Of a DNA stretch of 39,792 nucleotides, positions 1 through 39,792 are shown in pieces (the stretch's first letter is position 1; each line of letters starts with the position of its first letter). The stretch is from an uncultured Elusimicrobiales bacterium. GTDB taxonomy: Bacteria; Elusimicrobiota; Elusimicrobia; Elusimicrobiales; Elusimicrobiaceae. The position numbers and the translations under genes are program-made. The stretch is taken from positions 1 through 39,792 of the forward strand of contig CALVFE010000012.1 in the NCBI GenBank assembly GCA_944326765.1, given 5' to 3'. Under the pieces are notes generated by a model that saw only the letters and a list, made by a program, of their open reading frames with translations, searched no databases and was not told the DNA's origin.

Positions 1-262
1 AGATAAAAGCCGATCGAATCACGCGGCATTTATAGGCACGCTCCTTGCTGCCGCGGCAGGCGTAACAATGCCCGCCGCCGGATTTGAGTACCGCGCCGCA
101 ACGTTTACACACCCACGGCCCCGGCGGCTGCAAAGCCGCCGCGCACGAAGCACATAAGGGAGCTTCTTCCCGCCACGGCAAATCCCGGCCGCAAGCAAAA
201 CATGTACGCGGAAACCAAAAATACAAAAAGAGTTTAAGCGAATTTTCCAAAAACTTTTTCAT
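1..262 (-). CDS. comF: ComF family protein, N-terminal part (runs off the window edge)
   Basis: Reading the minus strand from the ATG at 262 gives 87 codons with no stop before the window edge. The peptide starts MKKFLENSLKLFLYFWF and carries four CxxC pairs (Cys21/24, 37/40, 52/55, 66/69), the usual N-terminal zinc-ribbon layout of ComF/GntX proteins, followed by the start of the phosphoribosyltransferase-like part (RVIRSAF). In known ComF proteins this cytoplasmic PRTase-fold domain supports uptake or processing of transforming DNA. The start lies only 4 bases after the stop of the SprA-like gene, so the two are probably cotranscribed; no strong Shine-Dalgarno is visible, which suggests translational coupling. 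The catalytic half is outside the window, so intactness cannot be judged. Confidence 0.85.
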   Translation of the reverse strand, partial: MKKFLENSLKLFLYFWFPRTCFACGRDLPWREEAPLCASCAAALQPPGPWVCKRCGAVLKSGGGHCYACRGSKERAYKCRVIRSAFI

Positions 263-266
263 ACCG

Positions 267-3200
267 TTAAAATTGCACTGTTACGTTTGCCGCCACATTA
301 TAGGCGGTATAATCTTCGGTTTCCACATAGGCATGGTTCAAAAGGGTAAACCCGCCGCCCACGGTAAAGCGCAAATTCTGAGAAAGTTCATAATCCAACG
401 AAGTACTGAAATCAAATTTTTGATAGTTCTCCGTTACTTCCACCGGCGAACGTTTGTCCGTATAAGAAAACGTGGTGTTCCAGATTACGCGGTTGGTGGC
501 ATTGTACATTTTGTTGATAAAAGGCAATTTAAAACCACGCGGCAGGTTGAAATCCCAACGCAGGTTTAAACTGGGGGTGGTTTCCGTACTGCTTTCGCTG
601 ATTTGCCCGGCCACCAGCCATTTATCATGCGAAGTATAAAGCAATTTAGGCGTTACGCGCATAGAACCAATATAGAAAGACGTCTGGGCAGAGATATCAT
701 TATCCTGGATACGTTCCAAACTCGTTCCGGCACGCAAGTCTGTTTTATCGGACTCTTTGCGCGTATAGTTAAGCACCGTATCAAAGAAATTAAACAGCAT
801 AAACCGCAAATCGCCGCCATATTGGGTGGTATATTGTTCATCTGTTCCCGTAGTAGTTTGCTCCACCCAGCTGTAACGCAGTTTGAGGTTCGAGGAACTG
901 AACCAGCGCCCGCCATAAAAGAATTTCTCCAAATCCGAGATGGAAAACGTCATATCCGGCAGGGTTAAGCTGGTGGAGTCATATAAAGTGCCGGTCTGGT
1001 CATTGGTCTGAAGGGTTTTGGTAAAGTTATTAATCAGCGAAATAGTTTTAAGCGGAGCGGCGGCGCCTCCCAAGTTATATTGCGAAAGCGGACTCCAGCG
1101 CTGCGTGGAGGTGAAGGTATCGCGCAAAATCAAACTTTTGCGGTACCCGTATTCGCCCACATCTTTCAGCGAACTGCGGATCCACAACTCTTTGCGCGAA
1201 TCGTAATCGCTGTCCACGTCATACCAGGAATCCGCGTCTTGGATACGATAGCTGGAAGAAATCACAAACGTATTAAAAAGTTTACTGTTGGGAAGCAATT
1301 CATTTCCATTCAGCGTAAGCGAAATGCCGCCGTCGGCGTTACGATTGATGGTTTTCACTTCGCCAACCCCCACCGCCACCTGCTGTCCGGAAGCGGTAAT
1401 GGTTTTGGCCGTGAGGTTATTGTTTTCCACGGTGCTGATGTTATAACTTATTGACGGAGCCAGCCATTTGGTAATTTTCCAGGTACTGTTAAAACCCGTA
1501 TTTTGGCTCATGGCTTTGGGATAACTGATATTTTCGGCAGAATCCACCTCATACGTGGTTCGGTTTTCTTTGCTTTTGCTCAAGCTGTAGCTGGGCGTAA
1601 AGTTAAAATTATTGGTCGGCTGGTACGTTACCTTCATATTCATTTTTTGGGTATTTTCGTCGGTATTATAATAGCTGTCGGACTCCAGATGCTTAGCACG
1701 GTCGTAATCGATGGTGGAATCGGTAATATGATATCCGGCGGTGATATTTTTAAATGCTCCGGCGGAATGTGTCAGTGTGGCGCCGTAGGTACGGGCATCA
1801 TCTTTGCGTTTCATGGCATCATATTCCACGGTATCCATGGTATATTCCAGCCCGATCTGAGGCAAATTCTCTTTCTTAAAATCCCCGCGGACTACCGCAC
1901 GTTGGCGATCCACCTTTCCTTTGTCCAACAAACTGATGGTGTTATAATCCGTAGTATCGGTAACCATGGGCGTTACCGTAGAAGAACGCGTCAAATTGGC
2001 TTCCATGGGAAATTCTTGAATCTTATCTACTTTCAAGAAATACTCCTCTTCCGTGATTTCCTGGTTCTTAGATACCGCCAGCGGCGTTTCAAAGTTGCTG
2101 TCCTGATACTTATATTTGGCGCCCGCACTTCCCCAGCCGTCAAGCTTTACCACCACATCGCCTTTATAAGCCGTTCCTTCCAATGTGATTGACTCGGCCA
2201 AATGAATCACATTCAGCCACACTTCTCCCCGGCTGCCGATAGCAGCCACTTGATCTAATACGGCGGTATAAACAGCATTATTCTCCAGCACTGCCTGATA
2301 CGAACCATCTGGCTGAACGCTGACCGATTTCACTGTTCCGGCGGAAATTGTAAAATTCGCATCTTTATAAAGCGCCAACCCCGCCTGCAAAATACCACGG
2401 GCGAATAATTTTTCGCTGTTATCCTGCTGAGTGAAAGTATATTCATACCGGCTTTCGGTTTGAACGCCCGTAAACATCAGGCTTACTTCCCGGAAATTCA
2501 TCACGCCGCCCGGCGCCCGGCGGCGCACCACGCGCACATTGTAAGACGGATCGGAAACGTTTTCAAAAGAATCCGGCACGCCGTCTCCGTCCGTATCCAC
2601 CATTTCAAGCGAAATCAGCCGCCAGCCCTGAAAGTTCGTGGGAACAATAATTTTATCGAAATTGGTTTCGGTGCCCACTTTTAAGAAAAACTCCGTTCCG
2701 TCTTGATTGAGCGGGCGCGCGCCTCCTTGTTCCATGGCCCCGTGCAGCAGAAAACGAAATTCCCGATGCTGGGTAAAATCCATGCTGACAAAATTACGGT
2801 TTGCATAGAGCTCACCCGCAGGATCCAGGTCGGAATTATCGTCCCGTACCGCCGGCAATCCGATCGTGTTAAATTTGATGTTTAACGCCTGATCAAGCGC
2901 GTTGGCCGAACCAGTGGCCTGCTTATAATTATTGACCGATCCATACAAATAATTAAACACGGTCAGCCCGTCGCCATTCATATCGGCAAAGATGGGCTCG
3001 TAATTGGTATTATCCACATTATTGATGCCGGCAACGGAGAATTCGTCCGGATTGGTGTCTTCTTGCGCATTCCACGCCGTACCCGATAAAGACACATTGG
3101 CGATTTTAATCTGCCCTTTGAGTTTGCCTGTCCGTCTCATTTCGTCCGTTAATTTCAGCGTAATACGCAAATGACGAACCGCCGTCCACTGTTCTTTTTC

Positions 3201-5918
3201 GTCGGCCGAAAGCAAAAGCGGCATGGTGTAGGTTGTCCACGAAGTGTTGGAAGCGGTATTATTTACCAACCCGTCGATGGCGGCGCCGGCAAAACCGAAA
3301 TTCCCCTGCAAGGGCATACTTTCCGCATCATACACGCCGTTGCCGTTTAAGTCCTGCGTATCGATGCGGCCGTTGGGCTGAGATTCCGGATTATAGACGT
3401 TGTTTACAAAAGGGTTGTAGCGCTCTTCCGTACCGTCCGGGTTTGTAAACAGCCAGCCGATATCTTCGTTAGGCGCCAAGGTATTGCGGCAATAAATGTC
3501 TTCCGTTTTGGGCACATTAGTACCGCACTGAGTATCCATACCGTTTGAAGAATCGGAATATTCGGAGATGTTTCCAAAAGCGAAGTTTACCTGCGGTCCG
3601 TTTTCCTCCCCTAACATCGTTAATTCAAAAGAGGTCTTGCTGGATAAATCCATACCGCTTTGGCTCAACGGATAAACGATAGAAACTTCATCGCGGCCTG
3701 TTTCGTTTAAAAACGGCTCTCCGGTTGACGGATCGATCGTAGTAGCCGGCAAGGTAAAGTCATAATTTAAAATTAACACTTGCTGCTTGTCGTTATAGTT
3801 GGCAATCGAATGCGGATTGATTTCCAGGGAAGGCAGATCTTGCGTATCCCAATGAATGGAATTTAAAAAGGCCGGTTTGCCGCTGGGGTTAGAAGCAAAA
3901 ATCCAGTCCCGGAAGATCATGGACCCGCCCACCTGTTCGGTGGTTTCGTTCATGCTGTCCACCATGGCATAACCGAATAAGTTTTGATTTTTTGTGCTTT
4001 TGGCCACTTCCGCGCTGAAATCCACCGACAGCGGCTCAGCCAGCCGAATATCCTTCCCGTTAATATCCGCCCCATACACCAATAAATCTTTCGAATAGTT
4101 CCCCACCTGCGGCACCGTGCTGGGTTTTTCGCCTCCCTCTTTGAGCATGGTGGCTCCCATGATAATTTTGTCGAATAGTTTATAATCCAACCGGCCGCCC
4201 ATAACGGAATTATTGGAGCTGGAACCCGTGGTCGTATCATAGGTGATATCGATGACGGAATTTTCCGTAATTTCATCGCCCTTATAGAAAGTGATAAAGC
4301 CGGAAGTATAGTCGATGTAATAATCGTTGTTGCGCGTGAGGGTGCGGCCGTTTAATTTCACGCTTTCGGATTCGATTACAATGCCCGATTCAATAAAATA
4401 GGTCTTTACGGTGGATTCATACTGTATTTTAAACGTCAGGTTTTTAGAAGAAGTCGGCGTCGTGCCATACAGTCCCGTATCGTTAATGCGATAAGCCAGA
4501 TTGAAAATACCGGTATCAAAATCCACATCAATATAAGAAGGATAAGTATAATACGCACTGGTAACCGCTTGGCCGTTGGCATCTTGCAGCTGCAAGATAA
4601 AATTTCCTTTTCCGTTATCCTGCGTAATTTTCTGCGCGCCAATATTGTAGTAAGTCTTTAACTCCAGCTTGTTGGCAGTTTCAGTGACCATGGCCGAGCC
4701 CGTTTCAATGGATTTATCGTTCTCGGTTTTAATAAGCTTAATGGTGCCCGTTTTTCCCATCGTATTGCTCAGCTGGTTTCCGCGGGTATCCCGGTAATCT
4801 ACGGCGATTACGCTTTCAGCGGTAATACTGCGTTTAAACGTGATGATGCCGCTGGCATAGTCCACCGTATAATCCACCCCGCGGGTTAAGAGCTGCCATT
4901 TGGCGGGATATTCCGTGCTTCCCAACACGTCCGTAGCGATTTTATCTACAGGCACATAATCGGAGGAAGTGGAAGAATCGTTGCTGTAATAATAAATTTC
5001 TTCGGTGCCGGGCGAAATGCTGCCCATTAAAGTGCGCCATTCGTCGTACGCCGTACGATCGACGGGATAGCGGATATTGCCGCCGTCATCGATATACGGC
5101 CGCACGTTTCCGCCGAATGTCAAGTCGTAATACGTGCGCCGCAGGTAGGAGGTATCCGCCAGGGAAATAATTTCCGATACGCTGCTGCCAATAAACTGTT
5201 TCTGTTTGCTGGAACCTTTCGTCTGCGAGCCGATTAAATAGAGGTTGGCATTGCCATGCTGCAAGTGCATTTTAGCGCCGAAAAGCTGTTTTTGATAAGC
5301 GATAAATTCCGTTTCCGGCAGAGAAAGATTAATATCCCCAAACTCCGCCAATTGCACCAGCTCTCCGGGTTTGCCGCGGTAAGCGACGGAGATGGTTTTT
5401 TCTTCTTCCCGTTGGTCGTCGTAATCGATATCCACAAATACGCGTTCCAAAATCTTACCCTGCATTTTAAGCTGCATTTCCTGCTGCATTTCGAATGAAC
5501 TGGTATTGCGTTGGTCGATATCATTATTGGCGTCTTGCTTATATTTTTGGGCAGCCAGCACAAACCCCAGCACATAACGCCCCGTCAGGGCAATACTGGT
5601 ACCGTAGAGCGGCAGCGAAAGGGTAGGATTTAAAAGCGTAAGATCGGGGATCGGCTCGGGTTCGTTGTCCAGCCGGTAAGACCCTTCCACCGAAGTAACG
5701 GCTTGGCGCCAGAACTCATCGGTAAATTTAAGCAGCTCCGCGTCGTCCGGCGGATCTTCAATCGTAAGGGCTTCTTCTTTTGCGGCTTGTTCTTCTTTAA
5801 AAATAGAGTATTGGTCTTTATCCACCAGGCTGTACGGCAACGATTCGGCGCCGGCCGGCGGAGCGGCGACGAATTGTAAAGTCAGTAAAAGGGCAACAGG
5901 GAGCCGCAGTATTTTCAT
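267..5918 (-). CDS. Giant SprA-like outer-membrane protein (type IX translocon family)
   Basis: An 1883-residue protein with an N-terminal signal peptide (MKILRLPVALLLTLQFVAAP, cut near AGAES) and a C-terminal aromatic strand ending NVTVQF, typical of outer-membrane beta-barrels. Several blocks recall SprA, the Bacteroidetes type IX secretion pore: the GDINLSLP...LFGAKMHLQ block (~194-219), two repeats of the form GVDYTVDYASGIITF (~347-375 and ~531-560), KLFDKIIMGATMLKEGGEKP (~580-599), and mid-protein strands followed by an RLISLEMVD-like segment. SprA is usually about 2400 residues, so this is shorter. A likely -10 (TAGAAT, 5945-5950) gives a leader of about 20 bases; GAGG lies 14 bases before the ATG, too far for a normal ribosome site, and the gap is a pyrimidine tract. 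comF follows. No PorV, PorU or other type IX gene is in the window, so the translocon role is inferred from family resemblance. Confidence 0.78.
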   Translation of the reverse strand: MKILRLPVALLLTLQFVAAPPAGAESLPYSLVDKDQYSIFKEEQAAKEEALTIEDPPDDAELLKFTDEFWRQAVTSVEGSYRLDNEPEPIPDLTLLNPTLSLPLYGTSIALTGRYVLGFVLAAQKYKQDANNDIDQRNTSSFEMQQEMQLKMQGKILERVFVDIDYDDQREEEKTISVAYRGKPGELVQLAEFGDINLSLPETEFIAYQKQLFGAKMHLQHGNANLYLIGSQTKGSSKQKQFIGSSVSEIISLADTSYLRRTYYDLTFGGNVRPYIDDGGNIRYPVDRTAYDEWRTLMGSISPGTEEIYYYSNDSSTSSDYVPVDKIATDVLGSTEYPAKWQLLTRGVDYTVDYASGIITFKRSITAESVIAVDYRDTRGNQLSNTMGKTGTIKLIKTENDKSIETGSAMVTETANKLELKTYYNIGAQKITQDNGKGNFILQLQDANGQAVTSAYYTYPSYIDVDFDTGIFNLAYRINDTGLYGTTPTSSKNLTFKIQYESTVKTYFIESGIVIESESVKLNGRTLTRNNDYYIDYTSGFITFYKGDEITENSVIDITYDTTTGSSSNNSVMGGRLDYKLFDKIIMGATMLKEGGEKPSTVPQVGNYSKDLLVYGADINGKDIRLAEPLSVDFSAEVAKSTKNQNLFGYAMVDSMNETTEQVGGSMIFRDWIFASNPSGKPAFLNSIHWDTQDLPSLEINPHSIANYNDKQQVLILNYDFTLPATTIDPSTGEPFLNETGRDEVSIVYPLSQSGMDLSSKTSFELTMLGEENGPQVNFAFGNISEYSDSSNGMDTQCGTNVPKTEDIYCRNTLAPNEDIGWLFTNPDGTEERYNPFVNNVYNPESQPNGRIDTQDLNGNGVYDAESMPLQGNFGFAGAAIDGLVNNTASNTSWTTYTMPLLLSADEKEQWTAVRHLRITLKLTDEMRRTGKLKGQIKIANVSLSGTAWNAQEDTNPDEFSVAGINNVDNTNYEPIFADMNGDGLTVFNYLYGSVNNYKQATGSANALDQALNIKFNTIGLPAVRDDNSDLDPAGELYANRNFVSMDFTQHREFRFLLHGAMEQGGARPLNQDGTEFFLKVGTETNFDKIIVPTNFQGWRLISLEMVDTDGDGVPDSFENVSDPSYNVRVVRRRAPGGVMNFREVSLMFTGVQTESRYEYTFTQQDNSEKLFARGILQAGLALYKDANFTISAGTVKSVSVQPDGSYQAVLENNAVYTAVLDQVAAIGSRGEVWLNVIHLAESITLEGTAYKGDVVVKLDGWGSAGAKYKYQDSNFETPLAVSKNQEITEEEYFLKVDKIQEFPMEANLTRSSTVTPMVTDTTDYNTISLLDKGKVDRQRAVVRGDFKKENLPQIGLEYTMDTVEYDAMKRKDDARTYGATLTHSAGAFKNITAGYHITDSTIDYDRAKHLESDSYYNTDENTQKMNMKVTYQPTNNFNFTPSYSLSKSKENRTTYEVDSAENISYPKAMSQNTGFNSTWKITKWLAPSISYNISTVENNNLTAKTITASGQQVAVGVGEVKTINRNADGGISLTLNGNELLPNSKLFNTFVISSSYRIQDADSWYDVDSDYDSRKELWIRSSLKDVGEYGYRKSLILRDTFTSTQRWSPLSQYNLGGAAAPLKTISLINNFTKTLQTNDQTGTLYDSTSLTLPDMTFSISDLEKFFYGGRWFSSSNLKLRYSWVEQTTTGTDEQYTTQYGGDLRFMLFNFFDTVLNYTRKESDKTDLRAGTSLERIQDNDISAQTSFYIGSMRVTPKLLYTSHDKWLVAGQISESSTETTPSLNLRWDFNLPRGFKLPFINKMYNATNRVIWNTTFSYTDKRSPVEVTENYQKFDFSTSLDYELSQNLRFTVGGGFTLLNHAYVETEDYTAYNVAANVTVQF

Positions 5919-5993
5919 AAGAAGAAAAAATACCTCATTATTTCATTCTATAATATTTGCTCTTTTCTTCCTATCAACCCTTTCCGAAATAAA

Positions 5994-6015
5994 AAAGGCT
6001 CCTTGCGGAGCCTTT
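5994..6015 (-). terminator. Rho-independent terminator after the protease gene
   Basis: Nine-base-pair stem AAAGGCTCC/GGAGCCTTT with a 4-base loop. On the minus strand it runs into TTTTTTATTTC. It ends the 6030-7196 gene and separates it from the SprA-like gene, which has its own -10-like sequence downstream. Confidence 0.85.
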
Positions 6016-6029
6016 ATCCAATAACTAAT

Positions 6030-7196
6030 TTACTCAATTCCAACCGATATCGTTCGCTGTATAATGCGATGTTTCACAATTTCAAATTCCAAAAAATCTC
6101 CATGCCGCACATCGGCAAATAAACACTCGGCCGCCGCCGGATCAAATTCCCCCGGATATTGAGGCAAATAGACTTTATGCAATAAAGTCCCATATTGATC
6201 AAAATGATATACCCACCCCACCGTTTCTTCCGCTTGCAATAGCATCACCAAACGTCCATACACTTTAAAAGGTATGCCGGCAGGAGTCATTCCTTTTTCA
6301 TAACTGCCGATCAGCCATTCCAGCGTCTGGCGGGCATTCACGGCAAAAACCAACCCCAATTTGGGATCATGACCGCTGTAAATTCCCACCACCTTCCCCT
6401 GTTCATCTAATACGGGACTGCCGCATAACCCGTCAAAATCATCGGAAACATCTGGGCTTTTCATCACAATCTTAACGTTTTGTGCCAGCTGAACCTTCAG
6501 TTCGTCAATGCGGGCAAATCCGTTTGCGGCATAGGGGCTTCCCCACACAATCAATTCACTGGCTTTTGGGGGCAGTGAAGCGGCCACCTGCAACGGCCGA
6601 ACATGCTTTTGCGCGGCAGGAGGCAGCGCAATAATAGCCGCATCGGGCGCATTGATTCCAAATGATCCTGCCCGATTGACGATCAGCCCATTATACACGA
6701 CCGGAGTTCCTTGCGCGTCATACATACGGACAGCCACTGTCCTTCCGGCATGCCCCACTACATGATAGGAAACTACCGCATACAATTTACCCGCCCCGGA
6801 ACGCACCACAAAACCACTGCCCAGCAACTCGCCATTATTCCGCCCAATCACTTCCACCAACGATTGCCGGATATACTTCTCCGTCTTAGCCAGAGGCGAA
6901 AGTTCCGTCTTTTGTAAAGCAACCCGCGCCGCCACTTGCTTTTCAATCAGGCCAGCCAGTTCTCCCGCATTTTGCTTTTCGGGGTTCCCCGCGGTATTAG
7001 CAGCAGATGATCGCACGGAAGAAATCATACCGTTAGAAGGCAGTACCGGCCGGACGTATTTCACTGGCGGAAGGAATAATTTTTCCAACTTACTGGGAGA
7101 CAGAACTTCCTGCACCACAGCTTTTTGCGGAAGTTTTTGCGAAAAGCAGAGAGAAACAGTTAATAAGAAGCACAAAGCGGCCAAGAATTTTCTCAT
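6030..7196 (-). CDS. Secreted chymotrypsin-fold protease with a Cys nucleophile
   Basis: A 388-residue protein from the ATG at 7196, chosen because it starts a clean signal peptide (MRKFLAALCFLLTVSLCFSQ); the reading frame is open upstream to 7301 but that stretch has no signal or ribosome site. Residues about 105-300 look like a trypsin/Deg-type domain: SGFVVRSG, then YHVVGHAG with His145, NAPDAAIIALP with Asp185, and GLCGSPVLDEQGKVVGIYSG, where Cys258 sits at the position of the catalytic Ser of GDSGGP. The C-terminal ~80 residues are not recognised. It is probably periplasmic. A perfect TATAAT (7204-7209) is 7 bases from the ATG with no Shine-Dalgarno, so the mRNA may be leaderless. It is divergent from lptF. 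The protease fold is fairly sure; activity with Cys is inferred. Confidence 0.8.
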   Translation of the reverse strand: MRKFLAALCFLLTVSLCFSQKLPQKAVVQEVLSPSKLEKLFLPPVKYVRPVLPSNGMISSVRSSAANTAGNPEKQNAGELAGLIEKQVAARVALQKTELSPLAKTEKYIRQSLVEVIGRNNGELLGSGFVVRSGAGKLYAVVSYHVVGHAGRTVAVRMYDAQGTPVVYNGLIVNRAGSFGINAPDAAIIALPPAAQKHVRPLQVAASLPPKASELIVWGSPYAANGFARIDELKVQLAQNVKIVMKSPDVSDDFDGLCGSPVLDEQGKVVGIYSGHDPKLGLVFAVNARQTLEWLIGSYEKGMTPAGIPFKVYGRLVMLLQAEETVGWVYHFDQYGTLLHKVYLPQYPGEFDPAAAECLFADVRHGDFLEFEIVKHRIIQRTISVGIE

Positions 7197-7203
7197 ATAA
7201 AAA

Positions 7204-7209
7204 ATTATA
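7204..7209 (-). promoter_or_regulatory. -10 box of the protease gene, 7 bases from its ATG
   Basis: TATAAT on the minus strand; the expected start of transcription falls at or next to the ATG at 7196. The -35 region (TGGTTG, 17 bases upstream) is weak. Confidence 0.55.
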
Positions 7210-7308
7210 CTCGCTTTTCTATTGCCCAACCAGGGCCGGAAGACCCAAACGATATTTAGGCCCCGAAACAAAAACTGATTTTCCCTTCCGACTAGGTTCA
7301 TATTTTGT

Positions 7309-7314
7309 TAGAAT
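7309..7314 (+). promoter_or_regulatory. -10 box of lptF, 7 bases from its ATG
   Basis: TAGAAT followed by AAAAGAT and the lptF ATG. There is no Shine-Dalgarno, so transcription probably starts at the start codon. The -35 region is weak. Confidence 0.5.
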
Positions 7315-7321
7315 AAAAGAT

Positions 7322-8416
7322 ATGCGTATCGGCATTTTTACCAGATACATCGCCAAAAGCCTCCTTACGTTCTTTTTAGGCGTATTAGGGGTGCTTACGT
7401 TTGTCATTTTTATGAACCAGTTCATTCGGATTCTGGATATGGCTATGACGTACGGCACAAGTTTTGGGTGGATTGTATCTTCCTTGCTTAATGTACTGCC
7501 CAATGTGTTTTGCCTAAGTGCGCCGATGGCGTTTCAAATTGCCATTCTTCTAACGCTTACCAATATGAGTGAACACGGAGAACTTATCGCCTTACGCGCC
7601 GCCGGGTTTTCATTTAAAGAAATCATCAAACCGCTTTTTATGTGCGCTCTAGTATTAACCGTCATCTTGTTTATTATGCAAAACTGGCTGACGCCGCGCA
7701 GTTATAAGCGGCTGATAGACCGCCGCAGCGAAGCGCGCAGCAAAATCACAAAAGTCAATCTCGAACCGAAAACATTTTTAAATCTGGGGGAATGGGAGTT
7801 ATATTTGGAAAGCTTGGATAAAAATACCGACGAAGCCCATCAAATCCACTTGATAAAAAAAGAAGACGACGGTGCTTTAAGCACCAAAGTAAACGCCTCT
7901 ACGGGAAAGGTAATTTTAACCAATACCGCCATTGGCCTGCGGCTCGAAAACGGGCAGATGCAGCGGCTTGATGAAAAAGATCCCTCCTCCTTTATTGCGG
8001 CGAATTTTGACGAATATATTATGAGCATCTCGCTTTTAAAAGCCCAATACCGTCGGCTGCGGGTGGGAGAAATGTCCACCACCAAACTCCTGCGGCGTAT
8101 GCGGCAAATGCCCCTGGATCAAGAAACCATCAATGAATATCGTACCGAAATCAGTATGCGAAACGTATTGGCTTTTTCTCCAATTATTTTGCTTTTTGTC
8201 AGCTGCCCGATTGGCTTTTCTTTCGGGAAACGCACCAATAAGGGCTGGGGAATGTTATTTAGCGTGATTATCATTTTTACCTTCTATCTATTAATGACGT
8301 TGGGGCTTTCTCTAGGCAAAAAATACGGCTCGATTGCCTATCCGGGCCCGTGGCTGCCGATTGTAGCGGGGGCGTTTGCCGCCCGATATTTGTGGAAAAA
8401 GAGGTTGAACATCTGA
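7322..8416 (+). CDS. lptF: LPS export system permease LptF
   Basis: A 364-residue YjgP/YjgQ-family permease. Membrane segments near residues 10-35, 55-80 and 95-120, a periplasmic beta-jellyroll-like middle (~125-270), and three C-terminal membrane segments (NVLAFSPIILLFVSCPIGFSF onward) match the LptF/LptG plan. With LptG and the LptB ATPase this inner-membrane complex pulls LPS out of the membrane and hands it to the LptC/A bridge. The stop overlaps the start of the next permease as TGATG, so both are coupled. Which of the two is F and which G is assigned only by order. Confidence 0.9.
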   Translation: MRIGIFTRYIAKSLLTFFLGVLGVLTFVIFMNQFIRILDMAMTYGTSFGWIVSSLLNVLPNVFCLSAPMAFQIAILLTLTNMSEHGELIALRAAGFSFKEIIKPLFMCALVLTVILFIMQNWLTPRSYKRLIDRRSEARSKITKVNLEPKTFLNLGEWELYLESLDKNTDEAHQIHLIKKEDDGALSTKVNASTGKVILTNTAIGLRLENGQMQRLDEKDPSSFIAANFDEYIMSISLLKAQYRRLRVGEMSTTKLLRRMRQMPLDQETINEYRTEISMRNVLAFSPIILLFVSCPIGFSFGKRTNKGWGMLFSVIIIFTFYLLMTLGLSLGKKYGSIAYPGPWLPIVAGAFAARYLWKKRLNI

Positions 8417-9501
8417 TGCGAATTTACTTTTATATCGCCAAAAAATTTTGGGGGCCGTTCTTTTTTGCGTTAGGAGTATTTACCGCGCTGGTGGTTTTGG
8501 GAGATACCTTTGAAAAAATGAAAAACCTCGGCAACGGCACCACTACTATGGTAGATTTACTGTCCTATTCCGTAGTTACATTTCCCAACTGGCTGGCCAC
8601 CATTATGCCGGTAGCTTGTTTATTAGGGGCAATTTCCGTAATCTCCGAAATGGTTGCAAATGGCGAATGGACGGCTTGCGTGGCAAGCGGTTTTGCCCCG
8701 CGGCAACTGTTTAAGCCCATTATTATGTGTATTTTGGGGGTGGTCTTGTTTACGATGCTGTTACAGGAATTTATTATTCCCCCGCTAAACGCCAAATCAA
8801 ACCAGATTTACAATACGCGTATTAATCCGTCGGTAGAACCGTTTAACCCGGATATGGAACGAGATGTAATTTTAAAAATCTCCCCCAATCAAATGCTTTT
8901 TGCCAAAGAAGTGAATCTAAAAGAAGGTTCCATGAAACGCGTTTCGCTGGATACTTACGACTCCGGCTGGAACATCGCCAATCAAATTGTGGCCGATCAG
9001 ATGGTTTGGAATCCCGAAACCCAAAGCTGGCTGTTTTCTAAAGGGATACAACGCACTTTCGTAGCTCCAATGGATACGACGGAAAAATCGTTTGAAACGG
9101 TGGAATCGCCTGTTAATTTAAATCCATCGGAAATGGATATAGACCGAACGGAAAACAAATTATTAAGCATACGGGAATTATTCAAACGGATCCATTTTTT
9201 TAAGAGGAGCGGTTTGGCCTCTTATGCGGCGCAGACGATGATGCAGTCCAAATTAGCCACCCCGTTTGTTACGGTAATTATGTGTCTGTTGGGAATGCCG
9301 TTTGCCATCAGCATGCGGCGGAAAAGCAAGATTTTAAATATTATTGCTTCTTTAGTGATTGCTTTTACGTTCTGGTGGCTCATCACAATGTTTACTTCCA
9401 TTGGGGAAAACGGCTACATCAATCCCTATGTAGCGGGCTGGGGGCCGGTATTGTTTTTCTCGGTCGTGGTATTTTTTGAATTTAAATGGCTTAAATTGTA
9501 A
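8416..9501 (+). CDS. lptG: LPS export system permease LptG
   Basis: A 361-residue second permease of the YjgP/YjgQ family, starting at the ATG inside TGATG (stop of lptF); the frame is open further upstream inside lptF but the protein MRIYFYIAKKFWGPFFFALG begins exactly like family members. N-terminal membrane helices, a periplasmic domain (~140-270) and C-terminal helices (TPFVTVIMCLLGMPFAISMRR, then two more) mirror LptF. It pairs with LptF in LPS extraction. A strong hairpin terminator follows, so lptF-lptG form a two-gene unit. Confidence 0.9.
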   Translation: MRIYFYIAKKFWGPFFFALGVFTALVVLGDTFEKMKNLGNGTTTMVDLLSYSVVTFPNWLATIMPVACLLGAISVISEMVANGEWTACVASGFAPRQLFKPIIMCILGVVLFTMLLQEFIIPPLNAKSNQIYNTRINPSVEPFNPDMERDVILKISPNQMLFAKEVNLKEGSMKRVSLDTYDSGWNIANQIVADQMVWNPETQSWLFSKGIQRTFVAPMDTTEKSFETVESPVNLNPSEMDIDRTENKLLSIRELFKRIHFFKRSGLASYAAQTMMQSKLATPFVTVIMCLLGMPFAISMRRKSKILNIIASLVIAFTFWWLITMFTSIGENGYINPYVAGWGPVLFFSVVVFFEFKWLKL

Positions 9502-9525
9502 ACGCGTTCCCTTCCGCTTACCAAG

Positions 9526-9561
9526 AAGAAGGCCGCCTGCTCAACAGCAGGCGGCCTTCTT
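9526..9561. terminator. Bidirectional terminator between lptG and the receiver gene
   Basis: A perfect 16-base-pair stem (AAGAAGGCCGCCTGCT at 9526-9541 with its complement at 9546-9561) and a 4-base loop. It lies between convergent genes and can serve both. Confidence 0.85.
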
Positions 9562-9575
9562 ATAACCAACAATAC

Positions 9576-9935
9576 CTAGCGCGATACTCGCTCAATAGCC
9601 GAAAGCAGTTCATCGGTATCAAACGGTTTATAAAGTACGCCGTCTGCTCCCAAACGCTGGGCTTCTTCCAAGATGGTATCTTGGCGCAGCCCCGTTACAA
9701 TGAGTACTTTTACCTGCGGCATATGTTTTTTGAGTTTAGCCAAAATATCCAACCCGTTTTCAGTCGGGAAAAAAATATCCAGCAGAATCAGCCCTACACC
9801 GCTGCCGTCCAATTTGGAAAACAGCTCCGCGGAACCACCCGCCTCAAAAGCCACTTCAAAGCCGGACGATTCCAACACGTTCTTGATTGCCGAACGCAAA
9901 ATAACCGAATCATCCACTAATGCAATTTTTAACAT
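9576..9935 (-). CDS. Stand-alone response-regulator receiver (CheY-like)
   Basis: A 119-residue single receiver domain with no output domain. Acidic pocket Asp8-Asp9, phosphoacceptor Asp53 (LILLDIFF), Thr81 (LIVTG) and Lys103 (YKPFD) are all present, so it should be phosphorylatable. It starts 9 bases after the phosphohexomutase stop with a GAGGA ribosome site, so the two genes are probably cotranscribed. No histidine kinase is in the window. It could act by protein contact, as CheY or Spo0F do, but the partner is unknown. Confidence 0.9.
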   Translation of the reverse strand: MLKIALVDDSVILRSAIKNVLESSGFEVAFEAGGSAELFSKLDGSGVGLILLDIFFPTENGLDILAKLKKHMPQVKVLIVTGLRQDTILEEAQRLGADGVLYKPFDTDELLSAIERVSR

Positions 9936-9944
9936 TGATTCCTC

Positions 9945-11354
9945 TTATTTTTGATAAGGGGCTACTAACTTTTCCCCAAAATCCAATAATGCCTGCGTAT
10001 CTTTTTTAGTAGCGGTTTCGGCATAAATACGCAAAAGCGGTTCCGTTCCAGACGGGCGCAAAAGCAACCACTCATCATTTTCGAAAACAATTTTAAGACC
10101 GTCAAACGTAAGCGTTTGTGCCACCCGACGCCCATTTATTTTTTTAGGCAATTTTTTACGGATTTTATCCGCCATGACCGCTTTATCCACTGGTTTGGAA
10201 ATGGGCAAATCCCGGCGCATATATACAGACGCTCCATATTCTTGCGCGATATCCGCACAAAGTTCACTGGCTTTTTTGCCGGTGGTAGCCATAATCTCCA
10301 AGAACGCCAAGGAGACTGTCAACCCGTCGCGGTCTGGCAGATTTCCTTTCCAAGCAAATCCGCCCGACTCCTCCACCCCAAAGGCCACGTCGTCTAAATT
10401 CATTCTTTCGGCCACATTTTTAAAGCCCACCCCTACTTCTTCAAACAACATTTCGTACTTGCGGGCAATGCGTTTAAGCAAATATCCCATAGAAATGGTT
10501 TGCACGATATTGCCTTTCAGCTTTTTATATTTCACCAAATAATTGCACAACACCGCCGCAATAATACAAGGAGTAAGATAATTGCCTTTTTCATCTATTA
10601 AAGCCACTCGGTCGCCGTCGCCGTCAAAAGCAATTCCCAGCGCCGCCTTTTTTTCCAACACGGTTTTTTTAAGAACGGTCAAATTCTTTTCCACCGGTTC
10701 GGGCTGTTCGGCATTAAAAGTAGGCTCGTGTTCCGCCCGCAGGGCAATTACCTGTTTGGCCGGAATAAATTTTTCCAAATAACCGGCCGCAGAACCATGC
10801 ATGTAATCAATGACCACCTTGGATTTAAACGCCTTTAATTTCTTTGTATTTACATGGGAAGCCACATATTTAAAATAGACGTCGGAACAATCCTTCTGTT
10901 CCGCTTTCTGCCCATACAAAAACAGCACGGAATTCTGGTCTATAAATTCTTCTATTTCTTTGGTAACACGGGAAGAAGCCGATCCGCCCGCCAGTTTAAT
11001 CTTAATCCCATTGTAATGAGCCGGATTATGGCTGGCGGTTACCATAACGCTCAGCCAAAATTTATTCAAACTCAAACAAGCCGCCACCGGAGTGGAGATG
11101 GGGCAGGAAGAAAGCGTAACATCAATTTTATTTGACCGGAAAATGCTGGCAATGTCGGCGGCAAACAGGTCCGACATAAAGCGGCGGTCATAGCCGACAA
11201 AAATTTTCGGCAATTTTCCATTTTCCCCGCCGGGTGCATTTTTGTTAATATAGTCCGCCAACGCCTGCGCCACCCGGCGAACGTTTTCAAACGTAAAATC
11301 CCACGCAATGACGCCTCTCCAACCGTCGGTACCAAACCTAATTTCAGCAGCCAT
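9945..11354 (-). CDS. Phosphoglucomutase/phosphomannomutase family protein
   Basis: A 469-residue alpha-D-phosphohexomutase. Sugar-phosphate N-loop (FGTDGWRG, ~7-14), catalytic phosphoserine Ser108 in TASHNP, metal loop FDGDGDR (Asp244/246/248), sugar-binding GVEESGG and phosphate-binding RPSGTEPLLRIY near the C-terminus are all intact. It interconverts hexose 1- and 6-phosphates in the cytoplasm; glucose or mannose specificity cannot be read from the sequence. A GGGAGAG-type ribosome site precedes the ATG. The receiver gene follows at 9 bases. A second, differently organised mutase lies at 36348-37895. Confidence 0.92.
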   Translation of the reverse strand: MAAEIRFGTDGWRGVIAWDFTFENVRRVAQALADYINKNAPGGENGKLPKIFVGYDRRFMSDLFAADIASIFRSNKIDVTLSSCPISTPVAACLSLNKFWLSVMVTASHNPAHYNGIKIKLAGGSASSRVTKEIEEFIDQNSVLFLYGQKAEQKDCSDVYFKYVASHVNTKKLKAFKSKVVIDYMHGSAAGYLEKFIPAKQVIALRAEHEPTFNAEQPEPVEKNLTVLKKTVLEKKAALGIAFDGDGDRVALIDEKGNYLTPCIIAAVLCNYLVKYKKLKGNIVQTISMGYLLKRIARKYEMLFEEVGVGFKNVAERMNLDDVAFGVEESGGFAWKGNLPDRDGLTVSLAFLEIMATTGKKASELCADIAQEYGASVYMRRDLPISKPVDKAVMADKIRKKLPKKINGRRVAQTLTFDGLKIVFENDEWLLLRPSGTEPLLRIYAETATKKDTQALLDFGEKLVAPYQK

Positions 11355-11465
11355 ACACTCTCCCGTTTAGCAAGATAAAATTCATTTGCCCGGCAATCTC
11401 CGCATACTTTATAACCCACTCATTCGTTTATTTATTTCAAACGAACCTTCCCAGCGATTACAAAG

Positions 11466-11809
11466 TGGAGGTGGGGGGATTCGCACCCCCGTCCGAACAT
11501 CTTTTCCAACCGGGCGCTACAAGTTTAGCTTCGCTTAATTAACCGCCAGCTAAGCGCGAAGCGGCACGCTTGCGGTTTGGTTCGTGTGTCTTAGGCAAAG
11601 CCGGACGAACCGCGCCCGCTTTGCCGCATTCCATATAATAACCGCTATCCTTTGGCGTATGGAAGACGCCAAAGGCGCGGTGGGACTAAGCGTTAGCCCA
11701 AGCGACTTGATTGTCGTTAGTTATTTTTTTGGCCCTATTTTAGCCGGCCTGGCCAACCGGCACTTGCTCCCGGGCGGCAACAGATACCCGTCGAATCTAT
11801 TACACCCCC
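11466..11809 (-). ncRNA. ssrA: tmRNA (SsrA)
   Basis: Minus-strand RNA of about 344 bases. The 5' end GGGGGTG (11803-11809) pairs with CACCTCC (11467-11473) to form the acceptor stem, followed by discriminator A at 11466; CCA is not encoded. The 5' part has the tmRNA hallmark ATTCGACGGG, and the 3' part has a T arm GGGGG-TGCGAAT-CCCCC. The tag frame runs AAC GAC AAT CAA GTC GCT TGG GCT AAC GCT TAG (11686-11718), encoding NDNQVAWANA after the tRNA-borne alanine. A hairpin (TTTGGCGT...ACGCCAAA) follows the stop codon. It rescues stalled ribosomes with SmpB, which is not in this window. The tag end ANA differs from the common LAA/AAA. Confidence 0.93.
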
Positions 11810-11905
11810 GTTACATACGGAAATTGTCAAAGAACCCTTCCTGAAAATGAGTATTATATTGTATCATTTCTTATAACAATTTTGCGAAACAAAGGCAATA
11901 TCTTT

Positions 11906-12316
11906 ATGTATTTGACCACCAAACCCACGGTATATTTAATTGACGGACTCAACTTGGTGCGGAGTTTTTTATATGAATTTTCCCGCTCGGAAGAAGAAAC
12001 GACAAGCGATTTCCTTGATTTTTTAAGCGAAATATCGCAAGACGAACATTACGCCATGCATCAATACGAAGTGATTTTCGACGGTTCCTTCCGGCCAGTC
12101 GGCCCGCTGTACCGCGGCGGCGTACATATTTCCTTTTCGGAGGAAAACTCCGCCGATCAAATCATCTACGAACGCGCCAATTATTTAAACCAAAGCGGTA
12201 CGCGCGTTATTGCGGTAACGGATGACCGCCAACTGCAGCAGTCTTTAAAGAAATTGGGGGTTAAAACGCTTTTTTGCCGAAAATTTTATAACGGCTTGAA
12301 AACCTTTGAGAAATAA
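11906..12316 (+). CDS. NYN-domain ribonuclease, YacP/Rae1-like
   Basis: A 136-residue protein starting at the ATG at 11906 (AAAGG ribosome site 10 bases upstream; a TTG at 11882 is in frame but less likely). Motifs fit the NYN/YacP (PIN-like) nuclease fold: VYLIDGLNLVRS with Asp near the start, VIFDGS, FSEENSADQIIYERA and VIAVTDDRQLQ, giving the spaced acidic residues of the active site. Bacillus Rae1 (YacP), about 170 residues, cuts mRNA in the ribosomal A site. This copy is shorter and ends soon after the last strand. It is divergent from tmRNA with 96 bases between, and upstream of tRNA-Leu. Family assignment is good; ribosome-dependent cleavage is inferred. Confidence 0.8.
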   Translation: MYLTTKPTVYLIDGLNLVRSFLYEFSRSEEETTSDFLDFLSEISQDEHYAMHQYEVIFDGSFRPVGPLYRGGVHISFSEENSADQIIYERANYLNQSGTRVIAVTDDRQLQQSLKKLGVKTLFCRKFYNGLKTFEK

Positions 12317-12363
12317 TTTGCGCCTTCCAGATAAAATAAAGTGCAAAAGAACATATTTTTTGT

Positions 12364-12369
12364 TAAAAT
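12364..12369 (+). promoter_or_regulatory. -10 box of tRNA-Leu
   Basis: TAAAAT, 12 bases before the tRNA, with a weak -35 (GTGCAA at 12341-12346, spacing 17). Confidence 0.4.
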
Positions 12370-12381
12370 AAATTTATAAGA

Positions 12382-12464
12382 GGGCTGGTGGCGGAATGGC
12401 AGACGCGACAGACTTAAAATCTGTTGACCGCAAGGTCGTGGGGGTTCAAGTCCCCCCCTGCCCA
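12382..12464 (+). tRNA. tRNA-Leu (anticodon UAA)
   Basis: Class II tRNA with acceptor GGGCTGG, D arm GCGGAATGGCAGACGC, anticodon stem ACAGA/TCTGT around loop CTTAAAA (anticodon TAA at 12415-12417), a long variable arm (GACCGCAAGGTC) and T arm GGGGG-TTCAAGT-CCCCC. The 3' acceptor strand CCTGCCC leaves one T:T mismatch at the fifth pair. The gene ends with discriminator A followed by CTT, so CCA is not encoded and must be added. Confidence 0.93.
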
Positions 12465-12499
12465 CTTAACACTTCCTGCCATTCAATCAAACCCACCGG

Positions 12500-12505
12500 T
12501 ACAGT
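12500..12505 (+). promoter_or_regulatory. -10 box of psd, 6 bases from its ATG
   Basis: TACAGT followed by AAATCT and the psd ATG; CTGCCA 18 bases upstream may be the -35. No Shine-Dalgarno is present. Confidence 0.4.
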
Positions 12506-12511
12506 AAATCT

Positions 12512-13180
12512 ATGATAGAAGATATCAATCGTACGCTTTCTAAATGTCTGAACTGGGTTGGCACTGTGTTGCCGTTGGGAATCAAATTTTTCGCGGTGGC
12601 CGTTGCGGCGGCGGCCGTTTTCTTATTTTTTGATCTGCGCACACTGGGCGTATTGTGTTTATTGGCCGGCTGTTTTTGTGCGTACTTCTTCCGCGATCCG
12701 AAACGCGAAACCGTCTTCGCTGACGATGAAATCGCCTGCCCAGCGGACGGAACCGTTCTTTCCATTAAAACGGAAGACGATCCCAACTCTGTGGTAATCC
12801 GCATATTTCTGTCTATTTTTGACGTGCATGTGCAACGCGCCACAGTAAGCGGCAAAACCGGCGAAATTTTTTATAATAAAGGCACATTCTTGTTTGCCAA
12901 CAACCCCGCAGCCGATAAAAACGAACGCAATTTGATTCAGCTGTTCAGGAACGGCAATCCTGCCCAATTTGCCCATGTAGAACAGATTACCGGCGCCATC
13001 GCCCGCAGAATTGAATGTTGGGTAAAGCCTCAGCAGGAAATCAAAATCGGCGGGCAGCTGGGGCTCGTACGCTTTGGTTCGCAAGTGGCGGTCTATCTGC
13101 CTAAAAATTCCGTTCGGGTATTGGTCAAAGAAGGTCAGAAAGTGCAGGGCGGGATAACCGTCTTGGGGCTGTGGAAATAG
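12512..13180 (+). CDS. psd: Phosphatidylserine decarboxylase proenzyme (short type)
   Basis: A 222-residue membrane-linked proenzyme. Two N-terminal hydrophobic stretches (~20-40 and ~44-60) precede FRDPKR and CPADG, then FLSIFDVHVQRA (DVHVQR block) and finally RFGS, where self-cleavage between Gly189 and Ser190 would make the pyruvoyl group. Length and the RFGS (rather than LGST) processing site fit the short, archaeal/Bacteroidetes-like Psd class. It decarboxylates phosphatidylserine to phosphatidylethanolamine on the inner membrane. The substrate is made by the next gene, pssA, 8 bases downstream. No ribosome site is seen, and the mRNA may be leaderless. Confidence 0.93.
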   Translation: MIEDINRTLSKCLNWVGTVLPLGIKFFAVAVAAAAVFLFFDLRTLGVLCLLAGCFCAYFFRDPKRETVFADDEIACPADGTVLSIKTEDDPNSVVIRIFLSIFDVHVQRATVSGKTGEIFYNKGTFLFANNPAADKNERNLIQLFRNGNPAQFAHVEQITGAIARRIECWVKPQQEIKIGGQLGLVRFGSQVAVYLPKNSVRVLVKEGQKVQGGITVLGLWK

Positions 13181-13188
13181 AGGCTGCT

Positions 13189-13983
13189 ATGCAAGAAGAA
13201 AATAAAGAAACCAAAGTCGTAGAAAAATTAAAACATACCGGCGCGCTGACGGCTCCGTCGTTATTCACATTGGGAAATCTTTCCTGTGGCTTCTTTTCCA
13301 TTCTAGCGGCTTCCCGCGGGCATTTTGCTCAGGCCGGCTGGCTGATTTTGGCAGCGGCAGTATTTGATATGTTTGACGGCCGCATTGCCCGTTTGCTGGA
13401 CGCGGAAAGCGATTTCGGCGTAGAAATGGATTCTTTGGCGGACGCGGTTTCCTTTTGTGCCGCGCCCGCTTTTTTAATGTATTTCTTTGTACTGCATACG
13501 CAGCCGCTTTGGGGAGCCCCCATCGCGTGCGTATATACCTGCTTTGGCGTATTGCGCTTAGCCAAATTCAACGCCATGGCTCACGCCGGAGAAGGTTCCA
13601 AAAAGTATTTTTCCGGGCTGCCCGTTCCGGCGCCGGCGGCTTTACTGGCTTCTTTTGCGATTTCCTATAGCATTATGGAAGGAGATATGGGCGGGCGCAA
13701 CATTCATTTGCTTACTCTGTATTTGCCGCACCTATACAACTTCGTTTGGTTTGCGATGCTGATTTTGTCGCTTTTAATGGTTTCCAACATTCCTTATGCG
13801 GCTTTTAAGGCCAAACGCGAAAAACGCCTAAGCGTATGGACATTGTTGTTAATTGTATTTTTGGTAGTAATGCTAATCCGCTTTCCGCAAGATGTAATTT
13901 TTATTGTATTTTCTCTCTATGTAGTATTTGGTCTGTTGGCCGTACTATACAGAGCGTTCCGCGGAATTAAAGTGGAAAAATAA
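13189..13983 (+). CDS. pssA: CDP-diacylglycerol-serine O-phosphatidyltransferase
   Basis: A 264-residue multi-spanning enzyme joining serine to CDP-diacylglycerol to give phosphatidylserine. The CDP-alcohol phosphotransferase signature is complete: Asp63-Gly64, Ala67-Arg68, Gly77, Asp81, Asp85 (DGRIARLL...GVEMDSLAD). About seven hydrophobic helices follow. I start at the ATG at 13189, which has AGAGG 5 bases upstream; a GTG at 13171 inside psd is also in frame. It forms a unit with psd, together giving the phosphatidylethanolamine pathway, and is closed by a strong terminator. Confidence 0.93.
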   Translation: MQEENKETKVVEKLKHTGALTAPSLFTLGNLSCGFFSILAASRGHFAQAGWLILAAAVFDMFDGRIARLLDAESDFGVEMDSLADAVSFCAAPAFLMYFFVLHTQPLWGAPIACVYTCFGVLRLAKFNAMAHAGEGSKKYFSGLPVPAPAALLASFAISYSIMEGDMGGRNIHLLTLYLPHLYNFVWFAMLILSLLMVSNIPYAAFKAKREKRLSVWTLLLIVFLVVMLIRFPQDVIFIVFSLYVVFGLLAVLYRAFRGIKVEK

Positions 13984-13999
13984 ATCGTTTTACCTTAAA

Positions 14000-14028
14000 A
14001 AAACGCCGGGGTTCAGCCCCGGCGTTTT
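14000..14028. terminator. Bidirectional terminator after pssA
   Basis: AAAACGCCGGGG / CCCCGGCGTTTT perfect 12-base-pair stem with a 5-base loop and T tail, between convergent pssA and the RDD gene. Confidence 0.88.
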
Positions 14029-14047
14029 CTATATACGCTTAATACCT

Positions 14048-14911
14048 TTATTTAGAACTCCAATAAACCGGAGTATGTTTGGCGTCTTTTGCCATGGCAG
14101 AGATTTTATAGGAATTCCCTTGTACGCCGATCTTAAATCCTTTGGGATAAAGTACTTTTTGGGTATCCCGCTGAAACTGTACGGGATCGCCGGATAACAG
14201 AGAAAGGCGCAATAAGTCATTCGTATAACTGCCATACAGGGAGTAATGCGCTTCTTCCAATAAAGCAATTTTACCCAAATGCTCTTGGGCGCGGCTGATA
14301 TAAAACTGCTGCAGCAAGGAGCCTTTCCCAAAAAATTGAGTATAGGCCGTCCAGGCGAAGGCCAACAGCAGCACCGTACCTAAAAAGCGCACGAAGGTTC
14401 GTTCAAACCAAGTTCTTTCGCGCACTTGCACCACCACGCTGCCGCCGAAAAAATCCTGCAGGGCGCGGTGTTTGTCATCAAAAAAAGCCAACAAAAAACC
14501 ACACATCAGCAGTCCCGCGCTGACATAATATCCTATCGCCCGCAAAAAAGCACGCGGCAGCGAAATGGAACCGCTTAAATCTTTTTTTACCACTGCAATT
14601 CCCACCAACGATTTGCCTAACGTAACTCGGTCGCCGCAGGATAAAATCGTTTCATACAAAATAAACAGGAAATTAATTCCCGCAAAAAGCAAAACGATCT
14701 GCCATACTTCCGTAACCGGCCCCATGGTTTTAAGGATAATCCAGGCAATTAACTGTGCGGGAATGAACACCACGCCGTAATCAATCAAAAGGGCTACGAA
14801 ACGCTCCGATACGGATGCATACTCAACTTGTTTTTTATCGGCGGTATCATTAGCGGCTGGGGCGGAAACTGGATTTTCCGGCTCCATGATATTGATGCGG
14901 TTCTCATTCAT
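14048..14911 (-). CDS. RDD-family membrane protein with pilin-like C-terminal domain
   Basis: A 287-residue protein. Residues ~32-165 form an RDD domain: ERFVALLIDY (Arg37, Asp44), two helices (~45-62, ~70-90), GKSLVGIAVV, a helix ~122-145 and FFDDKHRALQDFFGGS. A further helix (~172-192) leads to an ~85-residue C-terminal part, ISRAQEHLGKIALLEEAHYS then LYGSYTNDL and ending AKDAKHTPVYWSS, which resembles the globular part of type IV pilins/pseudopilins. It would sit in the periplasm. GGAGGA 9 bases before the ATG fixes the start. RDD proteins are membrane proteins of mostly unknown role; the fusion is the unusual part. Function unknown. Confidence 0.8.
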   Translation of the reverse strand: MNENRINIMEPENPVSAPAANDTADKKQVEYASVSERFVALLIDYGVVFIPAQLIAWIILKTMGPVTEVWQIVLLFAGINFLFILYETILSCGDRVTLGKSLVGIAVVKKDLSGSISLPRAFLRAIGYYVSAGLLMCGFLLAFFDDKHRALQDFFGGSVVVQVRERTWFERTFVRFLGTVLLLAFAWTAYTQFFGKGSLLQQFYISRAQEHLGKIALLEEAHYSLYGSYTNDLLRLSLLSGDPVQFQRDTQKVLYPKGFKIGVQGNSYKISAMAKDAKHTPVYWSSK

Positions 14912-14963
14912 ATTTAGAATTCCTCCGTTTAGTTATTATAACAAGTTTTTCCCCGCACAAACA

Positions 14964-14994
14964 AAAAACGGGCGGAATGACTCCGCCCGTTTTT
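14964..14994 (-). terminator. Terminator after the SSS symporter gene
   Basis: AAAAACGGGCGGA / TCCGCCCGTTTTT perfect 13-base-pair stem, 5-base loop, between the symporter and the RDD gene. Confidence 0.85.
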
Positions 14995-15007
14995 AAAGCC
15001 ATGGTCC

Positions 15008-16606
15008 TCAGGCCGCAATACCCATAGAGGAGAATAACACATATACGCCAAACACACACAGCACAATGGCAATACTGACGACTACCCGCTTATCCCACGG
15101 CGTCGTATCCACTATGTTTAAATCTTTCCCGTCATCATATTGATTTTTAGTCGGCCAGATTTTCCCGGTAATATACATAAACGCCACCGAAATCACAAAC
15201 AGCACCGCCAATATATGCAGGAAATGCATATCCGTCTTGATAATGCCCAGTTGGGTCAGTCCGTAACCGATCATAAAGAATATCAGCGTTACTTTAGCCG
15301 ACCATGCAGGCGCGGTTTTATTGAGCATACCAAAAACAATTAATGTAAAGATTGGTACATTGTAAAACCCGTTTACCATCTGCAAATAATTAAACAACCC
15401 CGAAGGCGCCATTGCAATCATCGGGGCTACGCACATAGAAAAGATGGCCAAAATAACCCCCACATATTTGCCTTTGGTAACCAACTCTTCATCGGTTGCG
15501 GTAGGTTTAATCAGCGGTTTATAAACGTTAAGCATAAACAAGGTGGAAGTAGAGTTCAGCGCCGCATTAAAGGAACTCAAAATGGCGCCAAACAATACGG
15601 CAGCAAAGAACCCGATTAAATAAAACGGCAGCACTTTATTGACCAACATCGGATAGGCCATATCTCCCACTTTTAAAGGATTATCCTGGAAAATATGGAA
15701 AGCAATAATTCCGGGAATGATCAAGTAAATCGGTCCGATTAATTTAAAGATAGCCGCCAAAAGTAAACCTTTCTGCCCTTCTTTTAAGTTTTTAGCCGCT
15801 AACGCCCGTTGAATAATCGTTTGGTTACAGCCCCAATAGAACAAATTAACGAGCAACATACCGGTAAACATCGTAGCAAAAGGGACAGGGTCATTGGGGC
15901 CGCCGATGGCGTTAAATTTTTCAGGGTGTGCTTTTACCACTTCCGCAAGTCCGCCCAAGATATCTCCGCCGCCCACATAGGCCAAGGCAAACAACGGCAC
16001 CATCAATCCGCCAAAAATAAGGCCAATGCCGTTTAACGTATCGGCAATGGCCATAATGCGAAGTCCGCCAAAAATCGTATAGAGACACCCCAACACGCCA
16101 ATGGCTACCACTACCACGATAATCGCCATCATCGGGGAAAGGTTAAAAGTTCCCATAATATCAAAAATACCGCCCATACCAATCGCGCCCGAATAAAGCA
16201 CGGTAGGGAGCAAAATCAACACATATCCAGCTAAAAAGAGGAAATTGACAAACTGCTTGGTAACCGCATCATACCGTTCTCCCACGAAATCCGGAATAGT
16301 AGCATATCCTTTTTTCAGATAACGGGGCAGAAAGAAAAAAGCTACGATAATCAGCGTAATAGACGCCCCAATTTCGTAGCCAATTCCGGACATATTAAAC
16401 ATATAGCCTTGACCGTTTAGCCCTACCATCTGTTCCGTTGATAGGTTGGTCAGCAACAGCGAAGCGGCAATAACCCAACCGGTCAGTCCTCTTCCGGCCA
16501 AAAAATAGCCTTCAGAGGAAGAAGCATCTTTTTTTCTGGTCAAGTAGTACGACAGTCCAAGTACAAGCGCCGTAAACCCGACAAACGACGATATCGTTAG
16601 CAGCAT
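15008..16606 (-). CDS. Sodium/solute symporter (SSS family, SglT-like)
   Basis: A 532-residue inner-membrane transporter with about 14 hydrophobic helices. N-terminal YFLAGRGLTGWVIAASLLL, TNLSTEQMVGLNGQGY and the helix with GGLRIMAIADTLNG, then FYWGCNQTIIQRALAAKN, are typical of the solute:sodium symporter family, near the sugar-transporting SglT branch. The substrate cannot be fixed. I start at the ATG at 16606 because GGAGGAG lies just upstream; an in-frame ATG at 16618 overlaps that ribosome site. A leader with strong inverted repeats precedes it, and the gene has its own terminator. Divergent from the LemA-like gene. Confidence 0.9.
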   Translation of the reverse strand: MLLTISSFVGFTALVLGLSYYLTRKKDASSSEGYFLAGRGLTGWVIAASLLLTNLSTEQMVGLNGQGYMFNMSGIGYEIGASITLIIVAFFFLPRYLKKGYATIPDFVGERYDAVTKQFVNFLFLAGYVLILLPTVLYSGAIGMGGIFDIMGTFNLSPMMAIIVVVVAIGVLGCLYTIFGGLRIMAIADTLNGIGLIFGGLMVPLFALAYVGGGDILGGLAEVVKAHPEKFNAIGGPNDPVPFATMFTGMLLVNLFYWGCNQTIIQRALAAKNLKEGQKGLLLAAIFKLIGPIYLIIPGIIAFHIFQDNPLKVGDMAYPMLVNKVLPFYLIGFFAAVLFGAILSSFNAALNSTSTLFMLNVYKPLIKPTATDEELVTKGKYVGVILAIFSMCVAPMIAMAPSGLFNYLQMVNGFYNVPIFTLIVFGMLNKTAPAWSAKVTLIFFMIGYGLTQLGIIKTDMHFLHILAVLFVISVAFMYITGKIWPTKNQYDDGKDLNIVDTTPWDKRVVVSIAIVLCVFGVYVLFSSMGIAA

Positions 16607-16638
16607 GAACTCCTCCATTTTAAATAAATAATTATGAA

Positions 16639-16707
16639 ACCCCGGCCTGAACCGGTACGACTTGAGAATCCTGCCTATTAACCCCGTACCGTATAGATTC
16701 CGGCCGG
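16639..16707 (-). promoter_or_regulatory. Structured 5' leader of the SSS symporter gene
   Basis: On the minus strand, CCGGCC near 16702-16707 can pair with GGCCGG near 16642-16647, and CGGTACG near 16685-16691 with CGTACCG near 16653-16659, nesting into one long hairpin with an unpaired centre. It lies just upstream of the ribosome site of the symporter. The fold is my reading by eye; a ligand or role is unknown. Confidence 0.4.
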
Positions 16708-16746
16708 CAGTCCTTGATTTCTGTCGGGTTAATATTTATACTTTGT

Positions 16747-16764
16747 AGTAGCTGGACTGCTACT
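16747..16764. promoter_or_regulatory. Candidate operator between symporter and LemA-like genes
   Basis: AGTAGC-TGGACT-GCTACT is a perfect 6-base inverted repeat with a 6-base spacer. The spacer TGGACT (16753-16758) is also the best -35 for TATAAT at 16776-16781 (spacing 17), the likely promoter of the LemA-like gene, so a bound regulator could control it and perhaps the divergent symporter. Confidence 0.45.
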
Positions 16765-16775
16765 TTTATTGTAAT

Positions 16776-16781
16776 TATAAT
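16776..16781 (+). promoter_or_regulatory. -10 box of the LemA-like gene
   Basis: TATAAT, 17 bases after TGGACT, giving a leader of about 27 bases that contains the GGGAGGAG ribosome site. Confidence 0.55.
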
Positions 16782-16815
16782 CCGTCTGTTAGTCAACCTT
16801 CTGGGAGGAGCTATT

Positions 16816-17355
16816 ATGGTCATTTGGTTTTTATTTGGCGCAATGTGTATGTTGGTAGTATTGTTGATGTTAGCTTATTTAAAATTTGTATCTCTAAACA
16901 AAGCCGCACAAAACGCTTGGCAGCAGTTGGATAATAATATGAAAAACCGCGCTGAATTAATCCCCAGCTTGGCTTTATCGGCGGCTTCTTTCAACGAATT
17001 AGACCGCGAGTTTATTTATGCGCTGTCGCATCTGAAAGAAGAGTGCCGCAAAACGGCCTCCCTCCAAGAACGGGTACAGCTGGAAAGCGAAATTACCCAA
17101 AAATTTAAAAAAGTATTTACAGCGGCCATGCACCACCCGGAACTTAAAAGTGACGAACATTTCTTAAAATTGCAAAGAAGCATCATTCACGCCGAAGGAA
17201 AAGTGCAAAGCTCTAAGAAAAAATACAACAGCGCCGCGCGGGACTTTAATACTATTACCGGGGTGATTCCGTTGAACTTAATTGCCAAGATGTTTGAATT
17301 TGAACCTTACGAATATTTTGATTTTGATCCCAGTTTGGATAAAGTCATTCAATAA
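16816..17355 (+). CDS. Divergent LemA-like membrane protein
   Basis: A 179-residue protein with one N-terminal membrane helix (~2-22) and a helical rest. KFVSLNKAAQNAWQQLDNNM and KNRAELIPSLALSA match the start of LemA proteins (NRVEEAWSDIEVQMKRRYDLIPNLV), and NSAARDFNTITGVIPLNLIAK with a nearby FEFEPYEYFDF matches their C-terminal block. The overall sequence is clearly more diverged than the LemA at 18447-19010. GGGAGGAG 5 bases before the ATG at 16816 fixes the start; the frame is open to 16714 but without support. It converges on the M48 protease gene. LemA function is poorly known; it is often tied to membrane proteases. Confidence 0.75.
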   Translation: MVIWFLFGAMCMLVVLLMLAYLKFVSLNKAAQNAWQQLDNNMKNRAELIPSLALSAASFNELDREFIYALSHLKEECRKTASLQERVQLESEITQKFKKVFTAAMHHPELKSDEHFLKLQRSIIHAEGKVQSSKKKYNSAARDFNTITGVIPLNLIAKMFEFEPYEYFDFDPSLDKVIQ

Positions 17356-17373
17356 TTTCCCGATTGTTTCTCA

Positions 17374-17403
17374 AAAAAACCCGGCTATTAAGCCGGGTTT
17401 TTT
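17374..17403. terminator. Bidirectional terminator between LemA-like and M48 genes
   Basis: AAAAAACCCGGCT / AGCCGGGTTTTTT, 13 base pairs with loop ATTA, between convergent genes. Confidence 0.88.
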
Positions 17404-17423
17404 GAAGCACTTTAATATATCTT

Positions 17424-18437
17424 TTAAATTCTTCCGTCCATTTCCCACAAAGCAGAGATCCGTTCTTCTATGGGCGGGTGGGTGGAAAAAATCCCGGAAA
17501 GAGAAGCAAACAATCCTTTTTTGCTAAGCGGGTTTTCTATACACATTGCCGCCATGCTGGCGTGAGAGTCCAACACTTCCACGCGGGGATCTATGCTGAT
17601 TTTCCGCAAGGCGCTGGCCAAAGCGGTCGGGTGGCGCGTCATCAACGCGGCGGAAGCATCGGCTTGAAACTCCCTGGTGCGCGACAGCGCCAAACGAATC
17701 AGCGGTGCGATCAAATAACCATAAATCGCAAAGAAAATCCCTAATACAAAAAACAACAGCGCCGCACTTCCTTTATTTTTGCCGTGGCCGCGGCTGGAAT
17801 TTAGTCCGATGCGAAAGCATATCTCCGAAAGAAAAGTAAAAAAGGAGATGCCGGCCACCGTTATTAACATCAACCGAATATCCCGGTTTTGAATATGGGC
17901 CAGTTCATGCGCCACCACCCCTTCCAATTCTATTCTTTCCAATTTTTGGATAATTCCCTTGGTAAGAGCCACTGAAGCGTGTTCCGGGTCGCGGCCCGTA
18001 GCAAAGGCGTTTAACGAGTTGTCATTGATGATGTATATCCGCGGGGTAGGAAGCCCTTGCGAAATGCATAAATTTTCCACTAAATTGTATATTTCGGGTT
18101 GGTCATCGCGATGAATTTCAATTGCGCGCGCGCTGCGCAACAACAAATGATCTCCCATAAAATACGCAATGATAATCCACAGCACTGCTCCCGCCCACAG
18201 CCACGGCATTATCTTTAGAGCCGTCCGGTTGGCTAATTCCAAAACGGAAGAAGTATCTTGTTCATTTACCTGATAATAAGCCTCTTGCCGGGAATCATAC
18301 CGATAAGAAGCCCCTTCGAAATAATGAAATCCATACAAAAACACATACCCCAACGCGGCAAAAGTCAGCGGAAACAACAAAACAAGCAGCCAAGTACGCC
18401 GCTTGTTTTGTGCAATATGATCATAAATAGTAGCCAT
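17424..18437 (-). CDS. htpX: M48-family zinc metalloprotease (HtpX-like)
   Basis: A 337-residue inner-membrane protease. Zinc site HELAH (His177, Glu178, His181) with third ligand Glu256 in REFQADA, plus STHPPIEERISAL near the C-terminus, as in HtpX/Ste24-like enzymes. Two N-terminal helices (~15-40, ~77-95) and two after the zinc site (~185-205, ~226-247) fit the family. Such proteases remove misfolded membrane proteins under envelope stress. It follows lemA by 9 bases in a three-gene unit. The symbol reflects family, not proven orthology; the N-terminal loop between helices is longer than in E. coli HtpX. Confidence 0.88.
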   Translation of the reverse strand: MATIYDHIAQNKRRTWLLVLLFPLTFAALGYVFLYGFHYFEGASYRYDSRQEAYYQVNEQDTSSVLELANRTALKIMPWLWAGAVLWIIIAYFMGDHLLLRSARAIEIHRDDQPEIYNLVENLCISQGLPTPRIYIINDNSLNAFATGRDPEHASVALTKGIIQKLERIELEGVVAHELAHIQNRDIRLMLITVAGISFFTFLSEICFRIGLNSSRGHGKNKGSAALLFFVLGIFFAIYGYLIAPLIRLALSRTREFQADASAALMTRHPTALASALRKISIDPRVEVLDSHASMAAMCIENPLSKKGLFASLSGIFSTHPPIEERISALWEMDGRI

Positions 18438-18446
18438 AAGGCCCCG

Positions 18447-19010
18447 TTAGAACTGAACTTTTACGGCGTTGTGGGCAGCTTGTTCCCCCTCCGCCAGTTC
18501 AAAAAAATCACGTTTTTCAAAATGAAACATAGCCGCCACGATGTTGCTGGGAAACATTTCAATTTTGGTGTTTAACGCCAGCACATTTCCGTTATAGAAC
18601 CGGCGCGCCGCCTGCAGTTTGTCTTCGGTATCGCGCAATTCGCGCTGCAATTCCATAAAGTTGGCGTTGGCTTTCAAATCCGGATAATTTTCCGATAAAG
18701 CGAAGATAGATTTTAAGGCGCCGGTAAGCATATTTTCGGACTGTGCCAACTCTTTGACATTTCCCTGCGCCGCCATCGCCATATTGCGCGCCTGAATGAC
18801 TTTTTCCAAAGTAACGCTTTCATGCTTAGCGTATCCTTTTACCGTTTCCACCAGATTCGGAATCAAGTCATACCGGCGTTTCATCTGCACTTCAATATCA
18901 CTCCACGCCTCTTCTACCCGGTTTCTGAGTAAGATAAAACCGTTATAAGTAATCATCGCATAAATGCCAAAACCGGCCAGTATTAAAACAACAATCCAAA
19001 TTCCGTTCAT
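18447..19010 (-). CDS. lemA: LemA family protein
   Basis: A 187-residue protein with one N-terminal helix (~3-24) followed by a long helical bundle. The signature NRVEEAWSDIEVQMKRRYDL leads into IPNLVETVKGYA, with YPDLKANANFMELQ and FPSNIVAAMFHFEKRDFFE near the C-terminus, all standard for LemA. AGGAG overlaps the stop of the upstream gene and lies 6 bases before the ATG. LemA-HtpX pairing is common; the role may be as scaffold or partner of the protease. Confidence 0.93.
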   Translation of the reverse strand: MNGIWIVVLILAGFGIYAMITYNGFILLRNRVEEAWSDIEVQMKRRYDLIPNLVETVKGYAKHESVTLEKVIQARNMAMAAQGNVKELAQSENMLTGALKSIFALSENYPDLKANANFMELQRELRDTEDKLQAARRFYNGNVLALNTKIEMFPSNIVAAMFHFEKRDFFELAEGEQAAHNAVKVQF

Positions 19011-19018
19011 TTTCGCTC

Positions 19019-21040
19019 CTAATTATCTTGTTCATCGCGCTTTTGATTATGATAAAACTGATAACGCGCGGTTTCATATAATCCCAACGCTAAATTTTTC
19101 ATATGCTCAAAACGCTGCGGATCTTGTTTTGAGATATCTTCATTATAATTATCGGCCGTAAATTTGTAAAGGCCTTCTTTCTCGCCTTGACGGTGGTAAT
19201 AATATTCTCCCTGCACAAAACCGATAGTCGCCGGAGAGCTTGCCCAGCCGTAAAGCAAAGAACCGGGTTCTGCTGAAGGATTACTCAACACATCGCGCCC
19301 GATGGCACGGGTAAAGTAAGGGCGCCCCAGGATTCCCATAACGATGGGCAAAATATCCACCTGGCTGGCGGTACGATCGACAAGTTGCGGCTTTTCGATG
19401 GGTTTCCCAGCGATAATAAGCGGAATCTGATGGTTAATCAGATTTAATTCCACATATCCACGGGGCATATTCTCCGATTGCGGCGCCGAAAGGCCGTGAT
19501 CGCCAAAAATCAGAAAGATGGTATTGTCATAATAATCGGACTTTTGAGCCAATTTAAAGAACTCGCGCAAAGCATGGTCCGAAAAACGCAAGGAGTTATA
19601 TTCCGCTACGCTTACAAAACTGCGTTTATGGGCCAGATCCTCGCCGATATCTTTCACTTCAAACCCGGCATTGTCCGCAGGGATCGTATAAGGACGGTGA
19701 TACCCGGCGGTTTGAATGATGGCAAAAAACGGTTTCTTCTTTGTTTGCTGTTCTTCGTCCAAGATACGGTTGGCTTCGCGGAACAGATCCAAGTCGGAAA
19801 TACCCCACACGTCATTGCGGTGTTCGTTTTTAAAATGTCCTTCTTCGTACATATGCACATCGGTCAGATTATGTTCCAAAATGCCGCGGATATTGCCCCA
19901 GCTGGCGCTGCCGCCGATGAAGAAATACTTTTCATAATCTTTTAGCGCGTTTACCACCACATGCTGATCCACAATCAGCGGGTTGCGGGAACTGGTTTTA
20001 AAAGAAGTCACGTCCGGAATGCTCGTAACGGTCGCAAACACCGCGCGCGCCGTAGCAGAAGTAGGCGCAAAGAAATTGCTAAACAAAATGGATTTATCCG
20101 CCAATTCTTTTACAAACGGAGTAGGATCGATATCCGGATTGGTAATGGAAAGCTTGTTCCACGCCAAGGATTCCATAAAAATAACCACCACGTTGTAGTC
20201 TTTTTGCTCCGTTTCGGGTTTGCCGGGAATTACCCGTTCAAAGTTTAAGGTTTCTTTGTTCGGGTTATCCACCTGCAAATAATGGGAAACCGTATCATAA
20301 TAGGAACGGGTTTTTTCTTCATCATAGCTGTCCGCTTTGACGAACCGCGCGGTATCGTAGATATTAAGCACCGGATTGAGCGTTACATTACAGATAAAAT
20401 TGTTTGTCGAATGATACGCATTGCTCCAGCGAAGGGGATACTGGCTAAGCTGACCGAACATCAATGCCGCCGTTAATAAGAGGGCTCCAAAGAACCAGCC
20501 CAAATTTCCTTTCCATCGGTAAGAATCCGTTTGTGCGAAAGCTTTCTTTTGCACATAATTGGCAAATACGCCCCATAACACTCCCCAAAGAACCAAGGCC
20601 AGCAACCCCCACACGATGGGATAAGTTTCCCAAGCCATCTGAAGGGAAATCATGGGATTTTCGGCATATTTTAAAATAGAATAATTGACGCGCATGGAAA
20701 TGTAGGCGTAATGGGCAAAATCCAGAAAATAGATAAACAGCACTCCGGCCTCCAACACGCCGTAAAAGGCAGCCACGGCCTTCCGCAGAATTTGCGCTTT
20801 ATGCCAGAAGGCGCATACGGTAAAATAAAGCCCCAGCACAATAGCCAACGCACAGGCCAAACGCATATCGAATTTAGCGCCTATATAGAAGGTTTTCCAC
20901 AACTCATGATAAGCCTGCGGTACCAAAGCCGCATGAAATACAAATAAAAAAATACCGCGCATCAGCGTAAAAAACAGCCAGTTTGCCAAGATAAAGCCGA
21001 AATACGCTTTAATCCAGCCCGGCACAACCATCTTCTTCAT
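19019..21040 (-). CDS. LTA synthase-like/sulfatase-fold membrane transferase
   Basis: A 673-residue protein with about five N-terminal membrane helices (to ~200) and a periplasmic alkaline-phosphatase-superfamily domain. Metal/catalytic motifs: VVIFMESL (Glu290), the TSATARAVFATVTSIP block with Thr330 the likely nucleophile, HRPY and FGDHGLS. The plan is that of LtaS/phosphoglycerol transferases, which move phosphoglycerol from phosphatidylglycerol to a surface glycan. In a diderm the acceptor might be a periplasmic glucan, LPS or another glycolipid; this is not known. Start at the ATG at 21040 with GGGAGGA 4 bases upstream. First gene of the unit with lemA and htpX. Confidence 0.85.
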   Translation of the reverse strand: MKKMVVPGWIKAYFGFILANWLFFTLMRGIFLFVFHAALVPQAYHELWKTFYIGAKFDMRLACALAIVLGLYFTVCAFWHKAQILRKAVAAFYGVLEAGVLFIYFLDFAHYAYISMRVNYSILKYAENPMISLQMAWETYPIVWGLLALVLWGVLWGVFANYVQKKAFAQTDSYRWKGNLGWFFGALLLTAALMFGQLSQYPLRWSNAYHSTNNFICNVTLNPVLNIYDTARFVKADSYDEEKTRSYYDTVSHYLQVDNPNKETLNFERVIPGKPETEQKDYNVVVIFMESLAWNKLSITNPDIDPTPFVKELADKSILFSNFFAPTSATARAVFATVTSIPDVTSFKTSSRNPLIVDQHVVVNALKDYEKYFFIGGSASWGNIRGILEHNLTDVHMYEEGHFKNEHRNDVWGISDLDLFREANRILDEEQQTKKKPFFAIIQTAGYHRPYTIPADNAGFEVKDIGEDLAHKRSFVSVAEYNSLRFSDHALREFFKLAQKSDYYDNTIFLIFGDHGLSAPQSENMPRGYVELNLINHQIPLIIAGKPIEKPQLVDRTASQVDILPIVMGILGRPYFTRAIGRDVLSNPSAEPGSLLYGWASSPATIGFVQGEYYYHRQGEKEGLYKFTADNYNEDISKQDPQRFEHMKNLALGLYETARYQFYHNQKRDEQDN

Positions 21041-21226
21041 AAGTCCTCCCAAAAATAACCTTATTTATATGATATCAAATCTACATCGTTTGCACTTTTT
21101 CGATTCTTTCTGCCATCAGCAAGATATAGGTACTTTTTTATTGGGAAAATAGGACTAAAGTCCCTTGCAAACAATCGCATGTTTTTTTATCCTATAGTCA
21201 TACTGATTGACAAACAAGGAAACTTT

Positions 21227-22657
21227 ATGAATTTTTTACTGCGTCTTTTGATTTTGGCCGTATGCCTTAACGCAACGACTTGTGTTTTTGCCCAAAAATC
21301 CATCAAAAATTTGTCCCAACTGTTAAAATCTTCTTTTACTGCACCCAAAAATGCGGCTTTGGGCGGTTTGTCGGCAGACCAATTACAAATGCTGCAATCC
21401 CATTTTTCCGCTCTGGAAGAAACCCGACGCGCTCTTTCGCAGAATCCGAGCTGGGTTATCTCAAGCAACTTTAACAAAACGGCACAGCGGTTAGCAGAAT
21501 TAGACTTGCCCATGCCTAAACACCCTGCCCCCTCCGCTTCCGTCAAAGAAAAAGAGAAATACCTGCGCGAGCTCAACACGCTGCTGCAGCACGAAGACGA
21601 ACTTTTAGGAATGCTTCTGCACAAAAATCCACGCCCCCAAACCCCCATGCAGCATTTTCAGCAAAAACCCAAACAATCTTTTCGGGAACGGGTTTTATCA
21701 TTTTCCGATTGGGAGAAATTGTTTCAAAACAACCAGCCGGACTTTTCCTGGGGAACTGAAAATTGGGACAGAGTGCACGTTTCTCCTTCTAAAATGTTTC
21801 AGAATCCGCAAAGTCCCTTATATGTAGATCCGGCTACGCTAAAACAGTTAACAAGCAACCTGAAACTCTCCAATGCAGATTTGTATGATTTGATTTTGCA
21901 AAAAAAAGATTTGTCGGCAACAACCAAAATGGAATTAATTTGCGCCATTGAAGAAGCCGGACTCGTATTGACGCATTCTTTTACGCGGGTATATATTTAC
22001 GTTTTCGGAAGCGTTCCTTCCCTTGAGTATGAGTTTGACAATTCCGCGCTGCGAATAGCCGCGTTGGAAACCTATGTCACTGCCGTTCATAAACGACTGC
22101 TCAGGAAATTGGAAACAAAGGGCCGTTGGAGTCCAAAGGATTTTGAATTGTTTGCCCAAGTCTCCGCTTTTTTGGAGCCCCGGCATGCCCGGGTACTGTT
22201 AGAAGCAGTAACTTATTTGGAACCCAGCGCCGTGCGATGGTTATTAACCAACCCGCTGGATAATCACATTTCCCAGCATCTTATAGCCCGCGCCCAACAG
22301 CTGCGGCAAGAAAAAGATATTCGATGGCCAGATGGGAAAATTATTCCCAAAGAAAAGACTTCCATTGACTTTGAATATTTAAAAAAGCAACGAATTCAAT
22401 CTTTAAAATCTTATAACAAACTGCTCTCAGCGCGTCTAAACAAATTATTGAAATTAGACTATAACCTAAAACGCGCCCAGCAAATGTTACAGGCTTCCTA
22501 CTTTCCGCCCAATGTCCGCCCAGAAGACAGGAAAGAATATCTTTCCGCCAAAATCTTTTTCTCCGCCAGACTGGCGCGGCTGAATAAATTAATAAACGAA
22601 ATAAAAATCCGTCTGCAAGAAACGGAAGAAGAAATTTTCCAATCTTCAAGAGAATAA
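21227..22657 (+). CDS. Secreted protein of unknown function, coiled-coil C-terminus
   Basis: A 476-residue protein. The ATG at 21227 has AAGGA 6 bases upstream and opens a signal peptide (MNFLLRLLILAVCLNATTCVFAQ); an in-frame ATG at 21179 has neither. The mature part is rich in Leu, Lys and Gln and mostly helical. Residues ~390-476 (KKQRIQSLKSYNKLL, ARLNKLINEIKIRLQETEEE) look like a coiled coil. No enzymatic motif or known domain is recognised. It is probably periplasmic or surface-exposed. Divergent from the LTA synthase-like gene with a 186-base gap, and ended by its own terminator before the phosphorylase gene. Confidence 0.75.
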   Translation: MNFLLRLLILAVCLNATTCVFAQKSIKNLSQLLKSSFTAPKNAALGGLSADQLQMLQSHFSALEETRRALSQNPSWVISSNFNKTAQRLAELDLPMPKHPAPSASVKEKEKYLRELNTLLQHEDELLGMLLHKNPRPQTPMQHFQQKPKQSFRERVLSFSDWEKLFQNNQPDFSWGTENWDRVHVSPSKMFQNPQSPLYVDPATLKQLTSNLKLSNADLYDLILQKKDLSATTKMELICAIEEAGLVLTHSFTRVYIYVFGSVPSLEYEFDNSALRIAALETYVTAVHKRLLRKLETKGRWSPKDFELFAQVSAFLEPRHARVLLEAVTYLEPSAVRWLLTNPLDNHISQHLIARAQQLRQEKDIRWPDGKIIPKEKTSIDFEYLKKQRIQSLKSYNKLLSARLNKLLKLDYNLKRAQQMLQASYFPPNVRPEDRKEYLSAKIFFSARLARLNKLINEIKIRLQETEEEIFQSSRE

Positions 22658-22702
22658 TATCTCAGGCTGCCGTTTTTTCTGAGGAAGGTTTTATAAGTCT
22701 AT

Positions 22703-22737
22703 TCCCCAAGATATTTTCCTTATCTGGGGATTTTCTT
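22703..22737 (+). terminator. Terminator after the secreted protein gene
   Basis: TCCCCAAGATA / TATCTGGGGA stem with one bulged A and a 7-base loop, followed by TTTTCTTT. Confidence 0.7.
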
Positions 22738-22799
22738 TCCGGCTTCAAAATGCTATGCTGAAATTTCCCCCAGCAAGGGAGAACAAGGAGGCAGTCATT

Positions 22800-24113
22800 A
22801 TGAGAATGATTGACGTCATCATTAAAAAACGAAACGGCAAAGCTTTAACGCAAGAAGAATTTAATTTTGTAGCAAACGGCGCCGCCAAAGGAACGGTTCC
22901 GGATTATCAGCTTTCTGCTTTTTTAATGGCGTGTTTTTTACGTCCTCTTTCCGACAAAGAAACCGCTCTGTTTACCAAAGCCATGGCTCATTCGGGCGGG
23001 CGGCTGGATTTTTCTTCTGTCAAACTGCCCAAAGTGGATAAACATTCCACCGGCGGGGTAGGGGACGGGATCTCCATGGCGCTAGCTCCCTTGGTGGCTT
23101 GTGCGGGAGTCGCGGTACCCATGATGTCCGGCCGCGGGCTGGGGCACACCGGCGGTACGTTAGACAAATTGGAATCCATGAAAAATTTCGAAGTACGCGT
23201 ACCGGCCAAGCTCATCTATCGGCAAATTCAAAAGCTGGGCGTTTGTATGTTTGGCCAAACCCAAGATTTGGCTCCCGCCGACAAAAAGCTCTATTCCCTG
23301 CGCGACGCCACCGGTACAGTAGAAAGCCGTCCGCTTATTGTAGCAAGCATTCTTTCTAAAAAATATGCCGAAGGGGTGGACAGCCTGCTGATGGACGTCA
23401 AATACGGCTCCGGCGCTTTTATGCAAAAATTGGAGGACAGCCGCAAACTGGCGCGGGCGTTGGTAAGCACCGCTAAATTACTCGGGCTCAAATGCCGAGC
23501 CTTGATTACCTATATGGACCAACCGCTGGGACGCGCCATTGGCAACGCCAATGAAATGTTGCAAACCATATTGATCTTAAAAGGCAATACGCAGCTTGCG
23601 CCCGACTTTTACGAATTATTAATCGAAGAAGCCGCCAGTATGCTTGTTATCAGCGGGAAAATAAAGGATATCAAAAAAGCACGCGCCTTAATGAAAGAAA
23701 AAATTGCCAACGGCGAGGCCGTCGCCAAACTGCGCGAAATGATAAAATGGCAAGGCGCCAGCCCCGCAGCGGTGGACAATCCCACCCAATACTTCCAAAA
23801 CGCCAAATTAAAATTTTCATTCAAGGCCGACAGCAATGGTTTTGTGGAACATATCGACGCTAAAACAGCCGGCATGGCCGGGGTTCTTCTGGGCGCCGGG
23901 CGCAATACCATGGAAGACGCCATCGACTACGGAGCCGGAATCTGGTTGGATAAAAAATCCGGCGACGCCGTAAAAAAAGGCGAGGTAATTGCCACCTTAT
24001 ACGCTTCGGACAAAAAACGCTTGGCAGACGGCGCTGCTCTGTTTAAACAAGCCGTTACACTAAGCAAGAAAAAACCTGCTCCCTACCGAATTATAAAAGA
24101 AATCATCAAATAA
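22800..24113 (+). CDS. Pyrimidine-nucleoside/thymidine phosphorylase
   Basis: A 437-residue enzyme of the DeoA/Pdp family, splitting thymidine or uridine with phosphate into base and (deoxy)ribose 1-phosphate. The phosphate-binding KHSTGGVGD (~80), MSGRGLGHTGGTLDKLE (~115-131), and SILSKKYAEGVDSLLMDVKYG are all family hallmarks. The length fits Pdp (about 433). The ATG at 22800 is chosen for AAGGAGG 8 bases upstream; an in-frame ATG at 22755 is less likely. Together with the phosphorylase at 29601 it points to nucleoside scavenging. DeoA and Pdp cannot be told apart here. Confidence 0.93.
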   Translation: MRMIDVIIKKRNGKALTQEEFNFVANGAAKGTVPDYQLSAFLMACFLRPLSDKETALFTKAMAHSGGRLDFSSVKLPKVDKHSTGGVGDGISMALAPLVACAGVAVPMMSGRGLGHTGGTLDKLESMKNFEVRVPAKLIYRQIQKLGVCMFGQTQDLAPADKKLYSLRDATGTVESRPLIVASILSKKYAEGVDSLLMDVKYGSGAFMQKLEDSRKLARALVSTAKLLGLKCRALITYMDQPLGRAIGNANEMLQTILILKGNTQLAPDFYELLIEEAASMLVISGKIKDIKKARALMKEKIANGEAVAKLREMIKWQGASPAAVDNPTQYFQNAKLKFSFKADSNGFVEHIDAKTAGMAGVLLGAGRNTMEDAIDYGAGIWLDKKSGDAVKKGEVIATLYASDKKRLADGAALFKQAVTLSKKKPAPYRIIKEIIK

Positions 24114-24144
24114 AAAATCCCCGGACGTTGATCCGGGGATTTTT
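24113..24144. terminator. Bidirectional terminator between phosphorylase and AsmA genes
   Basis: AAAAATCCCCGGA / TCCGGGGATTTTT perfect 13-base-pair stem, 6-base loop, between convergent genes. Confidence 0.88.
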
Positions 24145-24181
24145 ATGTAAGGTTTGTAAACGATATCCATATATCCATAAT

Positions 24182-26521
24182 TTATTTTTCACCCGTGAGA
24201 TCGGTTGGCCGGGGTTCGGGCACCGCCTCGGCCGATTCCGCGGCAACGACCGGCTCCGCCGGCTGCTTCGGCCACCCGGAAGCGGAAGGTTCCGCGTCTG
24301 TTACAGGTTGTGAGGATTTCTTTTTAAACAACCCAAATATCCCCCCAATCCCTTTTTTGACGGAACGGCTGGCAAAATTGTTGCTGATTCCCTGCGTCAG
24401 CAGGGAAGAAACAGAACCTATCAGGCTCATATTGCCTTCGGGATTATTCACGGTACCGCCCACTTTTAGCGTAAGGGGCATAATTCCGTCGGCTTCGTGT
24501 TTGCCGGGCGCCGCCTGTACGGTCATATCCAGTTTGCCGGTATTAAAATCGGTCGTGCCATCTAATGTAAAAGAAACGGTATCCGACACAAAGCTTCCGC
24601 CTTTTACGTCAGCCACCCCCCTCTTAAACGTAACATCGGTCACGAAAGCATCATACTCCAGCCTGCCATTTATTTTCCGATCCGTATAGGGCACTTTGAT
24701 TTGTATGGGTTGGCCGTCGGAACCGGTAACTGTCTGAATGACTTGATCGGGCTGGGAAGTATCTTGATCGGCGCCTACGGCTTCCAAAAGGCCGTCTCCC
24801 AATCCGTCCAATACGGCAAAAACATTCATGGAATTAAACACTTTTCCCACTACGTTAATGGATAAAAATAATACTTTCATAACCGCGTTGGCGTTGGTAA
24901 GATGATAAAGATCTTTAATCTCTCCTTTTCCCATGGAAAGCGTTAACTGTCCGTGCGTCTTTTTTAAATCCGGCGTAACCCCCGTTAACTGAGAACGGAA
25001 GGCGATATCCGTTCCATACACATACGGAGCGTCCAGGGAATCAATTTGAATATCCGCACGGATATTGACAGGCGGCCAAGCTTGGGCGGGCATGTTAGCA
25101 ACGGTTAAACGGGTATCTTCCACAAACCCCGCAGCGGGAACGGGATCCGTCGCCGCTGCGGCGGCGGGAGGCAGCACCACCCGGCGAGCGCGCAGCAGCA
25201 CGTCTGCCTCTATATGGCGGGGATTCCGAGCCAGATTTACACTGCCTTGGAAATCTTCCTCATTCAATTTTCCGTTGAAAGAAACCTGGGTTTTAGCGGA
25301 AACGAAGGGGATTTTTCCCGCTCCGCTCAGCTGCGCCGACAGGGCAGAAAATTTCCCGACTCGTTCCAATTGTACCGCTCCGTTCTGCAAAGATCCCGAA
25401 AAAGTAGCGCCGTCCGTTTCCCACAGGCCCGATGCCCTAAACTGACCGGCCGGTCTATATTGCTGGTTCCAATCCGGAAATAATTCGGCTGTTTTTCCTA
25501 GATCTGCTTCAAGCGTTAACTGGGCGCTGTCGAGCTTTTGGGTTGCATAATTGCCCGATCCCGTTAAAAAAGTCTGCATTCCCGGCAGGGAGAAACGAAG
25601 GGATTGGGCAGACAAAGTTTGTTTTTCCGTATTGAAGGAGAACTGCGCTTCCAACACGGCCTGCGGCAGGGAAAAGGCGGGAAAATCTCGGCCTAATTGG
25701 GAGAGAATTTGGGAGGAAAAACGATTCAAAGTCAAATTGGTTTTGACGGAAGGATGAGAAAAATTATCCACCCGCAGCTCCCCCTGCAAAGAAGCCTCCT
25801 GATAGCGGGCTGTCAAGCGGGTAATTTGCGCGTAAGCTTGATCCCAATTTAAATTTTTAAAATCGGCACGTCCTGCCCATTCTATCGGGATCGTAAAGAT
25901 TTTCCCGTCAGTTTCATAGGAAAATTCCGATTTCCATTTGGCCGAAAACTCCTGCTGAAAACCAAACCGCTGAACGGAAAAAAGCAGATCCGAAAGCATC
26001 ATTTTGGTATGCGTTTGCAAATCCGTAAAAGTAATGTCGGTTTGGCGCAGCACCAGTTGCTGCAAAGTGATATTAAAAGGGACATCGTCAGGTTGCTCTT
26101 TTGGCTGATTGCCGAACGAAGACGCGGGCGCAAGCAGATCTTCCCAGTTAAAAGAACCGTCTTCTGTCCGTTCCAAATAGAGCTGCGCTCCGGAAACCGT
26201 AAAAGAACGAAGTTTTAAATGGCCATGCAACAAATGCAGCAAGGCCAAGCGCAGGCGTATGCGTTGAACGGCAAGAAAAGTTCCTTGTTGGAAACCGCCT
26301 GCTTGGGAAATCTCCAGTCCGTCTAGTTTTACCCCCATAAAACTGGCAGACATTTTTTGCAGCCGTACGGTACGCCCCAGCGTCTGTGAGGCTTTTTGTT
26401 CCACCCACTGGCGCAGCCAATCGCTAGAAGAAGCCCACCGCAATAACAAATCCGCCCCGAGACAGGCAATCCCGCCGCACACCGCCACTACAGCGATGCG
26501 TTTTAGCCATTTATTCTTCAC
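24182..26521 (-). CDS. AsmA-family envelope protein
   Basis: A 779-residue protein anchored by one N-terminal helix (~9-28), followed by an AsmA/chorein-like N-domain (LGRTVRLQKMSASFMGVKLDGLEI, ~47-72) and a long beta-rich periplasmic region, with an AsmA-type C-domain (~500-700: YEYDAFVTDVTF-like strands, GTTDFNTGKLDMTVQAAP). The tail is charged and Pro-rich. AsmA-like proteins are thought to bridge membranes and move phospholipids to the outer membrane; this would fit next to the PE synthesis and LPS genes. Starts with GTG inside the end of queH (11-base overlap), with GAGG 7 bases upstream. No other start looks better. Confidence 0.85.
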   Translation of the reverse strand: MKNKWLKRIAVVAVCGGIACLGADLLLRWASSSDWLRQWVEQKASQTLGRTVRLQKMSASFMGVKLDGLEISQAGGFQQGTFLAVQRIRLRLALLHLLHGHLKLRSFTVSGAQLYLERTEDGSFNWEDLLAPASSFGNQPKEQPDDVPFNITLQQLVLRQTDITFTDLQTHTKMMLSDLLFSVQRFGFQQEFSAKWKSEFSYETDGKIFTIPIEWAGRADFKNLNWDQAYAQITRLTARYQEASLQGELRVDNFSHPSVKTNLTLNRFSSQILSQLGRDFPAFSLPQAVLEAQFSFNTEKQTLSAQSLRFSLPGMQTFLTGSGNYATQKLDSAQLTLEADLGKTAELFPDWNQQYRPAGQFRASGLWETDGATFSGSLQNGAVQLERVGKFSALSAQLSGAGKIPFVSAKTQVSFNGKLNEEDFQGSVNLARNPRHIEADVLLRARRVVLPPAAAAATDPVPAAGFVEDTRLTVANMPAQAWPPVNIRADIQIDSLDAPYVYGTDIAFRSQLTGVTPDLKKTHGQLTLSMGKGEIKDLYHLTNANAVMKVLFLSINVVGKVFNSMNVFAVLDGLGDGLLEAVGADQDTSQPDQVIQTVTGSDGQPIQIKVPYTDRKINGRLEYDAFVTDVTFKRGVADVKGGSFVSDTVSFTLDGTTDFNTGKLDMTVQAAPGKHEADGIMPLTLKVGGTVNNPEGNMSLIGSVSSLLTQGISNNFASRSVKKGIGGIFGLFKKKSSQPVTDAEPSASGWPKQPAEPVVAAESAEAVPEPRPTDLTGEK

Positions 26522-27068
26522 TTTTTTTCCTCATACTGTATTTACAGCCGCAATAATCCTGCTGATATAAATTCAGTTCTTTAATCAAAGCCCGCCGCAA
26601 TTCCTCCAACCCGCCTTTGCGCCAGTTAACGGCCACATAAGGCTTACCCGTTTGAATCCACGCCCAGCGCGCGGCTTGGTTTACTTGGTTTAAATTTTTG
26701 TATCGAGATACCCCCAATACCGAAGCAAAAGCATCAAATTGATGTTCTTTGGCATATTGCGCGGCGCGTTTTAAACGCATAGCAAAACACGCCGAACACC
26801 GTTTCCCCTGCTCTGGCTCGTTCTCCAAACCTTTGACGCATTCCTCCCATACTTCCGGTTCATAAGGAAGTTCGGCAAATTTCACGCCGATAGAAGCACA
26901 AGCGCGTTTTTGTTCATCACGCCGTTTTGCATACTCGGCGGCCGGATAGATATTGGGATTATAAAAAAGCACAGTAACTTCTACACCGTCTTGATGAAGC
27001 TTTTTCATCACGGCGCATGAACACGGCGCGCAACAGGATAACACAAGCAGTTTAGCGGGTAGTTTCAT
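26511..27068 (-). CDS. queH: Epoxyqueuosine reductase QueH
   Basis: A 185-residue cytoplasmic protein of the QueH (former DUF208) family, which performs the last step of queuosine tRNA modification. Its Cys clusters are intact: SCCAPCS (Cys12, 13, 16), RCSACFAMRL, and YCGCKYS near the C-terminus, together with FYNPNIYPAAEYAKR. The family binds an iron-sulfur cluster and metal through these Cys. No ribosome site precedes the ATG; TACACT is 6 bases upstream, suggesting a leaderless mRNA. It overlaps the AsmA gene by 11 bases, so the two are cotranscribed though functionally unlinked. No other queuosine gene is in the window. Confidence 0.93.
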   Translation of the reverse strand: MKLPAKLLVLSCCAPCSCAVMKKLHQDGVEVTVLFYNPNIYPAAEYAKRRDEQKRACASIGVKFAELPYEPEVWEECVKGLENEPEQGKRCSACFAMRLKRAAQYAKEHQFDAFASVLGVSRYKNLNQVNQAARWAWIQTGKPYVAVNWRKGGLEELRRALIKELNLYQQDYCGCKYSMRKKSEE

Positions 27069-27074
27069 ATATAA

Positions 27075-27080
27075 AGTGTA
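27075..27080 (-). promoter_or_regulatory. -10 box of queH, 6 bases from its ATG
   Basis: TACACT followed by TTATAT and the queH ATG; the -35 is not clear. Confidence 0.35.
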
Positions 27081-27141
27081 GCAAAAGAAATTTCATAAAA
27101 GCACTTTTTACAAAGCCAAAAAAGGATTATTTCTAAACTAA

Positions 27142-27168
27142 AAAGGAGCGGGCGATCCGCTCCTTTTA
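27142..27168 (-). terminator. Terminator after the corA gene
   Basis: AAAAGGAGCGG / CCGCTCCTTTT perfect 11-base-pair stem, 5-base loop, running into TTAGTTT on the minus strand. Confidence 0.85.
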
Positions 27169-27184
27169 GTATATTTAAAACGTC

Positions 27185-28099
27185 TTACCAATTCTTATGC
27201 CGCCAGAAAATCATAACCAGCCACACCAAAATCAAACAGATGCCAATCAACATCCAAAAAGCGTCCGGGTGATTGGAAAGCGGCAAGGCCACATTCATAC
27301 CGTACGCACTAACTACCAAGGTCGGCACCATCATCCAAATGGTAATTACGTTTAATTTTTTAATCAGTTGGTTTAAATTGTTGTTCACGATAGAGGCGCG
27401 CGCGTCCAACAGTTGCGCCAGAATGTTGGAATAAATATCCGCCTGGGTTTTACACTGCATATTTTCCACGATAATATCGTCCAACATTTCTTCGTCTTTT
27501 TCATCAAATCCGATTCGGGCGGAAAGGTTGCGCGTTTTTTCAAATACGAATCCGTTGGAAGTGATCGCTTCGGCGTAATACACCAAACTTTTTACCAAGC
27601 TAAACAAGTTCAGCAGATAGGTATTATCCATCGACTCGGTAATTTTGTCTTCAATTTCTTCGGAAATCATATGGATAATGCGCAAGTGTTCCACATAATG
27701 GGAAATAGAATTGTACACCAATTTCAAAAAGACTTCTTTAATGGAAGAAACCGTGTGAAACCGCTTCCCGACAAACAGCGGAATATCTTCCGCCAGCACC
27801 ACAATCAGCTTTTTTTCAAACAAGAACATGCCCACCGACGCCACTTTAAACTCCAGCTGATCTTTGCCGGAATAATTTTTAGGCCGTTTATAAATCATCA
27901 CAATATGTTCCGGCTCAAATTCCAAGCGGGGCAATTCGTCGGGATCGAGCGAGGAGGCGAGGGTATGCTCGTCGATTTGACAAGACTCCACCAAATAACG
28001 CTGTTCTTCCACCGATGGATTCGTATATACAAACACTTGGGCAGCATCCGAATCGGTTTCCGTTAGTTTTTTATTATTGATTTGATATTTCTTAAGCAT
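27185..28099 (-). CDS. corA: CorA-family magnesium/divalent cation channel
   Basis: A 304-residue protein with the CorA plan: N-terminal alpha/beta cytoplasmic domain, long helices (~125-240), and two C-terminal membrane segments with the selectivity loop YGMN between them (SAYGMNVALP). The charged C-terminus FWRHKNW is typical. CorA pentamers import Mg2+ (or Co2+/Ni2+). GAGG 7 bases upstream of the ATG is the ribosome site. A good promoter (TTTACA/TATCAT) lies just upstream, so it is probably transcribed alone. Confidence 0.92.
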   Translation of the reverse strand: MLKKYQINNKKLTETDSDAAQVFVYTNPSVEEQRYLVESCQIDEHTLASSLDPDELPRLEFEPEHIVMIYKRPKNYSGKDQLEFKVASVGMFLFEKKLIVVLAEDIPLFVGKRFHTVSSIKEVFLKLVYNSISHYVEHLRIIHMISEEIEDKITESMDNTYLLNLFSLVKSLVYYAEAITSNGFVFEKTRNLSARIGFDEKDEEMLDDIIVENMQCKTQADIYSNILAQLLDARASIVNNNLNQLIKKLNVITIWMMVPTLVVSAYGMNVALPLSNHPDAFWMLIGICLILVWLVMIFWRHKNW

Positions 28100-28132
28100 A
28101 CAGCGCCTCGCTCTCCCGGCAATTATACCTAA

Positions 28133-28161
28133 ATGATACCACCAAACTGCGCCCTTGTAAA
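28133..28161 (-). promoter_or_regulatory. Promoter of corA
   Basis: Minus strand TTTACA (28156-28161), 17-base spacer, TATCAT (28133-28138). A second TATAAT lies at 28122-28127. Confidence 0.6.
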
Positions 28162-28173
28162 GCTTTTATCGCC

Positions 28174-29535
28174 CTATTCTTGGGCGGCACCACGGGCATA
28201 CTGCAATTCCGCCGCCAGATAGGTTTTGGTCTCCTCAAACACTTCTTTGCGCAGCAGCCACAGCGCCAAGATATTGGGGATACACATTACGGCAATGGCC
28301 GTATCGGCCAATTCCCATACGAGTTTTGGGCTTAAAAACCCGCCGACGCACATCATGGCAAGCCACACCCAATAAACCGGTTTTTCCACATTTACGCCCA
28401 AACAAAACTGCATGGATTTGGCCGTATAATAACTCCAACCGACCAACGTAGAAAACGCAAATAAAGACAGCGATACCAGCAGAAAAAACGATCCGCCCGG
28501 CACCGTGGCAAACGCATTTTCGGCCAACTGCGCGCCAAAAAGCGTTCCGCCGCGCCAATCTCCGGCGATTACCACCGCTACGCCCGAAAGCAGACAGATG
28601 ACCAAAGTATCCCAAAACACGGTGGAAGACGAAATAAGCCCCTGCCGCACAGAATTGGGTGTTTGAGCGGCAGCGGCGGCGATGGCGCCGCTGCCGCTTC
28701 CGGCCTCGTTAGAAAGGACACCGCGCGATACCCCGTAACGCACGGCTTCTTTAAGCGTAATGCCTACCGCTCCGCCTATGACAGCCGTTCCGGTAAAGGC
28801 GCTTTTGAAAATACAAGCAATCGCCCAAGGTAGCTTATCTGCGTGCATCACAATCACAATCACGCACAGCAAAATATAGATGATTGCCATCAACGGCACC
28901 AGCCATTTACAGAAAGCGGCAATTTTACGCACGCCGCCCAAAATAACAGTAGCCGTCAGCCCGATTAACACAAAGGTCGTCAGCGCGGCCGGCGCCTGAA
29001 AAACAGAATCATAAATCGCCACCAGCGAATTGGTTTGGATCAGTGCGTCTGCAAATCCCATCAGGGCGGTAGCAATGGCAAAAACCGCAGCGGTTTTTTT
29101 CATATTCAGCCCATTTTTAAGCACATACATAGGGCCGCCCACATATTCGCCGTTTTCGTTTTTTTCGCGGTACTTGACCGCCAACACCGATTCGGCATAT
29201 TTAGTAGCCATTGCGAAAAAAGCGGAAAGCATCATCCAAAAAAGCGCCCCCGGTCCCCCGGTGGAAACGGCCGCCGCCACGCCCACGATGTTGCCGGTTC
29301 CCACCATGGCGGCCAAGGCGATTACAAGGGCGCCGAAACTGCTTACGGCGCCGGCGGATTTGCTTTTTTTAAGAGAAAGAGAAATGGAATGGAACAGGTG
29401 TTTTTGAATAAATTTTAATTTCCAGCTGAAATACAAGCTAATGCCTATGATCAACACCATCATCGGCGCGCCCCATAAGAACGCGTTGAACTTCACAATT
29501 CCCTGCGTAATCAGTTCCATCATACTCTGCTCCAT
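28174..29535 (-). CDS. Sodium:amino-acid symporter (AGCS family)
   Basis: A 453-residue inner-membrane transporter of the alanine/glycine:cation symporter family. AALAAMVGTGNIVGVAAAVS-like segment (ALVIALAAMVGTGNIVGVAA), the GGPGALFWMMLSAFFAMATKYAE block, GGPMYVLKNGL and SNEAGSGSGAIAAAAAQT are hallmark motifs. About 11 helices. It imports alanine or glycine with Na+. The start is set at the ATG at 29535, with AAGGA 6 bases upstream; the frame is open to 29637 but that overlaps the divergent gene. It shares a 65-base regulatory gap with the nucleoside phosphorylase. Confidence 0.93.
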   Translation of the reverse strand: MEQSMMELITQGIVKFNAFLWGAPMMVLIIGISLYFSWKLKFIQKHLFHSISLSLKKSKSAGAVSSFGALVIALAAMVGTGNIVGVAAAVSTGGPGALFWMMLSAFFAMATKYAESVLAVKYREKNENGEYVGGPMYVLKNGLNMKKTAAVFAIATALMGFADALIQTNSLVAIYDSVFQAPAALTTFVLIGLTATVILGGVRKIAAFCKWLVPLMAIIYILLCVIVIVMHADKLPWAIACIFKSAFTGTAVIGGAVGITLKEAVRYGVSRGVLSNEAGSGSGAIAAAAAQTPNSVRQGLISSSTVFWDTLVICLLSGVAVVIAGDWRGGTLFGAQLAENAFATVPGGSFFLLVSLSLFAFSTLVGWSYYTAKSMQFCLGVNVEKPVYWVWLAMMCVGGFLSPKLVWELADTAIAVMCIPNILALWLLRKEVFEETKTYLAAELQYARGAAQE

Positions 29536-29566
29536 TTTATTCCTTCTTTTTTGTATAGTATTAAGT

Positions 29567-29582
29567 GTTGTAAATATACAAC
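29567..29582. promoter_or_regulatory. Palindrome in the gap between AGCS and phosphorylase genes
   Basis: GTTGTA-AATA-TACAAC is a perfect inverted repeat; a further TTGTATA half-like element lies at 29551-29557. It sits between the divergent starts and overlaps the likely -35 region of the symporter gene (with TACTAT at 29555-29560 as its -10). A repressor or activator site is plausible. Confidence 0.4.
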
Positions 29583-29600
29583 TCGTAAATTTTACCAAAT

Positions 29601-30347
29601 ATGAATCTGCTATACCCAAAAAATAAAAAACCCGCATTAAAAGAAATCTCCACCCCGGCCGGATATGTCCGCCATGTAGCGGCGGGGCTTGTTTTGCCGC
29701 AAAAAGCGATTTTATGTCCGATTTCTTCGCTTACCCGTTATGTAAACAGTCAAGCTCGGTATAAAAAATATAATTGCGAAGCGGATATCTATGCTTTATC
29801 CGGAGAAAATTTATGTTATGTAACCCAGTTTGGGTCTGGCGCGCCGGGCATGACGATGGCCTTGGAAGTGCTTATCGCATTGGGCGTAAAAGAGTTTGTA
29901 TTTATTGGGCTGGCCGGTTCGCTGCAGGAAGAAGTCCAGCCGGCCGACATCGTTCTTTGCGAAGAAGCTTTGTGCGACGACGGCACCTCTCCCTGTTACA
30001 CTGCCCGGGAAACCAGCCGGCCGAATAAAACGCTGCTGGGAAACCTGGCCAAACAGCTGCGCGCCCAAGGGAAGAATTTCCATATCGGCCGCAACTGGAC
30101 AACAGACGCCATCTTCCGCGAAACCAAAGAAGAAGTGAAACACTACCAGAAAAAAGACGTCTTAACCGTGGAAATGGAAGCCGCCGCTTTCTACGCCGTC
30201 TGTGCCAAACGCAAAGTAAAAGCGGCCGCGGCCTTTGTGGTAAGCGACGTGTTAGCTCGTTTAAAATGGGAACCGCACTTCGGCGAAAAACCGATCTTCC
30301 TCGCGTTGGAAGACGTGTTTGACGCGGCGCGGAAAATTCTTAAATAA
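29601..30347 (+). CDS. Nucleoside phosphorylase (PNP/UDP family)
   Basis: A 248-residue enzyme of the purine/uridine phosphorylase fold. Evidence: QFGSGAPGMTMALEVLIALG (phosphate/ribose site), FIGLAGSLQEEVQPADIVLCEEALCDDG, and VEMEAAAFYAVCAKR, the ribose-binding Met-Glu pair of the family, then VVSDVLA. It splits a nucleoside with phosphate in salvage; base specificity is not clear. No Shine-Dalgarno precedes the ATG, and TAAATT is 9 bases upstream. Divergent from the AGCS symporter. Confidence 0.88.
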   Translation: MNLLYPKNKKPALKEISTPAGYVRHVAAGLVLPQKAILCPISSLTRYVNSQARYKKYNCEADIYALSGENLCYVTQFGSGAPGMTMALEVLIALGVKEFVFIGLAGSLQEEVQPADIVLCEEALCDDGTSPCYTARETSRPNKTLLGNLAKQLRAQGKNFHIGRNWTTDAIFRETKEEVKHYQKKDVLTVEMEAAAFYAVCAKRKVKAAAAFVVSDVLARLKWEPHFGEKPIFLALEDVFDAARKILK

Positions 30348-30395
30348 TCCGCCTTTTGCGGATATCGCGCCGTTCCACCCCGGCGCAATTCATAT

Positions 30396-30427
30396 AAAAA
30401 ACAACGGCGCAAAGGCCGTTGTTTTTT
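30396..30427. terminator. Bidirectional terminator between phosphorylase and kinase genes
   Basis: AAAAAACAACGGC / GCCGTTGTTTTTT perfect 13-base-pair stem, 6-base loop, between convergent genes. Confidence 0.88.
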
Positions 30428-30444
30428 AAGAAGCAAATATCTTC

Positions 30445-31932
30445 TTAATAATGCGTTTTTTCCAAATCGTCCGGCAGCGGATCAATGGCTTTCAGCCGGC
30501 TCCAGAATTCGTCAATAGTTTGAATGCGCTCTTTGGGATCTTCTTTTAGCGCATCTTCCAGCAGCGAATCTACTGCCGGCGGCACGTTGGGCGCCAGTTT
30601 GGAAACGGGAACAATTTTCTTCTTGGCAATGTCAAATCCTTTTACCGTCCACGGCACTTGCCCGACTAACGCCTCATACAAACACAAAGCCAAAGAATAT
30701 ACGTCCGACTGTTTGCGCATAAACCCCTTTTGTTGTTCCGGCGCCATATAAGCCGGCGTGCCGGCTACGGTGCGCGCGCCGGTTTCGTGATCCACCGACT
30801 TTTTGGCCACGCCAAAATCCATCACTTTGGCCTTGTCATCTTCAAAAATCATAATATTGCCGGGTTTTAAATCGCAATGAATAATATCCTGCGAATGGGC
30901 ATAATGCAGCCCGCGGCACACATACTCGAAAATTTGTTTTGCTTTAGAGAACGGCAGTCTGCCGTCAATATCCAACCGCGTTTCCAGCGTTTGCCCATCT
31001 ACATATTCAAATACCAAATAGAGAGAACTTTCGGATTCAATTACCGTATAGATTTCCACAATACACGGGTGCCGCAGCAGTGCCACCATGCGCGCCTCGG
31101 ACAAAAACTGCTCCCGCACATAGGAACTGCGTACCAATTCCGGCCGCACCCGTTTAATGGCGACTTTGCGTTTTAACACTTTATCGTACGCCTCATATAC
31201 TTTTCCCATGCCGCCTTCGCCAATTTGGCGAATAAAATCATACTGTTCTTTAACTTCCACTTCCCGGCGGGAAAAAGCATTTCGGGGCTGGCGGAACACA
31301 TCTTCATACCGCCAATAAACGAACAACAGTACGGCCACAAACACCGCTACAAAATACAAGGTTACCCACCGGGGGGCGGACGTTTTTTGAACAGGTTTTT
31401 CGGGTTCTTCTGCGGCTTTAACCGCTGTTTTTTGATTCAAGTCGGCCTGTAGTTTTTGGGCCAACCGGGAAGAAGGATTCAGTTTTAAAGCAGTTTCTAC
31501 ATCTATTCGGGCGCGTTCGTAATTCTGTAAATGCAAATAAGCCCCGCCGCGCAAGATATAAGCCCGGGAGTCCTGTGGAGCTACGGCAATGGCTTGCCCG
31601 GCGGAATAAATGACATCATCGTACCGGCCCAGCCCGTCATAAGCAATCGCCAATAATAGATGAAAACGGTTGTCTAAAAAATTTTTGGCGGTCAAATCGT
31701 TAATGCGATGAATAACTTCATGGAAACGTTTTTCTTTAAGCTGTTTATTTAACGAAGCAATCTCCGCATTGCGGGCTTGTTGATTAAATACTTTGGCTTG
31801 GTTAGAGGTATTGGTCTGAGAAGAAAAATTTCCCCCCACAATCAATGGGGCGCTCGTTTTTGCAGGAGCCGCCCACACGGCTGCTCCGCATAACCAAATA
31901 ACCGCCAGTAAAAGAATGCCCTTTTTGAACAT
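30445..31932 (-). CDS. Receptor-type Ser/Thr protein kinase with extracytoplasmic TPRs
   Basis: A 495-residue protein: signal peptide (MFKKGILLLAVIWLCGAAVW, cut after AA), TPR-like repeats (~55-160; e.g. RAYILRGGAYLHLQNYERAR), a membrane helix (~189-206) and a C-terminal Hanks kinase (~230-480). Kinase motifs: GEGGMGKVYEAYD P-loop, VAIK (Lys260), HCDLKPGN (His352, Asp354), DFG (372-374), GTPAYMAPEQ, SDVYSLA. All catalytic residues are present; HCD replaces the usual HRD. The topology is reversed relative to PknB, where the kinase is N-terminal. No ribosome site; TAGAAT is 6 bases before the ATG. It probably senses an envelope ligand; the targets are unknown. Confidence 0.9.
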   Translation of the reverse strand: MFKKGILLLAVIWLCGAAVWAAPAKTSAPLIVGGNFSSQTNTSNQAKVFNQQARNAEIASLNKQLKEKRFHEVIHRINDLTAKNFLDNRFHLLLAIAYDGLGRYDDVIYSAGQAIAVAPQDSRAYILRGGAYLHLQNYERARIDVETALKLNPSSRLAQKLQADLNQKTAVKAAEEPEKPVQKTSAPRWVTLYFVAVFVAVLLFVYWRYEDVFRQPRNAFSRREVEVKEQYDFIRQIGEGGMGKVYEAYDKVLKRKVAIKRVRPELVRSSYVREQFLSEARMVALLRHPCIVEIYTVIESESSLYLVFEYVDGQTLETRLDIDGRLPFSKAKQIFEYVCRGLHYAHSQDIIHCDLKPGNIMIFEDDKAKVMDFGVAKKSVDHETGARTVAGTPAYMAPEQQKGFMRKQSDVYSLALCLYEALVGQVPWTVKGFDIAKKKIVPVSKLAPNVPPAVDSLLEDALKEDPKERIQTIDEFWSRLKAIDPLPDDLEKTHY

Positions 31933-31938
31933 AAGGAT

Positions 31939-31944
31939 ATTCTA
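31939..31944 (-). promoter_or_regulatory. -10 box of the kinase gene, 6 bases from its ATG
   Basis: TAGAAT followed by ATCCTT and the ATG; TTGGAA is 19 bases upstream. Divergent from the murI promoter 40 bases away. Confidence 0.5.
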
Positions 31945-31960
31945 GCACAAAGAAAGGGTT

Positions 31961-31989
31961 TTGTTCCAACCGTACAGAATTAATATAAT
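31961..31989 (+). promoter_or_regulatory. Promoter of murI, -10 box 7 bases from its ATG
   Basis: TTGTTC (31961-31966), a 17-base spacer and TATAAT (31984-31989). Transcription should start at or next to the ATG at 31997; an AGGAG between them would then not be in the mRNA, unless another upstream promoter is used. Confidence 0.65.
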
Positions 31990-31996
31990 AGGAGTT

Positions 31997-32797
31997 ATGA
32001 AAAAACAACCCATCGGCGTTTTTGATTCGGGGCTGGGCGGCCTGACCATTTTAAACGCGCTGCGCCGCGAATTGCCGAAAGAAGATTTAATTTATTTTGG
32101 CGATACCGCCAACGTACCTTACGGATCTAAATCGAAAGAAGCGGTAACCCGTTTTTCCTTGGCTATTGCCCGTTTTTTGGAAAGCCAACACGTTAAATTA
32201 ATTATTGTAGCCTGCAACACCGCTTCCGCACAGGCCTTAACAGAACTTCGCAAACAAATATCCGTACCGGTAATGGGAGTTATTGAACCTGGGGCGGAAA
32301 AAGCGGTAAGCACCACCCGCAACGGACGCATCGCCGTTTTAGGAACGGAAGGCACCATAAGAAGCAACGCTTATCCGAAAGCCATTTTAAAACGCGCGCC
32401 CAAAATGCGCGTTACCCAGCAAGCCTGTGCGCTGTTTGTACCGCTGGTGGAAGAAAACTGGGGCAAAAAACCGGCCGCCAAGCTGATTGCCCAAACCTAT
32501 TTGACTCCGATTCAACAAAGCGGAGCCGATACCGTTATTTTAGGCTGCACGCATTACCCGATATTAAAACCGGTCATTTCCCAAATTTTGGGCAAACGGG
32601 TAACTTTGGTGGACTCGGCCGATACGCTGGCCGAAGCCGCACGCCGCTTTCTGCTACAAAGCGGCCAAGCCTGCTCAACCGGAAAAGGACGCGTGCAGGT
32701 GTATGCCAGCGACGATCCCACCCGATTCAAACGTTTGGCCGGATACCTGCTGGCAGACAAGATAGGCGCCGTACGGCTTAAAAAATTGGATTTATGA
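31997..32797 (+). CDS. murI: Glutamate racemase
   Basis: A 266-residue cytoplasmic enzyme making D-glutamate for peptidoglycan. Both catalytic cysteines are seen: Cys73 in VACNTASA and Cys184 in LGCTHYP, with Asp10 in VFDSGLGG and FGDTANVPYG. The ATG at 31997 matches the family start (MKKQPIGVFDSG); AGGAG lies 2 bases upstream, rather close. The stop overlaps the start of pgeF as ATGA, so the two are coupled; both act on peptidoglycan precursor quality. Confidence 0.96.
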   Translation: MKKQPIGVFDSGLGGLTILNALRRELPKEDLIYFGDTANVPYGSKSKEAVTRFSLAIARFLESQHVKLIIVACNTASAQALTELRKQISVPVMGVIEPGAEKAVSTTRNGRIAVLGTEGTIRSNAYPKAILKRAPKMRVTQQACALFVPLVEENWGKKPAAKLIAQTYLTPIQQSGADTVILGCTHYPILKPVISQILGKRVTLVDSADTLAEAARRFLLQSGQACSTGKGRVQVYASDDPTRFKRLAGYLLADKIGAVRLKKLDL

Positions 32798-33486
32798 AAA
32801 TATACGCAGACAACCGAATGCTTTCTTTGGGATTAGTAGGCGGCACGGTATCGCGCCACGGCGGCAATATGCGGGAGTCGGCCTCCCAAAACGCTCTCTA
32901 TGGCCAACTGAACATACCCGCAAAACAGATCCTGCATTTTCATCAAACACACAGCGACCGGATCATTCGCATCGCTTCGGACGCAGACGCTCTTTCTTTT
33001 CAAAACCAGCCGGAACAAGAAGCCGATGCGTGGCTTTTTTCCTGCGGCGGCTGGGGCGCGGCTATTTTGACGGCTGACTGCGTACCGCTGTTCTTATGGG
33101 ACGAAACCGCTTCCGTCTTTGCGCTGGCGCATTGCGGCTGGCGCGGCGTGGTAGGGCAATTGCCATACAAAACGGCGCTGGCCTTAAAAGAAGCCGGTGC
33201 GCAAGGAACGATTTACGGCTGGCTGGGGCCGCATATTCAAAGCTGCTGCTTTGAAGTGCAGCAAGACGTGGCCGCCCAATTTTCCGCCCAAAGCGTAATT
33301 CATAAAGGCAGTAAAATCTTCGTTAATTTAAATACGGAAATTATTCTCCAGCTGCAGCTGGCCGGATTAAACGCTGCAGACGTTAAAACCCCTTATTATT
33401 GCACCTGCGGAGATGCGGAAAATTTCTTTTCCTGGCGCCGAGATCATGTAAAAGACAGCCTGCTTTCTTTCGTGTACAAACCATAA
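32794..33486 (+). CDS. pgeF: Peptidoglycan editing factor PgeF (YfiH, multicopper-like)
   Basis: A 230-residue member of the YfiH/laccase-domain family. HFHQTHSDRI, ILTADCVPLFLWD, ALAHCGWRG, WLGPHIQSCCFEV and YYCTCGDAENFFSWRRD form the metal (Cys/His) site and the RRD end block. In E. coli PgeF removes wrongly inserted L-Ser from UDP-MurNAc peptides; other relatives show nucleoside activity. HCGWRG has Cys where most have Ala (HAGWRG). Overlap with murI by 4 bases strengthens a wall role. Confidence 0.9.
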   Translation: MKIYADNRMLSLGLVGGTVSRHGGNMRESASQNALYGQLNIPAKQILHFHQTHSDRIIRIASDADALSFQNQPEQEADAWLFSCGGWGAAILTADCVPLFLWDETASVFALAHCGWRGVVGQLPYKTALALKEAGAQGTIYGWLGPHIQSCCFEVQQDVAAQFSAQSVIHKGSKIFVNLNTEIILQLQLAGLNAADVKTPYYCTCGDAENFFSWRRDHVKDSLLSFVYKP

Positions 33487-33514
33487 AGAAACCCCGGCGA
33501 TGGCCGGGGTTTCT
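33487..33514. terminator. Bidirectional terminator after pgeF
   Basis: AGAAACCCCGGC / GCCGGGGTTTCT perfect 12-base-pair stem, loop GATG, between convergent pgeF and the antiporter gene. Confidence 0.85.
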
Positions 33515-33528
33515 ATTCTATAAAACTC

Positions 33529-34839
33529 TTATGGTTCCTGCGGCGGAACGGACGCCGAATCTTCCCCGGAAAGCGCCTTGTCCGCCGGTATCGCAGCCGG
33601 CGGAACCGGATCCGGAGCATGGCGGTAAAACATAGCCCGCCCTACCCACTTCAATCCGCCTTTTTCAATTCGGAAAGACATCAAGTTGGAAAGAACCACG
33701 CTAAAGAAAATGACCGCATAAATTACATCTTGTATTACCGCTCCTTCCTGCGGCAATTGCGAAGCAATCATAGCGGCCAACACCGCGCTCACCAGCCCGT
33801 TGGGACACATCGCCAGAATAACCGAACAGTCCGAACGGGTAATTTTTTTGGACACGCAATAATTGACCGCGGGCGCACGAAAAATAAGTTTTGCAATCGA
33901 CACCAGCAACCCTATCGCCAGCAAGTCGATTCTTCCCAGCCGTATGCAAATACCCATATACACAAAGAACAGGGTTTTAAAGATAAATTCGATCTCGTCA
34001 AAAAAAGCTTTTTCTCCGCTGTTTAAAGACAGCAGCCGCTGGTAATCCAGTTTAGGCAGCCACAAACGTTTAATCAGCCGGATATTGCCCGCCACCACGC
34101 CAAAGGCCAAAGTGGCGATGGCTCCATCACCGCCGATTAATCCGCTTAAGCTATATACCAACAGTACAAAGGCAAACGTAAGCGAAATGGCATTTTCCAA
34201 CCGGCGAACCCGGTTTAAAATACTCATCCAGAAAAATCCCGCCGCCAACGCAAACACAATGCCGATGCCGAACGATTTGATAATTCCAACCGCCAGCTCT
34301 CCGGCCGAAACCGTTTCTCCTTGCGACGCGGCCGATAAAAGCGCTAACGCCAAAACGATGGAATAAACTCCCGTCAGATTCGCCTCTAGAAAGAGAATGG
34401 TTTTGGTGGTTTTGGATACTTTCAGTTTAGCCAACATCGGGGTAATAACAGCAGTGGAATTATCCGCTACAATCGAACCAATAATTAAAGCATAAATTTG
34501 AGGAATCCCCAACGCGCGCTGGGTAATAAAAGCAATAATGGCGGTAATGAGTATAAAACAAACGGTGGTCAGCAGCAATCCCTGCCCCACCGCCCCGCGC
34601 AGAGATAAAATTCGAAATTCCAATCCGCTTTTAAACAATACGACAATCAATGCCAAAGTAGTAAAGATCTGGCCAGCTTCTCCAAAAGAAGCCGGACTGA
34701 CTATTTTTAATACCGGACCCATCAAAATGCCTAAAATCATCAACGGCAACACGTCCGGCAGGCGCGTTTTTTCAAACAAAGAAGAAAAAATATGCCCCAA
34801 AAACAGTAACACACCGATAAATAAAATAGCGTAAGTCAT
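33529..34839 (-). CDS. Cation/proton antiporter (monovalent cation:H+ antiporter superfamily)
   Basis: A 436-residue membrane protein with about 12 helices (MTYAILFIGVLLFLGHIFSS onward) and a short Pro-rich cytoplasmic tail. LPLMILGILMGP, FKSGLEF, IIGSIVADNSTAVITPML with an acidic-Asn pair (ADN) in the ion-binding helix, and FFVYMGICIRLG fit the NhaP/KefB-type fold. It would exchange Na+ or K+ for H+. The ATG at 34839 begins directly at the first helix; the frame extends to 34881. There is no Shine-Dalgarno; TATAAT is 6 bases upstream. Subfamily and ion are uncertain. Confidence 0.88.
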   Translation of the reverse strand: MTYAILFIGVLLFLGHIFSSLFEKTRLPDVLPLMILGILMGPVLKIVSPASFGEAGQIFTTLALIVVLFKSGLEFRILSLRGAVGQGLLLTTVCFILITAIIAFITQRALGIPQIYALIIGSIVADNSTAVITPMLAKLKVSKTTKTILFLEANLTGVYSIVLALALLSAASQGETVSAGELAVGIIKSFGIGIVFALAAGFFWMSILNRVRRLENAISLTFAFVLLVYSLSGLIGGDGAIATLAFGVVAGNIRLIKRLWLPKLDYQRLLSLNSGEKAFFDEIEFIFKTLFFVYMGICIRLGRIDLLAIGLLVSIAKLIFRAPAVNYCVSKKITRSDCSVILAMCPNGLVSAVLAAMIASQLPQEGAVIQDVIYAVIFFSVVLSNLMSFRIEKGGLKWVGRAMFYRHAPDPVPPAAIPADKALSGEDSASVPPQEP

Positions 34840-34845
34840 ATTCAA

Positions 34846-34851
34846 ATTATA
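34846..34851 (-). promoter_or_regulatory. -10 box of the antiporter gene, 6 bases from its ATG
   Basis: Perfect TATAAT followed by TTGAAT and ATG; no clear -35. Confidence 0.5.
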
Positions 34852-34894
34852 CGAAAAAAGGACTCTTGCGCGGGAGAACAATATTTATTTAAAT

Positions 34895-35830
34895 ATGCTT
34901 ATGGAACACAATGCAAAAATTTTACTGGCAGACGATTCCCACGCCATTCGTTTTTTAGTGTCCGAAATTCTGACCAACGCTGGTTTTACCGTAGTGGAAG
35001 CCGAGGACGGACAGGAAGCCATTGAAAAAACATATAAAGAAAATCCCGACCTGCTGATTTTGGACTATGAAATGCCCAAAAAAACGGGGTTTGAAGTGGT
35101 GCGCGAAGTGCGCAGCCGCACCGGCTATTTACACACGCCGATTATCATTTTTACAGCTGTAACCGAAAAATCCACCAAGCTGGAAGGGCTGGGGCTGGAT
35201 ATCGACGACTATTTGACTAAACCGGCCGATGAAGACGAAATCGTCGCGCGCGTGAAACTGCTTTTAAAACGCAATAAACAAAAAATGGACTGCAACCCGC
35301 TTACGCGTCTGCCGGGGAATCCCTCTATTCAAACCCGCGTGGAAGCAGAAATTGCCAGCGGACGCCCGTTTGCCGTTTTGTATTGCGACCTAAACAATTT
35401 TAAATCTTTTAACGACAAGTACGGTTTTGAAGCCGGCGACCGCGTGCTCAAAACCGAAGCCGATCTCATCGTTCGTGCGGCGGCACAAGATCCCACTTCT
35501 TTTGTAGGTCATATTGGGGGGGACGATTTTATCGTAGTCTGTTCCTTTGATAAGGCCGAAGCGATCGCTCAAGAGATTACTACCAAAACGGACGCACTCG
35601 CCCCTTCCTTCTACAGCGAAGAAGACCGCAAAAATGGATATATGATTTCCACCAACCGCCGCGGAGAGTTGGAAAAATTTAAATTCCTTTCCATCGGTAT
35701 TGGCGTGGTGCACAACACCAAAAAACCGCTTACGTCTTTTGCGATGGTCAGCAACATTGGCAGCGAGCTTAAATGTTTGGCTAAAAAATACGAAGGCGGC
35801 AGCTATTATGTGTTAGACCGCCGCGCCTGA
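34895..35830 (+). CDS. Response regulator with GGDEF-type (GGDDF) output domain
   Basis: A 311-residue two-domain protein. Receiver (~7-125): Asp13/Asp14 (LLADDS), phosphoacceptor Asp57 (LILDYEMP), Thr/Ala at FTAV, Lys109 (LTKPAD). Diguanylate-cyclase-type domain (~133-310): DCNPLTRLPGN, YCDLNNFKSFNDKYG, and signature GGDDF (208-212) instead of GGDEF, with SIGIGV near the end. If active it would make cyclic di-GMP when phosphorylated; I see no RxxD inhibitory site at the usual distance. The start may be 34895 or the second ATG at 34901; neither has a ribosome site. It is divergent from the antiporter gene. Confidence 0.88.
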   Translation: MLMEHNAKILLADDSHAIRFLVSEILTNAGFTVVEAEDGQEAIEKTYKENPDLLILDYEMPKKTGFEVVREVRSRTGYLHTPIIIFTAVTEKSTKLEGLGLDIDDYLTKPADEDEIVARVKLLLKRNKQKMDCNPLTRLPGNPSIQTRVEAEIASGRPFAVLYCDLNNFKSFNDKYGFEAGDRVLKTEADLIVRAAAQDPTSFVGHIGGDDFIVVCSFDKAEAIAQEITTKTDALAPSFYSEEDRKNGYMISTNRRGELEKFKFLSIGIGVVHNTKKPLTSFAMVSNIGSELKCLAKKYEGGSYYVLDRRA

Positions 35831-35848
35831 AATTTGGGTGCAAAATAA

Positions 35849-35876
35849 AAAGCCCCACTCGCCAGAGCGGGGCTTT
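35849..35876. terminator. Bidirectional terminator after the GGDDF gene
   Basis: AAAGCCCCACTC / GAGCGGGGCTTT stem with a single A:C mismatch and 4-base loop, between convergent genes. Confidence 0.82.
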
Positions 35877-35894
35877 GTAAAATCAAACCGTTTA

Positions 35895-36257
35895 TTACCA
35901 CGCGTGGTGCAGCCGAAAACCCGCCCATACCGCCATCAAACACGCCAACACATTAAGCAGTATATTGCATACAGCCAGCAAAAATTCCCGGTTGTGATAC
36001 AGGGAAAGCGTGTCTAAAGAAAAGGAAGAAAACGTAGTAAATCCGCCCAACACTCCCACCACTAAAAACAAACGCGCGGGCTGCGCAGGATTTTCAAAAT
36101 ACGGCGCCAAGTAGCCAATTGCCAAACTGCCCAGCACATTTACCATGAATGTTGCCCAGTGGCCGCGCCAGGCTAAAAATGCCGCGCCCGCACTCACGCC
36201 GTAACGCAGCGCCGCACCGATAAATCCGCCTAATCCTACATATAAAAAGTTCATCAT
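35895..36257 (-). CDS. crcB: Fluoride channel CrcB (Fluc)
   Basis: A 120-residue four-helix membrane protein. Family motifs: GGFIGAALRYGVS near the start, FMVNVLGSLAIGYL with the pore Asn, and GVLGGFTTFSSFSLD. Dual-topology dimers export fluoride from the cytoplasm. Only one crcB is present here, as is usual for dual-topology forms. No ribosome site; TATAAA (36266-36271) is 8 bases upstream, so no room exists for a fluoride riboswitch unless transcription begins farther up. Confidence 0.95.
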   Translation of the reverse strand: MMNFLYVGLGGFIGAALRYGVSAGAAFLAWRGHWATFMVNVLGSLAIGYLAPYFENPAQPARLFLVVGVLGGFTTFSSFSLDTLSLYHNREFLLAVCNILLNVLACLMAVWAGFRLHHAW

Positions 36258-36265
36258 ACTTATAT

Positions 36266-36271
36266 TTTATA
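36266..36271 (-). promoter_or_regulatory. -10-like box of crcB, 8 bases from its ATG
   Basis: TATAAA in an AT-rich gap followed by ATATAAGT and the ATG. Confidence 0.35.
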
Positions 36272-36296
36272 AAATCCGCGGCGGCCTAAAAGACAA

Positions 36297-36336
36297 AAAA
36301 ATGCGGAGGCTGCTTAAAACAGCTCCCCGCATTTTT
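36297..36336 (-). terminator. Terminator after the phosphoglucomutase gene
   Basis: AAAAATGCGG / CCGCATTTTT outer stem with an inner GCTG/CAGC stem, just before the crcB promoter region. Confidence 0.78.
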
Positions 36337-36347
36337 CCGTGTAAACT

Positions 36348-37895
36348 TTATTTGGCCAAAATTTGTTTGGCTTGTTCAATCAAATCCTCCAAGTGTTTGG
36401 GACTGACGAACGTTTCTGCATAGATTTTAAGGATATTCTCCGTACCGGAAGGGCGCACCAAAAACCACGAACTTTGCAGATAAATTTTGATGCCGTCCGT
36501 ATCGCGCACGCGCGTTACTTTTTCTCCCGCCACCTGATGCAAATTTTCAAAATCGGCGGCTTTAAGCGATTTGACGCGTTTTTTGGTTTCTTCATCGGTA
36601 GGAACGTCCACCCGCGTATAATAAGGCGTACCGTGTTTAGCCGTCAGCTGCTGGTACAAATCGGCGATATCTCCTTCGGTCGCCATGATTTCCATCAGCA
36701 AACATACAGCCAAAATGCCGTCTTTTTCGGGAGTCCATCCGCTTACAGACATTCCGGCGCTCTCTTCTCCGGCCAGCACATATTTGCGCTTGACGATTCC
36801 TTCCACAAAGTATTTAAATCCTACATTGACTTCGTCCAACCTCAACCCATGCGACGCCGCAATACGGTCTAATAAAGAAGTGGTCCCCAGGGTGCGCCCG
36901 ATGGAATAAGCGTCGCGCACCTTATGATGCCGGTACAGATAATCCGCCATTACGCATAACGCGTGATTCGGGGAAATAAGCCCCCCCTTCGCAGTAGCGC
37001 AGCCAAAGCGGTCTGCGTCCGGATCGGAAGCGCCGGCAAAATTATAGGTGCCGTTTTCCACAAATTGAATCAGCGGCGACATCGGATATTTAGACGAAGG
37101 ATCCATGCGGATTTTTCCGTCGTGATCAATCGGAATAAAATAGAACGTGGGATCCTGCACTTTGCTGACGATTTCCACATTTTTAAGGCCGTATTTTTCT
37201 TTAATCTCCTCGTAGAACGCCAAGCTGCTGCCGCCTAACGGGTGCACCGCAAATTTTAAGGGCGAAGCCGCGATGGCTTTAAAATCAATAAACCGCGCCA
37301 GGGCCGTAATATACGGCGTAATCAAATCGGCCGAGCGAACGAGCCCCTGCTGGCGGGCTTCTTCCAACGGCATGGATTTAATTTGTTCCGGTTCAGCCAT
37401 ATATTCATTGGCGTATTTTTCAATTAACGAAGTAAGCGAAGCGTCGGCCGGGCCTCCGTTGGAGGGATTGTATTTCAGCCCCATATCCTGCGGCGGATTG
37501 TGGCTGGCAGTTCCATTCAAAGAGGCGCTGGCGCGGCCGCTGATAATTTCAAAGGAAAAAACCGGCGTCGGCAAGGGCATGTCCGGCAAGATGACCGCAA
37601 ACCCGTTTCCGGCCAGTACTTCGGCACAAAGGCGCGCCGTATCGGCAGACATCAGCCGGGTATCGCCGCCCACCAAAATGGGGCCGGTGATATTCTGCTC
37701 TTTATGAATCCGTGCGACCGCTTGCGCAATGGCTCGGGCGTGCAAAGCGCAGAAGCCCACTCCTAAAGTGCCGCGATGACCGGAAGTTCCAAATTTTACC
37801 GGAACAGGTGTCCCGTTCGGTTTAAAAAATTGTTCTCTAAGAGAAACTACATCTATTTTTTGTTTCGTCAGCGTTCCAGCGAGTTCACTTACCAT
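36348..37895 (-). CDS. pgm: Phosphoglucomutase, alpha-D-glucose phosphate-specific
   Basis: A 515-residue mutase resembling E. coli Pgm (546 residues) rather than the gene at 9945. N-terminal KFGTSGHRG (~34-42), catalytic Ser131 in GTASHNPPQDMGLKYNPSNGGPA, metal loop DPDADR (Asp291/293/295), GEESAGMS and RPSGTENILKIY are intact. It interconverts glucose 1- and 6-phosphate in glycogen or cell-envelope sugar metabolism. AGGAG 6 bases before the ATG, with TATAAT only about 14 bases upstream, gives a very short leader. Ends with its own terminator. Confidence 0.94.
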   Translation of the reverse strand: MVSELAGTLTKQKIDVVSLREQFFKPNGTPVPVKFGTSGHRGTLGVGFCALHARAIAQAVARIHKEQNITGPILVGGDTRLMSADTARLCAEVLAGNGFAVILPDMPLPTPVFSFEIISGRASASLNGTASHNPPQDMGLKYNPSNGGPADASLTSLIEKYANEYMAEPEQIKSMPLEEARQQGLVRSADLITPYITALARFIDFKAIAASPLKFAVHPLGGSSLAFYEEIKEKYGLKNVEIVSKVQDPTFYFIPIDHDGKIRMDPSSKYPMSPLIQFVENGTYNFAGASDPDADRFGCATAKGGLISPNHALCVMADYLYRHHKVRDAYSIGRTLGTTSLLDRIAASHGLRLDEVNVGFKYFVEGIVKRKYVLAGEESAGMSVSGWTPEKDGILAVCLLMEIMATEGDIADLYQQLTAKHGTPYYTRVDVPTDEETKKRVKSLKAADFENLHQVAGEKVTRVRDTDGIKIYLQSSWFLVRPSGTENILKIYAETFVSPKHLEDLIEQAKQILAK

Positions 37896-38007
37896 AAAGT
37901 TCTCCTGTAATTATAAAAATACAAATCGTTTTTTCGGCAGTCGGGTTGCGTATCCGCCCGTCTTTTTCTATGATATTATATATCTTAAAAATCCGCAATG
38001 GAGAACT

Positions 38008-38706
38008 ATGAAAAAACTATTCGCTGTTTGTGTCAGTATTTTATGTTTTGCGGGGGCGTCCTTCGCTTCCAATATCGCCGACGATTTCCGCGCACATTAT
38101 TCTGCGGCGTCCGACTTATCGGCCTATAACAAAGATCTCAATGCGTTAATCGGCCTGGCGGACTTTCATACCGGAAAAGGAACCGCGTTCCCCGGCTTTG
38201 ATATCGGCGCCACTTTAAGCGCCGTTAAGCCTTCGTCTTCCAACAACATTTCTTCCGACGATTACCTCTATGCCGCTTTTATTACCGCGGAAACCAAAAT
38301 CCCCGTGCTGGACTTGGGGGTTGTGCTGCGCGGTACGGATTCCAACGGTTTTAAATCGCTCGGCGGCGGTTTAAAATATAATTTTGGACTGTTTGATACC
38401 GTCAACATCTCGTTAGGCGGATTTTATGACCGCGGTTCCACCGACTGGTACACCACCGATCACTACTCTCTCTCCGCCGTGGCTTCTATGAATGTATTGT
38501 TTATCACTCCGTATCTGGGCATCGGGTACGATTACGGGGAACTAAAAACCAAGGATCTGCTTCCTTCCCGCTCCACGTCCGACGGAGATATGCGCTATAC
38601 GGCCGGGGTAAATGTAAAACCGTTCCCGTTTGTCTATTTGTTTGCCGCTTACACGCAAACGTCCTCCAGCCACGGACTGCAAGGCGGAGTAGGACTGAAC
38701 TTTTAA
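38008..38706 (+). CDS. Small outer-membrane beta-barrel protein
   Basis: A 232-residue protein with a clear signal peptide (MKKLFAVCVSILCFAGASFA, cut before SNIADD). The mature part alternates hydrophobic and polar residues in short Gly/Tyr-rich strands (GGGLKYNFGLFDTVNISLGG, ITPYLGIGYDYGELK) and ends GGVGLNF with a terminal Phe, typical of outer-membrane barrels with about 8-10 strands. No family is recognised and no enzymatic motif is seen. GGAG 6 bases before the ATG. murB starts 15 bases after the stop. Function unknown; could be porin-like or structural. Confidence 0.75.
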   Translation: MKKLFAVCVSILCFAGASFASNIADDFRAHYSAASDLSAYNKDLNALIGLADFHTGKGTAFPGFDIGATLSAVKPSSSNNISSDDYLYAAFITAETKIPVLDLGVVLRGTDSNGFKSLGGGLKYNFGLFDTVNISLGGFYDRGSTDWYTTDHYSLSAVASMNVLFITPYLGIGYDYGELKTKDLLPSRSTSDGDMRYTAGVNVKPFPFVYLFAAYTQTSSSHGLQGGVGLNF

Positions 38707-38721
38707 CCGTTGCCCGCATCT

Positions 38722-39621
38722 ATGGATTATAAACAGGAACTCAAAACTTTTTTCGCGGAACACTGCCTTTTCAATGAACCCATGGCGCGTCACACGACCT
38801 ACCGCACCGGAGGAAAGGCGGAGGTATATGTATATCCGCAAACGCGGGAAGAATGGAGCTTTGTGCTGAAACTCGCCGAAGCGGAAAAAATACCGTTGCG
38901 CATTATCGGTTTTGGTTCCAACATTTTAGTAGGCGGAAAAGGAATTGACGGAATTACCTGCTCCACCAAGCGAATGAATCACGTCAGCCAAGACGGAGAA
39001 TATATCAAGGCCGAAGCCGGCGCCGCGTTAGATAAAGTATGCGAAATCGCCTGCGAAGCCGGGTTGGCCGGTATGGAAAAACTTTCCGGCATTCCCGGAA
39101 GCGTAGGCGGAGCCGTATATATGAACGCGGGCGCGTTTGGGCAGGAAACGTTTGATTGTCTGGAATATTTTGATGTCATTGACTGGGAAGGACGCCCCGC
39201 CACGCTGCTCAAAGAAGAAATGAAATACGCCTACCGCAAAGTGGAAGGCATACAAAATTATATTATTCTTTCGGCGGGCTTTCACTTGAGCAAAGGGGAT
39301 TTTCCGCAGCTTATCGAAAGCCGCAACACCGTGCTGCATAAGCGAATGGAAAAACAACCGCTGGAACTTCCGTCGGCCGGGAGTGTGTTTAAACGCCCGG
39401 CTAACGATTACGCCTCGCGCTTAATTGACGATACGGGGCTGCGCGGTTTATCAGTAGGCGGGGCGAAAGTATCGGAAAAACACGCCGGTTTTATTGTTAA
39501 TTTCAACCACGCTACTCCCAGCGACATCAAAACCTTAATGGATCTGGTGCGGGAAAAAGTAAAAGAAAAACACGGCGTGGAATTGGAATTGGAACAGATT
39601 TTGTGGGGAAATTTTGAATAA
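38722..39621 (+). CDS. murB: UDP-N-acetylenolpyruvoylglucosamine reductase
   Basis: A 299-residue cytoplasmic FAD enzyme making UDP-N-acetylmuramate. FAD-binding TYRTGGKAEVYVYP and IIGFGSNILVGGKG, SGIPGSVGGAVYMNAGAFG, the proton-donor Ser221 in PSAGSVFKRP, and GLRGLSVGGAKVSEKHAGF are present; the length fits type II MurB. The ATG at 38722 gives a normal N-terminus; an in-frame TTG at 38710 is possible, and neither has a ribosome site. Closely follows the beta-barrel gene (15 bases), probably cotranscribed. Confidence 0.96.
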   Translation: MDYKQELKTFFAEHCLFNEPMARHTTYRTGGKAEVYVYPQTREEWSFVLKLAEAEKIPLRIIGFGSNILVGGKGIDGITCSTKRMNHVSQDGEYIKAEAGAALDKVCEIACEAGLAGMEKLSGIPGSVGGAVYMNAGAFGQETFDCLEYFDVIDWEGRPATLLKEEMKYAYRKVEGIQNYIILSAGFHLSKGDFPQLIESRNTVLHKRMEKQPLELPSAGSVFKRPANDYASRLIDDTGLRGLSVGGAKVSEKHAGFIVNFNHATPSDIKTLMDLVREKVKEKHGVELELEQILWGNFE

Positions 39622-39654
39622 CTTCCCTATACAAAACAAACGGCGCGAAATTTA

Positions 39655-39684
39655 TTGACGCGCCGGTACCAATTAAGCTAAAAT
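39655..39684 (+). promoter_or_regulatory. Promoter of tRNA-Asp
   Basis: TTGACG (39655-39660), an 18-base spacer and TAAAAT (39679-39684), 22 bases before the tRNA. Confidence 0.65.
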
Positions 39685-39706
39685 ATATTGGTAACAAAAA
39701 ACAAAT

Positions 39707-39784
39707 GGAGCCGTGGTGTAGCCTGGTTAACACGCTGCCCTGTCAAGGCAGAGACCGCGAGTTCGAATCTCGTCGGCTCCGCCA
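39707..39784 (+). tRNA. tRNA-Asp (anticodon GUC)
   Basis: Complete cloverleaf: acceptor GGAGCCG/CGGCTCC, anticodon stem CTGCC/GGCAG around loop CTGTCAA (GTC at 39742-39744), T arm GCGAG-TTCGAAT-CTCGT, discriminator G and encoded CCA (39782-39784). Confidence 0.96.
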
Positions 39785-39792
39785 TTTGAAAA

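Follow-up and report, generated by a model that had tools for sequence, protein, structure and literature searches.

The window, by which is meant the whole 39,792-nucleotide stretch analysed here, comes from a gut Elusimicrobiales bacterium and carries near one end a very large gene for a protein of the SprA family. The features of this gene and its neighbours are, in order of position:

2..262, minus strand: comF, partial, double zinc ribbon (PF18912, E 3.4e-10), a conserved downstream neighbour
267..5918, minus strand: SprA-family protein of 1883 aa, predicted giant outer-membrane barrel (translation, TIGR04189, family profile, fold matches)
276..2486, minus strand: C-terminal part, aa 1145-1881, predicted run of long beta strands forming the main barrel wall (model m42a5651d5d3a)
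2442..5606, minus strand: N-terminal part, aa 105-1159, predicted first barrel strands and inserted beta domains (model mf0e3c2d0fbb4)
4287..4331, minus strand: second DYxxDY..GxITF repeat, NNDYYIDYTSGFITF, aa 530-544 (translation, alignment, family profile)
4836..4880, minus strand: first DYxVDY..GxITF repeat, GVDYTVDYASGIITF, aa 347-361 (translation, family alignment)
5127..5588, minus strand: best SprA-model block, aa 111-264, GDINLSLP..LFGAKMHLQ (best TIGR04189 stretch)
5844..5918, minus strand: predicted signal peptide, aa 1-25, MKILRLPVALLLTLQFVAAPPAGA (by eye from the sequence)
6030..7301, minus strand: trypsin-like secreted protein between the lpt genes and sprA (PF13365, E 3.6e-7)
7322..8416, plus strand: lptF/lptG-family permease 1, divergent conserved neighbour (PF03739, E 9.2e-73)
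8350..9501, plus strand: lptF/lptG-family permease 2, conserved neighbour (PF03739, E 7.5e-68)

The open reading frame at 267..5918 is intact, with an ATG start and a translation of 1883 residues. The initial annotation had described a secreted protein of this length with an outer-membrane-type C-terminus, which agrees with what is found: a signal peptide at one end and, at the other, the sequence ...VAANVTVQF, that is, a phenylalanine-ended beta strand. The SprA-like blocks that it quoted are all present, among them GDINLSLPETEF..KQLFGAKMHLQ and KLFDKIIMGATMLKEGGEKP, although GVDY, given there for both repeats, is missing from the second copy (aa 530-544). Its placing of comF next door also holds, both from the PF18912 match to the partial gene and from synteny, since full-length homologues occupy this position elsewhere in the phylum.

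Judged by sequence, the likeness of this protein to SprA is far above chance. TIGR04189, the model of the type IX secretion system (T9SS) translocon Sov/SprA, is its sole NCBIfam match at E<=1 (E 6e-33, 113.3 bits in five stretches), and a phylum-wide search with the SprA model places the match in the window at the same site, 5127-5591. The curated equivalog cut-off of TIGR04189 is 200 bits, and therefore the protein is not filed as an equivalog; none of 248 phylum genomes reaches that score. A Pfam scan returned nothing above cut-offs, so that SprA_N was not recognised, and of the two models suggested by the initial annotation as a check only TIGR04189 bore it out. A single-sequence phmmer search of the PDB likewise gave no SprA match, and a family profile was needed. 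When such a profile (A1) was built from 22 SprA-like sequences from across the phylum and compared with the whole PDB, only F. johnsoniae SprA sequences matched (E 1.1e-33), in three collinear blocks that follow in order on SprA residues 150-267, 696-778 and 1130-1570, the second repeat of the window's protein aligning near the middle block. Significant and collinear similarity, as expected of a member of the SprA family, is thus seen with TIGR04189 and the A1 profile, and homology to SprA extends over most of the protein.

The predicted fold points in the same direction. The protein was modelled with AlphaFold in two pieces that overlap, one of aa 26-1180 (pLDDT 80.8) and one of aa 1000-1883 (pLDDT 85.4, pTM 0.59, with many long strands). 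For the first of these the four solved SprA chains take Foldseek ranks 1-4 (E 4.6e-39 to 6.5e-30, the best being 8gl8_A) and are the only matches under E 1e-3, the next standing at 1.6e-3. In VIA-align they again take ranks 1-4 (Z 15.8, 15.3, 13.8 and 13.1 over 743-879 residues; 8gl6_A, the highest, over 878 residues), and aa 105-1159 align to SprA residues 132-1497. SprA chains also fill Foldseek ranks 1-4 for the second part (E 4e-16 to 5e-13; next match 4e-7). When this C-terminal half alone was submitted to VIA-align, SprA was absent from the top 50 and the list was filled by barrels of the TonB-dependent receptor type, which we put down to generic similarity among barrel strands, this half being unclosed. 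The structural comparison proposed in the initial annotation therefore returned SprA chains as the top Foldseek matches of both halves, and neither model showed the small or missing barrel that would have spoken against it. From the two halves, modelled separately, a giant SprA-type barrel is predicted.

This gene is no peculiarity of one gut lineage. It is present in all 61 nearest genomes, and the SprA model matches 209 of 248 genomes of the phylum (165/177 of those of good quality) and 69 of 76 genera. Relatives are titled Elusimicrobia, Elusimicrobiales or Elusimicrobium MAGs and come from gut, rumen and groundwater, which confirms the earlier suggestion of a host outside the Bacteroidetes. 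The surroundings are equally constant: among 20 loci spread over the phylum, comF follows sprA in 16 and a pair of LptF/LptG genes immediately precedes it in 17, nearly always divergently transcribed. The trypsin-like protein is a more local feature: its homologues at this place are confined to some members of the gut genus, and its sequence diverges faster than that of sprA. It could process exported proteins, a link to export that is putative.

Gut species and Bacteroidota share habitats, and gut Elusimicrobia might accordingly have acquired the gene from Bacteroidota by horizontal transfer. Beyond this piece of general knowledge no computed result points to transfer, while the occurrence of the gene in 69 of 76 genera, groundwater lineages included, the conserved locus and the failure of any phylum match to reach the TIGR04189 equivalog cut-off set for Bacteroidota all argue against it. 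Moreover, across 22 loci the patristic distances of the SprA tree correlate with those of the LptFG tree (r = 0.91). We consider transfer very improbable and reject it on the phylum-wide spread, the conserved locus and the LptFG-matching tree. Because the lptG-lptF / sprA-comF locus is conserved and the SprA tree matches that of its neighbours, the data indicate vertical descent of sprA within Elusimicrobiota.

The initial annotation saw neither PorV-like proteins nor proteins with a type IX C-terminal domain (CTD), which is correct for the window but not for the genome, where one PorV gene stands downstream of a gene for a giant CTD protein. A phylum PorV profile (A3) finds a single clear PorV at L198:9313-10278(-) (E 1.5e-43); it scores 92.1 bits against an NCBIfam PorV/PorQ family cut-off of 90, and this match supersedes a search of the same genome with PF19572 that gave none. 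Directly upstream of this PorV gene, L198:10390-15450(-) codes for a secreted protein of 1687 aa with FlgD-type Ig domains, whose end, YPNPLRD...GVYFGLVDF...KVVKILVP, is a type-A CTD carrying an insertion. The domain is detected in two halves around the insertion, weakly (E 4.5e-5 and 5.8e-5), and the protein also matches the C-terminus of PorZ (5.5e-8). On the 3' side of PorV follow TadE, RcpC, a secretin, a P-loop/T2SSE fusion and two T2SSF proteins, which together make up a Tad pilus operon, and the order cargo-PorV-Tad is kept in 5/5 other genomes of the genus examined. Since the CTD cargo and PorV stand directly before the Tad operon, the 1687-aa protein is probably a surface adhesin made together with the neighbouring pilus. 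The whole stretch occupies L198:527-15450(-) on contig C14 of this genome; within it the Tad ATPase (4500-6806, minus strand) and a CpaE-like P-loop domain form one fusion protein, while the secretin (6815-7558, minus strand) has only 248 aa, most of them secretin domain.

Both elements recur throughout the phylum, so that the CTD of the gut species, weak but adjoining PorV, has abundant company: of 120 genomes, 76 have a match over the cut-off of TIGR04183, the type-A sorting domain, with as many as 44 scored matches in a single genome, and PorV (PF19572) occurs in 63 of 150, with up to 16 in one genome. When the best-listed 150 CTD and 150 PorV matches were compared, 27 CTD genes had their end no more than 1.5 kb ahead of a PorV gene in the same orientation, where 0.17 were expected. 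Twenty pairs were inspected, and mostly 0-25 bp separated the two reading frames. The cargos include M6 and S8 peptidases and beta-helix, propeller and Ig-like proteins, of which the peptidases, beta-helix and propeller types are typical of T9SS. The A3 profile matches F. johnsoniae PorV (6h3i_F, E 5e-38), and the phylum CTD profile (A2) matches PorZ, PorU and the CTD structures solved inside the translocon. A2 has one invariant lysine, in the last strand, which aligns with a lysine of these translocon-bound CTDs; a highly conserved CTD lysine contacts PorV (PMC10994853), and the two may possibly be the same residue.

Co-occurrence can be followed in the reduced genus g41, which appears to resemble Endomicrobium and has genomes of 0.5 to 1.4 Mb. 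PorV is present in all 15 genomes with SprA and in 2/12 without intact SprA (Fisher p 8e-6); in one of these two, PorV is broken by stops and the SprA remnant likewise. SprA and PorV are lost together in this genus, but genome reduction is a cause common to both, so that the association counts as supporting evidence only. Outside g41, three genomes have many PorV genes and no full SprA: G240 and G157, with no SprA match, and G101, with an SprA fragment at a contig end; assembly gaps are possible.

We hold it highly probable that Elusimicrobiota inherited a type IX-like system vertically and that this protein serves as its outer-membrane translocon. The initial annotation had proposed a shorter SprA relative that may form a secretion pore; TIGR04189, the family profile and the fold matches suggest that it probably does. 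Compared with SprA/Sov (F. johnsoniae 6H3I and 8GL8; TIGR04189), the collinear homology in three blocks, the fold of the N-terminal half (Foldseek and VIA-align), the giant barrel, predicted here, and a genome that also encodes PorV and CTD cargo are shared. However, the Elusimicrobiota protein mostly has about 1680-1960 aa, against about 2400 for SprA/Sov, its gene is not beside other T9SS genes, and a recognised motor is missing.

In F. johnsoniae, the 36-strand SprA barrel has a lateral opening at which PorV docks; inside the pore, loops of PorV are bound by the CTD of the cargo, and the complex of the two is ejected in an energised step (PMC10994853). By analogy with this solved mechanism, Elusimicrobiota cargo would cross the inner membrane via Sec and pass its C-terminal domain into the SprA pore, where this domain would bind loops of a PorV sitting at the lateral opening; cargo and PorV would then exit together, sideways, to the cell surface. 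All type-A cargos of Bacteroidota rely on a single general PorV, whereas many Elusimicrobiota cargos have a PorV gene of their own next to them. This recalls the F. johnsoniae type-B cargos, which use dedicated, gene-linked shuttles of the PorP-SprF type (PMC12618676), except that the Elusimicrobiota shuttle belongs to the PorV family and the signal is type-A-like. In the gut species the system would be pared down to a single translocon, a single shuttle and the one cargo recognised; in free-living relatives there are many cargos, each paired with its own PorV. The Elusimicrobiota genes fit the F. johnsoniae scheme with PorV-family dedicated shuttles, translocation and its energy source being inferred.

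An alternative is that the barrel has been repurposed, for example in lipid or LPS handling together with LptF/LptG, and that CTD export has been lost in the gut genus. The lpt genes do adjoin sprA in 17/20 loci, and the gut genus has one PorV only and, among the genomes listed, no CTD over the TIGR04183 cut-off. The same genus nonetheless retains a PorV gene and a CTD cargo gene side by side in a conserved order, the loss of SprA elsewhere goes with that of PorV, and the lpt genes of the window are transcribed divergently from sprA, all of which makes repurposing improbable.

The best reading is a T9SS-like translocon with dedicated shuttles, energised by a motor that is unrecognised or very divergent. 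The genome-wide search for partners recommended at the outset yielded PorV and CTD proteins, but the GldL and GldM models gave essentially nothing in the phylum genomes: GldL matched 1 of 150, below cut-off, and GldM 0 of 150, results that are weak as negatives because the control genomes gave no match either and thus supplied no positive control. It is a realistic possibility, though we would not presume it, that the system is a complete conventional T9SS whose GldK/L/M/N-type motor and ring proteins are too divergent for Bacteroidota models, a view that differs from the best reading only in the motor and whose confidence overlaps with it. SprA itself scores far below the curated cut-off in all genomes, and PF19572 missed the PorV of this genome, which the phylum profile found; therefore a motor could be missed likewise, and there is the one weak GldL match. 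Set against this, the near-complete silence of both models extends to genomes in which cargo and PorV genes number in the dozens. If this account were true, the phylum would be new and the mechanism would not.

More tentatively, and rather unlikely on present evidence, Elusimicrobiota may hold a separate, vertically inherited T9SS branch in which SprA and cargo-specific PorV shuttles work without the GldLM motor, power coming from another energy source or from none beyond shuttle release. In that case the motor would have been added later or in particular lineages, and the system would predate the FCB superphylum. The failure to find the known motor poses a testable question about energisation.

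The T9SS has been placed in Bacteroidetes only (PMC4793230, PMC7463736) or in the FCB phyla and stated to be absent elsewhere (PMC11285876), and in Poribacteria CTDs have been reported without known Por structural genes (PMC3909097). A literature search, outside whose scope many subscription papers fell, found no account of SprA or T9SS in Elusimicrobiota. The phylum-wide trio of SprA, PorV and CTD proteins would extend the T9SS beyond the FCB phyla, and the gut species, with one translocon, one shuttle and one cargo, may represent the smallest natural form of the system.

Several smaller observations accompany these results. In the gut genus, ORFs of about 410-545 aa give short PorV matches (E 1e-3 to 1e-7); they were not counted, as only a short stretch is covered, and are taken for FadL-like barrels. 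Two recurrent ORF classes of about 590 and 720 aa contain a PorV-like stretch and may be PorV fused to extra domains. In genome G077 (contig C1), from a reduced relative, SprA survives as broken remnants interrupted by several in-frame stops, and PorV is broken as well. Finally, the window itself holds two genes of the phosphomannomutase/phosphoglucomutase family, at 9945-11354 and 36348-37895, both on the minus strand.
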